NCBI RefSeq assembly: GCF_900104955.1
Contig: NZ_FNSI01000001.1
Location: 1,212,001 to 1,276,000, forward strand
DNA: 64,000 nt
From: Beijerinckia sp. 28-YEA-48
GTDB lineage: Bacteria; Pseudomonadota; Alphaproteobacteria; Rhizobiales; Beijerinckiaceae
Reading direction: 5' to 3'
Within the stretch, counting starts at the first letter, position 1; each line of letters opens with the position of its first letter. The notes under the pieces are model-generated. The model did no database searches. It was not told the DNA's origin and was given only the letters and a program-made list of their open reading frames with translations. Positions 1 to 64,000 of this stretch are shown here, piece by piece. Both the position numbers and the translations under genes were made by a program.

Positions 1-667
1 TCGATTCATCCGGGTGGTCCCAGCGGTTGATGAATTTGTGTTTGAGGCCGCCGATGGTCGACCAGAACTGGCCGATGGCGCCGGCGATCTGATCGGCGCC
101 AACGGCCGCCGGGAAATTCGCGAAGGTCATCCGCGCGCTCTCGCTGTGCATGGACTTGAAGGCTTCGAGGTCCATCGCGTCGACCGCGTCGTAATAGCGC
201 TTGATCAGCGTGTCGCGGGCGGTCTTGGCTTTGCGGATCGCCGCGAGCGTCGCGTCCACGGCCTTCAAATAATCCTGCTCGACAATTTTACCGTAGGCGA
301 TTTCTTCCGGGCTGCCGTCGGCAACGCCCGCAAGCTGCAACTTGAAGCTGAAGCGCAGGCCGAGGCCATCATCGTCATCTTCGATGAGGTTGAGAATGGT
401 GCCCAGCACCGAGCCGTCGAGCCGCACGAATTCCACCTGCTGTTGCGGCGTCATCGTGATCCGCTCGCGGCAGCGCTCGCCGCGAAACTCGATCTCGCGC
501 ACGAAGACATTTTCGCCTTCACGGTTGAGAACCTTGCAATGGGTCATCGCCGGCACGAAGGGCAGGGCATTGTTGGCCTTCAAGACAAGGCCCTGCCACA
601 CGTCGCCGCGCGTCAGGGTGGGGTGGCCAGGCGCGTTGACCGGAATACGTTTCGACACTTCGATCAT
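1..667 (-). CDS. AtaL-like (DUF1857) plus SnoaL-like two-domain protein, partial
   Basis: From an ATG at 667 the minus strand is open to the window edge (at least 222 residues), so the C-terminus is missing. GGAGG lies 6 nt upstream of the start. Residues about 1-145 resemble the AtaL-like/DUF1857 family, an SRPBCC-type fold ('RGDVWQGLVLKA', 'VEFVRLDGSVLGTILNLIED'). Residues about 155-222 look like a SnoaL/NTF2-like domain ('LIKRYYDAVDAMDLEAF', 'GADQIAGAIGQFWSTIGG'). Both folds bind small hydrophobic ligands; the substrate cannot be read from sequence. It is divergent from the TetR gene at 858, and a TetR-type operator lies between them, so the two are probably co-regulated with the flavin monooxygenase at 1808. 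The family call is fairly firm; the function is inference. Confidence 0.75.
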   Translation of the reverse strand, partial: MIEVSKRIPVNAPGHPTLTRGDVWQGLVLKANNALPFVPAMTHCKVLNREGENVFVREIEFRGERCRERITMTPQQQVEFVRLDGSVLGTILNLIEDDDDGLGLRFSFKLQLAGVADGSPEEIAYGKIVEQDYLKAVDATLAAIRKAKTARDTLIKRYYDAVDAMDLEAFKSMHSESARMTFANFPAAVGADQIAGAIGQFWSTIGGLKHKFINRWDHPDES

Positions 668-768
668 AGGGTGCCTCCCTGGATTATCATCGGTGCAATA
701 CGGCGCGGGCAGGCGAGAGCGCGTTCCTAGACGTATGCGCTTCCTCAGCCGGCCGGCGAAAATATGTA

Positions 769-786
769 CCGTAACGAACGTTACGG
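769..786. promoter_or_regulatory. TetR-type operator, copy 1
   Basis: A perfect inverted repeat with 8-bp arms (CCGTAACG-AA-CGTTACGG) lies in the divergent spacer between the AtaL-SnoaL gene and the TetR gene. The same sequence recurs upstream of the flavin monooxygenase at 1773, with 20 consecutive identical bases shared by the two sites. A short dyad repeated at the regulator's own promoter and at one neighbouring promoter is the usual layout of a TetR autoregulated local regulon. Binding itself is inferred. Confidence 0.75.
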
Positions 787-857
787 AAAAAGCCACCCAG
801 TGGCTAGCCAAAAGTTTGGGGCTGGCTTCAAAAGCGATTAGCTGGCATAGCTTGGGT

Positions 858-1580
858 ATGGATTCACGTAAGAAATCAACGACGCGGCCTGCGGCGTCTG
901 ACACCCGACGCGCTGCCGACACGCGCACACGGACCGAGATCAAACGCGAGAAAATCGTGCGCTCCGCTGCAAAGCTGTTTTTGGAGCGCGGCTATGACAG
1001 CGTCTCCATCAACGAAATCATTGCGGTCGTCGGCGGTTCAAAAGAAACCATCTATTCGAATTTTGGCAACAAGGCGCAGTTGTTCGAAGCCGTCGTTCGC
1101 CAACTCTGTTCGGATGTCACCATTCACGTCGATACCAGCCCCGAGGGGACGCTCGAGGAGCAGGCGACGCGCCTGGCACGCTCCTTCGTCGCGATCGTGT
1201 TGACCCCGCAAATCATGGCCTTTCATCGGCTGGTCACGTCGATAGGGCGGGCCTTTCCAGAGGTCGGCCGGCTGTTCTATCAGACCGGCCCGGAGACGAT
1301 GTATCGCATCTTTGCCGAGTGGATCGCGCAGCATCAGGCGAAGGGGAATATCCGCGCCGACAAGGACCCGCGTCGGCTGGCCGTCTTGTTTCATGACATG
1401 CTGATCGGCGAACAGCTCCTCAGCTGGCTCACCTCCGCCTCCAGTCAGAAGGACCGGGCAAAGCGGATCAATGAGACTGTCGAGCTTGCGGTTTCGGTGT
1501 TTATCGGGGGCTGCGCGACGGAAGCTGGAACACGGGCTGCGTCGGCCAAAGCGAAAGCGTCACGGTCGAAAAGCGCCTGA
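858..1580 (+). CDS. TetR/AcrR family transcriptional regulator
   Basis: 240 residues from the ATG at 858. The frame is open further upstream, but that part is antisense to the AtaL-SnoaL gene and reads as non-protein. A basic N-terminal tail precedes the TetR DNA-binding domain at about residues 24-70 ('KIVRSAAKLFLERGYDSVSI', then 'VGGSKETIYSNFGNKAQLFE'). The C-terminal half has the features of the AefR-like C-terminal class ('FHRLVTSIGRAFPEVGRLFY', 'LAVLFHDMLIGEQ'). The tail is Ala/Lys-rich. Two identical dyads, upstream of this gene and of the monooxygenase at 1808, are its probable operators, so it likely represses itself, the divergent AtaL-SnoaL gene and the monooxygenase until a ligand binds. 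The ligand is unknown. Confidence 0.9.
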   Translation: MDSRKKSTTRPAASDTRRAADTRTRTEIKREKIVRSAAKLFLERGYDSVSINEIIAVVGGSKETIYSNFGNKAQLFEAVVRQLCSDVTIHVDTSPEGTLEEQATRLARSFVAIVLTPQIMAFHRLVTSIGRAFPEVGRLFYQTGPETMYRIFAEWIAQHQAKGNIRADKDPRRLAVLFHDMLIGEQLLSWLTSASSQKDRAKRINETVELAVSVFIGGCATEAGTRAASAKAKASRSKSA

Positions 1581-1772
1581 TCGCAGTGTTGCGGCTGCCT
1601 CAAGCGCGGCCTGTCTTGCCGCTTATATCTTCCTGAAAAATCGATCGTTGCAGCGCTGCGGCCACTGGTCGTTGCGACTGTGGCGGTTGCCTGCGCCCGC
1701 GCTCTGCGACGCGAAAACCTCCCGCGCATAATCTCCATTGTAAAAATTTCCAAAGATGCGCAGAATACGTAC

Positions 1773-1788
1773 CGTAACGAACGTTACG
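1773..1788. promoter_or_regulatory. TetR-type operator, copy 2
   Basis: CGTAACG-AA-CGTTACG, the same dyad as at 769-786, ends 19 bp before the ATG of the flavin monooxygenase at 1808 and just upstream of its GGGAGGG ribosome binding site. A repressor bound here would block transcription of the monooxygenase. The flanking GTAC on the left is also shared with copy 1. Confidence 0.75.
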
Positions 1789-1807
1789 CTTTTGGGAGGG
1801 AGCAAAC

Positions 1808-3031
1808 ATGCAACAGGAAGCGACACGCGTCCTAGCCGTTCACCCGCTGGCGGCGCGGCCTGACTTTTCCGACATCATCGCCAGAATTCGAAAGCTCGCA
1901 CCGGAGATCGACGCGCGGGCGCTGAGCACGGAGAAAGCCAAGCGCGTTTCGGTGGAGACCATGGAGGCGCTGCGCGACGCAAATGTGTTTCGCACGATGC
2001 AGCCCCGGCGCTTCGGCGGCTACGAATATGGTCCCGCCGAGCTGGCGCAGATCGGCTTCGAGCTGGGCCGCGCCTGCGGCAGTACCGGCTGGTGCGGCAC
2101 GCTCGCGGTGTGCTTTGGCTGGATGACCGCCTTCTTTCCGCTCGAAGCGCAACAGGAGGTCTGGGATAACACCGACAACCTGCTCGCGGTCTCCTACACG
2201 CCCTCGCCGAAAGTCGAGGTGGTTGACGGCGGCATCAAGATCTCAGGCAGTTGGCCCTGGGCCAGCAGCGTCGACAGCGCCGCCTGGCTCATCCTGGCCG
2301 CGTTGATCCCCGGCAAGGATGGACCGCCGGCCATCGCCTGGTGCCTCGTCCCGATCGGCGACGTCACCGTCGATCACGACAGTTGGAATGTCAGTGGACT
2401 GCGCGGCACCGGATCGAAGACCGTGCATATCACCGAGCCGGTCTTTGTCCCGCAGCACCGCGTGCTGCCGCTGAGCGTGGTTTTTTCCGGCCAAGTGCCG
2501 GGGCTCGACGTGCCGGACAACGCTCAGGCGCGCTTTGGCTATCCGACCTTCGGTCCGACCGCTCTGGTCGCGCCCATCGTCGGCATGGCGCAAGGCGCCC
2601 TCGATGCCTTCACTGAGAATACGCGGGAGGCAAAGCGCATGATGAGGCCTGGCGTGTTCGAGAAGGTCGCGGACCAGCCGATGACCCAGAGCCTGATCGG
2701 CCGCTGCGCCGCGCGCCTCGACGCCGCGCGCACCCTGATGGTGACTAGCCTCACAGAGGGCCAAGAGCTGGTCCATCACGGCGGGACGCTCGAGATCGAG
2801 CAGCGCGTCCGCATCCGGCGCAACCACGGCTTTGCGGCCCGCACCGCCGCCGAAGTGGCGAGTGACATTTTCACCAAGTCCGGCGCGTCGGCGGCCGATG
2901 AGAAGAACCGCGTTCAGCGCTTCTGGCGCGATGCCACGGTGGCGGCCCAGCACGCCAGCCTCGATTGGGACGCGCTATCGGCCCTTTACGGCACGCAGCA
3001 ATTGGGCCTGCAGCCGCAGGGGGTGTTTTGA
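1808..3031 (+). CDS. Acyl-CoA dehydrogenase-fold flavin-dependent monooxygenase (group D, HsaA-like)
   Basis: 407 residues with a strong GGGAGGG site ahead of the ATG. The protein follows the acyl-CoA dehydrogenase fold: an N-terminal helical part ('IARIRKLAPEIDARALSTEK', 'PRRFGGYEYGPAELAQIGFE', 'GSTGWCGTLAVCFGWMTAFF'), a middle beta part ('GIKISGSWPWASSVDSAAW', 'WNVSGLRGTGSKTVHI') and a C-terminal helical part. These motifs fit the HsaA/HpaB-like two-component monooxygenases, which hydroxylate aromatic or polycyclic substrates with reduced flavin from a partner reductase, rather than true acyl-CoA dehydrogenases. No reductase gene is adjacent. A TetR operator sits at its promoter. The 3' two thirds has a diverged duplicate at 7991-8745. 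The substrate is unknown. Confidence 0.85.
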   Translation: MQQEATRVLAVHPLAARPDFSDIIARIRKLAPEIDARALSTEKAKRVSVETMEALRDANVFRTMQPRRFGGYEYGPAELAQIGFELGRACGSTGWCGTLAVCFGWMTAFFPLEAQQEVWDNTDNLLAVSYTPSPKVEVVDGGIKISGSWPWASSVDSAAWLILAALIPGKDGPPAIAWCLVPIGDVTVDHDSWNVSGLRGTGSKTVHITEPVFVPQHRVLPLSVVFSGQVPGLDVPDNAQARFGYPTFGPTALVAPIVGMAQGALDAFTENTREAKRMMRPGVFEKVADQPMTQSLIGRCAARLDAARTLMVTSLTEGQELVHHGGTLEIEQRVRIRRNHGFAARTAAEVASDIFTKSGASAADEKNRVQRFWRDATVAAQHASLDWDALSALYGTQQLGLQPQGVF

Positions 3032-3090
3032 GCGAAAGGGCGGGACAGGGCTTGCCTTCGAAGCCGGTCGCCTCTTCGAAAGCCAAGGGC

Positions 3091-3993
3091 TTAAGTGGCG
3101 CCGACCTTGGATTTTCGCAGGCTTGCCCCATCCCTTCCGGGCGGATGGCCGAAGAGACGGCGATATTCGCGGCTGAACTGCGAGGGGCTGTCATATCCAA
3201 CAGTCAGGCCGATGTAGGCGACATCCTGGGATGACGAGAGCAGCCGCGTCCTGGCCGTATCCAGACGGATCTGCTTTTGAAATTGAAGCGGACTGAGTGA
3301 TGTCACGGCTCGGAAGTGGCGGTGGAGCGAGGTGGCGCTCATCCCCGCCACGGCGGCCAAGTCCTCGATCCGGATGGTCTCGGTATAGTGGCTTCTAATC
3401 CAGGCGATTGCCCGGCCGATCTGGGTCATGCGGCTGTCGGCGAGCCCGAGTTGCCGCACCATGGCGCCTTGTTGGTCGTTGATCAGCCGCCATAGGATCT
3501 CGCGTTCAATGGCCTGGGCCAAGACCGGAATGTCCTGTGGCCGGTCCAACAGCCGCAGCAGGCGAACGACGGGATCGAGCAAGTCGGCGGTGACATCGCT
3601 GACGGCGATGCCGCGTTGCTCGACTTTGTTCCTTGGAGCGGCGCCGGTCTCCAGCAGCAGCGCGGCGATCGCCTCTGGTCTTAAAGTCAGCCCGAGGCCG
3701 AGAAGCGGACCCTCTTCGCTGGCTTCGATGACGTGGGCGCTCAAGGGCAGGGTAACCGAATAGACGAGATACTGGCCCGCCGCATACACGAGCACCTGAT
3801 CGCCCAAGACCACGCGCTTGGCGCCTTGCGCGATGATTGCAAAAGCGGGGTCGGCCATGTGGGCGGTGGGCTCGGTCGGCAGTGTCGATGCCGACAGCAC
3901 GATGTTGGGCAGCGTCGTGCGGCTTTCACCTGGTGCGGCGTGACGGGCGATCAGCGTGCGCAACTCTTCCAGCAAGTAGGCACGCATATCCAT
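3091..3993 (-). CDS. AraC family transcriptional regulator
   Basis: 300 residues. Residues about 20-165 form an AraC-type N-terminal ligand-binding domain ('AFIIQ...RVVLGDQVLVYAAGQ', 'SVTLPLSAHV'). Residues about 195-290 form the paired helix-turn-helix AraC domain ('IEDLAAVAGMSATSLHRHFR', 'SPLQFQKQIRLDTARTRLLS', 'VGYDSPSQFSREYRRLFGHP'). AAAGGAA lies ahead of the first ATG; a second ATG lies two codons later. It converges on the flavin monooxygenase and is divergent from the Tat-exported hydrolase at 4178, which is its most likely target. The inducer is unknown. Confidence 0.92.
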   Translation of the reverse strand: MDMRAYLLEELRTLIARHAAPGESRTTLPNIVLSASTLPTEPTAHMADPAFAIIAQGAKRVVLGDQVLVYAAGQYLVYSVTLPLSAHVIEASEEGPLLGLGLTLRPEAIAALLLETGAAPRNKVEQRGIAVSDVTADLLDPVVRLLRLLDRPQDIPVLAQAIEREILWRLINDQQGAMVRQLGLADSRMTQIGRAIAWIRSHYTETIRIEDLAAVAGMSATSLHRHFRAVTSLSPLQFQKQIRLDTARTRLLSSSQDVAYIGLTVGYDSPSQFSREYRRLFGHPPGRDGASLRKSKVGAT

Positions 3994-4177
3994 TCCGCGT
4001 TCCTTTCAGTCCGCTTCCGCCGCTCCGCTTTCAGTAGGCGATCGTATTTATTTTGGGCCGATCGTGCAAGCCAACGGCAGCTTCGATTTACCGTCCGCCG
4101 GGCGATTTCCTGTAGTCCAAAGCCTGTCTTCGCAACGCCCGTGATGGCGCGGCGAACACAGAGACAAAGCGGAGGTC

Positions 4178-5206
4178 ATGGTGAAGCGTCGAACCTTTCT
4201 TCAGGCCGCCATCACCGCCGTTGCCACCGTCCCATTTCGCGCGTCGGCGCAATCCGCCGCAGCAGCGCGGCAGACAAGGATCATGCACATGAAGCAACAG
4301 CCAGTTACATTCGACAGCGCGGGCCTCAAGCTCGCGGGCATCCTCCATATGCCCGAAGGCAACGCCAGCGCGCCGCGCCCAGCTATTATTGTTGGCCATC
4401 CCGCCTCCAGCGTGAAAGAGCAGACCGCTGGCCTTTATGCCCGTCGCCTCGCGGAGCAGGGCTTCATCACCCTTGCCTTCGACACAGCCACCCAGGGCGA
4501 GAGCGAGGGTCAGCCACGCGGCGTCGAGGACCCGGCGCGCCGCATCGAGGAGTTTAGGAACGCGGTGTCGTTCCTCAGTGTCCAGCAGGGGATCGATCCC
4601 GATCGCATCGGTGTGCTCGGCGTCTGCGCTGCGTTCGGTTATGCGATCCCGGCCGCCGCCACGGATCACCGCATTAAGGCTGTCGCGTCCGTTAGCGGTT
4701 TCGATGTCGGCGCACAGTTCCGCGTCGGCGCCGACGGCAAGCAGGATCCAGCCGTCCTCCAGCATATCCTCGGCATGGTGTCGGCGGCCCGTACGGCGGA
4801 AGCGCGCGGCGAGGGCATCGGCACGCTGCCGCTCTTTCCGGCCAATGAAGCGGAAGCGCGCGCCGGCGGCCGGCACCTCTTCGAAGGCTGGGAATATTAT
4901 TGCACCGACCGCGCGCAGCATCCTCGGTCGGCGAAGACTTTTACGCTGAACAGCCTGGATCGCCTCGCCACGTTTGATCCCGTCCGGTTCGTTGGCATGA
5001 TCGCGCCGCGCCCGCTGCTCATGATCGTGGGGACCGAGGCTGTCACCAAATGGGTCGCCGAAGACGCCTTCAGGAAGGCTGGGGGACCCAAGGAGCTGTT
5101 CTGGATCGACGGGGCGACGCATGTCGATCTTTATGACAAGCCCAAATATGTCACGCCGGCTTCGGCAAAGCTGGGCGATTTCTTCCGCTCGCACCTGGGC
5201 GCCTGA
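4178..5206 (+). CDS. Tat-exported alpha/beta hydrolase with apparent Cys nucleophile
   Basis: 342 residues. The N-terminus is a twin-arginine signal ('KRRTFLQAA', cleavage probably near 'RASAQS', residues 21-26), so the enzyme acts outside the cytoplasm. The GTG at 4181 has better spacing from GGAGG at 4171 than the ATG at 4178; both keep the signal. The rest is a dienelactone-hydrolase-like alpha/beta hydrolase: 'AIIVGHPASS' near the oxyanion hole, and the nucleophile elbow reads GVCAAFGYA with Cys150 where most hydrolases have Ser. A C-terminal 'DGATHVDLYD' supplies His315. In related proteins the elbow is GxCASGG; here Ser-Gly is replaced by Ala-Phe. The substrate is unknown. It is divergent from the AraC gene and ends before a strong hairpin. 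Confidence 0.85.
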   Translation: MVKRRTFLQAAITAVATVPFRASAQSAAAARQTRIMHMKQQPVTFDSAGLKLAGILHMPEGNASAPRPAIIVGHPASSVKEQTAGLYARRLAEQGFITLAFDTATQGESEGQPRGVEDPARRIEEFRNAVSFLSVQQGIDPDRIGVLGVCAAFGYAIPAAATDHRIKAVASVSGFDVGAQFRVGADGKQDPAVLQHILGMVSAARTAEARGEGIGTLPLFPANEAEARAGGRHLFEGWEYYCTDRAQHPRSAKTFTLNSLDRLATFDPVRFVGMIAPRPLLMIVGTEAVTKWVAEDAFRKAGGPKELFWIDGATHVDLYDKPKYVTPASAKLGDFFRSHLGA

Positions 5207-5303
5207 TCCGTCTGCGCCTCTGCTCGAATGCTTGCCTGATCCTGCCAGCCAGATCGTACTGCCAGTATCCAGCATCTAGTGGGCCCGCGGGGCACAGTGC
5301 TTC

Positions 5304-5359
5304 TGCGTCGGCCCTCGATAGCCCGGTTCTTTGAACCCGGCAGTGCGAGTGCCGACGCA
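5304..5359. terminator. Hairpin between convergent genes
   Basis: A long imperfect stem-loop in the 169-bp gap between two convergent hydrolase genes. The outer arms TGCGTCGGC (5304-5312) and GCCGACGCA (5351-5359) are perfectly complementary. An inner stem is formed by CCGGTTC and GAACCCGG around TTT. There is no long T-run, so it may stop transcription from either side as a bidirectional terminator or simply protect mRNA ends. Confidence 0.6.
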
Positions 5360-5375
5360 GATGCAGTTTCGGCTA

Positions 5376-6143
5376 CTATTTGACTTCTGAGGCAGCCGCT
5401 TCGATGAGCTTGGCGACCGCTGCCGGTTGCGAGACATAGATCGCGTGGCTACCGGCGTGATCGGTGGTCTTCGCGCCGGCGCGCTTGGCCATCATCCGTT
5501 GCACGTCGACAGGGATCATTTGATCGTCGGTCGCGACGAGATACCAGCTGGGCTTGGCTCTCCAGGCCGGGACAGTGATCGTGCCGTTCAGGGAATCGAG
5601 GCCCCAGGGAACCTGGGAATCGGCCATGAAGGCAGCCAGTTCGGGCTTTACGTCGGCTGCGAACGAGCCCGCGAATTTGGCCTTATCGAGGAACAGGAAG
5701 CCACCGACCGGTGGAACGATCGGCGGAACCGGCGCACCTGGAGCCGGATTGGAGGTGAGTTTCGCGACGGACTCGCCCTGATCGGGCGCGAAGGCGGCGA
5801 TATACACCAGTCCGGCAACCTTCGGATCGGTCCCGGATTCGGTGATCACCGCGCCGCCGTAGGAATGGCCGACGAGGATGACCGGCTTGGTTTGAGCCTT
5901 GACCGCAGCCTTGGTGGCCTCGACATCGGCCTTCAGCGAGAGCGTCGAATTCTGGACGATGGTGACATCGTACCCGTCCTTCTTCAGGATCTGATAGACG
6001 CCCGCCCAGCCCGAGCCATCGACGAACCCGCCGTGAACGAGGACGATCGCCTTGTCCGTTCCTTTGGTCTGCGCGGAGACCGATGCGGAAGTTGTGGCGA
6101 TGGCTATTGCTGCTCCTGCTATTAGTTTGAACATCGTTTTCAT
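5376..6143 (-). CDS. Exported alpha/beta hydrolase
   Basis: 255 residues with a Sec signal peptide ('MKTMFKLIAGAAIAIATTSA', cleavage likely after 'SVSA', residue 24). The mature protein is a compact alpha/beta hydrolase of the esterase/MenH-like type: 'VLVHGGFVDGSGW' (oxyanion region), GHSYGG with Ser94 as nucleophile, 'VATDDQMIP' for the acid (Asp206 or 207) and 'GSHAIYVSQP' with His233. It lies on the same strand as, and 51 bp downstream of, the exported isochorismatase, so the two could be co-transcribed; both act in the periplasm or outside. The natural substrate is not evident. Confidence 0.88.
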   Translation of the reverse strand: MKTMFKLIAGAAIAIATTSASVSAQTKGTDKAIVLVHGGFVDGSGWAGVYQILKKDGYDVTIVQNSTLSLKADVEATKAAVKAQTKPVILVGHSYGGAVITESGTDPKVAGLVYIAAFAPDQGESVAKLTSNPAPGAPVPPIVPPVGGFLFLDKAKFAGSFAADVKPELAAFMADSQVPWGLDSLNGTITVPAWRAKPSWYLVATDDQMIPVDVQRMMAKRAGAKTTDHAGSHAIYVSQPAAVAKLIEAAASEVK

Positions 6144-6194
6144 ATGCGCCTTATCCTTCGAATGTTGTTTGCGCCAACGGGGAAATGCGCGCTT

Positions 6195-6926
6195 TCACTT
6201 GCGCGCCTGGGCGATCTGCCCGACGAGCTTCGCCCACGGCATGTCGAGAGCCTCGTAGACGGCGCCGGCCTCTGGCCGCCCGTTGTCCTTCAGGATTTCG
6301 ACCATCAGCGTTGCGTAGTCCGAGAGGATGACGCCGGCTTGCTGCATGCGCAGGAGACCGGCCTGGCGCTTCGTCTCGCTGAATGTGCCGGATGCGTCGA
6401 CCGCGACGTAAGCGTCATGGCCTTTGCCGATCGCCGTGATCGCGGGAAATGCGGCGCAGACTTCAAGGGAGATGCCGGCGAAGATCAGCTTCTTGCGGCC
6501 GGTCGCCTCGATGGCGCGTGCGACGGAGGGATCATCGAAGGCGTTCACCGACGAGCGGTCGATAATGCGGATGCCCGGCAAGGCTTCGACGAGCTCGGGG
6601 AAGGTCGGTCCCCACATGCTGTCACGCGCCGTTGTCGTCGCCACGATCGGCAGATTGAGCGCCTTGGCGGCCTTCGCCAGCGCGACGACATTGTGCTTCA
6701 GCTCGCCCGTCGAATAATCGCGCACGCCGGTCATCAGGCCGATCTGATGGTCAACGAGGATGAGCGCGGCGTTTTCGGACGTGAGCGGGGCATAGGGATG
6801 GGCTTGGTCGATCATTGCAAACTCCTGTTGGCGTGGATGAATGGTGGCCGGGAGCGACGGGGCGATGCCGATGACGGTCGCCGTTGCTCCGGCCGCTGCA
6901 ATTTGGAGGAACTGACGCCGTTCCAT
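6195..6926 (-). CDS. Isochorismatase family hydrolase (YcaC-like) with Tat-type leader
   Basis: 243 residues from an ATG preceded by GGAGG. The N-terminus 'MERRQFLQIAAAGATATVIG' is a typical twin-arginine signal. The cysteine-hydrolase core follows: 'AALILVDHQIGLMTGVRDYS' with catalytic Asp59, a central 'IIDRSSVNAFDDPSVARAIE' stretch, and 'LIFAGISLEVCAAFPA' with nucleophile Cys157. The layout matches the YcaC subgroup rather than nicotinamidases. An internal Met at residue 38 would give a cytoplasmic version, but the leader is too Tat-like to be chance. The gene is divergent from the LysR regulator at 7079, its probable activator. The substrate is unknown. Confidence 0.88.
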   Translation of the reverse strand: MERRQFLQIAAAGATATVIGIAPSLPATIHPRQQEFAMIDQAHPYAPLTSENAALILVDHQIGLMTGVRDYSTGELKHNVVALAKAAKALNLPIVATTTARDSMWGPTFPELVEALPGIRIIDRSSVNAFDDPSVARAIEATGRKKLIFAGISLEVCAAFPAITAIGKGHDAYVAVDASGTFSETKRQAGLLRMQQAGVILSDYATLMVEILKDNGRPEAGAVYEALDMPWAKLVGQIAQARK

Positions 6927-7020
6927 GGTGCCTCCATGTGAGTCCTGGCTGGCCGGTGCGGCGCATCCAGGGTCGCGGCCTTAGGGCGGCGACGGGCGAT
7001 ACCTAGGCGCTGGATTTCCG

Positions 7021-7050
7021 GCTAAGAAGTCGCTTAAATCGCAACTTAGC
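7021..7050. promoter_or_regulatory. Candidate LysR-binding dyad
   Basis: GCTAAG (7021-7026) and CTTAGC (7045-7050) form an inverted repeat in the divergent spacer between the isochorismatase and the LysR gene. Its AT-rich centre reads TCGCTTAAATCGCA. LysR proteins usually bind such dyads in the shared promoter of their own gene and the divergent target. Assignment rests on position and symmetry only. Confidence 0.4.
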
Positions 7051-7078
7051 GTCCGACCTATTGGACGATGGAGGGTGC

Positions 7079-7990
7079 GTGCTCGATCTCAATGATTTCT
7101 ACTACTTCGTCCAGGTGGTGGACCGGGGCGGCTTCACCGCCGCAGGGCGCACGCTGCGCGTGCCTAAGTCGACGCTGAGCCACCGGATTCAGCAGCTTGA
7201 GAGCGAGCTTGGCGTAAGACTGCTCAACCGAACGTCGCGGCGCTTCGGCATGACCGAGGCTGGCGACGAGTTCTACCGGCATGCCGTCGCGATGCTGCAA
7301 CAGGCCGAACATGCGGAGACGGCCATTCGTCATCGGCTGACCGAGCCGACCGGCACGGTGCGATTTACAACGGGTGTGGCGACCGCGGAGTTTGCGATGC
7401 GGGACATGGTCGCCGACTTCCTGGTCCGGTTTCCCAAGGTGAATGTGGTCTGTCATGCGACGGACCGGATCGTCGATATCGTCGGCGATAATTTCGATGT
7501 GGCGATCCGGGCGCACACCGGACCCTTGCCGGATTCCGCGCTGGTTCAGAGAACCCTGGCGCCGGCGCCCTGGTTCCTCTTCGGTGGGGCGGCCTATCTC
7601 GACGCCAATGGCGACTTGGAAACGCCGCAAGATCTCACCAAGCATCGATCGCTGTTCATGATGCGAACGGGGGTCGCTCCAACCTGGCGGCTGCGGCACG
7701 CAAGCGAAGGGAAGGACGAGGTGATCATGCCGCTCGCGCCGCGTCTTTTGAGCGATAACATGATTGGTCTCAAGCAGGCGGCGATCGCAGGCCTGGGGAT
7801 CGTCTCGCTGCCGGGTTACATCTGCCGGGACGACGTGCGGTCGGGGCGCCTGCGGCGCGTCCTGCCGGATTGGCTCGCCGGCGATTCCACGCTGACAGCG
7901 CTGGTTCCTTATCGGCAGGGTCTGCTGCCTTCCATTCGCGCCTTTATCGATCACCTGGCTGTGGAGTTCCCCAAGGTCGTGCGGATGTAG
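7079..7990 (+). CDS. LysR family transcriptional regulator
   Basis: 303 residues from a GTG at 7079, chosen because the family normally begins 'MLDLNDFYYFVQVV...' and because GGAGGG lies just upstream; a TTG at 7061 would add six atypical residues. The winged HTH occupies about residues 1-60 ('FTAAGRTLRVPKSTLSHRIQ', 'LGVRLLNRTSRRFGMTEAG'). The effector-binding domain follows ('GTVRFTTGVATAEFAMRDMV' to 'IVSLPGYICRDDVRSGRLRR'). It is divergent from the isochorismatase/hydrolase pair, which it likely controls. Its stop codon (7988-7990) abuts the breakpoint of the duplicated monooxygenase fragment, so anything once downstream of it has been lost or replaced. Confidence 0.92.
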   Translation: MLDLNDFYYFVQVVDRGGFTAAGRTLRVPKSTLSHRIQQLESELGVRLLNRTSRRFGMTEAGDEFYRHAVAMLQQAEHAETAIRHRLTEPTGTVRFTTGVATAEFAMRDMVADFLVRFPKVNVVCHATDRIVDIVGDNFDVAIRAHTGPLPDSALVQRTLAPAPWFLFGGAAYLDANGDLETPQDLTKHRSLFMMRTGVAPTWRLRHASEGKDEVIMPLAPRLLSDNMIGLKQAAIAGLGIVSLPGYICRDDVRSGRLRRVLPDWLAGDSTLTALVPYRQGLLPSIRAFIDHLAVEFPKVVRM

Positions 7991-8745
7991 GCAGCGTCGA
8001 CAGCGCCGTCTGGCTCATCCTGGCGGCGTTGATCCCCGGCCGGGATGGACCGCCGGCCATCGCCTGGTGCCTCGTGCCGATTGGCGACGTCACTGTTGAT
8101 CACGACAGTTGGAATGTCAGCGGACTGCGCGGCACGGGATCGAAGACTGTGCACATCACAGAGCCGGTCTTTGTGCCGAAGCACCGCGTGCTGCCGCTGA
8201 GCGTGGCTTTTTCCGGCCAAGTGCCGGGGCTCAGCGTGCCGGACAATGATCAGGCGCGCTTCGGCTATCCGACGTTTAGTCCAACCGCTCTGGTCGCGCC
8301 CATCGTCGGCATGGCGAAAGGGGCGCTGGATGCCTTCACGGAGAATGCGCGGGAGGCAAAGCGGATGACGAGGCCCGGCGTGTTCGAGAAGGTCGCTGAC
8401 CAGCCGCTGACCCAGAGCCTGATCGGCCGCTCCGCCGCGCGCCTCGACGCCGCACGCACGCTGATGGTGACCAGCCTCGCAGAGGGTCAGGAGCTGGTTC
8501 GTCACGGCGGGACGCTCAAGATCGAGCAGCGCGTCCGCATCCGGCGCAACCACGGATTTGGGGCCCGCACCGCCGCCGAGGTGGCGAGCGACATTTTCAC
8601 GAAGTCCGGCGCGTCGGCGGCCGACAAGAAGAACCGCGTTCAACGCTTCTGGCGCGATGGCACCGTCGCGGCCCAGCACGCCAGTCTCGATTGGGACGCG
8701 CTGTCGGCACTCTACGGCACGCAGCAATTGGGCCTGCAGCCTTAG
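7991..8745 (+). pseudogene. 5'-truncated second copy of the flavin-dependent monooxygenase
   Basis: From 7991 to about 8765 the DNA aligns without indels to 2265-3040 (constant offset 5726), covering roughly residues 153-404 of the monooxygenase at 1808. Base identity is about nine in ten by eye, and most differences are silent third-position changes. Amino-acid changes include C-to-S, Q-to-K and M-to-T substitutions. The reading frame is intact to a TAG at 8743, two codons before the equivalent stop, but the first 150 or so codons, a start codon and a ribosome binding site are missing. Homology begins one base after the LysR stop. The silent-biased divergence suggests a once functional paralogue truncated recently. 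Confidence 0.85.
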
Positions 8746-8765
8746 GAGGTGTTTTAAGCGAAGGG

Positions 8766-9098
8766 GGCGGGGGGAGGCGAGAACGTTCGCGCGGACATCC
8801 TCGAAGCGGCTTGGCAGCGTCCGGCCAAGCAACGCGCTTGCCGCCTGGGATTGTCGGAGATTATCATGGGCGATCACCGCTCACTTGGACCTACGCGACG
8901 CCAGAACTACAAGATTCTGAGACCGCGATCTTTTTTCTCGATGCCGACAGGGGTTAAACACCCTTCTCTAACAACGCGATGCGGAAGGCTAACCATCGTG
9001 CTCAATGGGTATGCGGCACGAACGCGGGCGCGATAACTAACGTGGCGAGGATATTCCGGCGATTGTCGTCGCTCCCAGTAGGGATGTATTTCTTCACA
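8766..9098. other. 333-bp stretch with no supported gene
   Basis: Between the monooxygenase fragment and the small minus-strand gene I see only short open frames without ribosome binding sites or recognisable products. Composition drifts towards lower GC to the right. No tRNA, insertion-sequence terminal repeat or clear terminator was found. Confidence 0.5.
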
Positions 9099-9419
9099 TT
9101 AGGACGTGATTTCGACGAGCGCTTTTCTGGCAGCGTCGCGGCGATCAATCAAGCTAAGTAATTGGGTTTCTTCTGACGGGGACAGATTTCCGCTTTTGCC
9201 TGCCTTATAGATCTCAAGATGGAATGCGTACCAATCCTGATAGGCAGTCGCAAACTTCGTAAGGGCATCAATGTGGTTCGGTGATACGGAAATCAGCTCT
9301 AATACATTTTCTGGAAGGGAGCTCTCATCCTCATCTTTGCCGATGATTCCGAGCGATTTTGATGCCTTCAATACTGACCATGCGATGACCTGACGAAGTA
9401 TTTCTTTTGTGAAGATCAT
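9099..9419 (-). CDS. Small protein of unknown function
   Basis: 106 residues from the ATG at 9419 ('MIFTKEILRQVIAW'), which has a GGGGA-type site upstream; a Met 13 codons earlier is less well placed. I do not recognise the family. The protein is mostly helical and acidic ('KDEDESSLPENVLELI', 'HIDALTKFATAYQDWYAFHL'), with a C-terminal 'EETQLLSLIDRRDAARKALV'. There is no signal peptide or membrane segment. Codon use is less G/C-biased at third positions than in neighbouring genes, consistent with recently acquired DNA. It lies 237 bp downstream of the nuclease-like gene on the same strand. Coding status is likely but not certain. Confidence 0.55.
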   Translation of the reverse strand: MIFTKEILRQVIAWSVLKASKSLGIIGKDEDESSLPENVLELISVSPNHIDALTKFATAYQDWYAFHLEIYKAGKSGNLSPSEETQLLSLIDRRDAARKALVEITS

Positions 9420-9656
9420 AGTGTCCCCGAAAAATGAACTGCGCTCGTAACGATACATACATACGAGGCTTGGATAGTGGAAGGGGTGACGTGTTGCGAG
9501 CAGTGTCTACACGGAGCGGAACTTCGTTACGGAGATGCCAAGCTTGCGAACCTTGTCGGTGGGATTGTCCTGGATGCCAGTGCGGGGAAATGGATCACGC
9601 TGATAAGAATCGTGTTCAGCTTAACGTCGTTGCCTTTCGTAGTTTTGAGACGACGC

Positions 9657-11384
9657 TCAGTCCCGCTCCTGCTCGATCGTGAATCGCAGGGATCCGACGG
9701 TCCAATCGCTGGGAGGCTCGGGAAGATAATGCTCCTCCTCGGGAACGCTCAATATCCTCAACTCATCAAGGAGATCGTCCACCGTGGGGACAGGCTCTCC
9801 TCGTTCCTGCAATCGTTCGACCGCGGTAACCAGTTGAGACCAATTGGAGAAGACCGCATCGTTGCCGTCGACGACCAACCGTAGCGAATGAGCATAGTGG
9901 CGCGTCAAAGCCAGGAGGCTTACAACCGGGCTGGTCATGGAGGACGGAAGTCGTAGGGTCGCCCGCACTTCGGATGTGCTTGCAGCGGCGAACCATGAGC
10001 GCACTTTGCGCAGCCAGTCGCTGACCTGCTGATTCAGCCGACCCGTCCGCGCTTGCATGGTGGCCAAGTCTGCGCCGTACGGATCCTGATGCTTCAGTTG
10101 AATGAGGACCACGCGATCGGTGGAGGGCTCTATGACTACTAGGTCGAGGTCCGTTAGGACCTTGCCGGACTGCCTCAGCTTGACGTTGCCTCGAAACTCC
10201 AGTTCTGGAAGCAAAGGGCGCAAGGTACTTTCGACAGCCCGCTGCATCGCGCCCTCCCGCGTCCGTTGGGCTCGGTCGTAGTCCTTTGGGAAGCTGTGCT
10301 GGAGCGAGTTCAAAAGGAACAGCATGACCTCATCGCTGGTCGCGCCGGCCAAGGGCCTGATGACGTGGTCATCTGAGCACTGGATCAACGGCGGTATCGG
10401 CGCTCCGGGGCGATCCAGTAGCGCCAAGTTCCGCCGGTTCACGGATAGCACATCGAAAATGATCCGGACGTCCTTGTCGGTGACGGGTACATGTCCCCCA
10501 AAACGCTTGCCGAACTCGTTGATGAATTCTCGCAGGCCTTCGAGGAAACCGTCGGTTGCGACCGACACTGTGAGTATGTCCTCGATCCGGATAGTTGGCC
10601 TCTTATCCATGAGCGCCCGCACAAATGCGCGATGTTTCATCCCAATCGACACGATGAACATCGCCGCTAGCTTGTAGTTCGAGAACGTGATGCCACCAAA
10701 TATCGTGGAGAAGTGGAAGGTGTCGAAGCCTTTAGCGAGCATGATTTCATTGTAGGCATGGCCGAAAAAATAGAAGTCGAGGGCGGGGTCGGCCTCATAC
10801 CCGATAAAGTGATCGCGGAACGGATAGACGAGCTCGGTGAGTAAGGCTCTCACCTCGTCACCTATCTTAGAGCCAATAAGCGCTTCATAGTCGTTCGCGA
10901 ACATCGCGCGCTGCTGCGCGACATGGTAACGCTCGAGCTCGCGCTCATGCAGTTCGAGGTCGATTAGCTGGGAAGGTAGGACGATGTGGAAGCAATCAGG
11001 CAACCTCTCGATGCGGCCTGACTTCACGGTCACGCTTTGCGCCACCCGCCGGCCATGCTCAATAGTGCCGACTTTTCTGATCAGGGAAAGCACTGAGAGC
11101 GAATATCGCAGATCGCGCTGGAACGTCAGCGTTGGCGCCTCGAACTGCTGGTGCGCCTGCATTGCCAGCTTTATGATGCGGATCACACCGATGCGCATGA
11201 TATACCAGCGCTCATGGTTGGCATCGCCTACGGTATTGATTAGATGCACCCCTTCGAAATCGAGGTCGAGCTCGTTGATGGCGATGCGCATCAGGAGACC
11301 TAGCCGGTCGGCCGCAATATCCGCTGCGAGGTCTGCCTCCTCTCGGTTCAGGCTGTGGTAGAACTCTCGCAGATTATCAGCCAC
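9657..11384 (-). CDS. Unknown protein with C-terminal PD-(D/E)XK nuclease-like domain
   Basis: 575 residues. The N-terminal 350 or so residues are helical and unrecognised ('MADNLREFYHSLNREEADLA', 'FYFFGHAYNEIMLAKGF'). From about residue 376 the sequence has the order of a restriction-endonuclease-like core: a helix with Glu385 ('AMQRAVESTLRPLLPELEF'), a strand with Asp414 ('VLTDLDLVVIEP'), then Gln429-x-Lys431 ('VVLIQLKHQ'). This D-x14-(Q)-x-K spacing fits PD-(D/E)XK/NERD-type nucleases. The last 140 residues are unassigned. There is no methyltransferase, helicase or toxin partner beside it. It may be a defence or DNA-repair nuclease acquired with this accessory stretch; that is inference. 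The catalytic residues are read by eye, not by profile. Confidence 0.6.
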   Translation of the reverse strand: MADNLREFYHSLNREEADLAADIAADRLGLLMRIAINELDLDFEGVHLINTVGDANHERWYIMRIGVIRIIKLAMQAHQQFEAPTLTFQRDLRYSLSVLSLIRKVGTIEHGRRVAQSVTVKSGRIERLPDCFHIVLPSQLIDLELHERELERYHVAQQRAMFANDYEALIGSKIGDEVRALLTELVYPFRDHFIGYEADPALDFYFFGHAYNEIMLAKGFDTFHFSTIFGGITFSNYKLAAMFIVSIGMKHRAFVRALMDKRPTIRIEDILTVSVATDGFLEGLREFINEFGKRFGGHVPVTDKDVRIIFDVLSVNRRNLALLDRPGAPIPPLIQCSDDHVIRPLAGATSDEVMLFLLNSLQHSFPKDYDRAQRTREGAMQRAVESTLRPLLPELEFRGNVKLRQSGKVLTDLDLVVIEPSTDRVVLIQLKHQDPYGADLATMQARTGRLNQQVSDWLRKVRSWFAAASTSEVRATLRLPSSMTSPVVSLLALTRHYAHSLRLVVDGNDAVFSNWSQLVTAVERLQERGEPVPTVDDLLDELRILSVPEEEHYLPEPPSDWTVGSLRFTIEQERD

Positions 11385-11535
11385 CTATGTCAGCCTCCCT
11401 TCAAAACGCGATACCCGCGAACCTATCGCAGTTGCGATCTACGTCACAGCGAATTGAGTTCCCTGCCTTCCGACGGAATTTATGCTGAATTTGGGATCGC
11501 GATACCGAGGATGGATCAATGGTAGAGGGATACAT

Positions 11536-11683
11536 TGCTGGGTGGCTGGAAGATTAAGGGTGCCGCTGTCATCGTGGCGCGCATCAACAAGTTGTCATGG
11601 CGCGAAGTGCTCGATAGCTGCATCGGGGTCGGCGCGCTTCTGCGTGCTGCAATAGCAGGGGCGCGGCGATTTATTTTGAGCAG
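11536..11683 (+). pseudogene. Decayed copy of the 5' end of the multicopper oxidase gene
   Basis: About 148 bp here align with the beginning of the multicopper oxidase at 12208 (signal-peptide region). Shared blocks include AAGGGTGCCG, CGCGCATCAACA, TTGTCA, GTCGGCGCGCT and GCAGGGGCG in the same order and near-identical spacing. Frame and key residues are not preserved, and the copy stops before the mature enzyme begins. It is therefore a remnant, not a gene. It sits 525 bp upstream of the intact gene in the same orientation. Confidence 0.65.
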
Positions 11684-12207
11684 CCGTTTCATAGTGTCGC
11701 TGGCCGTTGATCGTCGATCGCGTCTTCTTGGAGCTGGTGTGTAGGGCTGACCAGATCGTGCCTGACCGACCGTTCACTCGCGGCCGATCAGGTCGCCAAC
11801 GCAGCGCCTCTCAGCGCGCGCGACCCAGATGATAGCGATCCAACCTATTTGGAAAGGCGGAAGCAGTGGAAACAAAATAAGAACAAAAATCCGCCGCCCT
11901 GGCTTCGTATTTTCGCGATGAGGGCGGACCCGAGGCAAGAACCCGAGAGATGATGCGCCAGCGGGGCAAAGGGTCGTTCGCAGGATCCCTCTGGAAGGAG
12001 GTGGGGAGGGGGTGTCGGGCAAAACTGAGGAACAACCCCATGCAAGGGGCTTTTTCCATGCCGACGGCGAGGGGCGTCATGGCTCCGTAGCTCTACTGAT
12101 CGCCACGTCGTCGCTGGCCTCTTTGCCTGCAAGTCTTTGACGAAGTTCATTCATCTTAAATTTATCAACGCGGTATACTGGAGACGGAGTGGGTATGGGG
12201 GACTGAA
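11684..12207. other. 524-bp gap upstream of the multicopper oxidase operon
   Basis: No convincing gene. A minus-strand frame of 89 codons (11811-12080) exists but has no recognisable product and no good ribosome binding site. CCCC-N6-GGGG followed by CTTTTT at 12036-12055 is a weak terminator-like element on the plus strand. The AT-rich segment near 12140-12180 is the most likely promoter region for the oxidase operon. Confidence 0.45.
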
Positions 12208-13815
12208 GTGTTGGGGAAACCGGACGATAAGGGTGCCGTGGCCAGCGCCGCGCGCATCAACACATTGTCACGACGCCAACTGCTCAATGGCAGTGCCGGT
12301 GTCGGCGCGCTGCTGCTGACCGCAGGGGCGGCCCGAGCGCAACACGCGGGTCATGCCGGGCACGACAATCACGGCGATATGGACATGTCGCCGGCGCTGG
12401 GCCGGGTGGCGGACAAAGTGGTGCCCGCCATGGATCAGCCGCTGCTCGAGCCCGAGGTGCGGCGCTCCGTCAATGGTGTGCTGAGCACGACCTTGCGCGT
12501 CGGTTATGCCTATCGGCGGATCGGTGGCGTCAGGCTCTATGTCCGCTCTTATGAGGGTGGCAGCCCGGGGCCGACTCTGCGCATGAAGCCTGGCGAAACC
12601 TTGCGTATCAAGCTGATCAACGACCTGCCGCCGAACCGCGATGCCATGCCAGCCGACATGAGCCGGCCGCATCAGTTCAACAACACCAATTTTCACTTCC
12701 ACGGTGCGCATGTCAGCCCGAGCGGCATCGCCGATAACGTCATGCGCTCGATGGCGCCAGGCTTCAGCTACGACATTGAAATCAAGCTGCCGGAGGATCA
12801 CACCAAGGGCACCTATTGGTATCACCCGCACCACCACGGCAGCGCCGATATTCAGATGTCGAGCGGCATGGTGGGCGCTGTCGTCATCGAGGGCGATTTC
12901 GCCGATGTGCCGGAAATCGCTGCGGCGCAAGAGCGCCTGCTGGTGCTGACCCAGGTCGTGCACGATGCGCATGGCATGGTCGAGAATTTCGAGACGCTGT
13001 TTCCCGAGACGGCCACACGCTTTCTGGCGATCAATGGACAACGGCGGCCGATGATCGCCATGCGCCCTGGCGAAGTGCAGCGCTGGCGCATTCTCAACGC
13101 GGCCTATCAAGACGATATGCTGCTCGATCTGGAGAAGCATGATCTGCATGCCATCGCCTATGACGGCATTCAGCTCGGCGCGGTGCAGCCCCTTAAGCAG
13201 TTGCTGATCGCGCCGGGCCAGCGCGCCGATATTCTGGTGCAGGCCGGCCCCGCCGGCACCTATGCGCTCGAGGCTATGCCTTACGATCAAGGCCATCCTT
13301 CGCCGACAGGGTCTCTCGCCCGGGTGGTGGTCTCCGGCGCGCCGATGAACATGAAACTGCCGGGCGCCTTGCCGCGCCCGCCGTTGGAAAGCATCAAGGC
13401 GTCCGAAATCACCAACCGCCGCAAGGTGATTTTCTCGGCCACCGCGCCGGAGGCCGATGCCGCCGGCCATTGGCAGGAATTTGAGTTCTTCATCGATGGC
13501 AAGAAATTCGATCCGCGCCGTATCGATCATCGGGTCAAGCTCGGCGCGGTCGAGGAGTGGACGGTCGTCAACACCCATGAGCATGACGATCATGTCTTTC
13601 ATATCCACACCAACCCGTTCGAGGTGGTGTCGATCAACGGCAAGCCGCTCGCCGTGCCGCAATGGCGGGATTCGGTGATCGTCGATCGCAAGGGCGGCGA
13701 GGTCGTGTTCCGCTCTCGCTTTCTCGATTTTACCGGCGTCTTCATGGTCCATTGCCACATGATGAACCACGAGGAAATGGGCATGATGCAGACGGTCGAA
13801 GTCTACAAGCCCTGA
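12208..13815 (+). CDS. Tat-exported multicopper oxidase (laccase-like)
   Basis: 535 residues from a GTG at 12208. A twin-arginine signal ('LSRRQLLNGSAGVGALLLTA') ends near 'AARAQ' (residue 45). A short His/Met-rich segment then follows ('HAGHAGHDNHGDMDM') that may help load copper. All four copper motifs are present: H163-F-H165 ('NFHFHGAHVSPSG'), H206-P-H208 ('YWYHPHHHGSADIQ'), H462-V-F-H465-I-H467, and H515-C-H517-x3-H521-x4-M526. The axial Met indicates a moderate-potential type 1 copper site. Such enzymes couple one-electron oxidation of a substrate to reduction of O2 to water. It starts a four-gene cluster, 31 bp ahead of the FAD subunit of a molybdenum hydroxylase; the shared job is unknown. 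A decayed copy of its 5' end lies upstream. Confidence 0.93.
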   Translation: MLGKPDDKGAVASAARINTLSRRQLLNGSAGVGALLLTAGAARAQHAGHAGHDNHGDMDMSPALGRVADKVVPAMDQPLLEPEVRRSVNGVLSTTLRVGYAYRRIGGVRLYVRSYEGGSPGPTLRMKPGETLRIKLINDLPPNRDAMPADMSRPHQFNNTNFHFHGAHVSPSGIADNVMRSMAPGFSYDIEIKLPEDHTKGTYWYHPHHHGSADIQMSSGMVGAVVIEGDFADVPEIAAAQERLLVLTQVVHDAHGMVENFETLFPETATRFLAINGQRRPMIAMRPGEVQRWRILNAAYQDDMLLDLEKHDLHAIAYDGIQLGAVQPLKQLLIAPGQRADILVQAGPAGTYALEAMPYDQGHPSPTGSLARVVVSGAPMNMKLPGALPRPPLESIKASEITNRRKVIFSATAPEADAAGHWQEFEFFIDGKKFDPRRIDHRVKLGAVEEWTVVNTHEHDDHVFHIHTNPFEVVSINGKPLAVPQWRDSVIVDRKGGEVVFRSRFLDFTGVFMVHCHMMNHEEMGMMQTVEVYKP

Positions 13816-13846
13816 CGAAGTCTACGAGCGTGAGCGAGAGACGATC

Positions 13847-14674
13847 ATGAATTTGAGCACGATAACCGAAGTCAAACGCCCGACATCCTGCGACGACATT
13901 GGTGGTTGGCGCGATGGCTATTCGTGGCTCGCCGGCGGCACCTGGCTGTTCTCCGAGCCGCAGGTGGCCGTTGACACGCTGATCGATCTCGACGCCTTGG
14001 GCTGGACGCCGCTGACGGTGACGGAAGCGGGCCTCGACATCGCCGCGACCTGCCGCGTCGTCGAACTGCATGATTTCCACGGCGACTTTCAAGGCTTGCC
14101 CGGATGGCGCGCGGTGCCGCTGTTTCGGCAAACGATCGATGCATTCCTGATGTCGTTCAAGATCTGGAATGCGGCGACCATCGGCGGCAATGTTTGCATG
14201 TCGCTGCCTGCTGGCGCGATGATCTCGTTGACGGCGGCGCTGGAAGGCGTGTGCACGCTGTGGCCACGCGAGGGCGAGCCGCGCGAAGTGTCGGTCGTCG
14301 ATTTCGTCACCGGCAACCACCAGAACGTGCTGCAGAAGGGCGAGTTGCTGCGCAAGATCCATCTGCCGGTGGCGGCTTTGTCGAAACGCGCCGCCATGCG
14401 GCAGGTGTCGCTGACGAAATTCGGCCGCTCGGCAGCCCTCATCATCGCCACGGTCGAAGACAATGGCGCCGATTTCCTGCTGACGGTTTCGGCCGCCACG
14501 CCGCGTCCCGTGCAGTTGCGCTTCGCCAAGTTTCCGTCGGCCGCAGAGCTGCGCCAGGCACTGGAGGCGCGATTGCCGCCGGACGCCTATTTCGAAGACG
14601 TGCACGGGTCGGCGGCCTACAAGCGTCACGTCACGCTCTATCTGGCCGAACAGATCCGAGAGGAGCTCGCGTGA
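13847..14674 (+). CDS. Molybdenum hydroxylase FAD-binding subunit (CoxM/XdhB-like)
   Basis: 275 residues. The PCMH-type FAD-binding domain fills the N-terminal two thirds ('YSWLAGGTWLFSE' near the FAD pyrophosphate site, 'IWNAATIGGNVCMSLPAGAM' for the conserved TIGGN loop). The CO dehydrogenase flavoprotein C-terminal domain follows ('AAMRQVSLTKFGRSAALIIA'). It carries electrons from the iron-sulfur domain to an acceptor. Its TGA overlaps the GTG of the next gene by 4 bp, a sign of translational coupling and an equimolar complex. It begins 31 bp after the multicopper oxidase stop, in the same orientation. Confidence 0.9.
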   Translation: MNLSTITEVKRPTSCDDIGGWRDGYSWLAGGTWLFSEPQVAVDTLIDLDALGWTPLTVTEAGLDIAATCRVVELHDFHGDFQGLPGWRAVPLFRQTIDAFLMSFKIWNAATIGGNVCMSLPAGAMISLTAALEGVCTLWPREGEPREVSVVDFVTGNHQNVLQKGELLRKIHLPVAALSKRAAMRQVSLTKFGRSAALIIATVEDNGADFLLTVSAATPRPVQLRFAKFPSAAELRQALEARLPPDAYFEDVHGSAAYKRHVTLYLAEQIREELA

Positions 14675-17376
14675 GCCATTTCCATGTCAACGGCCGTCAC
14701 TATGCGGCTGAGCCCGCAGCCGGCCAGTGCTTGCGCACCTTTTTGCGAGATCTTGATGTCTTTGGCGTCAAGAAGGGGTGTGACGCGGGCGATTGCGGCG
14801 CCTGCACGGTGCATATCGATGGCAAGCCGTTCCATTCCTGCCTGGTGCCGGCGTTCCGGGGCGAAGGCCGTGAGATCACGACGATCGAGGGCCTGGCGAC
14901 GAATGGCGAACTGCATCCGATGCAGAAGGCGTTTCACGATGCGCAGGCCTTCCAATGCGGTTTCTGTACTGCCGGCATGATCATGACGGCCGTGACGCTG
15001 ACCGAGGCGCAGAAAAACGATCTGCCGCATGCGCTGAAGGGCAATCTCTGCCGCTGCACCGGCTATCGCTCGATCAATGACGCGCTGCATGGCACCTGCA
15101 ACATCGAGGCTGATGTGGCCGGCAAGGCGCTGGGCGCCAGCCTGCCCAATCCGTTCACCGATGCCATCGTCACCGGCACGGCGCGCTATACGATGGATCT
15201 CGCCATCGAAGGGCTGCTGCATCTCAAGGTTTTACGCTCGCCGCATGCCCATGCGCGCATCGTCTCCATCGACCGCCGCGCGGCGCTCGCCGTGCCCGGC
15301 GTCCTCGCCGTCTATACATGGGAGGACGTGCCCGGCCGCCTGTTCAGCTCGGCCTTGCACGAGGATCATCTCGTCGATCCCGATGACATAAGGCTGCTCG
15401 ACAACGTCGCGCGGTTCGTCGGTCAGCGGGTTGCCGCCGTGGTGGGCGAAACCGAGGCTGCGGCCGAGGCGGGATGCCGGGCGCTGCATGTCGATTATGA
15501 GATCCTGCCGGCCGTGTTCGATCCGGTGCTGGCGATGCAGCCGGGCGCACCTTTGCTGCATGACAAGGACCAGCTCACCGCAAGCGATAATATCTTCTGC
15601 ACGTTGCAGGGCGAAATCGGCGACGTCGCCGCGGGCTTCGCGCAAGCAGATGTGGTGCACGAGCAGACCTATTCAACCACCCGCGTGCAGCATGTGCACC
15701 TGGAGACCCATGGATCGATCGCCTGGAAGGGCGAGGATAACCGCTGGCATGTGCGCACGAGTTCACAGGCGCCGTTCGCCGCGCGGCAGAAGCTCGCCTA
15801 TATCATGGGCATTCCGCCCCGCGATCTGCATGTATTCACCGAGCGCGTCGGCGGTGGCTTCGGCGGCAAGCAGGAAATGGTGTCGGAAGATCTCGTATTG
15901 TTCGCCACGATGAAACTGGGCCGTCCGGTGAAGTGGGAGTGGAACCGCGAGGACGAATTCATCGCCGCGACGACGCGCCACCAGATGACCACCCGGGTGA
16001 AGATCGGCGCGCGCCAGGACGGCACGCTGACGGCGCTCGACGTCGAAGTGTTCTCTAACACCGGCGCTTATGGTGGCCATGGCAGCGAAACATTGGCGGC
16101 CGCGATGGCGAGCCCGATCGCGGCCTATCGCTGTGCCAACAAGAAGGGCATCGGCCACGCCGTTTACACCAATATGACGCCAGGCGGCGGGTTTCGCGGT
16201 TATGGCGCTTCGCAGACCACATTCGCGGTGGAATGCGCGATCGACGAACTGGCAAGACAGCTCAACATCGACCCGTTCGAGATGCGGCGCAAGAATGTGG
16301 TTCGGCCGGGCGACAACATTGAATCGATCTGGAAGGAACCGAGCGACGCCAGCTTCGGCAGCTATGGCATCGGCGAATGTCTCGACATCGTCGAGCGCGA
16401 GCTGAAGAAGGGCAATGGCGTCCCCAAGCCCGAGGGCGCCGATTGGGCCGAGGGCCAGGGGATCGCCTTGGCCATGCTGGAATGCGGGCCACCGACCGAG
16501 CATCGCTCGGGCGCCGAGATGCGGTTGCTGCCGGACGGCACCTATCATCTGGCCTGCGGCTCGACCGAAATGGGCAATGGCATCACCACGGCGCATAAGC
16601 AGATTGCCGCTTCGATCCTCGGCACGCGCGCCGATGATGTCGACATCATCAATGCCGATACGGATCGGACCCCCTATGACACCGGCACCTTTGCCAGCAC
16701 CGGCGTCGTGGTCGGCGGCAAGGCGGTTCATCTGGCGGCCGAGGCGATGTCGGCCGACATCCTCGATTTCGCCAGTCGGCATACCGGTGTGCCGATCGAC
16801 CAATGCCGCCTCGACAACGATGGCGTCATCTGCGGCAACCGGCGCATTTCGCTGCGCGAGCTCTATGCGGAAGGCACGAAAGTCGATCATCGCTTCTCGG
16901 TGAGCCGCCGGGCCTATCTGTCGCCGCGCACGATCGCCTTCAACGTGCAGGGGGTGCGTCTTGCCGTGCATCGCGCGACCGGCGAAATCCGTGTGCTGCA
17001 CAGCGTCCATGCGGCCGATATCGGCCGACCGATCAACCCGATGCAGTGCCGTGGCCAGCTCGATGGCGCCGTTGCCATGGGCTATGGCTGGTCGCTGGTT
17101 GAGAACATGGTGCATGACGCCAACGGACACATGGTCAACCCGCAGCTGCGCAACTGCCGCATCCCGACCTTTGCCGATACGCCGCATACCGACATCTTCT
17201 TTGCCGACACGACCGATGCGATCGGTCCCCTTGGCGCGAAGTCCCAGGGCGAATGCGGCATCAATCCGGTGGCGCCGGCCGTTTCGAATGCCTTGGCCAA
17301 TGCCACGGGCGTGCGGTTCTCACATCTGCCTTTCACGCCCGATCGTCTGTTCGCTAAACTCAGCACCGCCACATGA
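14671..17376 (+). CDS. Molybdenum hydroxylase: fused 2Fe-2S and molybdopterin-binding subunit
   Basis: 901 residues from the GTG at 14671 that overlaps the FAD gene stop; the frame is open further upstream but only antisense-like. Residues 1-75 are a plant-type 2Fe-2S domain (Cys37, 42, 45, 57). Residues 76-150 are the four-helix 2Fe-2S domain (Cys96, 99, 127, 129). An aldehyde oxidase/xanthine dehydrogenase hammerhead (about 165-275) and the molybdopterin-binding domain follow ('VGGGFGGKQE' near 393, 'GGGFRGYGASQTTFAVECAI'), with catalytic Glu861 in 'SQGECG'. In CO and nicotine dehydrogenases these are two chains; here they are one polypeptide. There is no CO-dehydrogenase-type AYxCSFR loop, so a heterocycle or aldehyde hydroxylase is more likely. 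No XdhC/CoxF-type maturation gene is nearby. Confidence 0.92.
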   Translation: MSHFHVNGRHYAAEPAAGQCLRTFLRDLDVFGVKKGCDAGDCGACTVHIDGKPFHSCLVPAFRGEGREITTIEGLATNGELHPMQKAFHDAQAFQCGFCTAGMIMTAVTLTEAQKNDLPHALKGNLCRCTGYRSINDALHGTCNIEADVAGKALGASLPNPFTDAIVTGTARYTMDLAIEGLLHLKVLRSPHAHARIVSIDRRAALAVPGVLAVYTWEDVPGRLFSSALHEDHLVDPDDIRLLDNVARFVGQRVAAVVGETEAAAEAGCRALHVDYEILPAVFDPVLAMQPGAPLLHDKDQLTASDNIFCTLQGEIGDVAAGFAQADVVHEQTYSTTRVQHVHLETHGSIAWKGEDNRWHVRTSSQAPFAARQKLAYIMGIPPRDLHVFTERVGGGFGGKQEMVSEDLVLFATMKLGRPVKWEWNREDEFIAATTRHQMTTRVKIGARQDGTLTALDVEVFSNTGAYGGHGSETLAAAMASPIAAYRCANKKGIGHAVYTNMTPGGGFRGYGASQTTFAVECAIDELARQLNIDPFEMRRKNVVRPGDNIESIWKEPSDASFGSYGIGECLDIVERELKKGNGVPKPEGADWAEGQGIALAMLECGPPTEHRSGAEMRLLPDGTYHLACGSTEMGNGITTAHKQIAASILGTRADDVDIINADTDRTPYDTGTFASTGVVVGGKAVHLAAEAMSADILDFASRHTGVPIDQCRLDNDGVICGNRRISLRELYAEGTKVDHRFSVSRRAYLSPRTIAFNVQGVRLAVHRATGEIRVLHSVHAADIGRPINPMQCRGQLDGAVAMGYGWSLVENMVHDANGHMVNPQLRNCRIPTFADTPHTDIFFADTTDAIGPLGAKSQGECGINPVAPAVSNALANATGVRFSHLPFTPDRLFAKLSTAT

Positions 17377-18329
17377 GCGATCCGGCGACCAGCGTCAGTC
17401 TCGTCACGCAAACCAGCGTGCGGCCCGAGTGCGGCGAAGCATTCGCGCAATGGCAAGGCGAAACCAGCCGGGTGATTTCCGGGTTCCCAGGATTCATCGA
17501 GCAGCGGCTGATGCCGCCGCATCCGCCGCTGCAAGTCGATTGGGTGATCCTGCAGCGCTTCGTCAGTCTGGACGATGCCAAGCGATGGCTGGGCTCGTCC
17601 GAACGGCAATCCCGTATCGAAGGCGCTGCTCCCATGCTCGTGGGGCGCGACGATGTGCATATCGTGCGCGACGCTGCCAGTGCGGCGCGCACGGCGCCGG
17701 TCTCCGCGGTGATCAGCACGCGGGTGAAGCCCGGCATGGAGGCCGAATATCTGAAATGGGAACAGAAGATCGCCGCGGCGCAGTCGAAGGCCGCGGGATT
17801 GCAGGGCTATCGCTTTGAACCGTCCGTGCCCGGCGTGCAGGAGGATTTTGTCGCGATCTTGCGGTTCGACAGCGAGGCCAATCTGAACGCCTGGCTAGAG
17901 TCACCGCAACGACGTCAGCTCATCGAGGAAGCCGCACCGCTGACGGCGGAATTCCATACGCGCATGGCGGAAAGCGGTTTCGAACAATGGTTTCGCGACG
18001 CCACGCCCGAGGGTGCACCGCCGCCGGCGGCGTGGAAGATGAACATGATCGTCCTGCTGACGCTCTATCCGGTCGTATTCCTGTGGGGCCTCCTGGTCGG
18101 CACGCCCATTCTTATGGGGGCGCTCAAGCTGGATTTTCCGGTCGCGCTGTTCATCGGCAACGCGTTCAGCGTTATTCTGACCTCGTATCTGGTGCCGTGG
18201 ACCGCCAATAGGCTCAGCTGGTGGCTAACACCGCCGAAGGCTGGGCGAACGCGTGTGGACTTGCTGGGCGCCGTTTTGCTGGTGGCGACCTATGCGATCA
18301 TGATCTTGCTGTTCTGGAAGGTTTTTTAG
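17373..18329 (+). CDS. Two ABM (antibiotic biosynthesis monooxygenase) domains with C-terminal membrane anchor
   Basis: 318 residues, overlapping the previous stop by ATGA. Two ferredoxin-like ABM repeats occupy about residues 5-100 ('SVSLVTQTSVRPECGEAFAQ', 'FPGFIEQRLM') and 108-205 ('VSAVISTRVKPGMEAEYLKW', 'DFVAILRFDSEANLNAWLES'). A linker follows, then three hydrophobic helices (about 226-250, 262-285, 297-318). ABM dimers can oxidise quinol-like substrates without a metal or flavin, or bind such compounds. As the last gene of the oxidase/molybdenum hydroxylase operon it could anchor the complex at the membrane or handle its product; this is inference. Confidence 0.85.
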   Translation: MSDPATSVSLVTQTSVRPECGEAFAQWQGETSRVISGFPGFIEQRLMPPHPPLQVDWVILQRFVSLDDAKRWLGSSERQSRIEGAAPMLVGRDDVHIVRDAASAARTAPVSAVISTRVKPGMEAEYLKWEQKIAAAQSKAAGLQGYRFEPSVPGVQEDFVAILRFDSEANLNAWLESPQRRQLIEEAAPLTAEFHTRMAESGFEQWFRDATPEGAPPPAAWKMNMIVLLTLYPVVFLWGLLVGTPILMGALKLDFPVALFIGNAFSVILTSYLVPWTANRLSWWLTPPKAGRTRVDLLGAVLLVATYAIMILLFWKVF

Positions 18330-18337
18330 GCGGCCGG

Positions 18338-18359
18338 GCGGGTGACGTTGAGTACCCGC
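18338..18359. terminator. Small hairpin between convergent genes
   Basis: GCGGGT (18338-18343) and ACCCGC (18354-18359) are complementary around a 10-nt loop, in the 31-bp gap between the operon end and the convergent DUF1090 gene. It is a short stem without a T-run, so only a plausible terminator. Confidence 0.35.
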
Positions 18360-18360
18360 G

Positions 18361-18738
18361 TTACTGCGGCAGAGGCTGTTGGGCTTCGCTGAGTTTTTGC
18401 CGCGCTTCCTCAACTTTGGCTCGTCGCTGGGCGATTTTTCGCGCATCCCCCGTGCGTTCGGCTCTTGCCAATTCGGCCTGCCGTTTCGCGAGTTTTGCCT
18501 TAGCATTCTCGATCTTTTGATTGCGCTCAGCCTCAAGCGAAGCCGTCGTGCAATGGCTTATGTTGGCGCGCAAAGCCCTTTGGAGCCCTCGGACCTCTCG
18601 GGTATTGCCGCGCGCTTGCGCGGCGGAAATGCCTTTCTCGATTTCGGCACGTTTAGCCAGACAGGCGGGAGATTGCTCGGCGGCCAAAAGCGGGCTGCTG
18701 CTCAGCACTGCGATCAGACCAAGGATGTATGACTTCAT
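18361..18738 (-). CDS. DUF1090 (YqjC-like) periplasmic protein
   Basis: 125 residues from the ATG at 18738, which has an AGGGG site about 8 nt upstream; an in-frame Met 28 codons earlier would bury the signal peptide. 'MKSYILGLIAVLSSSPLLAA' is a Sec signal. The mature protein starts with 'EQSPACLAKRAEIEKGISAA', a DUF1090 hallmark with one Cys, and a second Cys lies in 'ISHCTTASLEAE'. It is then a charged helix likely to form a coiled coil ('IENAKAKLAKRQAELARAER', 'RRAKVEEARQKLSEAQQ'). The family function is unknown; members appear with stress- or envelope-related genes. Confidence 0.85.
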   Translation of the reverse strand: MKSYILGLIAVLSSSPLLAAEQSPACLAKRAEIEKGISAAQARGNTREVRGLQRALRANISHCTTASLEAERNQKIENAKAKLAKRQAELARAERTGDARKIAQRRAKVEEARQKLSEAQQPLPQ

Positions 18739-19015
18739 CAATGAACCCCTCTCAAGTGACTGTGCAATGCTGGTCGCCAAAGATGAATGTAGACCCACTT
18801 TCGGGAGAAGCAATTGACGCATTCATGTCTTCAACGGAGTCGCCAGCGTTGGTTTCGTGGTTGATCGGTCGTCCCTGAAGGCCAGGACATTCCGGAGCAG
18901 TCAAATTTCTCTTTAAAATCAAAATCCATGTGCATCGGACAGAGTAATTGCGTTTCGGCGCAACGCGCTTTGTAATAGGACCGTCGCCAGCAAAGCCGTG
19001 TCGGGACTAAGACGT

Positions 19016-20599
19016 ATGGATCCAACGCATTTATTCGAACTCGTGATCGGCATGTTCGTGGCGATCATTGCGTTGCACTATGCCGCCCATCGGATCGGCC
19101 TGCCGCCATCCGTGGCGCTGCTTGTCGGGGGCGGGGCGCTGGCCTTCGTGCCGGGCCTGCCGGCGATCACCGTCGATCCCGCTTTGGTGCTCGTCATCTT
19201 CCTGCCGCCGCTGCTGATGGACGGCGCCTGGTCGATTGCTCTGGGCCGCTTGCGCCGGCACATGATCGGCATTGCCTCGCTCGCCGTTGGCGCGGTGTTG
19301 TTTACCTGCGTCGTCGTCGCCGTGGTGACGCACCTGCTGTTTCCGTCGCTGCCCTGGGCGGCATGTGCGGCGCTGGGGGCGATCGTCTCGCCACCTGACG
19401 CGGTCTCCGCCCGTGCCGTGTTGCAACGGGTCAGAATGCCCCGGCGTCTGCAAATTCTGCTTGAGGGGGAAAGCCTGCTCAACGATGCGAGTGGCCTGGT
19501 GCTATTCCGTTTCGCCATTGCAGCGGGTGTCACCGGCATGTTTAGCGCTGTTGATGCTGTCGGCAATTTTTTCCTGCTGGCGGTCGGTGGCGCTCTCGTC
19601 GGCATCGTTGTTGGCACTGCCTGGGTCTTGCTCGTGCGTCGTCTTGGCGATGAATATCTGATGATCGCCGCGACGGCCTTGTTGTCCTGGGCGTCTTACC
19701 TGCTCGGCGAATTGATCCATGTTTCAGGCGTCATCGCCACCGTGACCACCGGCCTGATCGTGGGCTGGCACCAGCACACCGTCCTGTCGGCGGCAACCCG
19801 CATGCGCGGCACGTCATTCTGGACCGTGATCGTTTTCCTGATGGAAGCCGCAGTCTTCATCTTGATTGGGCTGTCGCTACGCGGCGTCGTCGAACGTGGT
19901 GGTGGCTTCGACGTGGTGGTCGCCACGATGGGATGGCCGATCCTGGTGATTGTGCTCGCACTCACTCTGGCGCGCTTCGCCTGGGTGTTTGGATCCGACG
20001 TGGTGATCAAGCTCTGTAATGCCTTGGGGCTCAATCGCTACGCGCCGCTGGGCGCGCGCGGCGCCACCGTGTTGAGCTGGGCAGGTGTTCGCGGCGTGGT
20101 CACGCTGGCCCTGGCGTTGAGCGTGCCGGAAGGTTTTCCCGGCCGCGACTTCATTCTGGTGACGTCCTTCGCCGTCATTCTCGGAACCGTGCTGGTCCAG
20201 GGCACGACGTTGGGGCGGGTGATCAACTGGGCTGGCCTGGGCGAGCCGGAGTCTGAGAAGGCGCGCCTCACCATGAGCCAGGCCGAAGCCGCCATGGCCC
20301 AGGCGCAGTTTGCGACCGTCCAGACCTTCGCTTATGATAGCGAAGGCACGCTCATTCATCCGCAATTGCTGGATCGGTATCAGCGTAAGGCGGTCATGAT
20401 CGTCGACTATGCGGCGCGCACGGATCACTACACGCCGATGCTTCATGCCCATTTCGATGTGGTTCTGGAAGCGGTCGCCACCGGACGTCGCGAACTGATA
20501 CGATTGCACCGGGCCGGCGATATCGATGATGAGACTCTGCACGAACTGGAGCGAGACCTCGATCTTGAAGAGTTGAGTGCTATGGCCGCGAAGGGGTAG
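19016..20599 (+). CDS. CPA1-family Na+/H+ (monovalent cation/proton) antiporter
   Basis: 527 residues from the ATG at 19016 ('MDPTHLFELVIGMFVAIIAL'); a GTG 18 bp upstream is an alternative. There are about twelve hydrophobic helices. Conserved CPA1 motifs are present: 'SPPDAVSARAVL' with Asp128, 'LLEGESLLNDASGLVLFRFA' with the Asn156-Asp157 ion-binding pair, and 'GVRGVVTLALALSVP'. A cytoplasmic tail of about 110 residues is helical and charged ('RYQRKAVMIVDYAARTDHYT', 'LERDLDLEELSAM') and may sense pH or ions. It moves protons in exchange for Na+ or K+ across the inner membrane. It stands alone and converges on the glycosylase gene. Confidence 0.92.
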   Translation: MDPTHLFELVIGMFVAIIALHYAAHRIGLPPSVALLVGGGALAFVPGLPAITVDPALVLVIFLPPLLMDGAWSIALGRLRRHMIGIASLAVGAVLFTCVVVAVVTHLLFPSLPWAACAALGAIVSPPDAVSARAVLQRVRMPRRLQILLEGESLLNDASGLVLFRFAIAAGVTGMFSAVDAVGNFFLLAVGGALVGIVVGTAWVLLVRRLGDEYLMIAATALLSWASYLLGELIHVSGVIATVTTGLIVGWHQHTVLSAATRMRGTSFWTVIVFLMEAAVFILIGLSLRGVVERGGGFDVVVATMGWPILVIVLALTLARFAWVFGSDVVIKLCNALGLNRYAPLGARGATVLSWAGVRGVVTLALALSVPEGFPGRDFILVTSFAVILGTVLVQGTTLGRVINWAGLGEPESEKARLTMSQAEAAMAQAQFATVQTFAYDSEGTLIHPQLLDRYQRKAVMIVDYAARTDHYTPMLHAHFDVVLEAVATGRRELIRLHRAGDIDDETLHELERDLDLEELSAMAAKG

Positions 20600-20633
20600 G
20601 GGCGGCCATTTCTCTCATCTCGCGTGAGGGATC

Positions 20634-21260
20634 TCATTCATTGAGGGATTTTGGACCGCTGACGAACGGACTGTTCCGAAGATAAAATCGTAGGAGGCGG
20701 TGGGCGTCCCGCGAAATGCCGATCCTGATGCTTTCGCCGATTTCGCCGGGCTCGGGGTCGCCGCGCTCGAGCCATAGAGGGCCTTCCTGGCAAAGGTCGA
20801 GCCCATCAAGTTGACGATCAACCTGCAACGCGGCGGCGAGGCGTCCTGGTCCGCGCGCCAGGTCACGCAAGCGCTCGACACCACGATTCTGCCGCATGAT
20901 CGGGATGCCTTCGCGCGGCTCGAGCGCTCTGATCAGGACGCCGGCTCCGATGCCGGGCGCCTCGCTTGAGACATTCAGCATGTATGAGGTGCCATAGGCG
21001 ATATAAACATAGGCGTGCCCATGTTCGAGAAACAGCGAACGATTGCGCTGCGTCATTCCCCGATAGGCGTGCCCGGCGGCGTCGCCGACGATATACGCCT
21101 CGGTCTCGACAATTCGGCCGCTGACGGTGCCTTCTGGCAGGCGCCGCACCAATATTTTGCCGATGAGATAACGGGCGAGGGAGGCGGTATCCGCTGGCAG
21201 GTCAGCGCGCGCGAGCGGCACATAACTCTCCTTGCGTTTCAGGACATTTGCTCGACCCAT
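20634..21260 (-). CDS. 3-methyladenine DNA glycosylase (AAG/Mpg family)
   Basis: 208 residues. Motifs of the alkyladenine glycosylase fold: 'LARYLIGKILVRRLPEGTVS', 'GRIVETEAYIVGDAAGHAYR' with the catalytic Glu region, 'RNRSLFLEHGHAYVYIAYGT', 'GAGVLIRALEPREG' and 'LARGPGRLAAALQVD'. It removes 3-methyladenine, hypoxanthine and other alkylated or deaminated bases in base-excision repair. The length is normal for the family. Its start overlaps the end of the upstream NTF2-like gene by 22 bp, so the two are probably translationally coupled. Confidence 0.93.
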   Translation of the reverse strand: MGRANVLKRKESYVPLARADLPADTASLARYLIGKILVRRLPEGTVSGRIVETEAYIVGDAAGHAYRGMTQRNRSLFLEHGHAYVYIAYGTSYMLNVSSEAPGIGAGVLIRALEPREGIPIMRQNRGVERLRDLARGPGRLAAALQVDRQLDGLDLCQEGPLWLERGDPEPGEIGESIRIGISRDAHRLLRFYLRNSPFVSGPKSLNE

Positions 21261-21619
21261 TGCGCGCGTGAAGGCCCCGGTGTGAACGGATCGCCAAAAT
21301 ACTGGGTCTCACGGGCCACCTTTTCCTCGCGGAACTCCATGATGCTCACCGTGTAGGACGGCTGATCGTCATAGGTGAGGATATATTCGGTGACCCAGAG
21401 GTCGCCCGAGCCGATTATTCGTCGCACCGTAAAACGCTTCCGGTTCGGCTGCGCGGCGCGCGACAGTTGGATCGCCTGCCGCCCGCGCAGGCGCTCGCCC
21501 GACTGGGGATATTCGAGCACCGCATCCTCTCGATAAATCTGGTGCTCCGCCTCGAAGTCGTTGGCATCGGAGGCGGCCCAGTGGCGATCCAGAAGCGCGC
21601 GAACCTCTCGGTCTTCCAT
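21239..21619 (-). CDS. SnoaL/NTF2-like protein
   Basis: 126 residues. The alpha+beta cone fold of NTF2-like proteins is visible from 'LLDRHWAASDANDFEAEHQI' (N-terminal helices), 'YREDAVLEYPQSGERLRGRQ' (the typical damage-limiting loop and ligand pocket) and 'YTVSIMEFREEKVARETQYF' (long beta strands). It is cytoplasmic with no catalytic motif that can be assigned. The gene precedes and overlaps the DNA glycosylase gene, an odd pair functionally that nevertheless looks like one transcript. Confidence 0.85.
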   Translation of the reverse strand: MEDREVRALLDRHWAASDANDFEAEHQIYREDAVLEYPQSGERLRGRQAIQLSRAAQPNRKRFTVRRIIGSGDLWVTEYILTYDDQPSYTVSIMEFREEKVARETQYFGDPFTPGPSRAQWVEQMS

Positions 21620-22034
21620 GTCAAATCTCCCTGGCCATCGCCATCGATATTGACGGAGTTTACAGCGATAGGAAAAGTTGGGGCTAAAAATAAACCGTTA
21701 CAGCCGATCGGAACAACCCAATGGAGATGGGTCATGGCGTAGGTTTGGCTGTGACTTTCGTTGCCGTTAAGCGCAACGTGCCTCACACGTAATGAAATTG
21801 AGTACTGGAGCGCGATGTAACCGGAAGCCTTCCGCCACGCAGCGAGAAGCCGGCCTGTGTCTCAATGCGTTCGCGGGAGCTCAGAACGCGTCGTCTGCAT
21901 CTCATGACAAAAACTTTTCTGTTCAAGTCTGACGTTCGTCTGATCGCATTTCCTTAACAGACGTTAATCGTCATCAATCTGTCATTCAGTAGTTCTACGG
22001 GGTCGCCAGGGTTGGTGCTGGGGCTTTGATATAA
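21620..22034. other. 415-bp intergenic region ahead of the autotransporter
   Basis: No gene is supported here. It is the divergent promoter region for the NTF2-like gene (minus) and the autotransporter (plus), with lower GC near 21900-22000. Two GACG/CGTC dyads at 21928-21972 are the only regular structure seen. Confidence 0.5.
21928..21972. promoter_or_regulatory. Paired GACG/CGTC dyads upstream of the autotransporter
   Basis: TCTGACG-TT-CGTCTGA (21928-21943, one mismatch) and GACG-TTAAT-CGTC (21960-21972) share arms and lie about 65-105 bp before the autotransporter ATG. Two related dyads in a promoter are what a dimeric regulator would use. No regulator is adjacent, so this is a weak candidate. 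Confidence 0.3.
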
Positions 22035-25000
22035 ATGTCGTTTTCTGTGCAGGGTGTTGCTCGCGCGGCTGCGAGCGTGAGCGTGTATGGTCAATCTCAA
22101 GGGAGCGTCCTGCGGCGTTTCACGCTTTTGTGCTCCGCTTCGGTTGTCGCTCTTGTCTTCGCCGGTCATGGTATGGCCGGGCAGCTCCCAGCGACGGCCT
22201 TTCAGAACTACGATCCGAGCGCCGCGTCCGGCATTGTCGCCGGCCCCCTCGCGCTGTACACGGTGCACGTCAACGACATTCTGCCGACGCAGCTCAACCT
22301 CGGTTTCGCCGAGGTTGGCAAGAAGGTCACTGCCTATGATCTACTCACTGCGGCAGGGGTTCAGAACGATCTTTTGAGCAGCCTCGAGCCGGTGGTGATA
22401 GGGCCGGGCGGCAAGCTCTATCTGACCAATGGCCATCATACATTCACGTCGCTGCAACAGTCCGTGTATGGCGCCTCCAATCCGTCGGTTTATGTCAACG
22501 TCATCGCCAACTATTCGAACCTGACCGAGGCCCAATTCTGGGCCAAGATGCAGTCCAGCAATTTTCTGCTGCCGCTCGACAATGGCGTCGTGAAGTCCGT
22601 CGACCCGCTCACTGGGGCTCCTATTCCATCATCCTTTTCGGGCATGACCAATGACCCTTATCGGGGATTGGAATACAGCATCCTGAAGAACAAGGGATCG
22701 AAGCTGTTCGATACGGCTTCGAATATCAGCGGGGCGGTTGGCTCGACGATCCCCGGTCTCGACAAGACGGCGGCTTTTTACTCCGATTTCATTTGGGCCA
22801 ATGCCTACCGCTACGCCAACAACGGCCTCGGCCTGGCGTATCTCTCGCCCGGCGATATCCTGCTGGCGACCCAGTGGAATTTGAACGGTGCCAATGTGAC
22901 CAAGCTGCAGCAGGGCGGCGCCGATGTTACCGTGGCGCAGTTGCCGGGCTATATCCTTCCGGCTGCTGGTCTTAATATCAGCAGTGTCATCGACACCGCG
23001 ACTGTCAACAGCGGCGCGCTCGATGGCTACGGCACCTTCACTGGCTTGCGCGGTCTCAATCTCGGCACAGTGACCATTGGCACGCCGGATTCGACGACGG
23101 GCCTGATTCTACAATTGGGTGCCGATCGCGGCGGCAAGGTTACACTGTCAGGCAACAATACCTATACCGGCGGCACCACGATCCTCGCCGGGACGTTGAT
23201 TATCAGCAGCGATGCCAATCTTGGCGCTGCAAGCCCGTCCAATCTGGCGGTTTCGAGCATCCTCACAGCCGACGACGTGCGTGCCGCGAATGGCATCGTT
23301 TTCAATAGCCTCAGCGAGGGCAAAGGAACGCTGCAGATCAACAGCTCGATGACGTTCAACCGGCCGATCGGCGCTGGTGGCGAAGTCGCGACCATCAATC
23401 CCAACGGCAACATCATCACATTGACCGGTCCGATTATTTCTTTGGACAACAATGCCACCGGCTTCTCCGATCTCTCCATCGGGGGAAGCGGGACCGTCGT
23501 TCTCGCTCCGACCGCTGGCAGCAATCCCAATTTCTACGGCAATTGGATCGTCTCGGCCGGTACGTTCCAGGCTTCGAGCGACGCCGCGCTGGGCAATACA
23601 AGCGGGCCGGCTTATTCGATCGGTCAAATCATTCTCGATGGTGGCACGTTCAAGCCCGGCGCCTCCTTCAGTTCAGTTCGCAGCGTGACGCTGACTGGCG
23701 GCAGCGTGTTCGACACGAATGGCTTCAACACCTCGTTCGCTGGCGTTTTGACCGACGTGCAGCGCCGGTTGGACATCACCAACAGCAGCGCGACGAGTAA
23801 CGGCGCCGTGACGTTCGGCTCACTTAATATCAGCGGTTCGAATACGACGAACGCCACTGGCGCAACCTCCACCTTGCGCTTCGTGGCCGGCGCCGGCAAG
23901 AACACGGCGGTTACGCTGACGAATGGCGTGACCCGCACCGATCGTTCGACGCTCTTCATCCAGCCGTCGACGGCGACGTCCCTTGGGACAAGCGAATTCG
24001 TCTATTCTGGCGCGCCAGCACTGACCAACACCATGGCGCCCGCTTGGATGATTTCAAACACCAGCGGTGCGGATGCCTATGATTTTCTGACCTACGGCCC
24101 CAATGGTTACGTCAAGGCGACCTATACCAAAGCTGGAAGCGGCGCGAGCGGCGGCATCAACGATGCCTCGACGACGGTCCCCAATGCTGGGATCGTGGAG
24201 CAGACGAACAACGGCACGATTGCGACCAATCGATATGCCTATGCGCTCAAAGTCGACAGCAAGGCGACCGTTACGATCAACGCCAGCAACTCGCTGACGC
24301 TCGGCGATGGTGTCAACCCGGCCGGGCTCATCCTGGGCGGCAGCAGCAGCAACACCGCCAATATCATGGGCGGCAAGCTGATCTTCGGCGGCAGCGAGGG
24401 CATTATCTACTCCAGAAGCACCGCGGTTTCTGGCACGACCTTGGGCAATACCATTTCGTCCGAGATCGTCGGAACGAATGGATTGACCATCGCGGGCGAG
24501 GGCATGCTGACGCTGAGCACGGCGTCTCCCAATCTCACCGGATGGATCAACGTCGACTCCGGCATGTTGAACCTCACCGCTGCCAACGCGTTCCTCAATG
24601 TCAGCGGCGTCAATCTGTCGAACGTCAAGAGCAATCCGGCGCCTGCGGGCCTGACGATCGCCGCCAGCAATGCCTTCAGCTCGCTCAATAGCGGCGGCAG
24701 CAACAGCACGATCAAGGTCTCCGGCGCTAACACCGTGCTGACCATTGGCCAGACCAACAACACCAATGCGGCGCTGAACAATCTGGATTCGACGATTTCA
24801 AGCACGATCACGGCGACTGACGTGGCCGCCGGATCGGCCGCGATCGTCAAAGTCGGGACCGGCATGCTCGATCTGTCCGGCGCGACGATGACGCTGACGA
24901 CGGGCAGCAATATTGCCGTGAATGCCGGAACGCTGCGGGTGAGTGCCTCGTCGTTCACCAATACGAACAATATCGTGACGTCGGGCGCCAGCGAGGTGCA

Positions 25001-27287
25001 GTTTGCGCAAAATGGCGGCGGCAAGTTCGCCGGCAACGTGACGGGCACGGGTGTGCTGCATCTGATCGGCGGCACCTTGCAGTTGACCGGCACGGGCAAC
25101 ACCTATTCGGGCGGCACCATCGTCGAGCAGGGATCGACGCTCGATCTCACCACGGCCAATGTGTCGAGCGGGAACGCGAATATCATCAATGCGGGCGGCC
25201 TGATCGTCTTCGATCAAGCGAGTTCCGGTATCTATAGCGGCGTCATCAGCGACGGCTGCCAGATGCAACAGGCTTGCACCACCAAGCTCGCCGGCAGCCT
25301 GGTCAAGGACGACAGCACCGGCGGCAATGGCGGCAATGTCACAATCGCAGCGGTGCAGACCTACACGGGCGGCACATTCGTCGAGGCAGGTACTCTGACG
25401 CTGGGCGTCGGCGATGCCGTCGCCTCCAGCGCCGGAGTGGATCTCGGCCGCATCGGCGGCGGCGCGACAGCGACGTTGGCGCTCACCGCGAACAACACCA
25501 TCAAGGGGTTGATGAGCGAGAAGTCGAACACGACGATGGTCCAGCTCACCGACAAGACCCTAACGGTCAACACGGCGAGCGGTCAGGCGTGGGATTTCGG
25601 TGGCGCGATCACCGGAACGGGCAATTTTGCTAAATCCGGCGCTGGCGTCCAGATCTTGAGCGGCGCCAGCTCCTATACCGGCACGACGACGGTCGATGCA
25701 GGTGTGCTGCGTGTCGACGGGTCCATCGCTTCATCGTCGCTTCTCTCGGTGAACAACGGTGCCACGCTCGCCGGCAACGGCACGGTCGGCAACACGATCA
25801 TCAATGCTGGCGGCAATTTGGCGGCCGGCAATTCGATTGGTACTCTGACGGTGCAGGGCGATCTCACCTTCATGAGGGGATCGACCTATCAGGTCGAGGT
25901 CTCTCCGACTTCCTCCGATCGCGTCAATGTCTCCGGCATCGCCACGCTCAATGGCGCCAGTGTCGCCGCCTATTATGACTCGGGCGCCTATATCACCAAG
26001 CGTTACACCGTGCTCAATGCGGCCGGCGGCGTCAGCGGCACCTTCTCGGGGCCGGTGAACACCAATCTGCCGAGCAATTTCTCGGCGGCGTTGGACTATG
26101 ACCATAACAACGCCTACCTCGACCTGACCCTGAACTACACGCCGCCGGGACCGACGCCGCCGAACTTCGGCAGCGGACTGACGGGGAACCAGGCCAGTGT
26201 CGCCAACGCGCTGGTGAATTCGTTCAACACCTCCGGCGGTATTCCCCTGGTGTTCGGCGCCCTGGGGCCGAGCGGCCTCTCGCAGGCTTCGGGCGAATCC
26301 GCCACGGGCGTCCAGCAGGCGACCCTCACCGCGATGGATCGCTTCCTCAATCTGATGACCGATCCTTATTCCAGCGGTCGCACCGTCGCGATGGTGCCAA
26401 TGTCCTATGCGCCGCTGCCGCGCGGTGCGCAGCCTCTGATGGTGACCCAGCAACCGCGCTGGAGTGTGTGGGGCGCGAGCTACGGCGGCACGCAGACGAC
26501 GCGCGGCCAAGCCCTCACCGGCACCAGCACGGCGATCAACGGCATCTTCGGCGTCGTCGCCGGCGCCGACTATCGCGCCACGCCCGACACGGTCATTGGC
26601 TTCGCGCTCGGCGGTGGCGGCACCAGCTATCGCCTCGCCAGCGGCGCCGGCAGCGGTTCGGCCAATATGTTCCAGGCGGGTCTCTACGGCCGGCAGACGT
26701 TTGGTTCGGCCTATGTCGCCGGTTCGCTCGCCTACGGCTGGCAGGACGTCACCACCGACCGGCGCGTCATGTTCGATCAGCTGCGCGCCCGCTTCAACGC
26801 GAGCGCCTTCTCGGGCCGGCTTGAAGGCGGATATCGCTTGGCAACCCCGTTCGGCGGCGTGACGCCTTATGCGGCCGGCCAGTTCACCAACATCGCTTTG
26901 CCCAATTACAGCGAGCAGGCGATCACCGGCCCCGGTCTGTTCGCGCTCAACTATGGCTCGAAGAGTGTCACCGCCTGGCGCTCGGAACTGGGTCTGCGCT
27001 CTGACACGGCCTTCGAGATGGGTGATGCGACGCTGACGCTGCGCGGCCGTCTCGCCTGGGCGCATAACTACAACCCGAACAGCTCGATCTCGGCCTCCTT
27101 CCTCAACCTTCCTGCGTCCGGCTTCACTGTTAATGGTGCAGCGGCGGCGCGTAATGCGGCGCTGGTTTCGGCCGGAGCGGAGATGAAATGGCAGGGTGGT
27201 CTGTCCATCGCCGCGACGTTCGAGGGCGAATTCTCAGGTCGTGGCAACAGCTATGCCGGCAAGGGAACGCTGAGGTATCAATGGTGA
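22035..27287 (+). CDS. Autotransporter with N-terminal ParB-like nuclease domain
   Basis: 1750 residues. An extended leader (about 49 residues, hydrophobic 'LLCSASVVALVFAGHG') is followed at about 60-270 by a ParBc_2-type ParB-like domain: 'VHVNDILPTQLNLGFAEVGK', 'LYLTNGHHTFTSLQQ' with Gly-His-His at 133-135, 'EAQFWAKMQ', 'DPYRGLEYSI' (207-) and 'FYSDFIWANAYRYA'. A long Ser/Thr/Asn/Gly-rich beta-helical passenger contains passenger-associated repeats ('NNTYTGGTTILAGTL', 'NTYSGGTIVEQGSTLDL', 'QTYTGGTFVEAGTLTLG', 'SSYTGTTTVDAGVLRVDG'). Residues 1475-1750 form the outer-membrane autotransporter barrel, starting at 'RWSVWGASYGG' and ending in an aromatic YQW. So a ParB/Srx-fold domain is presented at or beyond the cell surface. 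Its substrate is unknown; nucleic acid or nucleotide is a guess. Its stop is followed by a hairpin. Confidence 0.9.
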   Translation: MSFSVQGVARAAASVSVYGQSQGSVLRRFTLLCSASVVALVFAGHGMAGQLPATAFQNYDPSAASGIVAGPLALYTVHVNDILPTQLNLGFAEVGKKVTAYDLLTAAGVQNDLLSSLEPVVIGPGGKLYLTNGHHTFTSLQQSVYGASNPSVYVNVIANYSNLTEAQFWAKMQSSNFLLPLDNGVVKSVDPLTGAPIPSSFSGMTNDPYRGLEYSILKNKGSKLFDTASNISGAVGSTIPGLDKTAAFYSDFIWANAYRYANNGLGLAYLSPGDILLATQWNLNGANVTKLQQGGADVTVAQLPGYILPAAGLNISSVIDTATVNSGALDGYGTFTGLRGLNLGTVTIGTPDSTTGLILQLGADRGGKVTLSGNNTYTGGTTILAGTLIISSDANLGAASPSNLAVSSILTADDVRAANGIVFNSLSEGKGTLQINSSMTFNRPIGAGGEVATINPNGNIITLTGPIISLDNNATGFSDLSIGGSGTVVLAPTAGSNPNFYGNWIVSAGTFQASSDAALGNTSGPAYSIGQIILDGGTFKPGASFSSVRSVTLTGGSVFDTNGFNTSFAGVLTDVQRRLDITNSSATSNGAVTFGSLNISGSNTTNATGATSTLRFVAGAGKNTAVTLTNGVTRTDRSTLFIQPSTATSLGTSEFVYSGAPALTNTMAPAWMISNTSGADAYDFLTYGPNGYVKATYTKAGSGASGGINDASTTVPNAGIVEQTNNGTIATNRYAYALKVDSKATVTINASNSLTLGDGVNPAGLILGGSSSNTANIMGGKLIFGGSEGIIYSRSTAVSGTTLGNTISSEIVGTNGLTIAGEGMLTLSTASPNLTGWINVDSGMLNLTAANAFLNVSGVNLSNVKSNPAPAGLTIAASNAFSSLNSGGSNSTIKVSGANTVLTIGQTNNTNAALNNLDSTISSTITATDVAAGSAAIVKVGTGMLDLSGATMTLTTGSNIAVNAGTLRVSASSFTNTNNIVTSGASEVQFAQNGGGKFAGNVTGTGVLHLIGGTLQLTGTGNTYSGGTIVEQGSTLDLTTANVSSGNANIINAGGLIVFDQASSGIYSGVISDGCQMQQACTTKLAGSLVKDDSTGGNGGNVTIAAVQTYTGGTFVEAGTLTLGVGDAVASSAGVDLGRIGGGATATLALTANNTIKGLMSEKSNTTMVQLTDKTLTVNTASGQAWDFGGAITGTGNFAKSGAGVQILSGASSYTGTTTVDAGVLRVDGSIASSSLLSVNNGATLAGNGTVGNTIINAGGNLAAGNSIGTLTVQGDLTFMRGSTYQVEVSPTSSDRVNVSGIATLNGASVAAYYDSGAYITKRYTVLNAAGGVSGTFSGPVNTNLPSNFSAALDYDHNNAYLDLTLNYTPPGPTPPNFGSGLTGNQASVANALVNSFNTSGGIPLVFGALGPSGLSQASGESATGVQQATLTAMDRFLNLMTDPYSSGRTVAMVPMSYAPLPRGAQPLMVTQQPRWSVWGASYGGTQTTRGQALTGTSTAINGIFGVVAGADYRATPDTVIGFALGGGGTSYRLASGAGSGSANMFQAGLYGRQTFGSAYVAGSLAYGWQDVTTDRRVMFDQLRARFNASAFSGRLEGGYRLATPFGGVTPYAAGQFTNIALPNYSEQAITGPGLFALNYGSKSVTAWRSELGLRSDTAFEMGDATLTLRGRLAWAHNYNPNSSISASFLNLPASGFTVNGAAAARNAALVSAGAEMKWQGGLSIAATFEGEFSGRGNSYAGKGTLRYQW

Positions 27288-27372
27288 ACGAGGCGGGCTT
27301 GATGCGACAGCTGCCGACTTAGCTGAGTGGATCGGGTTGCTTTCGCTGTGGGCCACCGCCGGTCTCCAAAGC

Positions 27373-27400
27373 AAATTGCGTTTCCAAGGAAATGCAATTT
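27373..27400. terminator. 13-bp hairpin between convergent genes
   Basis: AAATTGCGTTTCC (27373-27385) pairs with GGAAATGCAATTT (27388-27400), with one G-T mismatch and a 2-nt gap. It begins 85 bp after the autotransporter stop and ends 3 bp before the convergent diguanylate cyclase gene's stop. The A/T-rich outer ends give a U-tract in either direction, as expected for a bidirectional terminator. Confidence 0.65.
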
Positions 27401-27403
27401 GTT

Positions 27404-29524
27404 CTAGGCGGCTGAGCCGATCGCCACACCGCTGCTCATGCTTACCCCCTTGTCCATCTCTTTCGCCTTCGCCACTGCCTGCCTCAACACCTCGGGTGTG
27501 AGCAAGGTGAGCTGGCCGCTGGCGATGAGGTCGGGGAGGGGCGCGGGGCGGCCGAGGAGGTAGCCCTGGGCTTCGTCGCAGCCTTCGTGCGTGAGCAGAG
27601 AGAGCTGGCCCTGCGTCTCGATGCCTTCGGCGAGAACCGAAATATCGAGGCTTTTGCCCAGCGCCAGGACGGCGCGCACGATCGCCTTGGCCTGCGGGCT
27701 GGATTCGACCTCGCTGATGAACGAGCGGTCGAGCTTGATCTTGTCGAAAGGGAAGGTCCGCAGCGTATCGAGCGAGGAATAGCCGGTGCCGAAATCGTCG
27801 AGCGCGATATCGACGCCGAGCGCCTTGATCTGGTGCAGCATGTCGAGCGAGCGTTCTTTGTCGGTGAAAATGGTCGTCTCGGTCAGCTCCAGTTCGAGGC
27901 GATTGGGGGCAAGGCCGGTTTCCTCCAGCACGTCGCGCACCAGCTTGGGCAGATCGGCATGGGTGAACTGGGCGGGAGAAATGTTCACCGCAATCTTATA
28001 GGGCTGCACCCATGCGGCAGCTTGCGCGCAGGCGGTGCGCAACACCCATTCGCCGATGTACAGAATGAGGCCATTCTCCTCGGCGATCGGAATGAACTCT
28101 GCGGGTGAAATGTTGCCGCGTTGCGGGTGCTTCCAGCGCGCCAGCGCCTCGAAGCCGAGGATACGGCCGCTCGGGATCGAGGTTTGCACCTGGTAGTGAA
28201 TGTCTAGCTGGCCAGCCTTCATCGCGTCGCGCAGATCATTGGCCAGGGTGCGGCGAGCGCGGACGGTTTCGTCCATGGACTGGTCGTAGAAGCAGATCAC
28301 TTTGCCGAGATCGGCCTTGGCGCGATACATGGCGAGATCGGCATTGTTGATCAGGGTCGCTTGGTCAGTGGCATTGTCGGGATAAAGCGCGACGCCGATG
28401 CTGGCGCCGGTAACGACAGGGTAGCCATCGACGGTGATGGATTCGAACAGCGCAGTTTGCAGCCGAGCCAGGAAATGGGTGAGGGTGCTGTCGTCCTTGA
28501 CGCGCTGTACGGCGGCGAATTCGTCACCGCCGAGCCGGGCGATGAATTCGCCGTCGCGTAGGAGGTCGTTCATGCGCTGGCCCAAAACCTTGAGCACGTA
28601 ATCGCCGACGCTATGGCCGCGCTGGTCGTTGATATCCTTGAAGCGGTTGAGGTCGATGCCGACCAATGCGACTTTGCCGCCGGTCCTGGTGACGGTTTCG
28701 AGATCGTGTTCAAGCCGGGCATCAAAACTCACCCTGTTGGGCAAGCTGGTCAGGCTGTCGATCAGCGCCATCCGGCGTAGACGTTCGTAGGCTTCGGCGC
28801 GCAGGCTATCGTCGATGAAATAACTGGTAACGCCGGCGCCGAGGATGAGGACGGCGACGCCGGCAATGGCCAGCGCCAACGCCTGCATGGCGTCGGGATT
28901 GGAATAGTCGCCTTCGATCAGCAGGGGATAGACCTGGAAGGCTGTCATGGCGGTGAAATGCAGGCTGACGATGGCGGCGACCAGAACGCCGGCGGCGAGG
29001 AACTGGCCACTGCGGGTGATCTTGTTCATGGCGATATGCAGCGACAGGCTGCCGAAGGCGACCGCGAGGGCGATGGAAGCAATCAGATAGGGCATGTTCC
29101 AGGAGACGAGGCCCTGAACGCGATAGCCCATCATGCCGGTGTAGTGCATGGCAACGATGGCGAGGCCGATGAGGGCGCCACCAAAGATCGGGGCCATTCG
29201 GACCAGCTTGCTGGTCGAGACCATGAGACCAACAGCGCCACCGATGACGGCGACCAGCAGGGATACGATCGTCAAAACTGGATCGAAGCCGATGGGAACG
29301 CCAGGGTTGAAACCGAGCATCGCGATGAAATGCGTGCACCAGATCGTCGCGCCCAGCGACGTGGCGGTCAGCACATGCCAGCCCAGTTTTTGTGTCCCGG
29401 TTGCGGTGACGGCGCGGTGAAACAAACGGATCATCACCCACGAGCCGACGACGCAAATGGCCGCGGCGATGAGAACCAGCCAAATGTTATGGCTTTCGGT
29501 GATGCACGAAAGAACACTCATCAT
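27404..29524 (-). CDS. MHYT-GGDEF-EAL cyclic-di-GMP enzyme (copy 1)
   Basis: 706 residues. The N-terminal MHYT sensor has about seven membrane helices (residues 1-240) with the three signature repeats 'THFIAML', 'MHYTGMM' and 'LHFTAMT', thought to bind copper and sense a diatomic gas. The GGDEF domain (about 255-420) keeps RLGGDEF near residue 330, so cyclase activity is possible. The EAL domain (about 435-685) keeps EALAR, 'LELTETTIF', 'DDFGTGYSSLDTLRTFPFDK' and 'VLAEGIE', so phosphodiesterase activity is likely. Both halves look intact, so the sensor may set the balance. A close paralogue lies 411 bp upstream on the same strand. Confidence 0.95.
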   Translation of the reverse strand: MMSVLSCITESHNIWLVLIAAAICVVGSWVMIRLFHRAVTATGTQKLGWHVLTATSLGATIWCTHFIAMLGFNPGVPIGFDPVLTIVSLLVAVIGGAVGLMVSTSKLVRMAPIFGGALIGLAIVAMHYTGMMGYRVQGLVSWNMPYLIASIALAVAFGSLSLHIAMNKITRSGQFLAAGVLVAAIVSLHFTAMTAFQVYPLLIEGDYSNPDAMQALALAIAGVAVLILGAGVTSYFIDDSLRAEAYERLRRMALIDSLTSLPNRVSFDARLEHDLETVTRTGGKVALVGIDLNRFKDINDQRGHSVGDYVLKVLGQRMNDLLRDGEFIARLGGDEFAAVQRVKDDSTLTHFLARLQTALFESITVDGYPVVTGASIGVALYPDNATDQATLINNADLAMYRAKADLGKVICFYDQSMDETVRARRTLANDLRDAMKAGQLDIHYQVQTSIPSGRILGFEALARWKHPQRGNISPAEFIPIAEENGLILYIGEWVLRTACAQAAAWVQPYKIAVNISPAQFTHADLPKLVRDVLEETGLAPNRLELELTETTIFTDKERSLDMLHQIKALGVDIALDDFGTGYSSLDTLRTFPFDKIKLDRSFISEVESSPQAKAIVRAVLALGKSLDISVLAEGIETQGQLSLLTHEGCDEAQGYLLGRPAPLPDLIASGQLTLLTPEVLRQAVAKAKEMDKGVSMSSGVAIGSAA

Positions 29525-29935
29525 GCGAGGATCATGCTTGTTTGGTTGAATCCAGTGACGCTAGTCTTGGGAATGAAGCGGTATCCCATGGTATCAAGCC
29601 ATTGAAGAATTAATATCCCATTGATATAGCGTCTCTAATTGCGATGAGGCTTGCGGGTGGCTTTGAAAATATGTGCCTGGTCGCGCACTCGCGAAGCAGG
29701 TCCAATGGGCGCTGGCCTTGCCCGCGCCGCCCGCCATTTTCCAGGTTTTGGGGCACTGTTTGGTCTCTAAAGACCTCGGAGATTGTCGCTCTCGGAGCGT
29801 CCTAGGCGCTGACGAGGCCGCAGGCCGCTATAACAGGCGACGTTGCGCGTGACGTTCCGTGGCTGCAAGCAGCAGCTTTAGTTGGACGTCAGCCTTCGCG
29901 TGGGTGCTCAATTTCGCCGATAGGGGCGCTCGGCC
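29525..29935. other. 411-bp gap between the two MHYT-GGDEF-EAL genes
   Basis: No supported gene. A small repeat of ATCCCAT-type words occurs near 29580-29625 (TATCCCATGGTATC and ATATCCCATTGATAT), possibly the promoter/operator region of copy 1. The left flank of copy 2's stop shows no clear terminator hairpin. Confidence 0.4.
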
Positions 29936-32101
29936 TCAGGCGGCGGAGCTGATGATCATGCCAGGGCTTGAGCGGGTGTCGTTAGGCATGTTCTTGTCCA
30001 GGCTCTTCTCGGCCTCCTTCACTTTCGCCACCATCTGCTTCAGCGAGTCCGGTGTCGTCAGGGTGAGTTGGCCGCTGCCGACGAGTTCGGTGAGAGGGAC
30101 GGGGCGGCCGAGGAGGTAGCCTTGGGCTTCGTCACAGCCTTCGCTGGTGAGCAGCGTGAGCTGTCCCTGGGTCTCGATGCCTTCGGCGAGAACAGGAATC
30201 TCCAGGCTTTTGCCGAGCGCCAGCACGGCGCGGACCATGGCCTTCGCCTGCGGGCTGGACTCGACCTCGCACATGAACGAGCGATCGAGTTTGATCTTGT
30301 CGAACGGAAAGGTGCGCAGCGTATCGAGCGAGGAATAGCCGGTGCCGAAATCATCAAGCGCGATGCCGACGCCGAGGGCCTTGATCTGGCGCAGCATGTG
30401 CAACGAGCGTTCCTTGTCGGTGAAGATGGTCGACTCCGTCAGCTCCAGCTCGAGGCGCTCGGGCGACAGGCCGGTTTCCAGCAGCACGTCGAGAACCAGT
30501 TTCGGCAGATCGGCATGGGCGAACTGGACGGGGGAAATGTTCACCGCGACTTTATACGGCGGTTCCCATGAGGCGGCGCGCGAACAGGCGGTGCGCAGCA
30601 CCCATTCGCCGATCTGCAGGATAAGGCCATTCTCCTCGGCGATCGGAATGAACTCGGCGGGCGAAATGTAGCCGCGCAGAGGATGCTTCCAGCGCGCCAG
30701 GGCTTCATAGCCCTGGATTTGGCCGGTCGAGATCGAGGTTTGCACCTGATAATGAATGTCGAGCTGGCCGGCGTTCATCGCCTCGCGCAGATCATTGGCG
30801 AGGTTGCGGCGAGCGCGGACCGTTTCGTCCATGGACTGATCGTAGAAGCAGACGACTTTGCCCAGATCGGCCTTGGCGCGGTACATGGCGAGGTCGGCAT
30901 TGTTGATCAAGGTCGCTTGATCGGCCGCATTGTCGGGGTAAAGCGCGACGCCGATGCTGGCGCCGGCGATCACGTCGAAATCGTCGACGGAGATGGAATC
31001 GAACAGCGCGGTTTGCAGGCGGGCCAGAAAGTCGGTGAGGCTGTCATCGCCTTTCGCCTCGTCATCGTGCATGCGCTGCACGGCCGCGAATTCATCGCCG
31101 CCGAGCCGGGCGATGAATTCGCCGTCGCGCAGCAGGCCGTTCATCCGCTGGCCCAAAACCTTGAGGACCTGATCGCCGGCGCTGTGGCCACGCTGGTCGT
31201 TGATGTCCTTGAAGCGATCAAGGTCGATGCCGATCAAGGCGAGTTTGCCGCCGGCCTTGTCGATGCCCGTGATCTCATGTTCGAGCCAATTGTTGAAGCT
31301 GGCCCGATTGGGCAGGCTGGTGAGGCTATCGACCAGGGCCATCTGGCGCAAACGCTCGTAGGATTCGGCGCGCAGGCTGTCGTCGATGAAATAGCTGGCG
31401 ATGCCGGCGCTGAGGATGACGATGGCGACGCCGGCAATAGCCAACGCCAGGGCCTGCATGGCATCGGGATTGGAATAATCGCCGTCGATGAGCAAGGGCT
31501 GAACCTGGAAGGCGGTCATCGCGGTGAAATGTAGGCTGACGATGGCGGCGACCAGGATGCCGACGGCGAGAAACTGGTTGCTGCGCGTCATCTTTTCCAT
31601 GGCGTTGCGAAACGTCAGGGCGGCGAAGACGACGGAGAGGACGATCGAGGCGATCAGATAGGGCACGTTCCAGGAGACGAGGCCCTGGACGCGATAGCCC
31701 ATCATGCCGGTGTAGTGCATGGCGACGATGGCGAGGCCGACGATGGCACCGCCCAGGACTGGCGCCATCCGCGTCACATTGCTGGTCGCGGCGATGAGGC
31801 CAATGGCGCCGCCGATGACGGCTACGAGCAGGGAGACGATCGTCAAGACCGGATCGAAACCGATCGGAACGCCGGGATCGAAGCCGAGCATGGCGATGAA
31901 ATGCGTGCACCAGATGGTGGAGCCAAGCGACACGGAGGTCAGAACATGCCAGCCCAGTCTTTGCGCACCGGCCGTCGTGGCGGCTCTGTGGAACAGGCGG
32001 ATGGTCACCCAGGATCCGACGACGCAAATAGCGGCGGCTACGAGAACCAGCCAGATGTTATGGCTCTCTGTAATGCACGAAAGAACGGTCATCATGCTCA
32101 A
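29936..32101 (-). CDS. MHYT-GGDEF-EAL cyclic-di-GMP enzyme (copy 2)
   Basis: 721 residues with the same architecture as copy 1 and high identity along the whole length. The MHYT motifs ('THFIAML', 'MHYTGMM', 'LHFTAMT'), RLGGDEF near residue 332, and the EAL residues ('YEALARWKHP', 'LELTESTIF', 'DDFGTGYSS') are all intact. Differences concentrate in linkers and the C-terminal tail ('EKSLDKNMPNDTRSSPG'), and a few extra residues lie after GGDEF ('MHDDEAKGDD'). Three Met codons lie at the start; the first is used here. Tandem duplication with both active sites kept suggests different signals or expression rather than redundancy. Confidence 0.95.
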   Translation of the reverse strand: MSMMTVLSCITESHNIWLVLVAAAICVVGSWVTIRLFHRAATTAGAQRLGWHVLTSVSLGSTIWCTHFIAMLGFDPGVPIGFDPVLTIVSLLVAVIGGAIGLIAATSNVTRMAPVLGGAIVGLAIVAMHYTGMMGYRVQGLVSWNVPYLIASIVLSVVFAALTFRNAMEKMTRSNQFLAVGILVAAIVSLHFTAMTAFQVQPLLIDGDYSNPDAMQALALAIAGVAIVILSAGIASYFIDDSLRAESYERLRQMALVDSLTSLPNRASFNNWLEHEITGIDKAGGKLALIGIDLDRFKDINDQRGHSAGDQVLKVLGQRMNGLLRDGEFIARLGGDEFAAVQRMHDDEAKGDDSLTDFLARLQTALFDSISVDDFDVIAGASIGVALYPDNAADQATLINNADLAMYRAKADLGKVVCFYDQSMDETVRARRNLANDLREAMNAGQLDIHYQVQTSISTGQIQGYEALARWKHPLRGYISPAEFIPIAEENGLILQIGEWVLRTACSRAASWEPPYKVAVNISPVQFAHADLPKLVLDVLLETGLSPERLELELTESTIFTDKERSLHMLRQIKALGVGIALDDFGTGYSSLDTLRTFPFDKIKLDRSFMCEVESSPQAKAMVRAVLALGKSLEIPVLAEGIETQGQLTLLTSEGCDEAQGYLLGRPVPLTELVGSGQLTLTTPDSLKQMVAKVKEAEKSLDKNMPNDTRSSPGMIISSAA

Positions 32102-32356
32102 ATTGCGCCTGTAAAAAGTTTAGCCCAACGAATGCGGCGCCTTGCGATAGAGCAAGGCGGGGAAGAAAAATCGATTAGACTTAAACTGCGATCTTGAACT
32201 GCGGTCTTGGGGGAAAAGCCGCACAGCGATCACAGAGACCACAAGACATTAATATCGTCTTGCGTCAGCGCTTCGAATTGCCATCAAAAATGTCGGGGCG
32301 CTTGGATACCGCGGTGTTCACAAAGTTGGGTTAATGGGCGATGGCGTTTTATGGGA

Positions 32357-32389
32357 AGCATCCGTCGCGCAGGCGGCGCGACGGATGCT
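32357..32389 (-). terminator. Perfect 14-bp hairpin after the beta-propeller gene
   Basis: AGCATCCGTCGCGC (32357-32370) and GCGCGACGGATGCT (32376-32389) are perfectly complementary around a 5-nt loop, 3 bp beyond the stop of the minus-strand gene at 32393. Downstream on that strand comes TTCCCATAAAACG, without a T-run. It is a very stable stem, likely a terminator or an mRNA-end protector. The rest of the 291-bp gap to 32102 shows no gene. Confidence 0.65.
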
Positions 32390-32392
32390 GTG

Positions 32393-33043
32393 TTATCCGC
32401 GCTTCGGCCTTCTCACGGCCCGAACTTTCCCGCTGTTGCCACCGCCGCAAAAGAACCGACCATCGCCATCGGATTCCAACCCCGACACGACGACGCCTTC
32501 GGGCATATCGATCCGTTCCAGTACTTCGCCGCTTTGCGGATCGATGCGGCGCAGGTCGCTCTCGTCGCCTTCCCAGGTGCCGTGCCAAAGTTCGCCATCG
32601 ACCCAGGTGACGCCAGTGACAAAGCGTTGGGATTCTATGGTACGCAGGATGATACCGGTTTCAGGGTCGATCTGATGAATCTTGCGATCGCGATATTGGC
32701 CGACCCAGAGCGAGCCTTCCGCCCAGGTGAGGCCGGAGTCGCCACCGCCGCCAGGCGCGGGGATCGTGGCGAGTACCTTGCCCGTCTGCGGATCGACCTT
32801 CTGAATGCGGCTCTCGGCGATCTGAAACAGATGCTGGCCGTCGAAGGCGGTGCCGGCATGGGCGGCGACAGGCAGGGTGCGCACCGTCTTGCCGCTGTCG
32901 GGATCGATCGCGTTCAACACGTCGCCGAGCGCGACCCAAATATGGCGACCGTCGAACGATACGCCACCCACTTTGTCGAAGCCGGGAAAGGGGCCGTATT
33001 CGCGGAGAATTTCGGCGGCTGAACGGTTGGCTGTTCGGGTCAT
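32393..33043 (-). CDS. Beta-propeller-like protein (SMP-30/glutaminyl-cyclase-like repeats)
   Basis: 216 residues built of repeated blades: 'VGGVSFDGRHIWVALGDVLN', 'IDPDSGKTVRTLPV', 'VDPQTGKVLATIPAPGG', 'IDPETGIILRTIE', 'IDPQSGEVLERIDMP'. Each blade carries the 'IDPxTGxV' turn seen in YncE, SMP-30 and PQQ-type propellers. It is shorter than a full six-bladed enzyme and has no signal peptide, so it may be a small cytoplasmic propeller or a dimer. No catalytic residues can be assigned. It is on the same strand as, and 59 bp downstream of, the HTH regulator at 33103, probably one transcript. It ends at a strong hairpin. Confidence 0.75.
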   Translation of the reverse strand: MTRTANRSAAEILREYGPFPGFDKVGGVSFDGRHIWVALGDVLNAIDPDSGKTVRTLPVAAHAGTAFDGQHLFQIAESRIQKVDPQTGKVLATIPAPGGGGDSGLTWAEGSLWVGQYRDRKIHQIDPETGIILRTIESQRFVTGVTWVDGELWHGTWEGDESDLRRIDPQSGEVLERIDMPEGVVVSGLESDGDGRFFCGGGNSGKVRAVRRPKRG

Positions 33044-33102
33044 GATGCGATCCTGGGTTTGAGTGAGGCCGTCGTGCGCTATTCACGTCGCATGAGAATG
33101 CT

Positions 33103-34323
33103 TTAATCGCCGGGCAGGGGCGCGGGGAGTAACAAGGTTGTCGTGAAACCGGGCACGGGCGGGGTGAGCCAGCGCCGCGCGCGACCGCGCCCGAAGGATT
33201 GCACCTTGTTGGCCGCTGCCAGCGCATCGAGCGCGCGCTGCACATTGCGCTGGCTGACGCCAAGCGCCAGAGCCAGCGCCGAACTCGACCAGGATTCGCC
33301 GTCGGCCATGAAAGCCAACACTGCCGCGTGGGTCTCTTCGACCGGCCGTGCCAGCACAACGATCTGTTGCGCCTGGTGTGGCGCCAGCGTGAAGCCACGC
33401 GCCGTCGCGTTCACATCGACGAGCGGTTTGAGCAGGCGGCGCAAGCGGCCAATCTCGACACGCAAGCGGGCGCGATGGGACTCGTCGGCCTCCTTGGCGC
33501 GGAAGGCGCTGATGACTAGCGTGTCACGCGTGACGTCTTGCGGCCAGGCTTCGGCCAAGGTGCGGGCGAGGGCGAACAACACCGGGCGCGTCGCCAGCGC
33601 TACGATGGTGCCGCCGCTACGCACCCCATGGCGGCAGGCGTCGACGATGAGCGCTTGCGAGGCAAACAGAGCTTCGACATCGTCGAGCAGGAGCGGGCGT
33701 TCGGCGCCGTTGGCGATCAATCGTGCGGCGGGTGCGTTCAAGATCCGCGCGGCGTTCTCGACCTCTGCCGTGAGCGCCGGAATATGCGCTTTGCGGGCGG
33801 TCTGTTCGGCGCGGGCGAGGGCGGCGCGCGCCGCTTTGGTGTCGAGGCGTCGCAGGGCGATGCCGGCGATCACCAGTTCATAGGTTGCCTTGAGCGATGA
33901 TGGCAGCGGCGCGGCATCGAGACCCGTGAGTGCGTGTTCGGCCTCGTCGAGACGGCCGATGAGCAGCAGGCGACGAACGTTGAGCAGGCGCGCATGGGCG
34001 GTGTTGATGGCATCGCTATGGGCTTCGAGGGTGGCGCGCGCCGCATCGAGCGCCTTGACGGGCCAGGAGAGGTCGCGGGCGGCAAGGGCGATTTCGGCCT
34101 CGGCGACGATGCAGCGGGCGCGCGCCATGGCTTCGCGTGGCCCGAAGGCACGAGCAGCACGGCGCACCAGCGCCTTGGCGCGGGGGAGGTCGCCGAGCTG
34201 CGCCATGGCGATGCCGCGTAGCGCCAGCGCCGGGGCATCCTCGCGCAGCGCCACGCGCTTGAGGGCGCCGAGCGGATCGCCCGCCGCTAGCGCTCGTGCC
34301 GCTGCTGTGATCAGCGAGTCCAT
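33103..34323 (-). CDS. Helix-turn-helix regulator with TPR-like N-terminal half
   Basis: 406 residues. The first 210 residues are Ala/Leu-rich helical hairpins resembling tetratricopeptide repeats ('LALRGIAMAQLGDLPRAKAL', 'KALDAARATLEAHSDAINTA', 'LKATYELVIAGIALRRLDTK'). The C-terminal half contains a winged-helix-like part ('ARLRVEIGRLRRLLKPLVDV') and a second HTH ('SSSALALALGVSQRNVQRAL', 'NKVQSFGRGRARRWLTP'). I recognise it only as a DNA-binding regulator of the kind found beside SMP-30-like and DUF899 genes in Rhizobiales. It is divergent from the DUF899-DUF2182 pair, its likely target, and upstream of the propeller gene. Confidence 0.65.
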   Translation of the reverse strand: MDSLITAAARALAAGDPLGALKRVALREDAPALALRGIAMAQLGDLPRAKALVRRAARAFGPREAMARARCIVAEAEIALAARDLSWPVKALDAARATLEAHSDAINTAHARLLNVRRLLLIGRLDEAEHALTGLDAAPLPSSLKATYELVIAGIALRRLDTKAARAALARAEQTARKAHIPALTAEVENAARILNAPAARLIANGAERPLLLDDVEALFASQALIVDACRHGVRSGGTIVALATRPVLFALARTLAEAWPQDVTRDTLVISAFRAKEADESHRARLRVEIGRLRRLLKPLVDVNATARGFTLAPHQAQQIVVLARPVEETHAAVLAFMADGESWSSSALALALGVSQRNVQRALDALAAANKVQSFGRGRARRWLTPPVPGFTTTLLLPAPLPGD

Positions 34324-34471
34324 TTAGATCCTGTCCCCAAAAAGTTCCGGCCGAAAAAATCCCGCCAAACTTGTCACTCCCACCGGGGGCTGTCCCGGGA
34401 TTACCACCTCTCAGGACGCTGACTGACGTTGGAGCACGAGTCAGCAGGATTCCTGACAAGAGGAGACAGTG

Positions 34472-35236
34472 ATGACGACACGTAGAACCGGGACACGTCA
34501 AGAGTGGCTGAAAGCACGGATGGACCTGCTCGAGGCTGAAAAAGAATTCTCGCGCCGTGGCGACGAACTGGCGCAACGGCGGCAGGAACTGCCATGGGTA
34601 CGTCTCGACAAGGACTACCGTTTCGAGACGGAGGCGGGCGATGCCTCGCTGAAGGATCTGTTCCGGGGGCGCTCGCAGCTGCTCGTCTATCACTTTATGT
34701 TTGGGCCCGATTACACGGCCGGCTGTCCGTCCTGCTCGTCGATCGCCGATGGGTTCAACGGTATCTCAGTGCATCTGGCCAACCATGACGTGATGCTCTG
34801 GGCCGTGTCGCGGGCGCCGCTCGCCAAGCTGCAGGATTATAAGAAACGCATGGGCTGGACCTTCCCCTGGGCTTCATCGTCCGACAGCAGCTTCAATTTC
34901 GACTTCAACATTTCCTTCACGCAAGAGCAGCAGCGCCAGGGCATCGAATATAACTTCCGGCGCGAGCCGGGGGCGGTTCAGCGCAAGGAAGAGACTCAGG
35001 GCGTTGGGGGGCAATCGGCGACCATGTGCGGCACGGACATGCTGACCTATCAACGCGAGCGGCCGGGTCTCAGCGCCTTCGTGCTGGAGGATGGCGCCGT
35101 CTACCACAGCTATTCTGCTTATGCGCGTGGTGTCGACGGCATTTGGGGCATGTATCCTTGGCTGGATCGCGCACCCAAAGGCCGCAACGAAGCGGGCATG
35201 TGGTGGCGTCGCCACGACGAATATGCCTCGGCCTGA
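34472..35236 (+). CDS. DUF899 family thioredoxin-like protein
   Basis: 254 residues from the ATG at 34472, with AGGAGA 5 nt upstream; an in-frame GTG lies one codon earlier. It shows the DUF899 layout: an N-terminal helical stretch ('WLKARMDLLEAEKEFSRRGD'), 'ELPWVRLDKDYRFE', a thioredoxin-like core with 'LLVYHFMFGPDY' and the CPSCS redox motif (Cys85, Cys88), then 'SYSAYARGVDGIWGMYPWLD' near the C-terminus. There is no signal peptide. Function is not established; the CxxC suggests a peroxiredoxin-like or disulfide role. It is followed 8 bp later by the DUF2182 gene and is divergent from the HTH regulator. Confidence 0.92.
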   Translation: MTTRRTGTRQEWLKARMDLLEAEKEFSRRGDELAQRRQELPWVRLDKDYRFETEAGDASLKDLFRGRSQLLVYHFMFGPDYTAGCPSCSSIADGFNGISVHLANHDVMLWAVSRAPLAKLQDYKKRMGWTFPWASSSDSSFNFDFNISFTQEQQRQGIEYNFRREPGAVQRKEETQGVGGQSATMCGTDMLTYQRERPGLSAFVLEDGAVYHSYSAYARGVDGIWGMYPWLDRAPKGRNEAGMWWRRHDEYASA

Positions 35237-35244
35237 GCGAAGCC

Positions 35245-36093
35245 GTGGCTTTCGTGCGCCGCACTGAAGACTGGGAGAGTTCGCGCAGCGTTGTCGCTGC
35301 GCGGATATCCACTTGGGTCTTCTTCACCGTTCTGGCGTTGCTCTTTGCCGCCAATGTGGGGCTGATCGTCGTCTGGTGCACCTCCATGTCGGGCATGGCG
35401 GCGATGCCGATGCCCGGCGACTGGACGATGTCCATGATGTGGATGGCCGTGTGCGGGCAGACGTGGCACGACGCCGGTTTCTCGTTCCTGGGCATGTGGA
35501 TCGCGATGATGATGGCGATGATGCTGCCGTCACTGGCGCCCGTGCTATGGCGCTATCATGAAGCGGTGCGGCGCGCCGGCGGGATGCGCCTTTGCCTGCG
35601 CACGCTGTCCATGGCCCTGGGCTATTTCGCCGTGTGGGGCTTGCCGGGGCTGGTGATCTTTGCGTTCGGCGCGCTGTTCGCCGATGTGGCGATGCGGGAA
35701 CCGGCGCTGGCGCGGGCCGTTCCGCTCGTGGCCGCCGTGGTCGTCGTGATGGCCGGTGTCTTTCAGTTCACCGCATGGAAGCTGCGACATCTCACCTGCT
35801 GTCGGGACATGTCTGGGTGGGGCTGGATATGTCCCGCGCAGGCCACGTCGGCCTGGCGACACGGACTGCGACACGGACTGAGTCTTGGCCTTCATTGCCT
35901 GTGCAGCTGCGCCGGCCTGACGGCGATCCTTCTCGTCACCGACATTATGGACCTTCGGACGATGGCAGCTGTGACAGCGGCCATCACGATCGAGCGCCTT
36001 GCCCCCAATGGCGCGCACATGGCACGCGCCATCGGAGCCGTTGTGATGGGGGTAGGGCTGTTGCTGATCGCGCGCGCTGTCGCGCTGGCCTAA
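35245..36093 (+). CDS. DUF2182 membrane protein (predicted metal-binding)
   Basis: 282 residues from a GTG at 35245; a GTG at 35254 is equally possible. The open frame extends upstream into the DUF899 gene but only as an overlap. It has about seven membrane helices. The Met/Trp-rich first loop ('SMSGMAAMPMPGDWTMSMMW') and 'SFLGMWIAMMMAMMLPSLAP' are DUF2182 hallmarks. A Cys/His cluster lies in the second half ('LRHLTCCRDM', 'SLGLHCLCSCAGLTAILLV'). The family has been proposed to bind metal, possibly copper. It is paired with DUF899, a recurring neighbourhood in alphaproteobacteria. Function is unknown. Confidence 0.88.
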   Translation: MAFVRRTEDWESSRSVVAARISTWVFFTVLALLFAANVGLIVVWCTSMSGMAAMPMPGDWTMSMMWMAVCGQTWHDAGFSFLGMWIAMMMAMMLPSLAPVLWRYHEAVRRAGGMRLCLRTLSMALGYFAVWGLPGLVIFAFGALFADVAMREPALARAVPLVAAVVVVMAGVFQFTAWKLRHLTCCRDMSGWGWICPAQATSAWRHGLRHGLSLGLHCLCSCAGLTAILLVTDIMDLRTMAAVTAAITIERLAPNGAHMARAIGAVVMGVGLLLIARAVALA

Positions 36094-36158
36094 AGCAAAC
36101 GCGCGCTAGTCTGAGTTGAGCCGGGAAACTCGATTGCTTCGTCGCTGCGCGCCAGCTC

Positions 36159-38021
36159 TCATGCCGCCTGCGGCACGAGGGAACCGGCCAGATGTTGGAT
36201 TTCACCTTCGAGGAAATGCGGCAATCGGGTGAAGGTGAGGGCGCCGCCGCCTGTCTGTGCCGCGCTGCTGAGCTGCGAGAGGGCTGTCGTCAACTCGGCC
36301 AGGTCGGCATCGGTGAGCGGCGGTGGTTTGGCTTTTCCCTGTTCGGCTGCCTGCTCGAGAGCCCAGCAGGCGGCGAGGGTTCGATAGGCGAGGCGCTGGG
36401 TGGCGACGACAGCGGGCCACATGCGCTCTGCCGCGCCTTGGTGGCGCGATAGGCCACCCATTTCCGTTTCAGTCGAGGTGACAAGAACGAAGACATTGTG
36501 CTGCAGCATGCTGCGCGCGCGGCGCGCGGCCGGTGTGGTCACCTGGCCGGCCGCGATATGTTGGAGCACGTTTTGGAGGGTCGTCAGGGTTTGGGCGATC
36601 TCCTGGCCGATGGAAGCGGCGGGGCTGCGCGCGGCCGTCAGTGCGTGGACGACGAGCGCGATGAGGCAGCCGACGAGCGTATCGATGCCGCGCGCCCAGA
36701 GCAGATGGCTATCGTCAGCCATGGGGCGTCCACCAGAGGCGATCAGCAGAGCGATGGCGGTGATGAAGACGACAGCCAGCGCGTAATTACGCGTGACCAC
36801 GATTTCGATGGTGAATTGCAGCAGCATCATCGTCGCCACAAGCCACAGGCCCGTTGGATGCAGCGTGAGGATGGCGGCGGCCAGGCATAGGCCCAGTAGC
36901 GTGCCGCTCATCCGTTCCACGCCGCGCTGCAGGGTCCGGGTCCAGTCCATGCCTTGATGCAGCATCAGAACGGCCGAGGCCATGACCCAATAAGCATGTT
37001 CGAGGCTGAAGGCAGCACCTGCTACGCCGGCTACCGCCACGGCGATACCGACACGTGCGGCGCTGCGCGCGGCCGGCGAGCGCAAACTTAAATTCTCAAA
37101 CAGCAGTCCCTTGAGGCCGGGCCGTCCCAAAGGCACTTGCGTCGGATCGGTTCGTTCGCGGCCGGCCTGCAATGATGTGGCGGCGGCGCCAATCTCGCGC
37201 GCCCGCGCGGCGACAGCGCTCATGCTGTCACCGGGCGTGCCGGCGGTGTTGATGCAGGTGGCGAACAGCAGATGCAGTTCGCGATTGAGTTCGCGCAGAC
37301 GGGCCAGAGCGCCGTTGGGGCGCGGCCGGGCTGGCTGCAAGGTGACCAGGGCGACCCAGGCTTCACGCAAAGCGAGTGCCGCGCCATGGCGTGCCGTGTC
37401 CTGTCCGGCGGTGCCGGTGGCTTGCGCGAGTTGCGCCACCGCTTTGGCGGCGGCGGTGACGGCGGCTTTTTCCGGCCCTCGGGGGGAGAACAGGGCGCCG
37501 GCCATGTGCAAGACCCAGGACAGGGCGCCCCCAGCCAACACCAGAAGGCCGATATGCCAGACGGAAATGTGAGCGGCGGGAAGCGCCGTGCCGGCGGCGC
37601 AAGCCAGCGCGAACATATAGGCGCCCGGCGGTCCGATCCTGAAGGCGTTGCAGATGAAGGTGGCGGCGATGGAGATCAGCACCACGAAAGGAACCACAAG
37701 CCACGGTTCTTCCTGTACCCAGGCGCCGAGGCTGACGACGAGAGCGAAAGCGAGCGCGATGCAAGCCACGACCGAGGCGCGGTTGCGATAGGGCCGGTCG
37801 CCGGCATAGAGCGCGGTGAAGGCGCCGATGGTCGCCATCATGCCGGCCGGCACGTCGCCGGCCATCCAGCCGGCAGCGACCGGCAAGCCCATGCTGAGCG
37901 CGGCACGCACCGCGCCGGGCCAGCGTGGGGCAGAGGGGCGCAATACGAACATGGCGCCCATTCTGAGGGTCGATTTTGGTGGCGGCGGTGTATCTGGCGA
38001 TGTGGGGACCTGTGGTGTCAT
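36159..38021 (-). CDS. FUSC family (YccS/AaeB-like) inner-membrane protein
   Basis: 620 residues from the ATG at 38021 ('MTPQVPTSPDTPPPP'); a Met nine codons earlier is possible. There are two halves of about five membrane helices each. The first ('AALSMGLPVAAGWMAGDVPA', 'AFTALYAGDRPYRNR') and second ('AARVGIAVAVAGVAGAAFSL', 'YWVMASAVLMLHQGMDWTRT', 'RGVERMSGTLLGLCLAA') both carry the fusaric-acid-resistance/FUSC pattern. Cytoplasmic helical segments separate them. FUSC proteins are linked to efflux of aromatic acids, but no membrane-fusion or outer-membrane partner is adjacent, so this may be a YccS-like stand-alone member. It is divergent from the binding-protein operon at 38199. Confidence 0.85.
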   Translation of the reverse strand: MTPQVPTSPDTPPPPKSTLRMGAMFVLRPSAPRWPGAVRAALSMGLPVAAGWMAGDVPAGMMATIGAFTALYAGDRPYRNRASVVACIALAFALVVSLGAWVQEEPWLVVPFVVLISIAATFICNAFRIGPPGAYMFALACAAGTALPAAHISVWHIGLLVLAGGALSWVLHMAGALFSPRGPEKAAVTAAAKAVAQLAQATGTAGQDTARHGAALALREAWVALVTLQPARPRPNGALARLRELNRELHLLFATCINTAGTPGDSMSAVAARAREIGAAATSLQAGRERTDPTQVPLGRPGLKGLLFENLSLRSPAARSAARVGIAVAVAGVAGAAFSLEHAYWVMASAVLMLHQGMDWTRTLQRGVERMSGTLLGLCLAAAILTLHPTGLWLVATMMLLQFTIEIVVTRNYALAVVFITAIALLIASGGRPMADDSHLLWARGIDTLVGCLIALVVHALTAARSPAASIGQEIAQTLTTLQNVLQHIAAGQVTTPAARRARSMLQHNVFVLVTSTETEMGGLSRHQGAAERMWPAVVATQRLAYRTLAACWALEQAAEQGKAKPPPLTDADLAELTTALSQLSSAAQTGGGALTFTRLPHFLEGEIQHLAGSLVPQAA

Positions 38022-38198
38022 GCGCTCATGCGGAATAGGTAGTTGCAATTTGAATTATATCGATATTTTCGTGTGGGCTCTTAACTGTGTCACCACCTTG
38101 CTGCTGGGTTTCCGTGGCTCGGCCGAGTATCTTCGGGCTTACGAGTATCTTCGACTTAAACGCCTCGCGACAACAAGTTTTCATGAAAGTCGGTGACG

Positions 38199-39071
38199 AT
38201 GCGCCTCCTGATGGTCGTGCTTGCCTTCCTCGGTCTAGCCGGCGTGGTCTCGCCAAGTTTGATCTCGCCAAGCGCGGCGCAGGCTCCCGCGACCGATCTT
38301 GCAGGGATCATCTCGCGCGGAGAATTGCGGGTTGCATTGCCGGCCTTCGATTCCGTGCCATTTTTCTATGTCCGAGAGGGTGCGCTTGAGGGCTCCGACA
38401 TCGACATGGCCCGCGATATCGCCTCTAAGATCGGCGTCAAAGCCGTCTTCACCCGTGCTGGCGGCAGTTTTGACGATGTGGTGGATCGGATTGCAACCGG
38501 CGGGGCCGATGTCGCGATCTGCAAGCTTAGCCGCACGTTGGCCCGGGCGCGCGTCGTCATCTTTACGCGGCCCTATATGGCGCTCAAACATGGGCTCGCC
38601 CTCAACCGGGTTAAGTTCGCTCAACTGGCGCGTGGCGAAGATCCGGCCGCGATTTTGCGCAAATACACGGGCAGTCTCGGGGTAATCCAAGGGTCGTCCT
38701 TTGCGCAGTTCGCGCGGACGAACTTCCCCACGGCGGATACCCGCGAGTTTGACTCGTGGGAGAACGTGCTCGCGTCGCTCCGTGCGGGCAAGCTCATCGC
38801 CGCCTATCGCGACGAGTTTGAGATCAAGAAAATCCTTATCGATGATGCAGCGGCTTCGCTGACCCTGCGCACGGTCACCTTGCTCGACCTGGAGGATACG
38901 CTCGGCATGGCCGTGCCGGCTGGATCGATTCAGTTGGCGGCCTTCCTCGACATGTACATCGCCAACGAAGTGAAGAGCACGTCGGCGGATGCCGTGATCG
39001 CCCGCTATGATCAGCTGGTCAAACAGTCCCCCGCCATGAAGCAGGCGACAACGCAGACCATGGCGCCTTGA
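38199..39071 (+). CDS. Family 3 extracellular solute-binding protein
   Basis: 290 residues from the ATG at 38199 (a GTG lies 6 bp upstream). The Sec signal is 'MRLLMVVLAFLGLAGVV', with cleavage near 'SAAQA'. The mature protein has the polar amino-acid-binding fold: 'IISRGELRVALPAF', 'VPFFYVREGALEGSDIDMAR', 'GGADVAICKLSRTLARARVV', 'FTRPYMALKHGLALN', 'GSLGVIQGSSFAQFART'. No ABC permease or ATPase follows. Instead a DAACS symporter starts 2 bp after its stop and a racemase follows, so the binding protein seems to feed a secondary transporter. The ligand is probably an acidic amino acid or dicarboxylate, inferred from the neighbours. Confidence 0.88.
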   Translation: MRLLMVVLAFLGLAGVVSPSLISPSAAQAPATDLAGIISRGELRVALPAFDSVPFFYVREGALEGSDIDMARDIASKIGVKAVFTRAGGSFDDVVDRIATGGADVAICKLSRTLARARVVIFTRPYMALKHGLALNRVKFAQLARGEDPAAILRKYTGSLGVIQGSSFAQFARTNFPTADTREFDSWENVLASLRAGKLIAAYRDEFEIKKILIDDAAASLTLRTVTLLDLEDTLGMAVPAGSIQLAAFLDMYIANEVKSTSADAVIARYDQLVKQSPAMKQATTQTMAP

Positions 39072-39073
39072 TC

Positions 39074-40393
39074 ATGCCCCTCATCTCGCGCTTCCTGCGT
39101 TCTCCCCTTGCCGTCGTTGTGGCCGCCACCGCCGGTATTGGCGTCGGGCTTGCAGCGCCACAAGTCGCTTTGGCGATGGCGCCGCTGAGCAAGCTCTATA
39201 TCGACCTTTTGAAGATGGTGGTGCTGCCGTTCATCGTCTCGTCGATCATCTTCAGCTTGCGCTCGCTCATCCGCGATCCCCAAGCGAGTTCCTATGTCGC
39301 GAAGGTGATTGCCGCGGTGATTGGCATTTCGGCCGCGGCCGTGGTGGTCGGCGTCGTCGGCACGCTGGTGATCCAGCCCGGTGTCATCCACGATCCGGCG
39401 ACGAGTGCTGCTTTCGGCAACGTCATCAACCGCGATGGCGGCGTGGCGACCGAGCTGCAGATGACCTTGCGCGAGCCGGAGAATAAGGTGCTGGAACCGG
39501 GCATGGTCGACATGCTGCTGCGTTTCGTGCCCGACAATGTGTTCCGCGCCCTGTCCGAGGGCGATACGATCAAGGTTTTGGTGTTCGCGCTGCTGTTTGG
39601 CTTCGCCGTCGGTCGCGTGCCGCACACCGTCTCCGAACCCTTCGCGCAGGCGCTCGAAACGGTCTACCGAACCTGTCTGATCCTGACGCATTGGTTCAAT
39701 CTGATGCTGCCGTTGGCGACCTTTGCCATGATCGCCCAGCAGACTGCTTCGATCGGTTTTCAGGCGCTTGGCCTGATGATCGGCTTCTTGACCGTGCTCG
39801 GCCTGTCGGTGCTGGTCTTTGCCGTCGTCACTTTCATGGTGATCGCGGTCAAGGTGCGCCAGTCGCCCTGGCGGGTGTTGAGTGCGCATAGGGACGTGCT
39901 GGTGATGGCGATCGCCACGCGCAGCAGCGTCAGTTGCGTGCCGCTGCTGATCGAAACACTGGTCAGCAAGCTGGGGTTCGGTCGCGCGGTGGTCGAATTG
40001 CTGGTGCCTCTGCAAACGGCGCTGTTGCGGGTCGGCCCGGTCCTGATGTTCGCGATCGCGCCGATTTTTATCGCCCAGCTCTATGGCAGGACCTTGTCGG
40101 CGTCCGACATCGTGCTGATCAGTCTGGTCGCTCTGCTGCTTGGCCCGACGACAGCTGGTATGAGCGGCATCACCACCATCGCCCAGATTGGTGTCATCTG
40201 CGGCTATCTCGGTCTGCCCTTCGATGCCGCCTTCGTGCTTTTCGTTGCGGTGGACACGATGTGCGACACGTTGCGGACGCTGGCGATCGTCATCACGGTC
40301 AGCGGATCGACGGCGGCGATCGCGCCACGCGATCAGGCCGCCGTCGTGCTGGACGAGGAGGATGAATTTGCCCCAGCGGTGGAGCGGGCATGA
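39074..40393 (+). CDS. Dicarboxylate/amino acid:cation symporter (DAACS/SDF family)
   Basis: 439 residues from the ATG at 39074; a TTG at 39068 overlaps the previous stop and could also serve. Features of the glutamate transporter fold: 'APLSKLYIDLLKMVVLPFIV' with 'SSIIFSL', 'GDTIKVLVFALLFGFAVGRV', the hairpin-like 'VLVMAIATRSSVSCVPLLIE' in place of HP1, 'AGMSGITTIAQIGVICGYLG' for HP2, and 'AFVLFVAVDTMCDTLRTLAI' for TM8. It imports substrate with Na+ or H+. The serine-rich HP1 is present as 'TRSSVS'. Its neighbours, a periplasmic amino-acid-binding protein before it and an Asp/Glu racemase after it with a 4-bp overlap, point to aspartate or glutamate. Confidence 0.92.
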   Translation: MPLISRFLRSPLAVVVAATAGIGVGLAAPQVALAMAPLSKLYIDLLKMVVLPFIVSSIIFSLRSLIRDPQASSYVAKVIAAVIGISAAAVVVGVVGTLVIQPGVIHDPATSAAFGNVINRDGGVATELQMTLREPENKVLEPGMVDMLLRFVPDNVFRALSEGDTIKVLVFALLFGFAVGRVPHTVSEPFAQALETVYRTCLILTHWFNLMLPLATFAMIAQQTASIGFQALGLMIGFLTVLGLSVLVFAVVTFMVIAVKVRQSPWRVLSAHRDVLVMAIATRSSVSCVPLLIETLVSKLGFGRAVVELLVPLQTALLRVGPVLMFAIAPIFIAQLYGRTLSASDIVLISLVALLLGPTTAGMSGITTIAQIGVICGYLGLPFDAAFVLFVAVDTMCDTLRTLAIVITVSGSTAAIAPRDQAAVVLDEEDEFAPAVERA

Positions 40394-41139
40394 GCCTTGC
40401 GCCGAAAAGATCCGGCCCGAAACTGCGGCTCGGCATCCTCGGCGGCCTGGGGCCGCTCGCCTCGGTCGACTTTTACGCCAAGCTGACCGAGCTGACGCAG
40501 GCGACGCGGGATCGCGAGCACGTGCCGCTCGTGCTCGTCAGCGCGCCGGAGATTCCAGATCGAAGTGCCGCCATTCTCGATCAGGGTGTCAGTCCGCTTG
40601 CCGAGCTGGAAGAGGCGGTTCGCTTGCTCGACGATCTCGGCGTCGAATGTATCGTCATCACCTGCAACACGGCCTATCACTGGTATGACGCCTTGGCGAA
40701 AGTCAGCCGCGCGCGCTTGCTGCACATAGCCGATGGCGTGATCCGCGCGCTTTCAACCCGGCTGGCGCCGGGCGCGCGTGTCGCGGTGCTCGGCACGCGC
40801 GGGACGCTGCGTTCTGGCTATTACCAACGCCGTCTGACCGCAGCGGGTTTCGACCCTGGGCCGCTGCCGGAGCCGAAGCTGCAGGCGGGCGTCGATCGCG
40901 TCATCGCCGCCGTGAAGGCCGGTCGAATTGCTGAAGCGGCTGTGGCGCTTCAAGAGGCTGTCGATCAGCTTGCCGCGGACGGTTGCGAAGCTGTTGTTTT
41001 CGCCTGCACGGAACTACCGATCGCCCATGCGGCTCGTACACAGGAGGTGGTGGGGCCGATCGTGCCGATCGATGCCACTCTCGAGCTGGCGCGCGAAGCG
41101 TTGATCGTCCTCGGGCACCCAATCAGAGAGCGGCCGTAA
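40390..41139 (+). CDS. Aspartate/glutamate racemase family protein
   Basis: 249 residues, starting with an ATGA overlap with the symporter stop. The cofactor-independent racemase fold with two catalytic cysteines is clear: 'GILGGLGPLASVDFYAKLTE' (N-terminal loop), 'ECIVITCNTAYHWYD' with Cys92, and 'AVVFACTELPIAH' with Cys206. The length matches aspartate racemases (YgeA-like). It would interconvert D- and L-aspartate or glutamate, fitting an operon that imports the D-form and converts it for metabolism. Substrate choice is inferred from context. Confidence 0.92.
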   Translation: MSLAPKRSGPKLRLGILGGLGPLASVDFYAKLTELTQATRDREHVPLVLVSAPEIPDRSAAILDQGVSPLAELEEAVRLLDDLGVECIVITCNTAYHWYDALAKVSRARLLHIADGVIRALSTRLAPGARVAVLGTRGTLRSGYYQRRLTAAGFDPGPLPEPKLQAGVDRVIAAVKAGRIAEAAVALQEAVDQLAADGCEAVVFACTELPIAHAARTQEVVGPIVPIDATLELAREALIVLGHPIRERP

Positions 41140-41204
41140 GGCGCTCGCGCAGTTCACGGATAAGCTGTTCGAACCGGCGACAGAGGATCGCTATTTGACT
41201 TTTA

Positions 41205-41238
41205 TATTTCCATATGGCTATATAGCTAAATGGAAATA
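41205..41238. promoter_or_regulatory. 34-bp operator dyad covering the ArsR start codon
   Basis: TATTTCCAT (41205-41213) and ATGGAAATA (41230-41238) are perfect 9-bp inverted arms. The palindrome GCTATATAGC (41217-41226) shares the same centre. The ATG of the ArsR gene is inside the right arm. TTGACT (41195-41200) and TATATA (41219-41224), 18 bp apart, form a promoter whose expected start is about 41230-41232. The transcript would therefore begin at the start codon, and there is no ribosome binding site. This is probably the autoregulatory site. Confidence 0.7.
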
Positions 41239-41577
41239 GAAAGCAGACCCACGCACCGTTTGGATAGAGCCTTCTACGCCCTGAGCGATCCGACGCGGCG
41301 GGCGATCTTGGCGCGTCTCGCCTTGGGCGAGGCCAGTGTTTCGGAACTGATGGCGCCGTTCGAGCTCAGTCAGCCGACGATCTCGAAACATCTCAAAGTT
41401 CTTGAGAGCGCTGGATTGATCGAGGGCGGCCGGGATGCGCAGCGGCGCCCGCGCAGGCTGGCGCCGCTCGCCATGAAAGACATCGCCGAATGGATCGAGC
41501 CTTTCCGGGCGCAGTGGGAGAGTAGGTTCAACAATCTGGATGCTCATCTCAGCAAGCTCAAAAAACGGGAGAAGTGA
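41230..41577 (+). CDS. ArsR-type (SdpR-like) winged-helix regulator
   Basis: 115 residues. The winged-helix domain is clear: 'FYALSDPTRRAILARLALGE', 'VSELMAPFELSQPTISKHLK' (recognition helix) and 'VLESAGLIEGGRDAQRRPRR'. The tail 'WIEPFRAQWESRFNNLDAHL' is typical of ArsR proteins paired with AHSA1-type SRPBCC genes; there are no metal-binding cysteines. No Shine-Dalgarno precedes the ATG, and a promoter and dyad sit directly on it, suggesting a leaderless, autoregulated mRNA. The SRPBCC gene begins 2 bp after its stop. A second ArsR-SRPBCC pair occurs at 54189. Confidence 0.93.
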   Translation: MEIESRPTHRLDRAFYALSDPTRRAILARLALGEASVSELMAPFELSQPTISKHLKVLESAGLIEGGRDAQRRPRRLAPLAMKDIAEWIEPFRAQWESRFNNLDAHLSKLKKREK

Positions 41578-41578
41578 C

Positions 41579-42064
41579 ATGCCGGCTCACGTGCAAACCC
41601 AAGCGCAATCTCACGTGCAAACTCAAGCCAGGACCGATCTCGAGATCGATCGCGCGGCTCACACCATCAGGCTGACGCGCAGCTTCGACGCATCGCGGGC
41701 CGAGATATTCGAAGGCTGGACGAAACCGGAGCATGTCTCCCAATGGTGGGACCCAGCCGGTCAGCCTCTCGTGGTTTGCGAGATTGATTTGCGTCTAGGT
41801 GGCGCATTCACATTTACCACCAAGGCTCGTCCGGACATGCCGTTCACGGGAATCTATCGCGAGATCGCGCCACCCGATCGTCTCGTGTTCGAGGCCTTGG
41901 CTGCCACCGGACGCGTCATGCTTCAGGATGTTGCGGGCAAAACCAAGATGACGGTCGAGATCGAATGTCATTCGGCCGAACAGCTCGATCAATATCTGAA
42001 GATGGGCATCGATGTCGGCACGTCGCAAACTCTCGACAATCTCGTCGCCTTCATGCGGCGCTGA
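41579..42064 (+). CDS. SRPBCC (AHSA1-like) domain protein
   Basis: 161 residues from the ATG at 41579, immediately after the ArsR stop. The N-terminus has a short direct repeat ('HVQTQAQSHVQTQA') of no clear role. The START/Bet v 1-like fold follows: 'IRLTRSFDASRAEIFEGWTK', 'PEHVSQWWDPAG', 'CEIDLRLGGAFTFTTK', 'FTGIYREIAPPDRLVFE'. The Trp-Trp after a substrate-contacting helix and the LRxGG strand are typical of AHSA1-type proteins encoded with ArsR regulators. It probably binds a hydrophobic small molecule; its function and ligand are unknown. Confidence 0.9.
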   Translation: MPAHVQTQAQSHVQTQARTDLEIDRAAHTIRLTRSFDASRAEIFEGWTKPEHVSQWWDPAGQPLVVCEIDLRLGGAFTFTTKARPDMPFTGIYREIAPPDRLVFEALAATGRVMLQDVAGKTKMTVEIECHSAEQLDQYLKMGIDVGTSQTLDNLVAFMRR

Positions 42065-42088
42065 TCGTCGTCTCTCAGAGCGCTGAAT

Positions 42089-42757
42089 TCACCACACGCC
42101 CGGGACGAACCTGTATTTCACTCGCTGGCTATAGGCATCGTAGTCAGCGAACTGGTGGCGCAGCGTGTCTTCCTCATGCACCGAGCGCCAGGCGAGCGCG
42201 AGGCTGAGCAGGATGGAAATCCATAGGCCGTTCCAGGAGCCCAGCAGAAGGGGAACACCGAGGAAGAAGAAAAGCGCGCTCGTATACATCGGGTGTCGGA
42301 CCAGCGCGTAAGGACCGGTGTCGATGATCTTTTGCCCCTCTTGGATTTTCACCACCGGCGCGGCGAAGGCATTGGCATTGAAGGTCCAGGCGCAGCCGGC
42401 ATATTCGAGAATGATGCAGAGCGCGCCGAAGCCTTGCAGCCAGGGCGGCACGGCGGTGAAGCCTGTGCGCGCCGCGTCCCCGGCCATGAAGGCGAGCCAG
42501 GCGCAGGCGATGACAATGAACAGGCTGAGGAAGATCTTGTCCCAGCGCTCTTGGCCGGACTGGAACGGTGAGCCCATGCGCTTCTTCAACAGTTCCGGGC
42601 TGTAGCGCGAGAGCCAGGCGATGAAGGCGGCGCTGCCGATCGCGAAGATGACGAGCAGCGCCCAGGCACCGGGATAAGCGAAAGTGCCGGCGGGCCAGAA
42701 CAGCAGTGCCGCCATGAATACGGTCCAGGCAAATGTTTTCAGCTGATAGAGGACCAT
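42089..42757 (-). CDS. Isoprenylcysteine carboxyl methyltransferase-like membrane protein
   Basis: 222 residues, about five membrane helices. The C-terminal part carries the ICMT/PEMT signature: 'KIIDTGPYALVRHPMYTSAL' (Arg-His-Pro-Met-Tyr, SAM-binding region) and 'SVHEEDTLRHQFADYDAYSQ' (Glu-Glu pair). Such bacterial proteins methylate unknown lipid or isoprenoid carboxylates or amines using S-adenosylmethionine. It is 17 bp downstream of the small four-helix membrane gene on the same strand, so the two are likely one operon, divergent from the GbsR/MarR regulator. Confidence 0.88.
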   Translation of the reverse strand: MVLYQLKTFAWTVFMAALLFWPAGTFAYPGAWALLVIFAIGSAAFIAWLSRYSPELLKKRMGSPFQSGQERWDKIFLSLFIVIACAWLAFMAGDAARTGFTAVPPWLQGFGALCIILEYAGCAWTFNANAFAAPVVKIQEGQKIIDTGPYALVRHPMYTSALFFFLGVPLLLGSWNGLWISILLSLALAWRSVHEEDTLRHQFADYDAYSQRVKYRFVPGVW

Positions 42758-42774
42758 GGATCGCTCCGTAATGT

Positions 42775-43197
42775 TCAGTGATCACGCGGTTTGGCGATCC
42801 ATCCGACGTAGGTCAGGTAAAGGCCGATCAGCGTGAACAAGCCGAAGCTCAGGCGCAGCAGAGTTTGATGCGGCATCAAGGCCTCGCCGCCGCGTATCAT
42901 CAGATTGGGTGCGACGAGCACTATGGCGCCACGTAACACCAAGAGCCAGCCGAACAGTGAGATGAGGACGGCTGCTGGAGCCCGCCAATATTGATGAAGC
43001 GCGATGATGATCATGCCGCAGAGCAGCAGCAAAGCGCCGGTGATCCACACCACCGCGCCATTGGCGAAAAAATCCGAGAACATCGCGGCCATGGTTGGCA
43101 TGCGATAGGCGGCCACGGCTGTGACGATGGCGAGAAAGGGGCCGAGGACCCTTGCGAACGCGCGGGTGCGGGCCGGGGATGAACTGGAATAGGACAT
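42775..43197 (-). CDS. Small four-helix membrane protein of unknown function
   Basis: 140 residues from the ATG at 43197, which is preceded by GGAGG 5 nt upstream; an earlier in-frame Met at 43245 has no such site. Four hydrophobic helices can be seen ('VLGPFLAIVTAVAAY', 'GAVVWITGALLLLCGMIIIA', 'APAAVLISLFGWLLVLRGAI', 'FGLFTLIGLYLTYVGWIA'). I do not recognise the family. It is first in a two-gene unit with the membrane methyltransferase and divergent from the GbsR/MarR regulator at 43305, which is its probable repressor. Confidence 0.8.
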   Translation of the reverse strand: MSYSSSSPARTRAFARVLGPFLAIVTAVAAYRMPTMAAMFSDFFANGAVVWITGALLLLCGMIIIALHQYWRAPAAVLISLFGWLLVLRGAIVLVAPNLMIRGGEALMPHQTLLRLSFGLFTLIGLYLTYVGWIAKPRDH

Positions 43198-43293
43198 GGT
43201 GGCCTCCAACGTCAGCGAACCGCGCTGTGGCGAGGCGAAGTCCAAGTGTCGGCTGAACGAGCGGACACGATGGACATTCTCACATCATCTAGT

Positions 43294-43315
43294 ATATTCG
43301 ATATATGTCGAATAT
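43294..43315. promoter_or_regulatory. Operator dyad covering the GbsR/MarR start codon
   Basis: ATATTCGA (43294-43301) and TCGAATAT (43308-43315) are perfect 8-bp inverted arms with a 6-bp spacer that contains the ATG at 43305. TGGACA (43271-43276) and TATATT (43293-43298), 16 bp apart, make a promoter whose start falls at about 43305, so the mRNA is probably leaderless. The regulator would shut off its own gene and perhaps the divergent membrane operon. Confidence 0.7.
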
Positions 43316-43769
43316 GTCAAATCTTGAGCCGGATCAACGGCGTTTTATCGACGAAATTGCCAGGCTGTTCGTGCCCTGGGGTGTGCCGCAGTCAGCAGCC
43401 AGCCTCTATGGCTATCTGTTGCTTCGCCCCGAAGCCGCCGATCTCGATGAAATTGTGCGCGATCTTGAGATCAGCAAGAGCAGCGCCAGCGTCGCGGGCC
43501 GGTTGCTTGAGCAATATATGCTCGCGCGTCGTCTGCGCGTGCGTGGCAGTAAGCGTATCCTCTACGAGGTTTCTGAGAATTACGAGGAAATGCTGAGCCA
43601 GCAGAACCGGCTCTTGGAAGCACTGGCGAACCAGCTGCTGGCGGGAGCGGAGGTGAGCCAGTCGAAAAAGATTCAGCTGCGGCTGAAGGAGATGGCGACC
43701 TTCAACCTGGCGGCACGCGATGCGATGAAGGATCTGCTGCGCGCCATGGCCGCGAAACGCCGCGGGTAA
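43305..43769 (+). CDS. GbsR/MarR family transcriptional regulator
   Basis: 154 residues from the ATG at 43305; a second ATG three codons later (43314) is an alternative. It has the GbsR-type winged helix: 'QRRFIDEIARLFVPWGVPQS', 'ASLYGYLLLRPEAADLDEIV', 'LEISKSSASVAGRLLEQYML' (recognition helix) and 'RRLRVRGSKRILYEVSENYE'. A C-terminal helical dimerisation part follows. No Shine-Dalgarno is present. A perfect dyad overlaps the start codon, so it is probably autoregulated. It is divergent from the small membrane protein/methyltransferase pair, and its end is marked by a strong hairpin. Confidence 0.9.
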   Translation: MSNMSNLEPDQRRFIDEIARLFVPWGVPQSAASLYGYLLLRPEAADLDEIVRDLEISKSSASVAGRLLEQYMLARRLRVRGSKRILYEVSENYEEMLSQQNRLLEALANQLLAGAEVSQSKKIQLRLKEMATFNLAARDAMKDLLRAMAAKRRG

Positions 43770-43796
43770 GTGCCGGGCAAACGTGCTGCCCGGCAC
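43770..43796. terminator. Perfect 10-bp hairpin between convergent genes
   Basis: GTGCCGGGCA (43770-43779) and TGCCCGGCAC (43787-43796) are perfectly complementary around a 7-nt loop. It starts right after the GbsR/MarR stop and lies 15 bp beyond the end of the convergent Bug gene. It is GC-rich without a T-run and probably serves both sides. Confidence 0.65.
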
Positions 43797-43811
43797 AGAT
43801 TTCAAGACGGA

Positions 43812-44804
43812 TCAGTTCAAGCGAATGTTGTTCTTCTGGATGACGTCGCTCCACTTCCGGCCTTCGTTGTCCAGGAAGCGGCCGAAAGCCTCCGGCGGCT
43901 CGTCGACGGGAACAAGCGACTGGCCTTCGAACCAGGATTTCAGTTCCGGTGTCTTCAACGCGGCGCGGATGGTGGTGTTGAGCTTGTCGATGATCGGGCG
44001 CGGCGTGTTGGCAGGCGCCAGCATGCCGACCCAGGATTGCACTTCGAAGCCCGGATAGGTCGTGGCGATGGTCGGGACCTCGGGCAGGACGGGAATGCGG
44101 TCGGCCGTGGTGACGGCAAGGGCCTTCAGCTTGCCAGCCCGGATGTGCTCCAGCACGGACGGCACGCTGACGAACATCACCTGCACCTGGCCGGCGACGA
44201 TATCGGCGATCGCCGGGGCGCCGCCGCGATAGGGCACATGGGTGATTTTGATGCCGGCCATTGTGTTGAACAGTTCGGCCGTGAGCTGATTGGAGCTGCC
44301 GATGCCGGTCGAAGCATAGTTCAAGGCGTCGGGTTTGGCCTTCGCCAGCGCGACCAGTTCGGCCACGGTGTTGGCTGGAACTGAAGGGTGAACGACAAGC
44401 GCGAGCGGCGACGTGGCGATCAATACAACCGGTGCCAAGTCCTTATGCGGATTGTAGGAGAGTTTATAGAGCTGATCGCTCACCGCATGGGTGTCGAACG
44501 TGTTCAGGAGCGTATAGCCATCGGGCGCGGCGCGGACGACTTCAGCGGTGCCAACGGTGCCACCGGCGCCGCCTTTATTCTCGATGAGAAACTGCTGCTT
44601 CAGCTCGGTGGTGAGCCGCGCGGTGAGGGCGCGTGTCGTGTTGTCGACGATGCCGCCGGCCGGGAAGGGCACGATGACGCGGATCATCCGATCGGGATAG
44701 GTCGCTTCAGCGCCAGAGGCATGAGGCAGAAACGCCGTGGTGAGGCCAGCGAACGCCAGGGTAGCCGCGTGGCGGCGGGTGATCGGAAGCACGGAGTTTT
44801 TCAC
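43812..44804 (-). CDS. Tripartite tricarboxylate transporter substrate-binding protein (Bug family)
   Basis: 330 residues from a GTG at 44804, chosen because it lies 5 bp after the cyclase gene's stop; an ATG at 44840 would run back into that gene. The leader is 'PITRRHAATLAFAGLTTAFL' with cleavage near 'ASGAEA'. The Bug fold is evident: 'YPDRMIRVIVPFPAGGIVDN', 'FLIENKGGAGGTVGTAEVVR', 'APDGYTLL', 'NYASTGIGSSNQLTAELFNT', 'THVPYRGGAPAIADIVAGQV'. Bug proteins capture carboxylates for TctAB-type permeases, but no tctAB genes are near, as is common for orphan Bug genes. The adjacent cyclase-family hydrolase suggests an aromatic or lactone-derived carboxylate. Confidence 0.93.
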   Translation of the reverse strand: MKNSVLPITRRHAATLAFAGLTTAFLPHASGAEATYPDRMIRVIVPFPAGGIVDNTTRALTARLTTELKQQFLIENKGGAGGTVGTAEVVRAAPDGYTLLNTFDTHAVSDQLYKLSYNPHKDLAPVVLIATSPLALVVHPSVPANTVAELVALAKAKPDALNYASTGIGSSNQLTAELFNTMAGIKITHVPYRGGAPAIADIVAGQVQVMFVSVPSVLEHIRAGKLKALAVTTADRIPVLPEVPTIATTYPGFEVQSWVGMLAPANTPRPIIDKLNTTIRAALKTPELKSWFEGQSLVPVDEPPEAFGRFLDNEGRKWSDVIQKNNIRLN

Positions 44805-44809
44805 TTGTT

Positions 44810-45598
44810 TCAGCCCTCGAGGATTGCGACCGCGCGGCACCAGGCCGCCGATCCGTTTTTAATTTTGATAGGGAAACAGCTCACGGTGAAACCATGAGAC
44901 GGGAGCTGATCCAGATTGGTCAGCTTTTCCATCTGGAAATAGCCGATGTCACGGCCGGCCTTGTGGCCTTCCCAGATGATCGCCGGATCATGATCGCGGC
45001 GATAGCGTTCGACGACGAATTTGAAAGCGGGATCCCAGCTATAAGAATCCGTGCCGACGACACGCACACCGCGCTCGGTTAGCCACAGGGTGGCATCGCG
45101 GCCGAAGCCGCAGGCGCTTTCCCAATAGTCTTCCAGGCCCTGGCGGGCGCCGGCGCGCGTGTTGGTGAGGACGATATCGAGTGGTTGCAGCTCATAGCCG
45201 ATGCGGGCGAACTCGGCCTCAACGTCGGCTGGCGTCACCACATAGCCGGCATCGAAATGGCGGAAGTCGAGTTTGACGCCAGGGCGCTGGCACCACTCGA
45301 GCGGCACTTCGTCGATGCCGGGCGCTGGCCGCCCACCGGGGACGAGCGCGTGATCGGTCGTCGGGTGGTAATGCCAGGGCGCGTCCATATGGGTGCCGGC
45401 GTGGGTCGATAGTTCCATCTGCTCGACGGCCCAGGCTTTGCCTTCTGGCAGATCCTGCGGGCCAATACCGTCGTAGAGTTTCGAAAACAAATCGAACGAC
45501 TGATCATGATCGACATAGTGGATCTTCGGCCGATGGTGCGGCGGCGATGTCATCTTGTCTTCGAGCGTCACGGAAAGATCGATAAAACGGCGTGCCAT
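44810..45598 (-). CDS. Cyclase family metal-dependent hydrolase (kynurenine formamidase-like)
   Basis: 262 residues. The metal-binding motif of the cyclase family is intact: 'STHAGTHMDAPWHYH' with His66, His70, Asp72 and His76. Also seen are 'FIDLSVTLEDKMTSPPHHRP' at the N-terminus and 'ACGFGRDATLWLTERGVRVV', 'GTDSYSWDP' towards the end. These zinc or manganese enzymes hydrolyse amides or lactones such as N-formylkynurenine. It is upstream of and 5 bp from the Bug binding protein gene, so the pair likely handles one external carboxylate or amide. The exact substrate is unknown. Confidence 0.9.
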   Translation of the reverse strand: MARRFIDLSVTLEDKMTSPPHHRPKIHYVDHDQSFDLFSKLYDGIGPQDLPEGKAWAVEQMELSTHAGTHMDAPWHYHPTTDHALVPGGRPAPGIDEVPLEWCQRPGVKLDFRHFDAGYVVTPADVEAEFARIGYELQPLDIVLTNTRAGARQGLEDYWESACGFGRDATLWLTERGVRVVGTDSYSWDPAFKFVVERYRRDHDPAIIWEGHKAGRDIGYFQMEKLTNLDQLPSHGFTVSCFPIKIKNGSAAWCRAVAILEG

Positions 45599-45952
45599 GT
45601 GCGGCCATAATCCCAGGGCTTGCTCCGCTGGGCGAAGCGAGGTTCAGAGCTGGCCGGAAGCATGGATTCAAGGCGTGGAGGAGTCGCGACGGACCGCGCT
45701 TCGCACGAGAGCCCCCAATCCAGCGCGCGACCGCGTCTCATTGTTGGGTGGCTTAATCATTTATATAATTGTGGTTGTCAACGATGAGCTGTCGCGGCGT
45801 TGTGAACAGGCGAAATGGAGCAGGAATAATGCTAGGCTCCGACCTCCTCGCAGGAGATGTCATCATGTTGGCCCCGCAGCGAATTTGACAAACGACCCTT
45901 CTCTGAAATCGACGACGAGCCTCTCTCTTTCCGTCAATCGCAGGCCGTACTG
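45599..45952. other. 354-bp divergent spacer between the cyclase gene and PutA
   Basis: No gene is supported. An AT-rich patch at about 45755-45785 (ATTTATATAATTGTGG) is the best promoter candidate for PutA. In-frame ATG codons upstream of 45953 exist, but AGGAG touches the one at 45857 with no spacing, so it was not chosen. No putative Lrp-like PutR regulator gene is adjacent. Confidence 0.45.
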
Positions 45953-48900
45953 ATGACAAGCGCCGAAAAGCCGGTATTCCCTTCGCCGACACAGGTTTAC
46001 CCGCCATTCGCGCCACCGATCTTGCCGCGGAGCGCCTTGCGTGAAGCCATCACCGCGCATGATCGCACCCCGGAAGCGGCGTGTCTCGCGCCGCTCCTCC
46101 AGCAGGCGAGTTTCGACACTGAAACGAAAACTGCGATCGCTGCATTGGCGCGCAAGTTCGTCACGGCGCTGCGCAGCAAGCCAAAAGCCTTTGGCATCGG
46201 CGAACTGGTGCAGGAATATTCGCTGTCGAGCGAGGAAGGCGTGGCCTTGATGTGCCTGGCCGAAGCCTTGTTGCGCATTCCCGACGCTGAGACGCGCGAC
46301 GCGCTGATCCGCGACAAGATTTCGACCGGCGACTGGCACGCTCATCTTGGCCATGATCGGTCATTGTTCGTCAACGCGGCGACCTGGGGGTTGGTTGTCA
46401 CGGGCAAGCTCACCGCCACGGTCAACGATACTGGCCTATCGGCCTCGCTGCTGCGGCTCATCCATCGCCTGGGTGAGCCGGTCATTCGTGGCGGCGTCGA
46501 CATGGCGATGAAAATGATGGGCGAGCAGTTCGTCATCGGCGAGACCATCGAGGAGGCCTTGCACAGGGCGCGCGACCAGGAAGATCTGGGCTTCCGATAT
46601 TCCTACGACATGTTGGGCGAGGCGGCCCTGACGGCGGAAGATGCCGCGCGCTATTTCAAGAGCTACCAAGAGGCGATCCACGCCATCGGCAAAGCGTCGG
46701 CCGGCCGTGGCGTTTACGCCGGCCCCGGCATATCGATCAAGCTTTCTGCACTTCATCCGCGCTATCAGCGCTCGCAAGCCGCGCGCGTGATGGATGAGTT
46801 GCTGCCGCGTGTCAAAGCACTGGCCGCGCTGGCGAAGACTTACGACATGGGTCTCAATATCGATGCGGAAGAAGCAGACCGTCTCGAACTGTCGCTCGAT
46901 CTGCTGGAGCATCTTGCCACCGACGTCGAGCTTGCTGGCTGGAATGGGCTCGGCTTCGTCGTGCAGGCCTATGGCAAACGATGCCCCTATGTCCTCGACT
47001 TCGTGATCGACCTGGCGCGACGCAGCGGGCGTCGCCTCATGGTGCGGCTGGTCAAGGGCGCCTATTGGGATGCGGAAATCAAGCGCGCGCAGGTCGATGG
47101 GCTGGAAGATTTTCCCGTGTTCACCCGCAAGGTGCATACGGACGTGTCCTATATCGCCTCCGCCCGCAAATTGCTTGACGCGACGAATGTGGTTTTCCCG
47201 CAGTTCGCCACTCACAATGCGCAGACGCTGGCAACGATCTACCATCTGGCCGGGCCTGAGTTTCACCTCGGTCAATACGAATTCCAATGTTTGCATGGTA
47301 TGGGCGAGCCGCTTTATTCCGAGATCGTCGGGTCGGCTGACCTCGATAGGCCCTGTCGCATCTATGCGCCGGTGGGCACGCACGAGACCTTGCTGGCTTA
47401 TCTTGTGCGTCGTCTTTTGGAGAATGGCGCCAACTCGTCCTTCGTTCACAAAATCTATGATGAGCATGTCGAGATCGATGAGCTGATCCGCGATCCAGCT
47501 GTCGTCGTGCAGGGCGAGGCGGTGCCGGGGCAGGGCCATCTGGGGATCGCGCTGCCGGCGCATTTGTTTGGTGACGCGCGTCTGAATTCGCGCGGCCTGG
47601 ATCTGACAAACGAGAATGTGCTTGCCTTGCTCTCGCAGGCGCTGACGGCGAGCCGCCGCGCCAATTGGGAAGCCAGGCCACTGCTGGTGCATGATCCGGT
47701 GGCACAGCCGCCGCGAACCCTCATCAATCCGGGCGACCATGCGGATGTCGTCGGCACGGTGATTGACGTATCGGAGGCGGATGCGCGATTGGCGGTTCGC
47801 TCCGCCGCTGGCAGTTCCTGGTCGTCCGTGCCCTTGGCGCATCGCGCCGCGTGTCTCAAGCGTGCCGCCGAGCTGCTGGATGCCAGGCGTTTCGATCTGA
47901 TCCCGCTGATCATGCGCGAAGCCGGAAAGTCGGCGGCCAATGCGGTGTCCGAAATTCGCGAGGCCACCGATTTTCTCCGCTATTACGCGGAGCAGGCGCA
48001 CGCGACCTTGTCCGTGGAGACGCCGCCGCTTGGCCCTGTCGTTTGTATCAGCCCGTGGAATTTTCCCCTCGCCATCTTCACCGGGCAGGTCGCGGCGGCG
48101 CTCGTCGCCGGCAATGCGGTTTTGGCCAAGCCGGCCGAAGAAACGCCGCTGATCGCTGCCGCCTGTATTGCCATTCTGCATGAAGCGGGTGTGACCCGCG
48201 ACGGCCTGCAGCTGGTTCCAGGGGATGGCGCCATCGGAGCCGCGCTGGTGGCGGCGCCTGAGGTCGCCGGTGTGGTTTTTACAGGTTCGACCGAGGTGGC
48301 CAAGAAAATCCAGGCGCAGCTCGCCAGCCGTCTTTCGGCGCAGGGCCGCGTCATTCCGCTGATCGCAGAGACGGGCGGACAGAATGCGATGATCGTCGAT
48401 TCCTCCGCGCTGCCGGAACAGGTGGTCGCCGATGTCCTTGCCTCGGCATTCGACAGCGCCGGGCAACGCTGTTCGGCGCTTCGGGTGTTGTGCCTGCAAA
48501 GCGATGTGGCCGAGAGGATCATGGACATGTTGCGCGGAGCGCTACGCGAACTCGATATCGGGCCGACGGATCGGCTTTCAACCGATGTCGGCCCCGTCAT
48601 CACGCAGGAAGCGGCTGAGACAATCACAGGCCATATCGAACGTATGCGCGGGCGTGGCCATCCTGTCCATCAGGTCGCGCCGGACGCAGCGGCAGCGAAC
48701 GGAACCTATGTGCCGCCGACAATTATTGAGATCGCCGACATCGCGGAATTGCAGCGTGAGGTCTTTGGCCCGGTTCTCCATGTGGTCCGCTTTCATCGGG
48801 AGGATCTCGATAAGACGATCGCCAAGATCAACGCCACCGGATACGGCCTGACCTTCGGCCTGCACACACGCATCGACGAGACCATCGCCCATGTGAGCGA

Positions 48901-49642
48901 ACGCGTGCAGGTCGGTAATATCTACGTCAATCGCAATATGATCGGCGCTGTCGTTGGTGTGCAGCCGTTTGGCGGCCGGGGCCTGTCAGGTACTGGGCCG
49001 AAGGCGGGTGGGCCGCTGTATATTCACCGCTTGGTGGCCAAAGCTGGCACGCTACCCAAGCGCGCTTCGGCCCGGGCTGACGAGGCGCTGCTGCAGTTCG
49101 TCGCCTGGCTCGAGCGAAAGGGCCTGGCCGAAGCGGCGCGGATCGCGCGCGATCAGGGCGATCACTCGCCGCTCGGCTTCAGTTGCGCATTGAAGGGCCC
49201 AGTCGGGGAAAGCAATCGCTATGTCCTGCAGCCGCGCGGCCGCGTGCTGATTGTGCCGCGGACGGAGGCGGGGCTTTTCTGCCAGATCGGCGCGGCGCTC
49301 GCGACCGGCAACGATATCGTGATCGATACCCATCACGGATTGGAGGGATCGCTGGCCAATCTGCCGATTGTGATCCAGCAGCGTGTGTCTTGGTTGGCGG
49401 ACTTGAAAACCGCAGGTTCATTCGCGGCGGTGCTTGTCGAGGGGGATGGCGATTTCGTCACATCTGTGAATGAACGCATGACGCAATGGCCGGGGCCGAT
49501 CCCCATCGTTCAGGCCGCCACGTCGCAAGAGGTTCGCTCAGGGGCCGATGCCTATTGCCTGCATTGGCTGGTCGAGGAGGTGGCGACGTCGATCAACACA
49601 GCGGCTGCGGGCGGCAATGCGAGCTTGCTGGCGCTGACGTAG
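45953..49642 (+). CDS. putA: Bifunctional proline dehydrogenase / L-glutamate gamma-semialdehyde dehydrogenase
   Basis: 1229 residues from the ATG at 45953. It has no N-terminal ribbon-helix-helix, so it is not a DNA-binding repressor. After a helical arm ('EEGVALMCLAEALLRIPDAE'), the proline dehydrogenase barrel spans about 190-500 ('ISIKLSALHPRYQ', 'NIDAEEADRLELSLDLLEHL', 'RLVKGAYWDAEIKRAQ', 'CLHGMGEPLY') with substrate-binding Arg486, Arg487 and Glu490. The aldehyde dehydrogenase domain (about 560-1040) has Glu806 and nucleophile Cys840 ('DSAGQRCSALRV'). A further 190-residue C-terminal aldehyde-dehydrogenase-fold domain makes this the long form. It oxidises proline to glutamate in two channelled steps at the inner membrane. 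Confidence 0.96.
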   Translation: MTSAEKPVFPSPTQVYPPFAPPILPRSALREAITAHDRTPEAACLAPLLQQASFDTETKTAIAALARKFVTALRSKPKAFGIGELVQEYSLSSEEGVALMCLAEALLRIPDAETRDALIRDKISTGDWHAHLGHDRSLFVNAATWGLVVTGKLTATVNDTGLSASLLRLIHRLGEPVIRGGVDMAMKMMGEQFVIGETIEEALHRARDQEDLGFRYSYDMLGEAALTAEDAARYFKSYQEAIHAIGKASAGRGVYAGPGISIKLSALHPRYQRSQAARVMDELLPRVKALAALAKTYDMGLNIDAEEADRLELSLDLLEHLATDVELAGWNGLGFVVQAYGKRCPYVLDFVIDLARRSGRRLMVRLVKGAYWDAEIKRAQVDGLEDFPVFTRKVHTDVSYIASARKLLDATNVVFPQFATHNAQTLATIYHLAGPEFHLGQYEFQCLHGMGEPLYSEIVGSADLDRPCRIYAPVGTHETLLAYLVRRLLENGANSSFVHKIYDEHVEIDELIRDPAVVVQGEAVPGQGHLGIALPAHLFGDARLNSRGLDLTNENVLALLSQALTASRRANWEARPLLVHDPVAQPPRTLINPGDHADVVGTVIDVSEADARLAVRSAAGSSWSSVPLAHRAACLKRAAELLDARRFDLIPLIMREAGKSAANAVSEIREATDFLRYYAEQAHATLSVETPPLGPVVCISPWNFPLAIFTGQVAAALVAGNAVLAKPAEETPLIAAACIAILHEAGVTRDGLQLVPGDGAIGAALVAAPEVAGVVFTGSTEVAKKIQAQLASRLSAQGRVIPLIAETGGQNAMIVDSSALPEQVVADVLASAFDSAGQRCSALRVLCLQSDVAERIMDMLRGALRELDIGPTDRLSTDVGPVITQEAAETITGHIERMRGRGHPVHQVAPDAAAANGTYVPPTIIEIADIAELQREVFGPVLHVVRFHREDLDKTIAKINATGYGLTFGLHTRIDETIAHVSERVQVGNIYVNRNMIGAVVGVQPFGGRGLSGTGPKAGGPLYIHRLVAKAGTLPKRASARADEALLQFVAWLERKGLAEAARIARDQGDHSPLGFSCALKGPVGESNRYVLQPRGRVLIVPRTEAGLFCQIGAALATGNDIVIDTHHGLEGSLANLPIVIQQRVSWLADLKTAGSFAAVLVEGDGDFVTSVNERMTQWPGPIPIVQAATSQEVRSGADAYCLHWLVEEVATSINTAAAGGNASLLALT

Positions 49643-49656
49643 AACGCGAAAATCTT

Positions 49657-49798
49657 ACCGTCATTGCGAACGTAGTGAAGCAATCCAGGAGTTAAGGCGT
49701 AGAGTCGCAGGCGCAACTAGATCTGCGCTACTGAAATTCTTGACATTTTACCACGTGCCACTGGATTGCCGCGTCGCTGCGCTCCTCGCAATGACGGT
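49657..49798. repeat. REP/MITE-like dispersed palindrome, about 142 bp
   Basis: The left end ACCGTCATTGCGAACG...AAGCAATCCAG (49657-49688) and the right end CTGGATTGCCGCG...CGCAATGACGGT (49761-49798) are imperfect inverted repeats flanking about 70 bp of unique sequence. Elements of this form (CGTCATTGCGA...GAAGCAATCCAG) are dispersed in Bradyrhizobium and related genomes. The right terminus ends on the first base of the TetR stop triplet (49798-49800), so the element follows PutA and abuts, and may have supplied, the end of the TetR gene. Confidence 0.7.
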
Positions 49799-50412
49799 TA
49801 GCCTTTGCGCGGCTTCAACCCGATCGCCTGACGGCAGAAGGCGAGCACGGTCGCACCGAGCGCTTTGTGGTTGATCTTGCTGCCGCTGTCGACCGCGTCA
49901 TCGACTGCACCATGCAAGGCATAGAACAGCATCATCGCGGTCCTGCGGGGATCTTTCACGATCCAGGCGCCCTGTTGGGCTCCTTCTTCCAATAGGGCCG
50001 CGAGCTGAAGGATTATAGGATTGTCGTGCTGGATGCGCTGGTGAACCGGTTGCGATTCATGGAAGACGAGATCGTGCAACGGGACCTGGTCGAAATATCC
50101 GCGCATGGCCGCTTCGATCCAGGCATCGAAACGCCGGTCCCAGGCATCGGGTGGACAGCGCTTCAGCGCATCTTTCAGGCTGTTGTGAAAATCATCGATG
50201 AAGCGGGCCTGCAAGGCCAGCAGGACATCGTCCTTGGTCTTGAAATGCAGATAGAACGTGCCCTTGGCAACGTCGGCGATCTTGACGATCTCGTCGACAC
50301 TCGCCGCCGAAAACCCCTTTTCAAGGAAAAGCGCCTGGGCTGCATCCATCAGCTCTTCGCGGCGTACTTCCGCGGGCTTGGTGCGAGGCCGTTTGGCGGT
50401 GATTTCGGTCAT
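49798..50412 (-). CDS. TetR/AcrR family regulator (probable repressor of the ABC exporter)
   Basis: 204 residues. The TetR DNA-binding domain lies at about 18-65 ('EELMDAAQALFLEKGFSAAS', 'VDEIVKIADVAKGTFYLHFK'). A ligand-binding helical domain follows ('RFDAWIEAAMRGYFDQVPLH', 'DPRRTAMMLFYALHGAVDDA'). It is the last gene of a minus-strand unit, 101 bp after the second ABC exporter subunit. A TetR-type 17-bp dyad sits in the promoter of the first exporter gene at 54036-54052, so it likely represses the whole operon including itself. The inducer is presumably an exported compound. Confidence 0.92.
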   Translation of the reverse strand: MTEITAKRPRTKPAEVRREELMDAAQALFLEKGFSAASVDEIVKIADVAKGTFYLHFKTKDDVLLALQARFIDDFHNSLKDALKRCPPDAWDRRFDAWIEAAMRGYFDQVPLHDLVFHESQPVHQRIQHDNPIILQLAALLEEGAQQGAWIVKDPRRTAMMLFYALHGAVDDAVDSGSKINHKALGATVLAFCRQAIGLKPRKG

Positions 50413-50513
50413 CGTCTGGGCTGGTCTGCATCGTTGTTGTGACAGATTCCAAACTAATGCAGATCAGCCTGAATTGAAAGATTTAAACGAGATCGACCGA
50501 GCGATTCCGCTGC

Positions 50514-52279
<1,766 letters not shown>

Positions 52280-52283
<4 letters not shown>

Positions 52284-53998
52284 GCGGCTTCTCCTTGCGC
52301 GGCCATCAGGCGGGAATAGATCTGTCCGTTCTGTTCGAGGCTGTGGTGATCGCCTTCCTCGACGATGCGGCCATCTTCGATCACCAGAATGCGATCGGCC
52401 TTGCGGATGGTGGACAGGCGATGGGCGATTACCAGCGTGGTGCGACGCCCGACCAGCGCGTCGAGGGCATCCTGGATGGCGCGTTCGCTGCGCGGATCGA
52501 CATTGGACGTGGCTTCGTCGAGGATCAGGATCGGCGCGTTCTTTAACAGCGCGCGCGCGATCGAGAGACGCTGACGCTGCCCGCCGGAGAGATGAGCGCC
52601 GCGCTCGCCGATTTCGGTGGCATAGCCCTTGGGCAGACCAAAGATGAATTCGTCGATATGGGCGGCGATGGCGGCGGCGTAGATTTCATCCATCGTCGCA
52701 TCCGGCTTGGCGATCCGCAGATTGTCTTCGATCGTGCCGTGGAACAGATAGGTGTCCTGCGAGACGACGCTGACGAGCGAGCGTAGGTTTTCGAGCGAGA
52801 GATCGCGGATATCGGTGCCGCCGATCCGGATATGACCGGAGGTCGGATCGAAGAAGCGCAGGAGCAGCGAGATGATCGTCGATTTGCCCGAGCCCGACGG
52901 GCCGACCAAAGCGACGAATTCCTTCTCCTTGATCGCGAAGGAGACGGCGGACAAAGCCTTGGCGCCGTCGGCTTCGTAAGCGAAGCTCACATTGTCGAAG
53001 GCAATGCCGTGGGCCGTAGGGATGGGCGCGCTCATTGTGGGCTCATGGATGTTGGGCATCAGGGCCAGGAAATCGCTGATCGAGGTGGCGGCGCCGCTCG
53101 CTGCCCAGGCGGTGTGGAATTCCTTTTCCAGTCGATCAAGCGGGCGGAAAGCTTCGCGCACGAGGAACAGCGCGGTGAAGAGAGCGACCGGCGTGAGCAA
53201 GCCAGCGGCCGTGCGCCAGCTGTTGAAGGAAAGCACCAGTGCGACGCCGATCAGGGTGATGAAGCCGGTGAGTCCGGTGCGCATCAGGGTCACGGCCAAA
53301 GTGGCCATGGCTTCCTGGCGTAGGGCCGCGGCGCGGCTTGCCAATTCCTTGCGGCGCGCGGTCGTGGCGTCGAAGGCTTTCAGTGTGACGATGCCTTGCA
53401 GGCTGTCGAGCAGATAAGCGCCAAAGGCGCCCATGGCCGCGAACACACCGGAACTCTTGGGCATGCGCCAGCGCAGCCATAGTCTGTCGGCGATCGGGAA
53501 GGCTGTGACGAAGAAGCCGAGCAGGAGGGCCGAGGGCCAATCGACCCAGGCGAGAACAGCGAGCACGCCGCCGCAGCCGAGAATGGCGATGAAGATCGCC
53601 GGCATATAGCGGCTGTAATAGCCCTCCAGCGCTTCGACGCCGGCAACGAGCACAGCCTGGAGATCGCCAGTCTGCTGACGCAGGGTGACGCCGGGGCCAA
53701 GCGCCGCGAGATGGGAGAGCAAGCGGGCGCGCAGATGTTCCTTGGTCCGTTGCGCCGTGGTCTGCGCGGCGATTTCTGCGCACCAGAGGAGGAGGCCGCG
53801 CAGAAGGACGATGCCGGCGAAGGCGATGATCCAGGGCGTGATGTCGGCGATGGCGCCGCCGGCGAAGAGGACGGCCAGGGCCTGTGCGAGGGCGATGCCT
53901 TGCAGCCCGTAACAGGCGGTGACGAGCAGACCGAGGCCGGTGCTGATGGCGACGCGTGTTCTGATTGGGCCGGCAAGGGCAAGCAACTGAGCATTCAT
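52280..53998 (-). CDS. ABC exporter half-transporter, subunit 1
   Basis: 572 residues from the ATG at 53998, with GGAG about 9 nt upstream; an ATG at 54031 would fall between the promoter and the ribosome binding site. Six membrane helices ('ISTGLGLLVTACYGLQGIAL', 'YMPAIFIAILGCGGVLAVLA') precede an ATPase with Walker A 'GPSGSGKST', 'LSGGQRQRLSIARALL', 'ILILDEATSNVD' and 'LVIAHRLSTIRKADR'. The N-terminal part resembles CydD. It is the first gene of the operon, divergent from the second ArsR gene. Its promoter carries a TetR-type dyad. Confidence 0.92.
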
Positions 53999-54031
53999 CG
54001 GCGAGTCTCCAGCAGTCTCGTGTCGCGTCAA

Positions 54032-54060
54032 AATTTGACTGACTGTCGGTCATATGTCAA
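54032..54060 (-). promoter_or_regulatory. Promoter with TetR-type operator for the ABC exporter operon
   Basis: On the minus strand TTGACA (54055-54060) and CAAATT (54032-54037) are 17 bp apart. Between them lies the 17-bp dyad TGACTGACTGTCGGTCA (54036-54052), symmetric around a central base except for one T-G pair. A repressor bound there would exclude RNA polymerase. The site is 38 bp upstream of the exporter ATG at 53998. The TetR gene at the operon's end is the natural candidate to bind it. Confidence 0.65.
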
Positions 54061-54148
54061 TGCTCCATCATTACTTAGGGATTGACCTTAGTATTTTCCC
54101 GCGCTAGCTCTGTCGTCATGAGAGGAGATGTCGTGGTGATCGGCGGGT

Positions 54149-54176
54149 ATCAATCAAAGGCTGGATCAATCAAAGG
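54149..54176. repeat. Two 12-bp direct repeats ahead of the second ArsR gene
   Basis: ATCAATCAAAGG occurs at 54149-54160 and again at 54165-54176, a 16-bp period, ending 12 bp before the ATG at 54189. The second copy runs into the AAGGAAAG ribosome binding site. Tandem direct repeats so close to a start may bind a regulator or reflect a local duplication that improved the ribosome site. Confidence 0.55.
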
Positions 54177-54188
54177 AAAGAGCGAACC

Positions 54189-54545
54189 ATGATGCAGGGC
54201 ATGTCGGCGGAGTCGGTGGTGGTCGACGGCATTTTCCGCGCGCTGGCGGATCCGACGCGACGCGATGTGGTGGAGAGGCTCAGCGCCAAACCGTCATCGG
54301 TCAGCGAATTGGCGTCGGCCTATGACATGGCGCTGCCGTCCTTCGTCGAGCATTTGAAAATGCTCGAAGGTGCGGGGCTCGTCAGCTCGGAGAAAGTCGG
54401 CCGGGTGAGAACCTACGCCCTCGTGCCCGAGCAGTTCGACATTCCTAGAGATTGGCTCAGTCGGCAGCGTTCCATGTGGGAAGGCCGGCTCGATCGTCTC
54501 GACGCTTATCTCTTATCGCTGAAAAAGAAGGAGAAGCCTGAATGA
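54189..54545 (+). CDS. ArsR-type winged-helix regulator, second pair
   Basis: 118 residues. The winged-helix domain reads 'IFRALADPTRRDVVERLSAK', 'SVSELASAYDMALPSFVEHL', 'KMLEGAGLVSSEKVGRVRTY'. The recognition helix carries 'ALPSFVEHL' instead of the more common 'SQPTISKHL' found in the copy at 41230, so the two regulators should read different operators. The tail 'MWEGRLDRLDAYLLSLKKKE' matches the SdpR-like class. It overlaps the following SRPBCC gene by ATGA. AAGGAAAG precedes its start, unlike the leaderless first copy. Confidence 0.92.
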   Translation: MMQGMSAESVVVDGIFRALADPTRRDVVERLSAKPSSVSELASAYDMALPSFVEHLKMLEGAGLVSSEKVGRVRTYALVPEQFDIPRDWLSRQRSMWEGRLDRLDAYLLSLKKKEKPE

Positions 54546-55027
54546 TGTCGCCTTTTGGAAAAACCGATCCCGCGCTCGATCTTGTGTTGGAACGGGAAAT
54601 CGATGTTCCTGTTGAACTGGTCTGGCAGGCCTGGACGGATCCCGACAGCGTGAAGCACTGGTTTGTTCCAAAGCCCTGGACCGTGGCCGAATGCGAGATC
54701 GATCTGCGTATCGGTGGCGGCTTTCGCTCGGTGATGCGCTCGCCGGAAGGCCAGGAGTTTTCGAACCTCGGCTGCTATCTGGAGATCGTGCCGAATAAGC
54801 GGCTGATTTTCACCGATGCGCTGCTGCCGGGCTTCCGGCCGTCGCCGAAGCCTTTCTTCACCGCCGGCTTGTTTCTTGAGCCGAACGGAAAGGGCACGCG
54901 CTATACGGCGATCGCGGTCCATGGTGACGAAGCGGGTCGAAAGACCCATGAAGACATGGGCTTCCATCACGGCTGGTCGACGGTGGTGGATCAGATGGTC
55001 GCGCATATCAAAGCGACGACACACTAA
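54542..55027 (+). CDS. SRPBCC (AHSA1-like) domain protein, second pair
   Basis: 161 residues, translationally coupled to the ArsR gene. The fold is seen in 'LVLEREIDVPVELVWQAWTD', 'PDSVKHWFVPKPWTVAECEI', 'DLRIGGGFRSVMRSPEGQEF' and 'NLGCYLEIVPNKRLIFTDAL', ending with 'HEDMGFHHGWSTVVDQMVAH', a common end for this class. It likely binds a hydrophobic small molecule. It is followed 27 bp later by a DUF998 membrane protein gene in the same direction, possibly the same operon. Confidence 0.9.
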   Translation: MMSPFGKTDPALDLVLEREIDVPVELVWQAWTDPDSVKHWFVPKPWTVAECEIDLRIGGGFRSVMRSPEGQEFSNLGCYLEIVPNKRLIFTDALLPGFRPSPKPFFTAGLFLEPNGKGTRYTAIAVHGDEAGRKTHEDMGFHHGWSTVVDQMVAHIKATTH

Positions 55028-55054
55028 CGGCCTGGCCGTAGCAGAGGGGCCGCT

Positions 55055-55687
55055 ATGATCGCTGATCAATCCTATATCCGCCTGTTGCTGTTGGCTGGAA
55101 TCGCGGCAGGACTGTTGTTCTTTGTCGTTCCAACCATCGAGGTCTTCCGGCGTCCAGGGTTCAGTATCGAGCGGCATGCGGTCAGCGTGCTCAGCCTTGG
55201 CGAAGGCGGCTGGATCATGAAGGCCGTGTTCGTGATCAGTGGCCTCCTGACGCTTGCCTGCGCGCTTGGGGTGCATCAGGTCATCGGCAGCAAGGGGAGC
55301 GGGCTGGCCTGCGCTCTCCTGATCGCTGTCTATGGCATCGGACTAGTGCTGGCGGGCGTTTTCGATGCGCCCGCCGGATTGGGGTTTCCGCCAGGAACGC
55401 CAGATGATCAGCAGCCCGTGATGACGCCGACGGCGATCGTGCACAGCATGGCGTTCATGCTCGCCTTCGGAGCGCTGATCATTTCCTGCTTCGTCTTCGC
55501 CTTCCATTTTCTGAACGATCAGCAGTCGATTTGGGCTGCCGTCTCGCTGATCGCTGGCCTGGCGCTTCCTGCGCTGATCGGGCTTGGCATATCCAGCACC
55601 ATCGCGCCGGGGATCGCCTTTTATTGGGCGGGGATGCTCGGATGGGGCTGGCTTGGTGTCACGGCCTATTTGTTGTCACAGCCATGA
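55055..55687 (+). CDS. DUF998 membrane protein
   Basis: 210 residues, six hydrophobic helices ('LLLLAGIAAGLLFFVVPTIE', 'WIMKAVFVISGLLTLACALG', 'ACALLIAVYGIGLVLAGVFD', 'IVHSMAFMLAFGALIISCFV'). 'PGFSIERHAVSVLSLGEGGW' and 'FDAPAGLGFPPGTPD' between helices 1-2 and 3-4 are characteristic of DUF998. The function is unknown. It is in the same orientation as the ArsR-SRPBCC pair, 27 bp downstream, so likely controlled by that ArsR. Confidence 0.88.
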   Translation: MIADQSYIRLLLLAGIAAGLLFFVVPTIEVFRRPGFSIERHAVSVLSLGEGGWIMKAVFVISGLLTLACALGVHQVIGSKGSGLACALLIAVYGIGLVLAGVFDAPAGLGFPPGTPDDQQPVMTPTAIVHSMAFMLAFGALIISCFVFAFHFLNDQQSIWAAVSLIAGLALPALIGLGISSTIAPGIAFYWAGMLGWGWLGVTAYLLSQP

Positions 55688-55873
55688 TGCCACATCGATC
55701 ATATCAGGGTCCTTGAATTGCTTTCGGGCGGCCAAAACCGCCCGGTCAAAATAGGCAAAAAATTCGTTCCCGATGTCGGAATGACCGAGGCTCCTGCGTC
55801 CTTGAGAAAGACGACGGCATCTCGGGCAGGGTTTCGGGAGGCCGGCAGGATCGCAACCTGAGGACAGCCGGAC

Positions 55874-57070
55874 ATGAGCTCTTATCGTTGGGTGATCGTT
55901 GGCGCTGGTGCGCTGATGACCTGTGTCGCGCTCGGCGCGATGTTTTCGTTGGCTATTTTTCTCGAACCGGTGGCGACCGACACCCATTGGTCGCGCGCCG
56001 GCATATCGAGCGCGATGACGTTGAATTTCCTGGTCATGGGCTTTGGCGGCTTTGCGTGGGGCGCGGCGACCGACCGTTTCGGGCCGCGTGTGGTGGTGTT
56101 GAGCGGCGCTGTGCTGCTCGGCCTAGCGCTCGTTTTGGCGAGCCAGGCGGGAACGCTGACGACCTTCCAGCTCATTTACGGGATCTTGGTCGGGCTCGCC
56201 GCCAGCGCCTTTTTCGCGCCGATGATCGCCACCACCACGGGTTGGTTCGAGACCAATCGTAGTCTCGCGGTCTCACTGGTTTCCGCCGGCATGGGTGTGG
56301 CGCCGATGACGATCTCGCCTTTCGCGCGCTGGCTCATCACCGCTTATGACTGGCGCACAGCGATGTTCACCATCGGCGTGATGGCCTGGATATTGTTGAT
56401 CCCGGCGGCGTTGCTGGTGCGCAAGCCGCCTGTCGTCACCAGTGGTGGCGCAGGACAAGCGCTCGGCAACGGACCCGGCATGTCGGTGAAGGACGCTCTG
56501 CGCTCGCAGCAGTTCTGGGTGCTGGGCCTGACGTTCTTTGCCTGCTGCGCGGCGCATTCCGGCCCGATCTTCCACATGGTCAGCTATGCGACCTTGTGTG
56601 GGATCGCGCCGATGGCCGCAGTCAGTATTTACAGTGTCGAAGGTCTGGCGGGCTTGGGTGGCCGGGTTCTGTTTGGCGTCCTCGCTGACCGGCTTGGTGT
56701 CAAGCGGGTGCTGCTTACCGGATTGACGTTGCAGGCGTTGGCGATCGCGGCCTATCTGCTGGTTAGCCGGCTCAGCGAATTCTATGTGCTCGCCGCCATT
56801 TTCGGGATGATCTACGGCGGTGTGATGCCGCTCTATGCGGTGCTGGCGCGGGAATATTTCGGGCAGAAAATCCTCGGCACGGTGTTTGGCGCGGCAACTT
56901 TGTTGTCGAGCATCGGCATGGCATTCGGCCCGATGGCTGGTGGTCTGATTTTCGATGCTTATGCCAGCTATGCGTGGCTCTATATCGGCTCCGCGCTTGT
57001 CGGGCTTGGTGCCGTGGGAATAGGGCTGGCCTTTCCGCCATTGGTGCGTCGACAATTGCAACCAGCCTGA
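55874..57070 (+). CDS. Major facilitator superfamily transporter
   Basis: 398 residues with twelve membrane helices. The MFS loop between helices 2 and 3 reads 'FAWGAATDRFGPRVVVLSGA', and the matching loop in the second half reads 'RVLFGVLADRLGVKRVLLTG'. It resembles monocarboxylate/oxalate-type MFS proteins rather than drug pumps ('AIFLEPVATDTHWSRAGISS', 'TTGWFETNRSLAVSLVSAGM'). The substrate is unknown. The 186-bp gap upstream holds no supported gene. It converges on the esterase gene, with a palindrome between. Confidence 0.9.
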   Translation: MSSYRWVIVGAGALMTCVALGAMFSLAIFLEPVATDTHWSRAGISSAMTLNFLVMGFGGFAWGAATDRFGPRVVVLSGAVLLGLALVLASQAGTLTTFQLIYGILVGLAASAFFAPMIATTTGWFETNRSLAVSLVSAGMGVAPMTISPFARWLITAYDWRTAMFTIGVMAWILLIPAALLVRKPPVVTSGGAGQALGNGPGMSVKDALRSQQFWVLGLTFFACCAAHSGPIFHMVSYATLCGIAPMAAVSIYSVEGLAGLGGRVLFGVLADRLGVKRVLLTGLTLQALAIAAYLLVSRLSEFYVLAAIFGMIYGGVMPLYAVLAREYFGQKILGTVFGAATLLSSIGMAFGPMAGGLIFDAYASYAWLYIGSALVGLGAVGIGLAFPPLVRRQLQPA

Positions 57071-57081
57071 TCGCTCCACTT

Positions 57082-57121
57082 TGTCATCCCGATGCCGGCG
57101 TAATCGGTATCGGGAATGACA
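57082..57121. terminator. Palindromic element between convergent genes
   Basis: TGTCATCCCGATGCCG and CGGTATCGGGAATGACA form an imperfect hairpin (one mismatch, one bulge) around GCGTAAT. The TGTCATCCCG...CGGGAATGACA shape recalls short repeated palindromes often found at gene ends in alphaproteobacteria. It lies between the MFS and esterase stops and probably terminates both. Confidence 0.55.
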
Positions 57122-57129
57122 CCGAGGAT

Positions 57130-58047
57130 TTAGAACCCTATCTCGGCGAGGAACCGTACGATCCTAGGTCCGGCGAAGCCAGCAAAGCTCGTATCATCCA
57201 CCGGGTCGGTGACGAAGAAATGGCCGGCGCCGGGAACGACCACGGTGCGGACGTAGAAACCCGCTTGTTTGAGTGCGAGGAGAAACGCGCTCGACTGGGT
57301 AGGGGGATCGACGATGTCGTCATCGGTGCCATGGATCAGCAGGAAACGGATTTGGTTCCGGTCGACGGTGGCGTAATTGATCGGCGACGACTCAAAGAAG
57401 ACTTTTCGATTGGTATTAGGTGCGGCGCCCAAAAATTTCTCCGCGATATTGTCGCGTGGGCGGGTGACGAGATCGTGCTGCCACTGCGCCTGCATGTCGT
57501 AGACGCCGTAGAATCCGACGACCGCCTTTACCTTCGCCGAAACAGAGGCGTTCGGATCGGACTTATACTCGCTTGAGTACAGCGGTTCCTCGCCGGCGAG
57601 CGCGACGAGCGCGGCGAGATGGCTACCGGCGCTGTCGCCGATCAGGCCGAGGCGATCGGGATCGACGCCGAGCGTCGCTGCATTGGCGCGTACATATTGG
57701 ATCGCCGCCTTGGTGTCGTAGACCGCGCCGGGATAGCTGCGCGCCTGCGGCTTGTTGAGCCGGTATTCGATGGCGAAGACCGCATAACCGTTCTTGGCCA
57801 GATAAGGGCCTAAATTCTGGTAGATTTTGCGGTCACCGACCTGCCAGCCGCCGCCATGGACGGCGACCAGGACCGGGGCTTTCTGGACGCCTTGCGGCAG
57901 ATAGAGATCGCCGACGAGCTTCACCTGGTCATGTTCGACGAAGGTGATGTCATTGCGCGTGGTCACCGCATTTTCGGCATGGGCGATGGGCGTGATAAGA
58001 AGCGCAACAGCTGCGGTCAGGGATAGAAAGCGCCACGATCTGAACAT
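57130..58047 (-). CDS. Exported alpha/beta hydrolase (HSL/BD-FAE-like carboxylesterase)
   Basis: 305 residues. The Sec signal is 'MFRSWRFLSLTAAVALLITP', with cleavage near 'IAHAEN'. The hormone-sensitive-lipase-like pattern is clear: oxyanion motif HGGGW (64-68), 'FAIEYRL', and GDSAGS with nucleophile Ser139. The acid lies in 'LIHGTDDDIVDP' and the His in 'VVPGAGHFFVTDP'. It hydrolyses esters, probably of small acyl or aryl alcohols, in the periplasm. It is divergent from the unknown gene at 58185. Confidence 0.92.
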   Translation of the reverse strand: MFRSWRFLSLTAAVALLITPIAHAENAVTTRNDITFVEHDQVKLVGDLYLPQGVQKAPVLVAVHGGGWQVGDRKIYQNLGPYLAKNGYAVFAIEYRLNKPQARSYPGAVYDTKAAIQYVRANAATLGVDPDRLGLIGDSAGSHLAALVALAGEEPLYSSEYKSDPNASVSAKVKAVVGFYGVYDMQAQWQHDLVTRPRDNIAEKFLGAAPNTNRKVFFESSPINYATVDRNQIRFLLIHGTDDDIVDPPTQSSAFLLALKQAGFYVRTVVVPGAGHFFVTDPVDDTSFAGFAGPRIVRFLAEIGF

Positions 58048-58130
58048 CCAAGCCTCCCTCAGACGCCGGACTAGGCGGGTTTGCTCGCCAGTCGGTCTTG
58101 ACTCTTTTAGCTTAACGTCGATTATCTTAA

Positions 58131-58162
58131 TCTCAAGACATACCGATTTAGACTTTGAGATA
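58131..58162. promoter_or_regulatory. Inverted repeat in the divergent spacer
   Basis: ATCTCAA (58131-58137) and TTGAGAT (58156-58162) are perfect 7-bp arms with an 18-bp spacer, in the AT-rich spacer between the esterase and the gene at 58185. The right arm ends 22 bp before the ATG, just upstream of AAGGAGG. It could be an operator for an unlinked regulator. Confidence 0.35.
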
Positions 58163-58184
58163 TAGACTTAAGGAGGGTGAGCAC

Positions 58185-58832
58185 ATGAGCCATCCAGAAA
58201 ACACCGGTGTTACATTTAAATCGGTTTCCGACGAATTCGAAGCAGCCTGGAATGATCCAAACCACAGCCGGTTCGAATTGCCGGCCGTCGCCGTCAACAG
58301 CAAGCTGCGCGAGAAATATACGGTGGCGCCCTCGGTGCGCATGTCACGCGATAAGCTGTGGGATATGGAGCGCAAGAAGGCCTGGGATCCGGCCAGCTTC
58401 ATTCCCTATGTGGTGTCGGAAGGAAAATCCTGGGGACGACATAAGCTGAACGACGGCACGGAACGGTTCTTCCGCGCCTCCGACCAACTTGGTTGGATCG
58501 ACAACAAGGCGCACGGCACGGTGCTGGAGGAAGTGCTAATCGACAATGAAGCGCAGCGCATCCTGTTCATGGGCCGGGCTCAGTTCGCCGATGACACAGG
58601 CCATCAATTGCACGCCGGCGACTTCCAGCCCTTGTTTCATGTGGAGCATGCGGCCGGCGGCGACGACAGCGATCCCCTGAATCTCTGGCGCATCGTCGTG
58701 CTGACCAAGGCGCGTGACGATCGCTATACAGAGCCCTTCAGGGATATGGTGCGCCAGGGTTGGCTGCCGGGCTTCGTCGAAATCTACATCGAGCGAGAGT
58801 TCAACTGTAAGCTGACGCGCAAAGCGGCGTGA
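58185..58832 (+). CDS. Conserved-looking protein of unknown function
   Basis: 215 residues from the ATG at 58185, which follows a strong AAGGAGGG site. I do not recognise the family. It is soluble, Trp- and charge-rich, without signal peptide or membrane helices. Notable stretches are 'AVNSKLREKYTVAPSVRMSR', 'FIPYVVSEGKSWGRHKLNDG', 'RILFMGRAQFADDTGHQLHA' and 'FQPLFHVEHAAGGDDSDPLN'. The spaced His and Asp residues could form a metal or substrate site, but nothing is diagnostic. It is divergent from the exported esterase and followed 7 bp later by a convergent GFA gene. Confidence 0.8.
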   Translation: MSHPENTGVTFKSVSDEFEAAWNDPNHSRFELPAVAVNSKLREKYTVAPSVRMSRDKLWDMERKKAWDPASFIPYVVSEGKSWGRHKLNDGTERFFRASDQLGWIDNKAHGTVLEEVLIDNEAQRILFMGRAQFADDTGHQLHAGDFQPLFHVEHAAGGDDSDPLNLWRIVVLTKARDDRYTEPFRDMVRQGWLPGFVEIYIEREFNCKLTRKAA

Positions 58833-58839
58833 TGGCGCG

Positions 58840-59223
58840 TTAGATGATGAGCTTGCTGCCTTCGATCTTGACGCGGGGCAGCCGTGCGAGATCGACTGCC
58901 TCCAGGCAGCGCACATTGATGGCCCATCCATCGAAAGGCGCAGCACCGGCCGCGAGTTCGCTCGCTGTCGGTGCGCTTGGCCGGCGAAACGGCAGGATGC
59001 CGCAAACCCGGCAGATGTAATCCGCCGCCGTTCCGCTGCCCCAGCGATAGATCATCATGTCTTCAACGGGTGTGAGGATGCGGAGGGCTTTGTCGGGGAC
59101 GCGAAACGTCAGCGCGCCACGCCGCCGGCAGATCGAACAATCACATTCGCGCACGTGATCAATCTCGGCTTCGACCTCGAAGCGAACCGCGCCGCAGTGA
59201 CAGGAGCCGTGATGAATCGTCAT
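58840..59223 (-). CDS. GFA (glutathione-dependent formaldehyde-activating-like) zinc protein
   Basis: 127 residues with the CENP-V/GFA zinc fold: 'GSCHCGAVRFEVE' (Cys8, Cys10), 'RECDCSICRRRGALTFRV' (Cys27, 29, 32) and 'DYICRVCGILPFRRPS' (Cys71, 74). These give the two zinc sites of the family. Some members bind glutathione-formaldehyde adducts, but most are uncharacterised. It is cytoplasmic. It is convergent with the unknown gene at 58185 and divergent from the RNA ligase-like gene at 59332. Confidence 0.9.
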   Translation of the reverse strand: MTIHHGSCHCGAVRFEVEAEIDHVRECDCSICRRRGALTFRVPDKALRILTPVEDMMIYRWGSGTAADYICRVCGILPFRRPSAPTASELAAGAAPFDGWAINVRCLEAVDLARLPRVKIEGSKLII

Positions 59224-59331
59224 CGCGCGAGCATATCATTGCTGGATTGTCCGATCATGGCGCTTGCGTTTTGTTCTCTTTTTGTTCTATTGTAATGATT
59301 GGGGACTGCAGGCGGCGTGGGAGTAGGCGTC

Positions 59332-59931
59332 ATGCAGTATGAGTTCGATTTCGATGAACGTGCGCTGCCTAGGCCGAAGTGGCCGGAGCGGATATTCTTC
59401 GCGTTGTTTCCCGATGCCGAAACGGCGGTTCGCGCCGAACGGTTTGGGCAGGTTTTTCGTCGTGAGCATCGGCTCGCTGGGCAACCGCTTTTGACGGAGC
59501 GCTTGCATATCTCCTTGCATCTCATTGGCGACTACAAGCGGGTGCGCGGCAAATTCATTTACGCAGCGCGGCGGGCCGGTGATGCGGTTGCGATGAAGCC
59601 GTTCGAGGTTACGCTGTCCGGGGTTTCCACTTTCGCCAGCGGACGTCCCAACCGGTATCCGCTGGTTCTGCTTGGTGAAAGCGAGGCTTTGCGTGACCTT
59701 CACCGGCGGCTCGGGGTGGCGATCGACAGCAACGGCCTGCGGGCCGCTGATCAATTCGCCCCCCACATGACGCTTTCTTATGGCCCAGACACGATCCGTC
59801 CGCGCGAGATCGAGCCGATCCGCTTCGTGGTGTGGGAATTCTGCCTCATTCATAACGAACGTTGGCTTGGCGAACTCGGCACTTATCATCTGCTTGAGCG
59901 CTGGCCCTTGGTGCTGCCGGCCATGCGCTGA
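59332..59931 (+). CDS. 2'-5' RNA ligase / cyclic phosphodiesterase family (2H) protein
   Basis: 199 residues from the ATG at 59332 ('MQYEFDFDERALPRPK'), with GGGAG upstream; an in-frame GTG-rich stretch before it is not coding-like. The two 2H motifs are present: H59-I-S-L ('ERLHISLHLIGD') and H145-M-T-L ('FAPHMTLSYGPD'), together with 'RIFFALFPDAETA' at the start of the fold. Such proteins act on 2',3'-cyclic or 2'-5' phosphodiester bonds in RNA or small nucleotides; the cellular role is unclear. It stands alone. Confidence 0.93.
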   Translation: MQYEFDFDERALPRPKWPERIFFALFPDAETAVRAERFGQVFRREHRLAGQPLLTERLHISLHLIGDYKRVRGKFIYAARRAGDAVAMKPFEVTLSGVSTFASGRPNRYPLVLLGESEALRDLHRRLGVAIDSNGLRAADQFAPHMTLSYGPDTIRPREIEPIRFVVWEFCLIHNERWLGELGTYHLLERWPLVLPAMR

Positions 59932-60139
59932 AGGCTTAGCTTTCAGACGTTTCAGCATTGCCTTAGCATTGACGCCGTAATGGGCCAGGGGATAGAAGGA
60001 GCGGCCGAAACGAGAGCAGGTCGGATGGTTAGCCCGGCCACTTCCCAAGAAACACTTGGGGCAGCATTCTCGACCTAGCGGATCCAAGGCAGCGCATCGC
60101 ATGCGCCGATGCATCCGCTCTCTGTCCAAAGCAGCCGTC

Positions 60140-61603
60140 ATGAACGTTCAAGAAAATTTCGATCCTCGCCCGGACGAAAGGCTCGGCCTCAGGGAAAAAC
60201 GGGCGATCGTCATCGGCGTCATGGTCGTCATGCTGTTGGCGGCGATCGACCAGACCATCGTGACACCAGCCATGCCGACGATCGGCAGCGCGCTGGGCGA
60301 TACCGAATATCTGCCCTGGATCGTCACCGCCTATCTGGTGACGGCGACGGCATCGGCGCCGCTCTATGGCAAGATCTCCGATAGCTATGGCCGGCGCCCG
60401 GTGATCGCTGCGGCGGTGATCATCTTTCTCCTCGGTTCGGTGATCTCAGCGCTCGCGCCCACCATGCTGATCCTGATCGTCGGCCGCGCCGTGCAAGGCA
60501 TCGGCGGCGGCGGTCTGCTGGTCCTGGCGCAGACCGTCATTGGCGACACGGTGCCGCCGCGCGAGCGTGCCGCCTATGCCGGCTATATTTCGGCGACCTG
60601 GGCGATCGCCAGCCTGGCCGGGCCGCTGCTGGGGGGGTTCTTTGCCCAGCGCTGGCATTGGTCGCTGATCTTTTGGGTCAACATCCCCCTGGGCATCGCA
60701 GCTTTGTTCATTCTGGTCGGCCCGCTGAAGAAGCTGGTGGTGCCGTCGCATCGTCATCGTCTCGATTTTGTCGGTGGCCTGTTGACCCTGGCGGCGACGA
60801 CGACGTTGATGCTGGCGCTGACCTGGGGCGGCGGCACCTATCCATGGCTCTCAGCCCCCATTCTGTCGCTGCTTGGTGGGTCTGTCGTCTTATGGCTGCT
60901 GTTCGTGTTCTGGCTTGGCCGGGTGGAGGAGCCGCTGATCCCGCTTGAAGTGCTGCGCAACCGGATCGTCGCCGCCGCCACCCTGGCGTGTTTCTTCGGC
61001 ATGGGTGCGAGCCTGGCAGTGGCCGTCTACGTACCGATCTATCTGCAGGCTCATCTGGGACTGTCGGTGGCGGCATCCGGCGTGGCGTTGGTCGCTTATA
61101 TTATGGGAACGACCATCGGCAGTGCCGTGATCGGCAAGATGGTGGCGCATGTGCCGCGCTACAAATATCTGGCTGTGGGTGGTTATGCTCTGGCCGCTGT
61201 TTGCCTGACCATACTGGCTCTGCACTCCACCACCGCCTCGTTGTTTCTGACGGAAACCCTGCTTTTCCTTGCTGGCTTCGGCATGGGCTCGATGTTTCCC
61301 ATCGGCACGGTCACGGTTCAGAACGCGGTCGACTATCGCCATCTCGGGGTCGCCACGGCTGTCTTGAGCTTCATGCGCAGTTTGGGCAGCGCCATCGGCG
61401 TGGCAGCGGTGGGCGCTATCGCGCTGGCCAGCGGATTGCCGGGCTTGCGCGAAGGCGCCACCGGCAATGCCGCGCTCGAACTGGCGACCGCCAGCGCTTT
61501 CCGCGACATTTTCCTGGCAGGCGCGGTGATCTCAGCGCTCGCCGCCCTGTGTTTCCTCGCCCTGAAAGAAATACCGCTGCGGGCAACGGTGAAGGGCGAA
61601 TAA
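60140..61603 (+). CDS. DHA2-type (14-helix) MFS multidrug efflux transporter
   Basis: 487 residues from the ATG at 60140 ('MNVQENFDPRPDERLGLREK'); the open frame upstream is not protein-like. There are fourteen membrane helices. Motifs of the EmrB/QacA class: 'VVMLLAAIDQTIVTPAMPTI' with Asp in helix 1, 'KISDSYGRRPVIAA' (motif A), 'GRAVQGIGGGGLLVLAQTVI' (motif B) and 'GPLLGGFFAQRWHWSLIFWV' (motif C, antiporter). It exports drugs or metabolites by proton exchange. No membrane-fusion partner or linked regulator is seen. It converges on the SDR gene with a 9-bp gap. Confidence 0.93.
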   Translation: MNVQENFDPRPDERLGLREKRAIVIGVMVVMLLAAIDQTIVTPAMPTIGSALGDTEYLPWIVTAYLVTATASAPLYGKISDSYGRRPVIAAAVIIFLLGSVISALAPTMLILIVGRAVQGIGGGGLLVLAQTVIGDTVPPRERAAYAGYISATWAIASLAGPLLGGFFAQRWHWSLIFWVNIPLGIAALFILVGPLKKLVVPSHRHRLDFVGGLLTLAATTTLMLALTWGGGTYPWLSAPILSLLGGSVVLWLLFVFWLGRVEEPLIPLEVLRNRIVAAATLACFFGMGASLAVAVYVPIYLQAHLGLSVAASGVALVAYIMGTTIGSAVIGKMVAHVPRYKYLAVGGYALAAVCLTILALHSTTASLFLTETLLFLAGFGMGSMFPIGTVTVQNAVDYRHLGVATAVLSFMRSLGSAIGVAAVGAIALASGLPGLREGATGNAALELATASAFRDIFLAGAVISALAALCFLALKEIPLRATVKGE

Positions 61604-61612
61604 CCCGGTCGT

Positions 61613-62368
61613 CTATCCCGTGCCGACCGCAGCAATGCCCAGGCCGGAAACGCGGAAGCCGACTGTCTGCGCATGCGCCGGGTTGGTGATGATATCGATC
61701 ACGGCCTTGCCGACGATCGCTGGTGTTACCGGCGGGGTCATGCCTTTCTGTTGCTTGATGTCGTCTTCGGAAACGCCGAGATATTTTGAGAAATCCTTGA
61801 GCGCTTCGCGACCGACTTCCGTGTCTGGCGCCATCACCGGCAACAGGCAGTGAACATTAATGCCAAACTGGCGGGCTTCGCCCGCTACGCCCTGCGCGAA
61901 GGCGAATATGGCGGCCTTGGCCGCCGCGTAACTGGCATTGACAAAGACCGGCCGAAGCGCAGCGCCGCTTGAGCCGAGAATGACCGTGCTGCCCTTGTCG
62001 AGAGGGAGCAACAAAGCTTCGCGCATCCAGAGAAAGGCAGCCTTCACATCGGTTTCATACTGAACCGAAAAGGTCTCCCAGCTGTGGAGGCGGGTTGGAC
62101 GATTGAGGCCACGGGCGCCGGCATTGAGCACAACGATCGAGGGCCTTTCGCGCTCGATGGTCCGCCCCGCGAACACCGGGTCCGTCACATCGCCCTGCGC
62201 CGTCGCAAGATCGCCTTTCACCTCACGCTTGAGCGCGTCAAGCGATTCAGAGTTGCGCGCGATGGCGACGACCCGCGCCCCCTCGGCCGCCAGGGCCTCG
62301 ACGATACCGCGGCCGAAACCGCGCGTGCCGCCTGTGACGACGGCGGTCTTGCCTGTTAACGTACCCAT
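61613..62368 (-). CDS. Short-chain dehydrogenase/reductase
   Basis: 251 residues of the classical SDR type: cofactor motif 'VVTGGTRGFGRGIVEAL' (12-20), NAG at 82-84, catalytic Ser133/134, Tyr147 and Lys151 ('SYAAAKAAIFAFAQGVAGEA'), and a downstream 'INVHCLLPVMAPDTEVG' loop. Arg38 after the second strand favours NADP(H), though this is only a tendency. It oxidises or reduces a hydroxyl/carbonyl group of an unknown substrate. It is the last gene of a minus-strand unit after the cupin gene and the branched-chain-type ABC transporter, so the imported compound is probably its substrate. Confidence 0.9.
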   Translation of the reverse strand: MGTLTGKTAVVTGGTRGFGRGIVEALAAEGARVVAIARNSESLDALKREVKGDLATAQGDVTDPVFAGRTIERERPSIVVLNAGARGLNRPTRLHSWETFSVQYETDVKAAFLWMREALLLPLDKGSTVILGSSGAALRPVFVNASYAAAKAAIFAFAQGVAGEARQFGINVHCLLPVMAPDTEVGREALKDFSKYLGVSEDDIKQQKGMTPPVTPAIVGKAVIDIITNPAHAQTVGFRVSGLGIAAVGTG

Positions 62369-62417
62369 CGGGCCTCCTCTGCCAGCGCGTCGGCGGAAGG
62401 TTCCGTGGCGCCAGCTC

Positions 62418-62753
62418 TCAGGAAGAGTACTCCGGCCGGGTCGGCGTGAATACGTCGAGATTCATCACCGGCTCCTCGCCGATCACTTCGCCCCAATGTT
62501 CGACGTTCGGCGGCACGACGAGCACGCTGCCGGGCCCGAGGATATGCTCCTCGCCACCGACGACGAACTTGATTTTGCCGCTGATGATATAGGCGATCTG
62601 CTCGTGCGGGTGCGAATGCGGCCGGGGCTCGTGGCCAGGCATCAGCCGGTTGATGGCGATGGTGGCGCCGGTGCCGGAAAAGCCCTTGCGATCGACGCCT
62701 TCGCGCACGTGCGTCCAGTCGGTTTTGCTCCAATCGATCTTGCTGATGTTCAT
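62418..62753 (-). CDS. Single-domain cupin protein
   Basis: 111 residues forming one cupin barrel: motif 1 'HEPRPHSHPHEQIAYIISG' (His46, His48, Glu51) and motif 2 'GPGSVLVVPPNVEHWGEV' with His86. These supply the usual three-His/Glu metal site. The N-terminus 'MNISKIDWSKTDWTHVREGV' is typical of small catabolic cupins. It may bind or transform the ligand imported by the adjacent transporter. It is 32 bp after livH and 49 bp before the SDR gene, on the same strand. Confidence 0.9.
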   Translation of the reverse strand: MNISKIDWSKTDWTHVREGVDRKGFSGTGATIAINRLMPGHEPRPHSHPHEQIAYIISGKIKFVVGGEEHILGPGSVLVVPPNVEHWGEVIGEEPVMNLDVFTPTRPEYSS

Positions 62754-62785
62754 GGCAGGTCCTTTCCAGATGTTGATCGATTATA

Positions 62786-63664
62786 TCACTTGCTGGCGCC
62801 GACGATGCCGCCGGGGCGCAGGAACAGGAAGATGAGCAGCATCGACAGGGCCGCGACATTCTTAAGCCCAGAGCCGAAGCCGGCGATCGCCGCCGCTTGC
62901 ACCACGCCCAGCAGCAGGCCGCCGAGGAAGGCACCGGACGGTTTGCCGAAACCGCCCACGATGGCGGCGATGAAGCCGGAAATGGCGAAGGGCACGCCGA
63001 CATTGAAGGCGGTGTATTGGGTCGGCGTGATTAGCACGCCGGCGAGCGCGCCCAGCGCGGCGCTGAGCGCGAATGACAACGCCAGCATGCGCTTGACCGG
63101 AATGCCCTGTAATGCCGCCGCCTCGCGATCGATGGCGCAGGCGCGCATGGCCTTACCGGTCTTGGTCTTTTGAAAGAAGACGGCGAGGCCGGCGACGATG
63201 AGGCAGGAGGTGGCGAGGATCCAGATCAGTTGCAGGCTCACCGCGACGCCGCCGAATTTCAGCGGCGGCAGATCGGTGAAGACGGGCAGGGTGCGCGGCT
63301 GATCGCCGACCGCGAGCAGGGTTGCCCGTTCGACCACGATCTGCGCCGCTAATGTGGCCAGTATCATCACGAACATGGTGGCGTTGCGGTCCCACAACGG
63401 GCGCACCACCAGCCGTTCCAGCATCGTGCCGGAGGCCGCGACCAGGAGAATGGCGATGATGGCGGCGATGGGCAGTGGCAGACCAAACCGGCTCAGCACC
63501 ACTTGCGTGAGCATGCCGCCCAGCATGACGAAAGCGCCTTGAGCGAAATTGACGATGCCGCTGGCGTTGTAGATGACGCAGAAGCCGATACCGATCAGGC
63601 CGTAGATGCAGCCGGTGCCGAGGCCGCTGACCAGAACTTGCGCGAAATAGGTATAATCAGACAT
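62786..63664 (-). CDS. Branched-chain amino acid-type ABC transporter permease (LivH family)
   Basis: 292 residues from the ATG at 63664 ('MSDYTYFAQVLVSGLGTGCI'). There are eight or so membrane helices with LivH signatures: 'YGLIGIGFCVIYNASGIVNF', 'AQGAFVMLGG', 'KTGKAMRACAIDREAAALQG' (the EAA-like cytoplasmic loop) and 'FVGGFGKPSG'-like text near the end ('AAIVGGFGKPSGAFLGGLLL'). It forms the channel of a HAAT-type importer with LivM and two ATPases. The start overlaps the end of the LivG-like gene by 8 bp. Such transporters also carry aromatic acids and amides, and the SDR/cupin neighbours favour a catabolic substrate. Confidence 0.93.
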   Translation of the reverse strand: MSDYTYFAQVLVSGLGTGCIYGLIGIGFCVIYNASGIVNFAQGAFVMLGGMLTQVVLSRFGLPLPIAAIIAILLVAASGTMLERLVVRPLWDRNATMFVMILATLAAQIVVERATLLAVGDQPRTLPVFTDLPPLKFGGVAVSLQLIWILATSCLIVAGLAVFFQKTKTGKAMRACAIDREAAALQGIPVKRMLALSFALSAALGALAGVLITPTQYTAFNVGVPFAISGFIAAIVGGFGKPSGAFLGGLLLGVVQAAAIAGFGSGLKNVAALSMLLIFLFLRPGGIVGASK

Positions 63665-64000
63665 CGGCGATCTCCACGCCGCCCAGATAGGCTTCGAGCA
63701 CGGCCGGATGTTTTCGCACCTCAGCTGGTGTGCCCTCGGCGATCTTGCGGCCGAAATCGAGCACGACCACCCGGTCGGCAACCGACATGACCAGCGACAT
63801 ATCGTGTTCGATCAAAAGGACGGTGACGCCGCTGGCGGCGATCTGCCGGATCATCGCGGCGAGATGTTTGGATTCGTTGGAGTCGAGGCCGGCGGCTGGC
63901 TCGTCCAGCAGGATGAGGCGTGGTTGGGCGGCGAGCGCCCGTATCAGTTCGAGCAGGCGTTGTTGGCCATAGGAGAGAATCTTGGCCGGCTGGTCGGCGA
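63657..64000 (-). CDS. LivG-like ABC transporter ATP-binding protein, 5' part outside window
   Basis: Only the last 114 or so residues are inside the window; the Walker A region lies beyond the right edge. The visible part contains the signature 'LSYGQQRLLELIRALAAQPR', Walker B 'LILLDEPAAGLDSNES' and the His-loop 'VTVLLIEHDMSLVMSVADRV', followed by 'FGRKIAEGTPAEVRKHPAVL' and 'EAYLGG'. The 'SYGQQR' signature and the 'EAYLG' end are typical of LivG/LivF ATPases. It overlaps livH by 8 bp and powers the same importer. Confidence 0.92.
   Translation of the reverse strand, partial: ADQPAKILSYGQQRLLELIRALAAQPRLILLDEPAAGLDSNESKHLAAMIRQIAASGVTVLLIEHDMSLVMSVADRVVVLDFGRKIAEGTPAEVRKHPAVLEAYLGGVEIADV

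Follow-up and report, generated by a model that had tools for sequence, protein, structure and literature searches.

Inside the cell, the ParB/Srx fold is a known nucleotide module, and the superfamily members SerK and SbnI (both free serine kinases), sulfiredoxin, ParB, and Noc are all known as intracellular proteins. To our knowledge, no extracellular role had been assigned to it before. A 2025 survey of ParB/Srx proteins (PMC12704722) tallied fusions through PF02195, and no word in its main text starts with secret, autotransporter, signal peptide, extracellular, or periplasm. For the Pfam family PF08857 (ParBc_2), a solved member is Atu1540 (PDB 2hwj), a protein of the leaderless type that was deposited as hypothetical, and no report of catalysis by a PF08857 protein was found in the available text of the literature searched. 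The one published mention that we found of an exported PF08857 protein under phosphate stress concerns P. fluorescens SBW25, which is reported to secrete a PF08857 lipoprotein when starved for Pi; the authors of that study suggest that the lipoprotein might work in the manner of UshA (PMC5082522). Autotransporters with an N-terminal enzyme placed before a beta-helix are already known, MapA being a predicted one (PMC9289746).

Here, we describe a gene of Beijerinckia sp. 28-YEA-48 that would bring these two themes together. It lies in a window of 64,000 nucleotides, which is the whole stretch of DNA that was analyzed, and all coordinates given without a locus name refer to this window.

Architecture, fold, and orthologs of the autotransporter

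The gene (22035..27287, plus strand) is an open reading frame for a protein of 1750 residues that has the features of a type Va autotransporter as recognized from the sequence, namely, a hydrophobic leader, a passenger with PATR repeats, and a C-terminal barrel. The leader is a predicted signal peptide of about 48 residues (22035..22178, plus strand), placed by its hydrophobic stretch and by alignment, with a proposed cleavage between A48 and G49 (GMA/GQLP); the leader has a hydrophobic core and ends in A/GQL, a sequence that all seven orthologs contain. It is followed by the ParBc_2 domain at residues ~68 to 308 (22236..22958, plus strand), by a passenger at residues ~320 to 1230 (22992..25724, plus strand) that is presumed to be a beta-helix and is conserved together with the ParBc_2 domain, and by a beta-barrel at residues 1478 to 1729 (26466..27221, plus strand) that scores over the Pfam cutoff for PF03797. 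PATR was found in three stretches, the best of them, over the Pfam cutoff, at residues 1200 to 1227. From this architecture, we infer that the protein is located at the cell surface. A pair of neighboring MHYT-GGDEF-EAL genes (cyclic di-GMP turnover) is located at 27404-29524 and 29936-32101 on the minus strand, convergent to the autotransporter gene.

The initial annotation had placed a ParB-like domain at the N terminus of a classical autotransporter, and this assignment is well supported by the profile match, by the fold, and by six more proteins of the same architecture. ParBc_2 was matched at residues 76 to 222 with 91.3 bits (E = 9.3e-26), against a curated cutoff of 23.6, and with 95.5 bits in the whole-genome search, and the domain has, by computation, the fold of the solved member 2hwj. 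Only one other PF08857 protein is encoded in the same genome, a leaderless protein of 208 residues.

Orthologs were sought with exact peptide patterns in a collection that represents each of 84,980 species by a single genome (genome_contigs), where 51 matches included five genes for relatives (L010 to L014) with domain identities of 61 to 85%, and a separate search added a sixth (L058, genome G086). Together with the 28-YEA-48 protein, these seven orthologs measure 1739 to 1833 residues as called; ParBc_2 and PATR are present in all of them and PF03797 in six, L014 giving no PF03797 match at an E value of 0.01. ParBc_2-autotransporter fusions are rare: PF08857 occurred in a frame of more than 1700 residues in 2 of 397 genomes of an order-level sample and in the 28-YEA-48 genome alone among the 398 and 385 genomes of a phylum-level and a class-level sample. 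No match to the protein was found in phages, while 21 plasmid records matched, each at below 60% identity, one of them aligning to 80% of the query at a single location.

Conservation is uneven along the protein. In blocks of 100 residues, identity of the six others to the 28-YEA-48 protein is 56 to 88% over residues 101 to 300 and 29 to 85% over residues 301 to 1200, and it is 11 to 32% over residues 1301 to 1750 except in L011 (41 to 59%). Over its final 300 residues, the protein matches the corresponding end of one paralogous autotransporter of the same genome at 96% identity and those of three others at 80 to 88%, in a comparison that took in 20 of the genome's 24 barrels; none of these four paralogs (L172, L169, L174, and L168) has a PF08857 match. 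The barrel of L010 is closest to a different 28-YEA-48 paralog (63%). Because a conserved N-terminal part is thus joined to a paralog-like barrel, the ParBc_2 domain and the passenger look as if they were inherited together as one unit while the barrel was exchanged or converted, with the predicted change point near the PATR at ~1200 to 1230; barrel identities of 80 to 96% among paralogs would be expected from such gene conversion or barrel exchange. Among the 24 barrel matches of the genome is also one autotransporter frame of 5113 residues (G000:C1:4707517-4708272, minus strand).

Within the ParBc_2 domain, residues T85, Q86, G90, H134, H135, D207, R210, and F252 form a near-invariant set that is present in all seven orthologs, the 28-YEA-48 protein included, and K97, F168, P198, K244, and R259 are likewise unchanged in all seven. 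In a wider alignment of 41 ParBc_2 rows, T85, Q86, G90, H134, H135, R210, and F252 are found in every row, D207, F168, and P198 in 40, D132 and R259 in 39, K244 in 38, and K97 in 37. The motif at residues 132 to 135 (22428..22439, plus strand) reads NGHH here and DGHH in five of the seven orthologs, L010 being the other one with Asn132, an exchange that may weaken or alter the activity of the 28-YEA-48 protein. The second motif, DPYR at residues 207 to 210 (22653..22664, plus strand), reads DVYR in L013; of the two signatures on which the initial annotation had relied, therefore, GHH is kept in seven of seven orthologs and DPYR in six. Beyond the 41 rows, R210 is replaced in some divergent exported ParBc_2 paralogs, such as L086, L094, and L096, which read DKYFSL or DKYLSL at this place and IDHH, TQHH, or SGHH for DGHH and are perhaps noncatalytic.

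Relative to L010, dN/dS is 0.10 for the ParB domain, and the two halves of the passenger give 0.14 and 0.21; relative to L011, the values are 0.29, 0.30, and 0.48, so that the domain has the lowest ratio of the computable segments in both pairs. No Pfam phosphatase family, Metallophos and 5_nucleotid_C included, was found in the protein, whose N-terminal domain is ParBc_2, nor did the helix-turn-helix and dimerization domains of ParB CTPases (PF02195 type) give a match at an E value of 0.01.

A PhoB-box-like repeat upstream of the gene

The E. coli PhoB consensus is CTGTCAT-N4-CTGTCAT, and it served as the reference here, being derived from another organism rather than from the 28-YEA-48 genome. 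The half-site CTGTCAT is given in PMC4415409. A direct repeat that had been missed in the first reading of the sequence, TCGTCAT-CAAT-CTGTCAT (21968..21985, plus strand), matches this consensus at 12 of 14 positions and stands 67 nt upstream of the start codon. In all seven orthologs, the best match lies on the coding strand 52 to 115 nt before the start (placed at an internal ATG, 3925, in L058), with scores out of 14 of 12 (28-YEA-48), 10, 12, 11, 9, 11, and 11, i.e., at least 11 in five of seven. Scored against stretches of 150 nt taken from the same locus, the boxes have P values, in the same order, of 0.0006, 0.036, 0.0045, 0.0045, 0.119, 0.0068, and 0.0029, and they combine to 3e-8 by Fisher's method with each P floored at 1/200. 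The real half-site ranked first of 420 permuted ones, the runners-up being largely shifted copies of it. A spacer of 4 gave the highest total of 12 spacers (76, the 11 others reaching 65 or less), compared with 57 on the reverse strand and 51 to 61 at eight other offsets. Singly, the boxes are weak in two orthologs, L010 (P = 0.036) and L013 (P = 0.12), with P values of 0.051 and 0.16 upon rescoring with ATG starts and 200 nt, which covered four of five autotransporter genes (L058 was not located, and 28-YEA-48 and L014 were left out).

Ten nucleotides past the box, a weak -10-like TACGGG (21996..22001, plus strand) is present, and TA stands at +10 or +11 past the box in five of the seven orthologs (background, 0.064; P = 2e-5), a post hoc count chosen after the TATAAT listing had been seen; the TATAAT score itself is no sharper at a spacing of 10 than at 8 (16 each). 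By sequence match, the gene has a PhoB box at promoter distance, and control by PhoB appears very likely.

The 28-YEA-48 genome (6.43 Mb) encodes a PhoB that scores over the family cutoff and contains 31 sites with up to two mismatches, the one before the autotransporter gene among them, against 7 for a reversed-pattern control. Among the 21 of these 31 sites that were examined for downstream genes, boxes stand before ppk (at a distance of 68 nt), before phnGHI (83 nt), and before a phytase-like gene (57 nt), and at the other 18, the downstream gene is not plainly phosphate related. The phytase-like protein (L186, 1125-2468, minus strand) has a leader-like start, and its half-sites, TCGTCAT-N4-CTGTCAT, are the same as those of the autotransporter gene. 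A box within 600 nt of the start (starts approximate) was found for 1 of 21 autotransporter genes, the ParBc_2 one only, in a check that set aside 3 weak or partial barrels of the 24 and, of the 31 sites, the 5 on contig 2.

Exported single-domain relatives also show a combined box signal (Fisher P = 0.003; P < 0.05 in 3 of 13), 13 of 15 genes having been scored (L129 was not located, L118 has no upstream sequence, and L055 was not included); TA past the box was seen in 9 of these 13, with TA also at +7 (three genes) and +15 (five genes), while several genes of this group have no box. No combined signal was detected for cytosolic PF08857 genes (21 of 21 scored; Fisher P = 0.27, with P < 0.05 in 3), for H-type exported genes (4 of 5 scored; 0.89), or for the divergent exported genes of genus g339 (2 of 4 scored; 0.97), and no box was found for L100, L102, L103, and the fusion gene L127.

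Gene neighborhoods, whose comparison the initial annotation had suggested, proved unhelpful as a guide to function, as no neighbor was seen to be shared among six ortholog loci when ORF starts were compared by eye, nor, again by eye, among the loci of exported relatives (ParBc_2 gene located in 20 of 24). In a single case, L014 (902-16739), genes for a 5'-nucleotidase, ExbB, a TonB receptor, a PiT phosphate transporter, and a leaderless ParBc_2 protein stand near the autotransporter gene; of eight genes scored there, only the autotransporter gene (11 of 14) and the PiT gene (10 of 14) have a box above 8.

Proposed function and alternative readings

In a tree of the 41 rows, the seven autotransporter domains group together (support 100/100) as sister to seven exported DGHH proteins (97/94). 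Residue 133 is G in these 14 rows and H (25) or R (2) in the other 27. A hydrophobic leader was found in 20 of 21 (D/N)GHH proteins, the exception being L055, which has no in-frame upstream start, and leaders also occur in some H133 proteins (L065, L068, L072, L075, and L076). Four DGHH proteins run on into an inorganic pyrophosphatase (PF00719, E = 3e-33 to 3e-35; L067, identical to L082, and L078, L080, and L081), and the pyrophosphatase signature DGDPLDV is present in all four fusions. These proteins, consisting of signal peptide, ParBc_2, and pyrophosphatase in ORFs of ~514 to 525 residues (L078, L080, L081, and L082), come from two genera (g238 and g339) of one family (f96) in the same phylum. 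In L139, a gene for a DUF1015 protein (4501-5751), a family that we take to be in the ParB clan, precedes an H-type ParBc_2 gene with a leader (5800-6798) by a gap of ~50 nt, both on the plus strand, and the two genes possibly form an operon.

The reading that we favor, with moderate confidence, is a PhoB-controlled, surface-displayed phosphohydrolase of the ParB/Srx fold that would scavenge phosphorus. When phosphate is scarce, PhoB would turn on the gene of this monomeric (type Va) autotransporter; the signal peptide would direct export, the C-terminal barrel would move the passenger through the outer membrane, and the presumed beta-helix of ~900 residues would carry the ParBc_2 domain at its outer tip, where the domain, most likely a hydrolase, would free phosphate from extracellular phosphorus compounds. 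Since a Pho-box-like repeat precedes the gene, a role in phosphorus scavenging is likely, and we lean toward the domain being a hydrolase. The secretion of a PF08857 lipoprotein reported for Pi-starved SBW25 (PMC5082522) is an independent point in favor of this reading. Nucleotides, cleaved to nucleoside monophosphate and pyrophosphate, would be the leading guess for the substrate because exported relatives carry a fused pyrophosphatase; these fusions suggest pyrophosphate as the product of the domain and, hence, NTP or polyphosphate as the substrate, with phosphodiesters or nucleic acids also possible, and a pyrophosphate-releasing chemistry is a rather doubtful proposal. A SerK-like kinase role was set aside, as a kinase would need extracellular ATP and a hydrolase would not.

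The initial annotation had offered three roles, of which a secreted nuclease, which would cleave DNA or RNA outside the cell to gain phosphorus or to remove a biofilm, seems rather unlikely. It goes back to the name of the Pfam family, putative ParB-like nuclease, and it would agree with the conserved His, Asp, and Arg residues and also with PhoB control; moreover, "putative nucleases" appear among the Pi-responsive exoproteins of PMC5082522, which may mean the PF08857 protein itself. However, no assay was found in the literature behind the Pfam name, and the pyrophosphatase fusions are less in keeping with an endonuclease than with a product that is a nucleotide or polyphosphate.

That the tip has lost catalysis and serves as an adhesin or a structural cap, covering the passenger or binding surfaces under phosphate stress, is very unlikely in our view, even though most characterized autotransporters outside the enzyme groups are adhesins (PMC9289746) and the Asp of DGHH is Asn in the 28-YEA-48 protein and L010. 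The remaining near-invariant polar residues are intact in all seven orthologs, no segment computed relative to L010 is more constrained than the ParB domain, and exported relatives carry enzyme fusions. A still fainter prospect is a switch or sensor whose conformation would change when NTP outside the cell is bound in the way that CTP is bound by ParB. In its favor, ParB/Srx folds bind CTP, ATP, or GTP (PMC12704722), and ParBc_2 shares the fold with them. Position 136, where the motif alignment (not a superposition) places the Arg of the ParB GxxR motif, is L in 23 rows, T in 12, W in 3, and S, A, and M in 1 each, and with Arg in 0 of 41, the canonical CTP site is probably absent. Pfam recognizes no downstream switch partner in the protein, the pyrophosphatase fusions suggest chemistry, and NTP is scarce outside cells. 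A contact-dependent or polymorphic toxin can practically be dismissed: ParB-like domains do figure in lists of polymorphic toxin domains, but no gene was seen to recur in the ortholog neighborhoods (ORF starts, by eye), the passenger is conserved where a variable tip would be expected, and a Pho box is present.

Returning to the phosphohydrolase, we tentatively speculate that the whole exported (D/N)GHH branch of PF08857 could be an undescribed family of extracellular, phosphorus-scavenging ParB/Srx-fold enzymes, PhoB controlled in several lineages and deployed as signal peptide protein, lipoprotein, pyrophosphatase fusion, or autotransporter, which would release pyrophosphate from NTPs or polyphosphate for splitting by a fused or other pyrophosphatase. 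If true, this would, as far as we know, be the first extracellular role of the ParB/Srx fold, placed here by architecture on an outer-membrane stalk and linked by a promoter motif to phosphate starvation, and it would provide a testable function for PF08857 and for a type of enzyme-bearing autotransporter. Phosphorus limitation is common for bacteria in soil and water, and for this reason a new type of surface phosphatase would bear on the turnover of organic phosphorus. Neither the union of ParBc_2 with an autotransporter nor the promoter footprint of the orthologs or the pyrophosphatase fusions was found in the available text of the literature searched.

Comparison with described systems

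Compared with this autotransporter, Atu1540 is a chain of 205 residues without passenger or barrel, reads DHHHL where the (D/N)GHH proteins read (D/N)GHHT, and lacks an insertion of ~20 residues after residue 218. ParB has the GxxR phosphate motif, whose Arg is missing from the 41 PF08857 rows. The SBW25 protein resembles our proposal in being exported and associated with phosphate starvation, but it is an uncharacterized lipoprotein rather than an autotransporter, and the likeness is one of description (PMC5082522). The 5'-nucleotidases UshA and CpdB would share with the 28-YEA-48 protein the proposed scavenging of nucleotides outside the cytoplasm during phosphate starvation, whereas they carry Metallophos and 5_nucleotid_C, neither of which Pfam finds here. 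Similar in layout is the acid phosphatase MapA of Moraxella catarrhalis, a phosphate-releasing autotransporter whose N-terminal domain, placed before a beta-helix, is predicted to be catalytic (PMC9289746, PMC3419190), and for which no mention of PhoB control was found in the available text; in the 28-YEA-48 protein, in contrast, the N-terminal place is taken by ParBc_2 instead of a phosphatase family.
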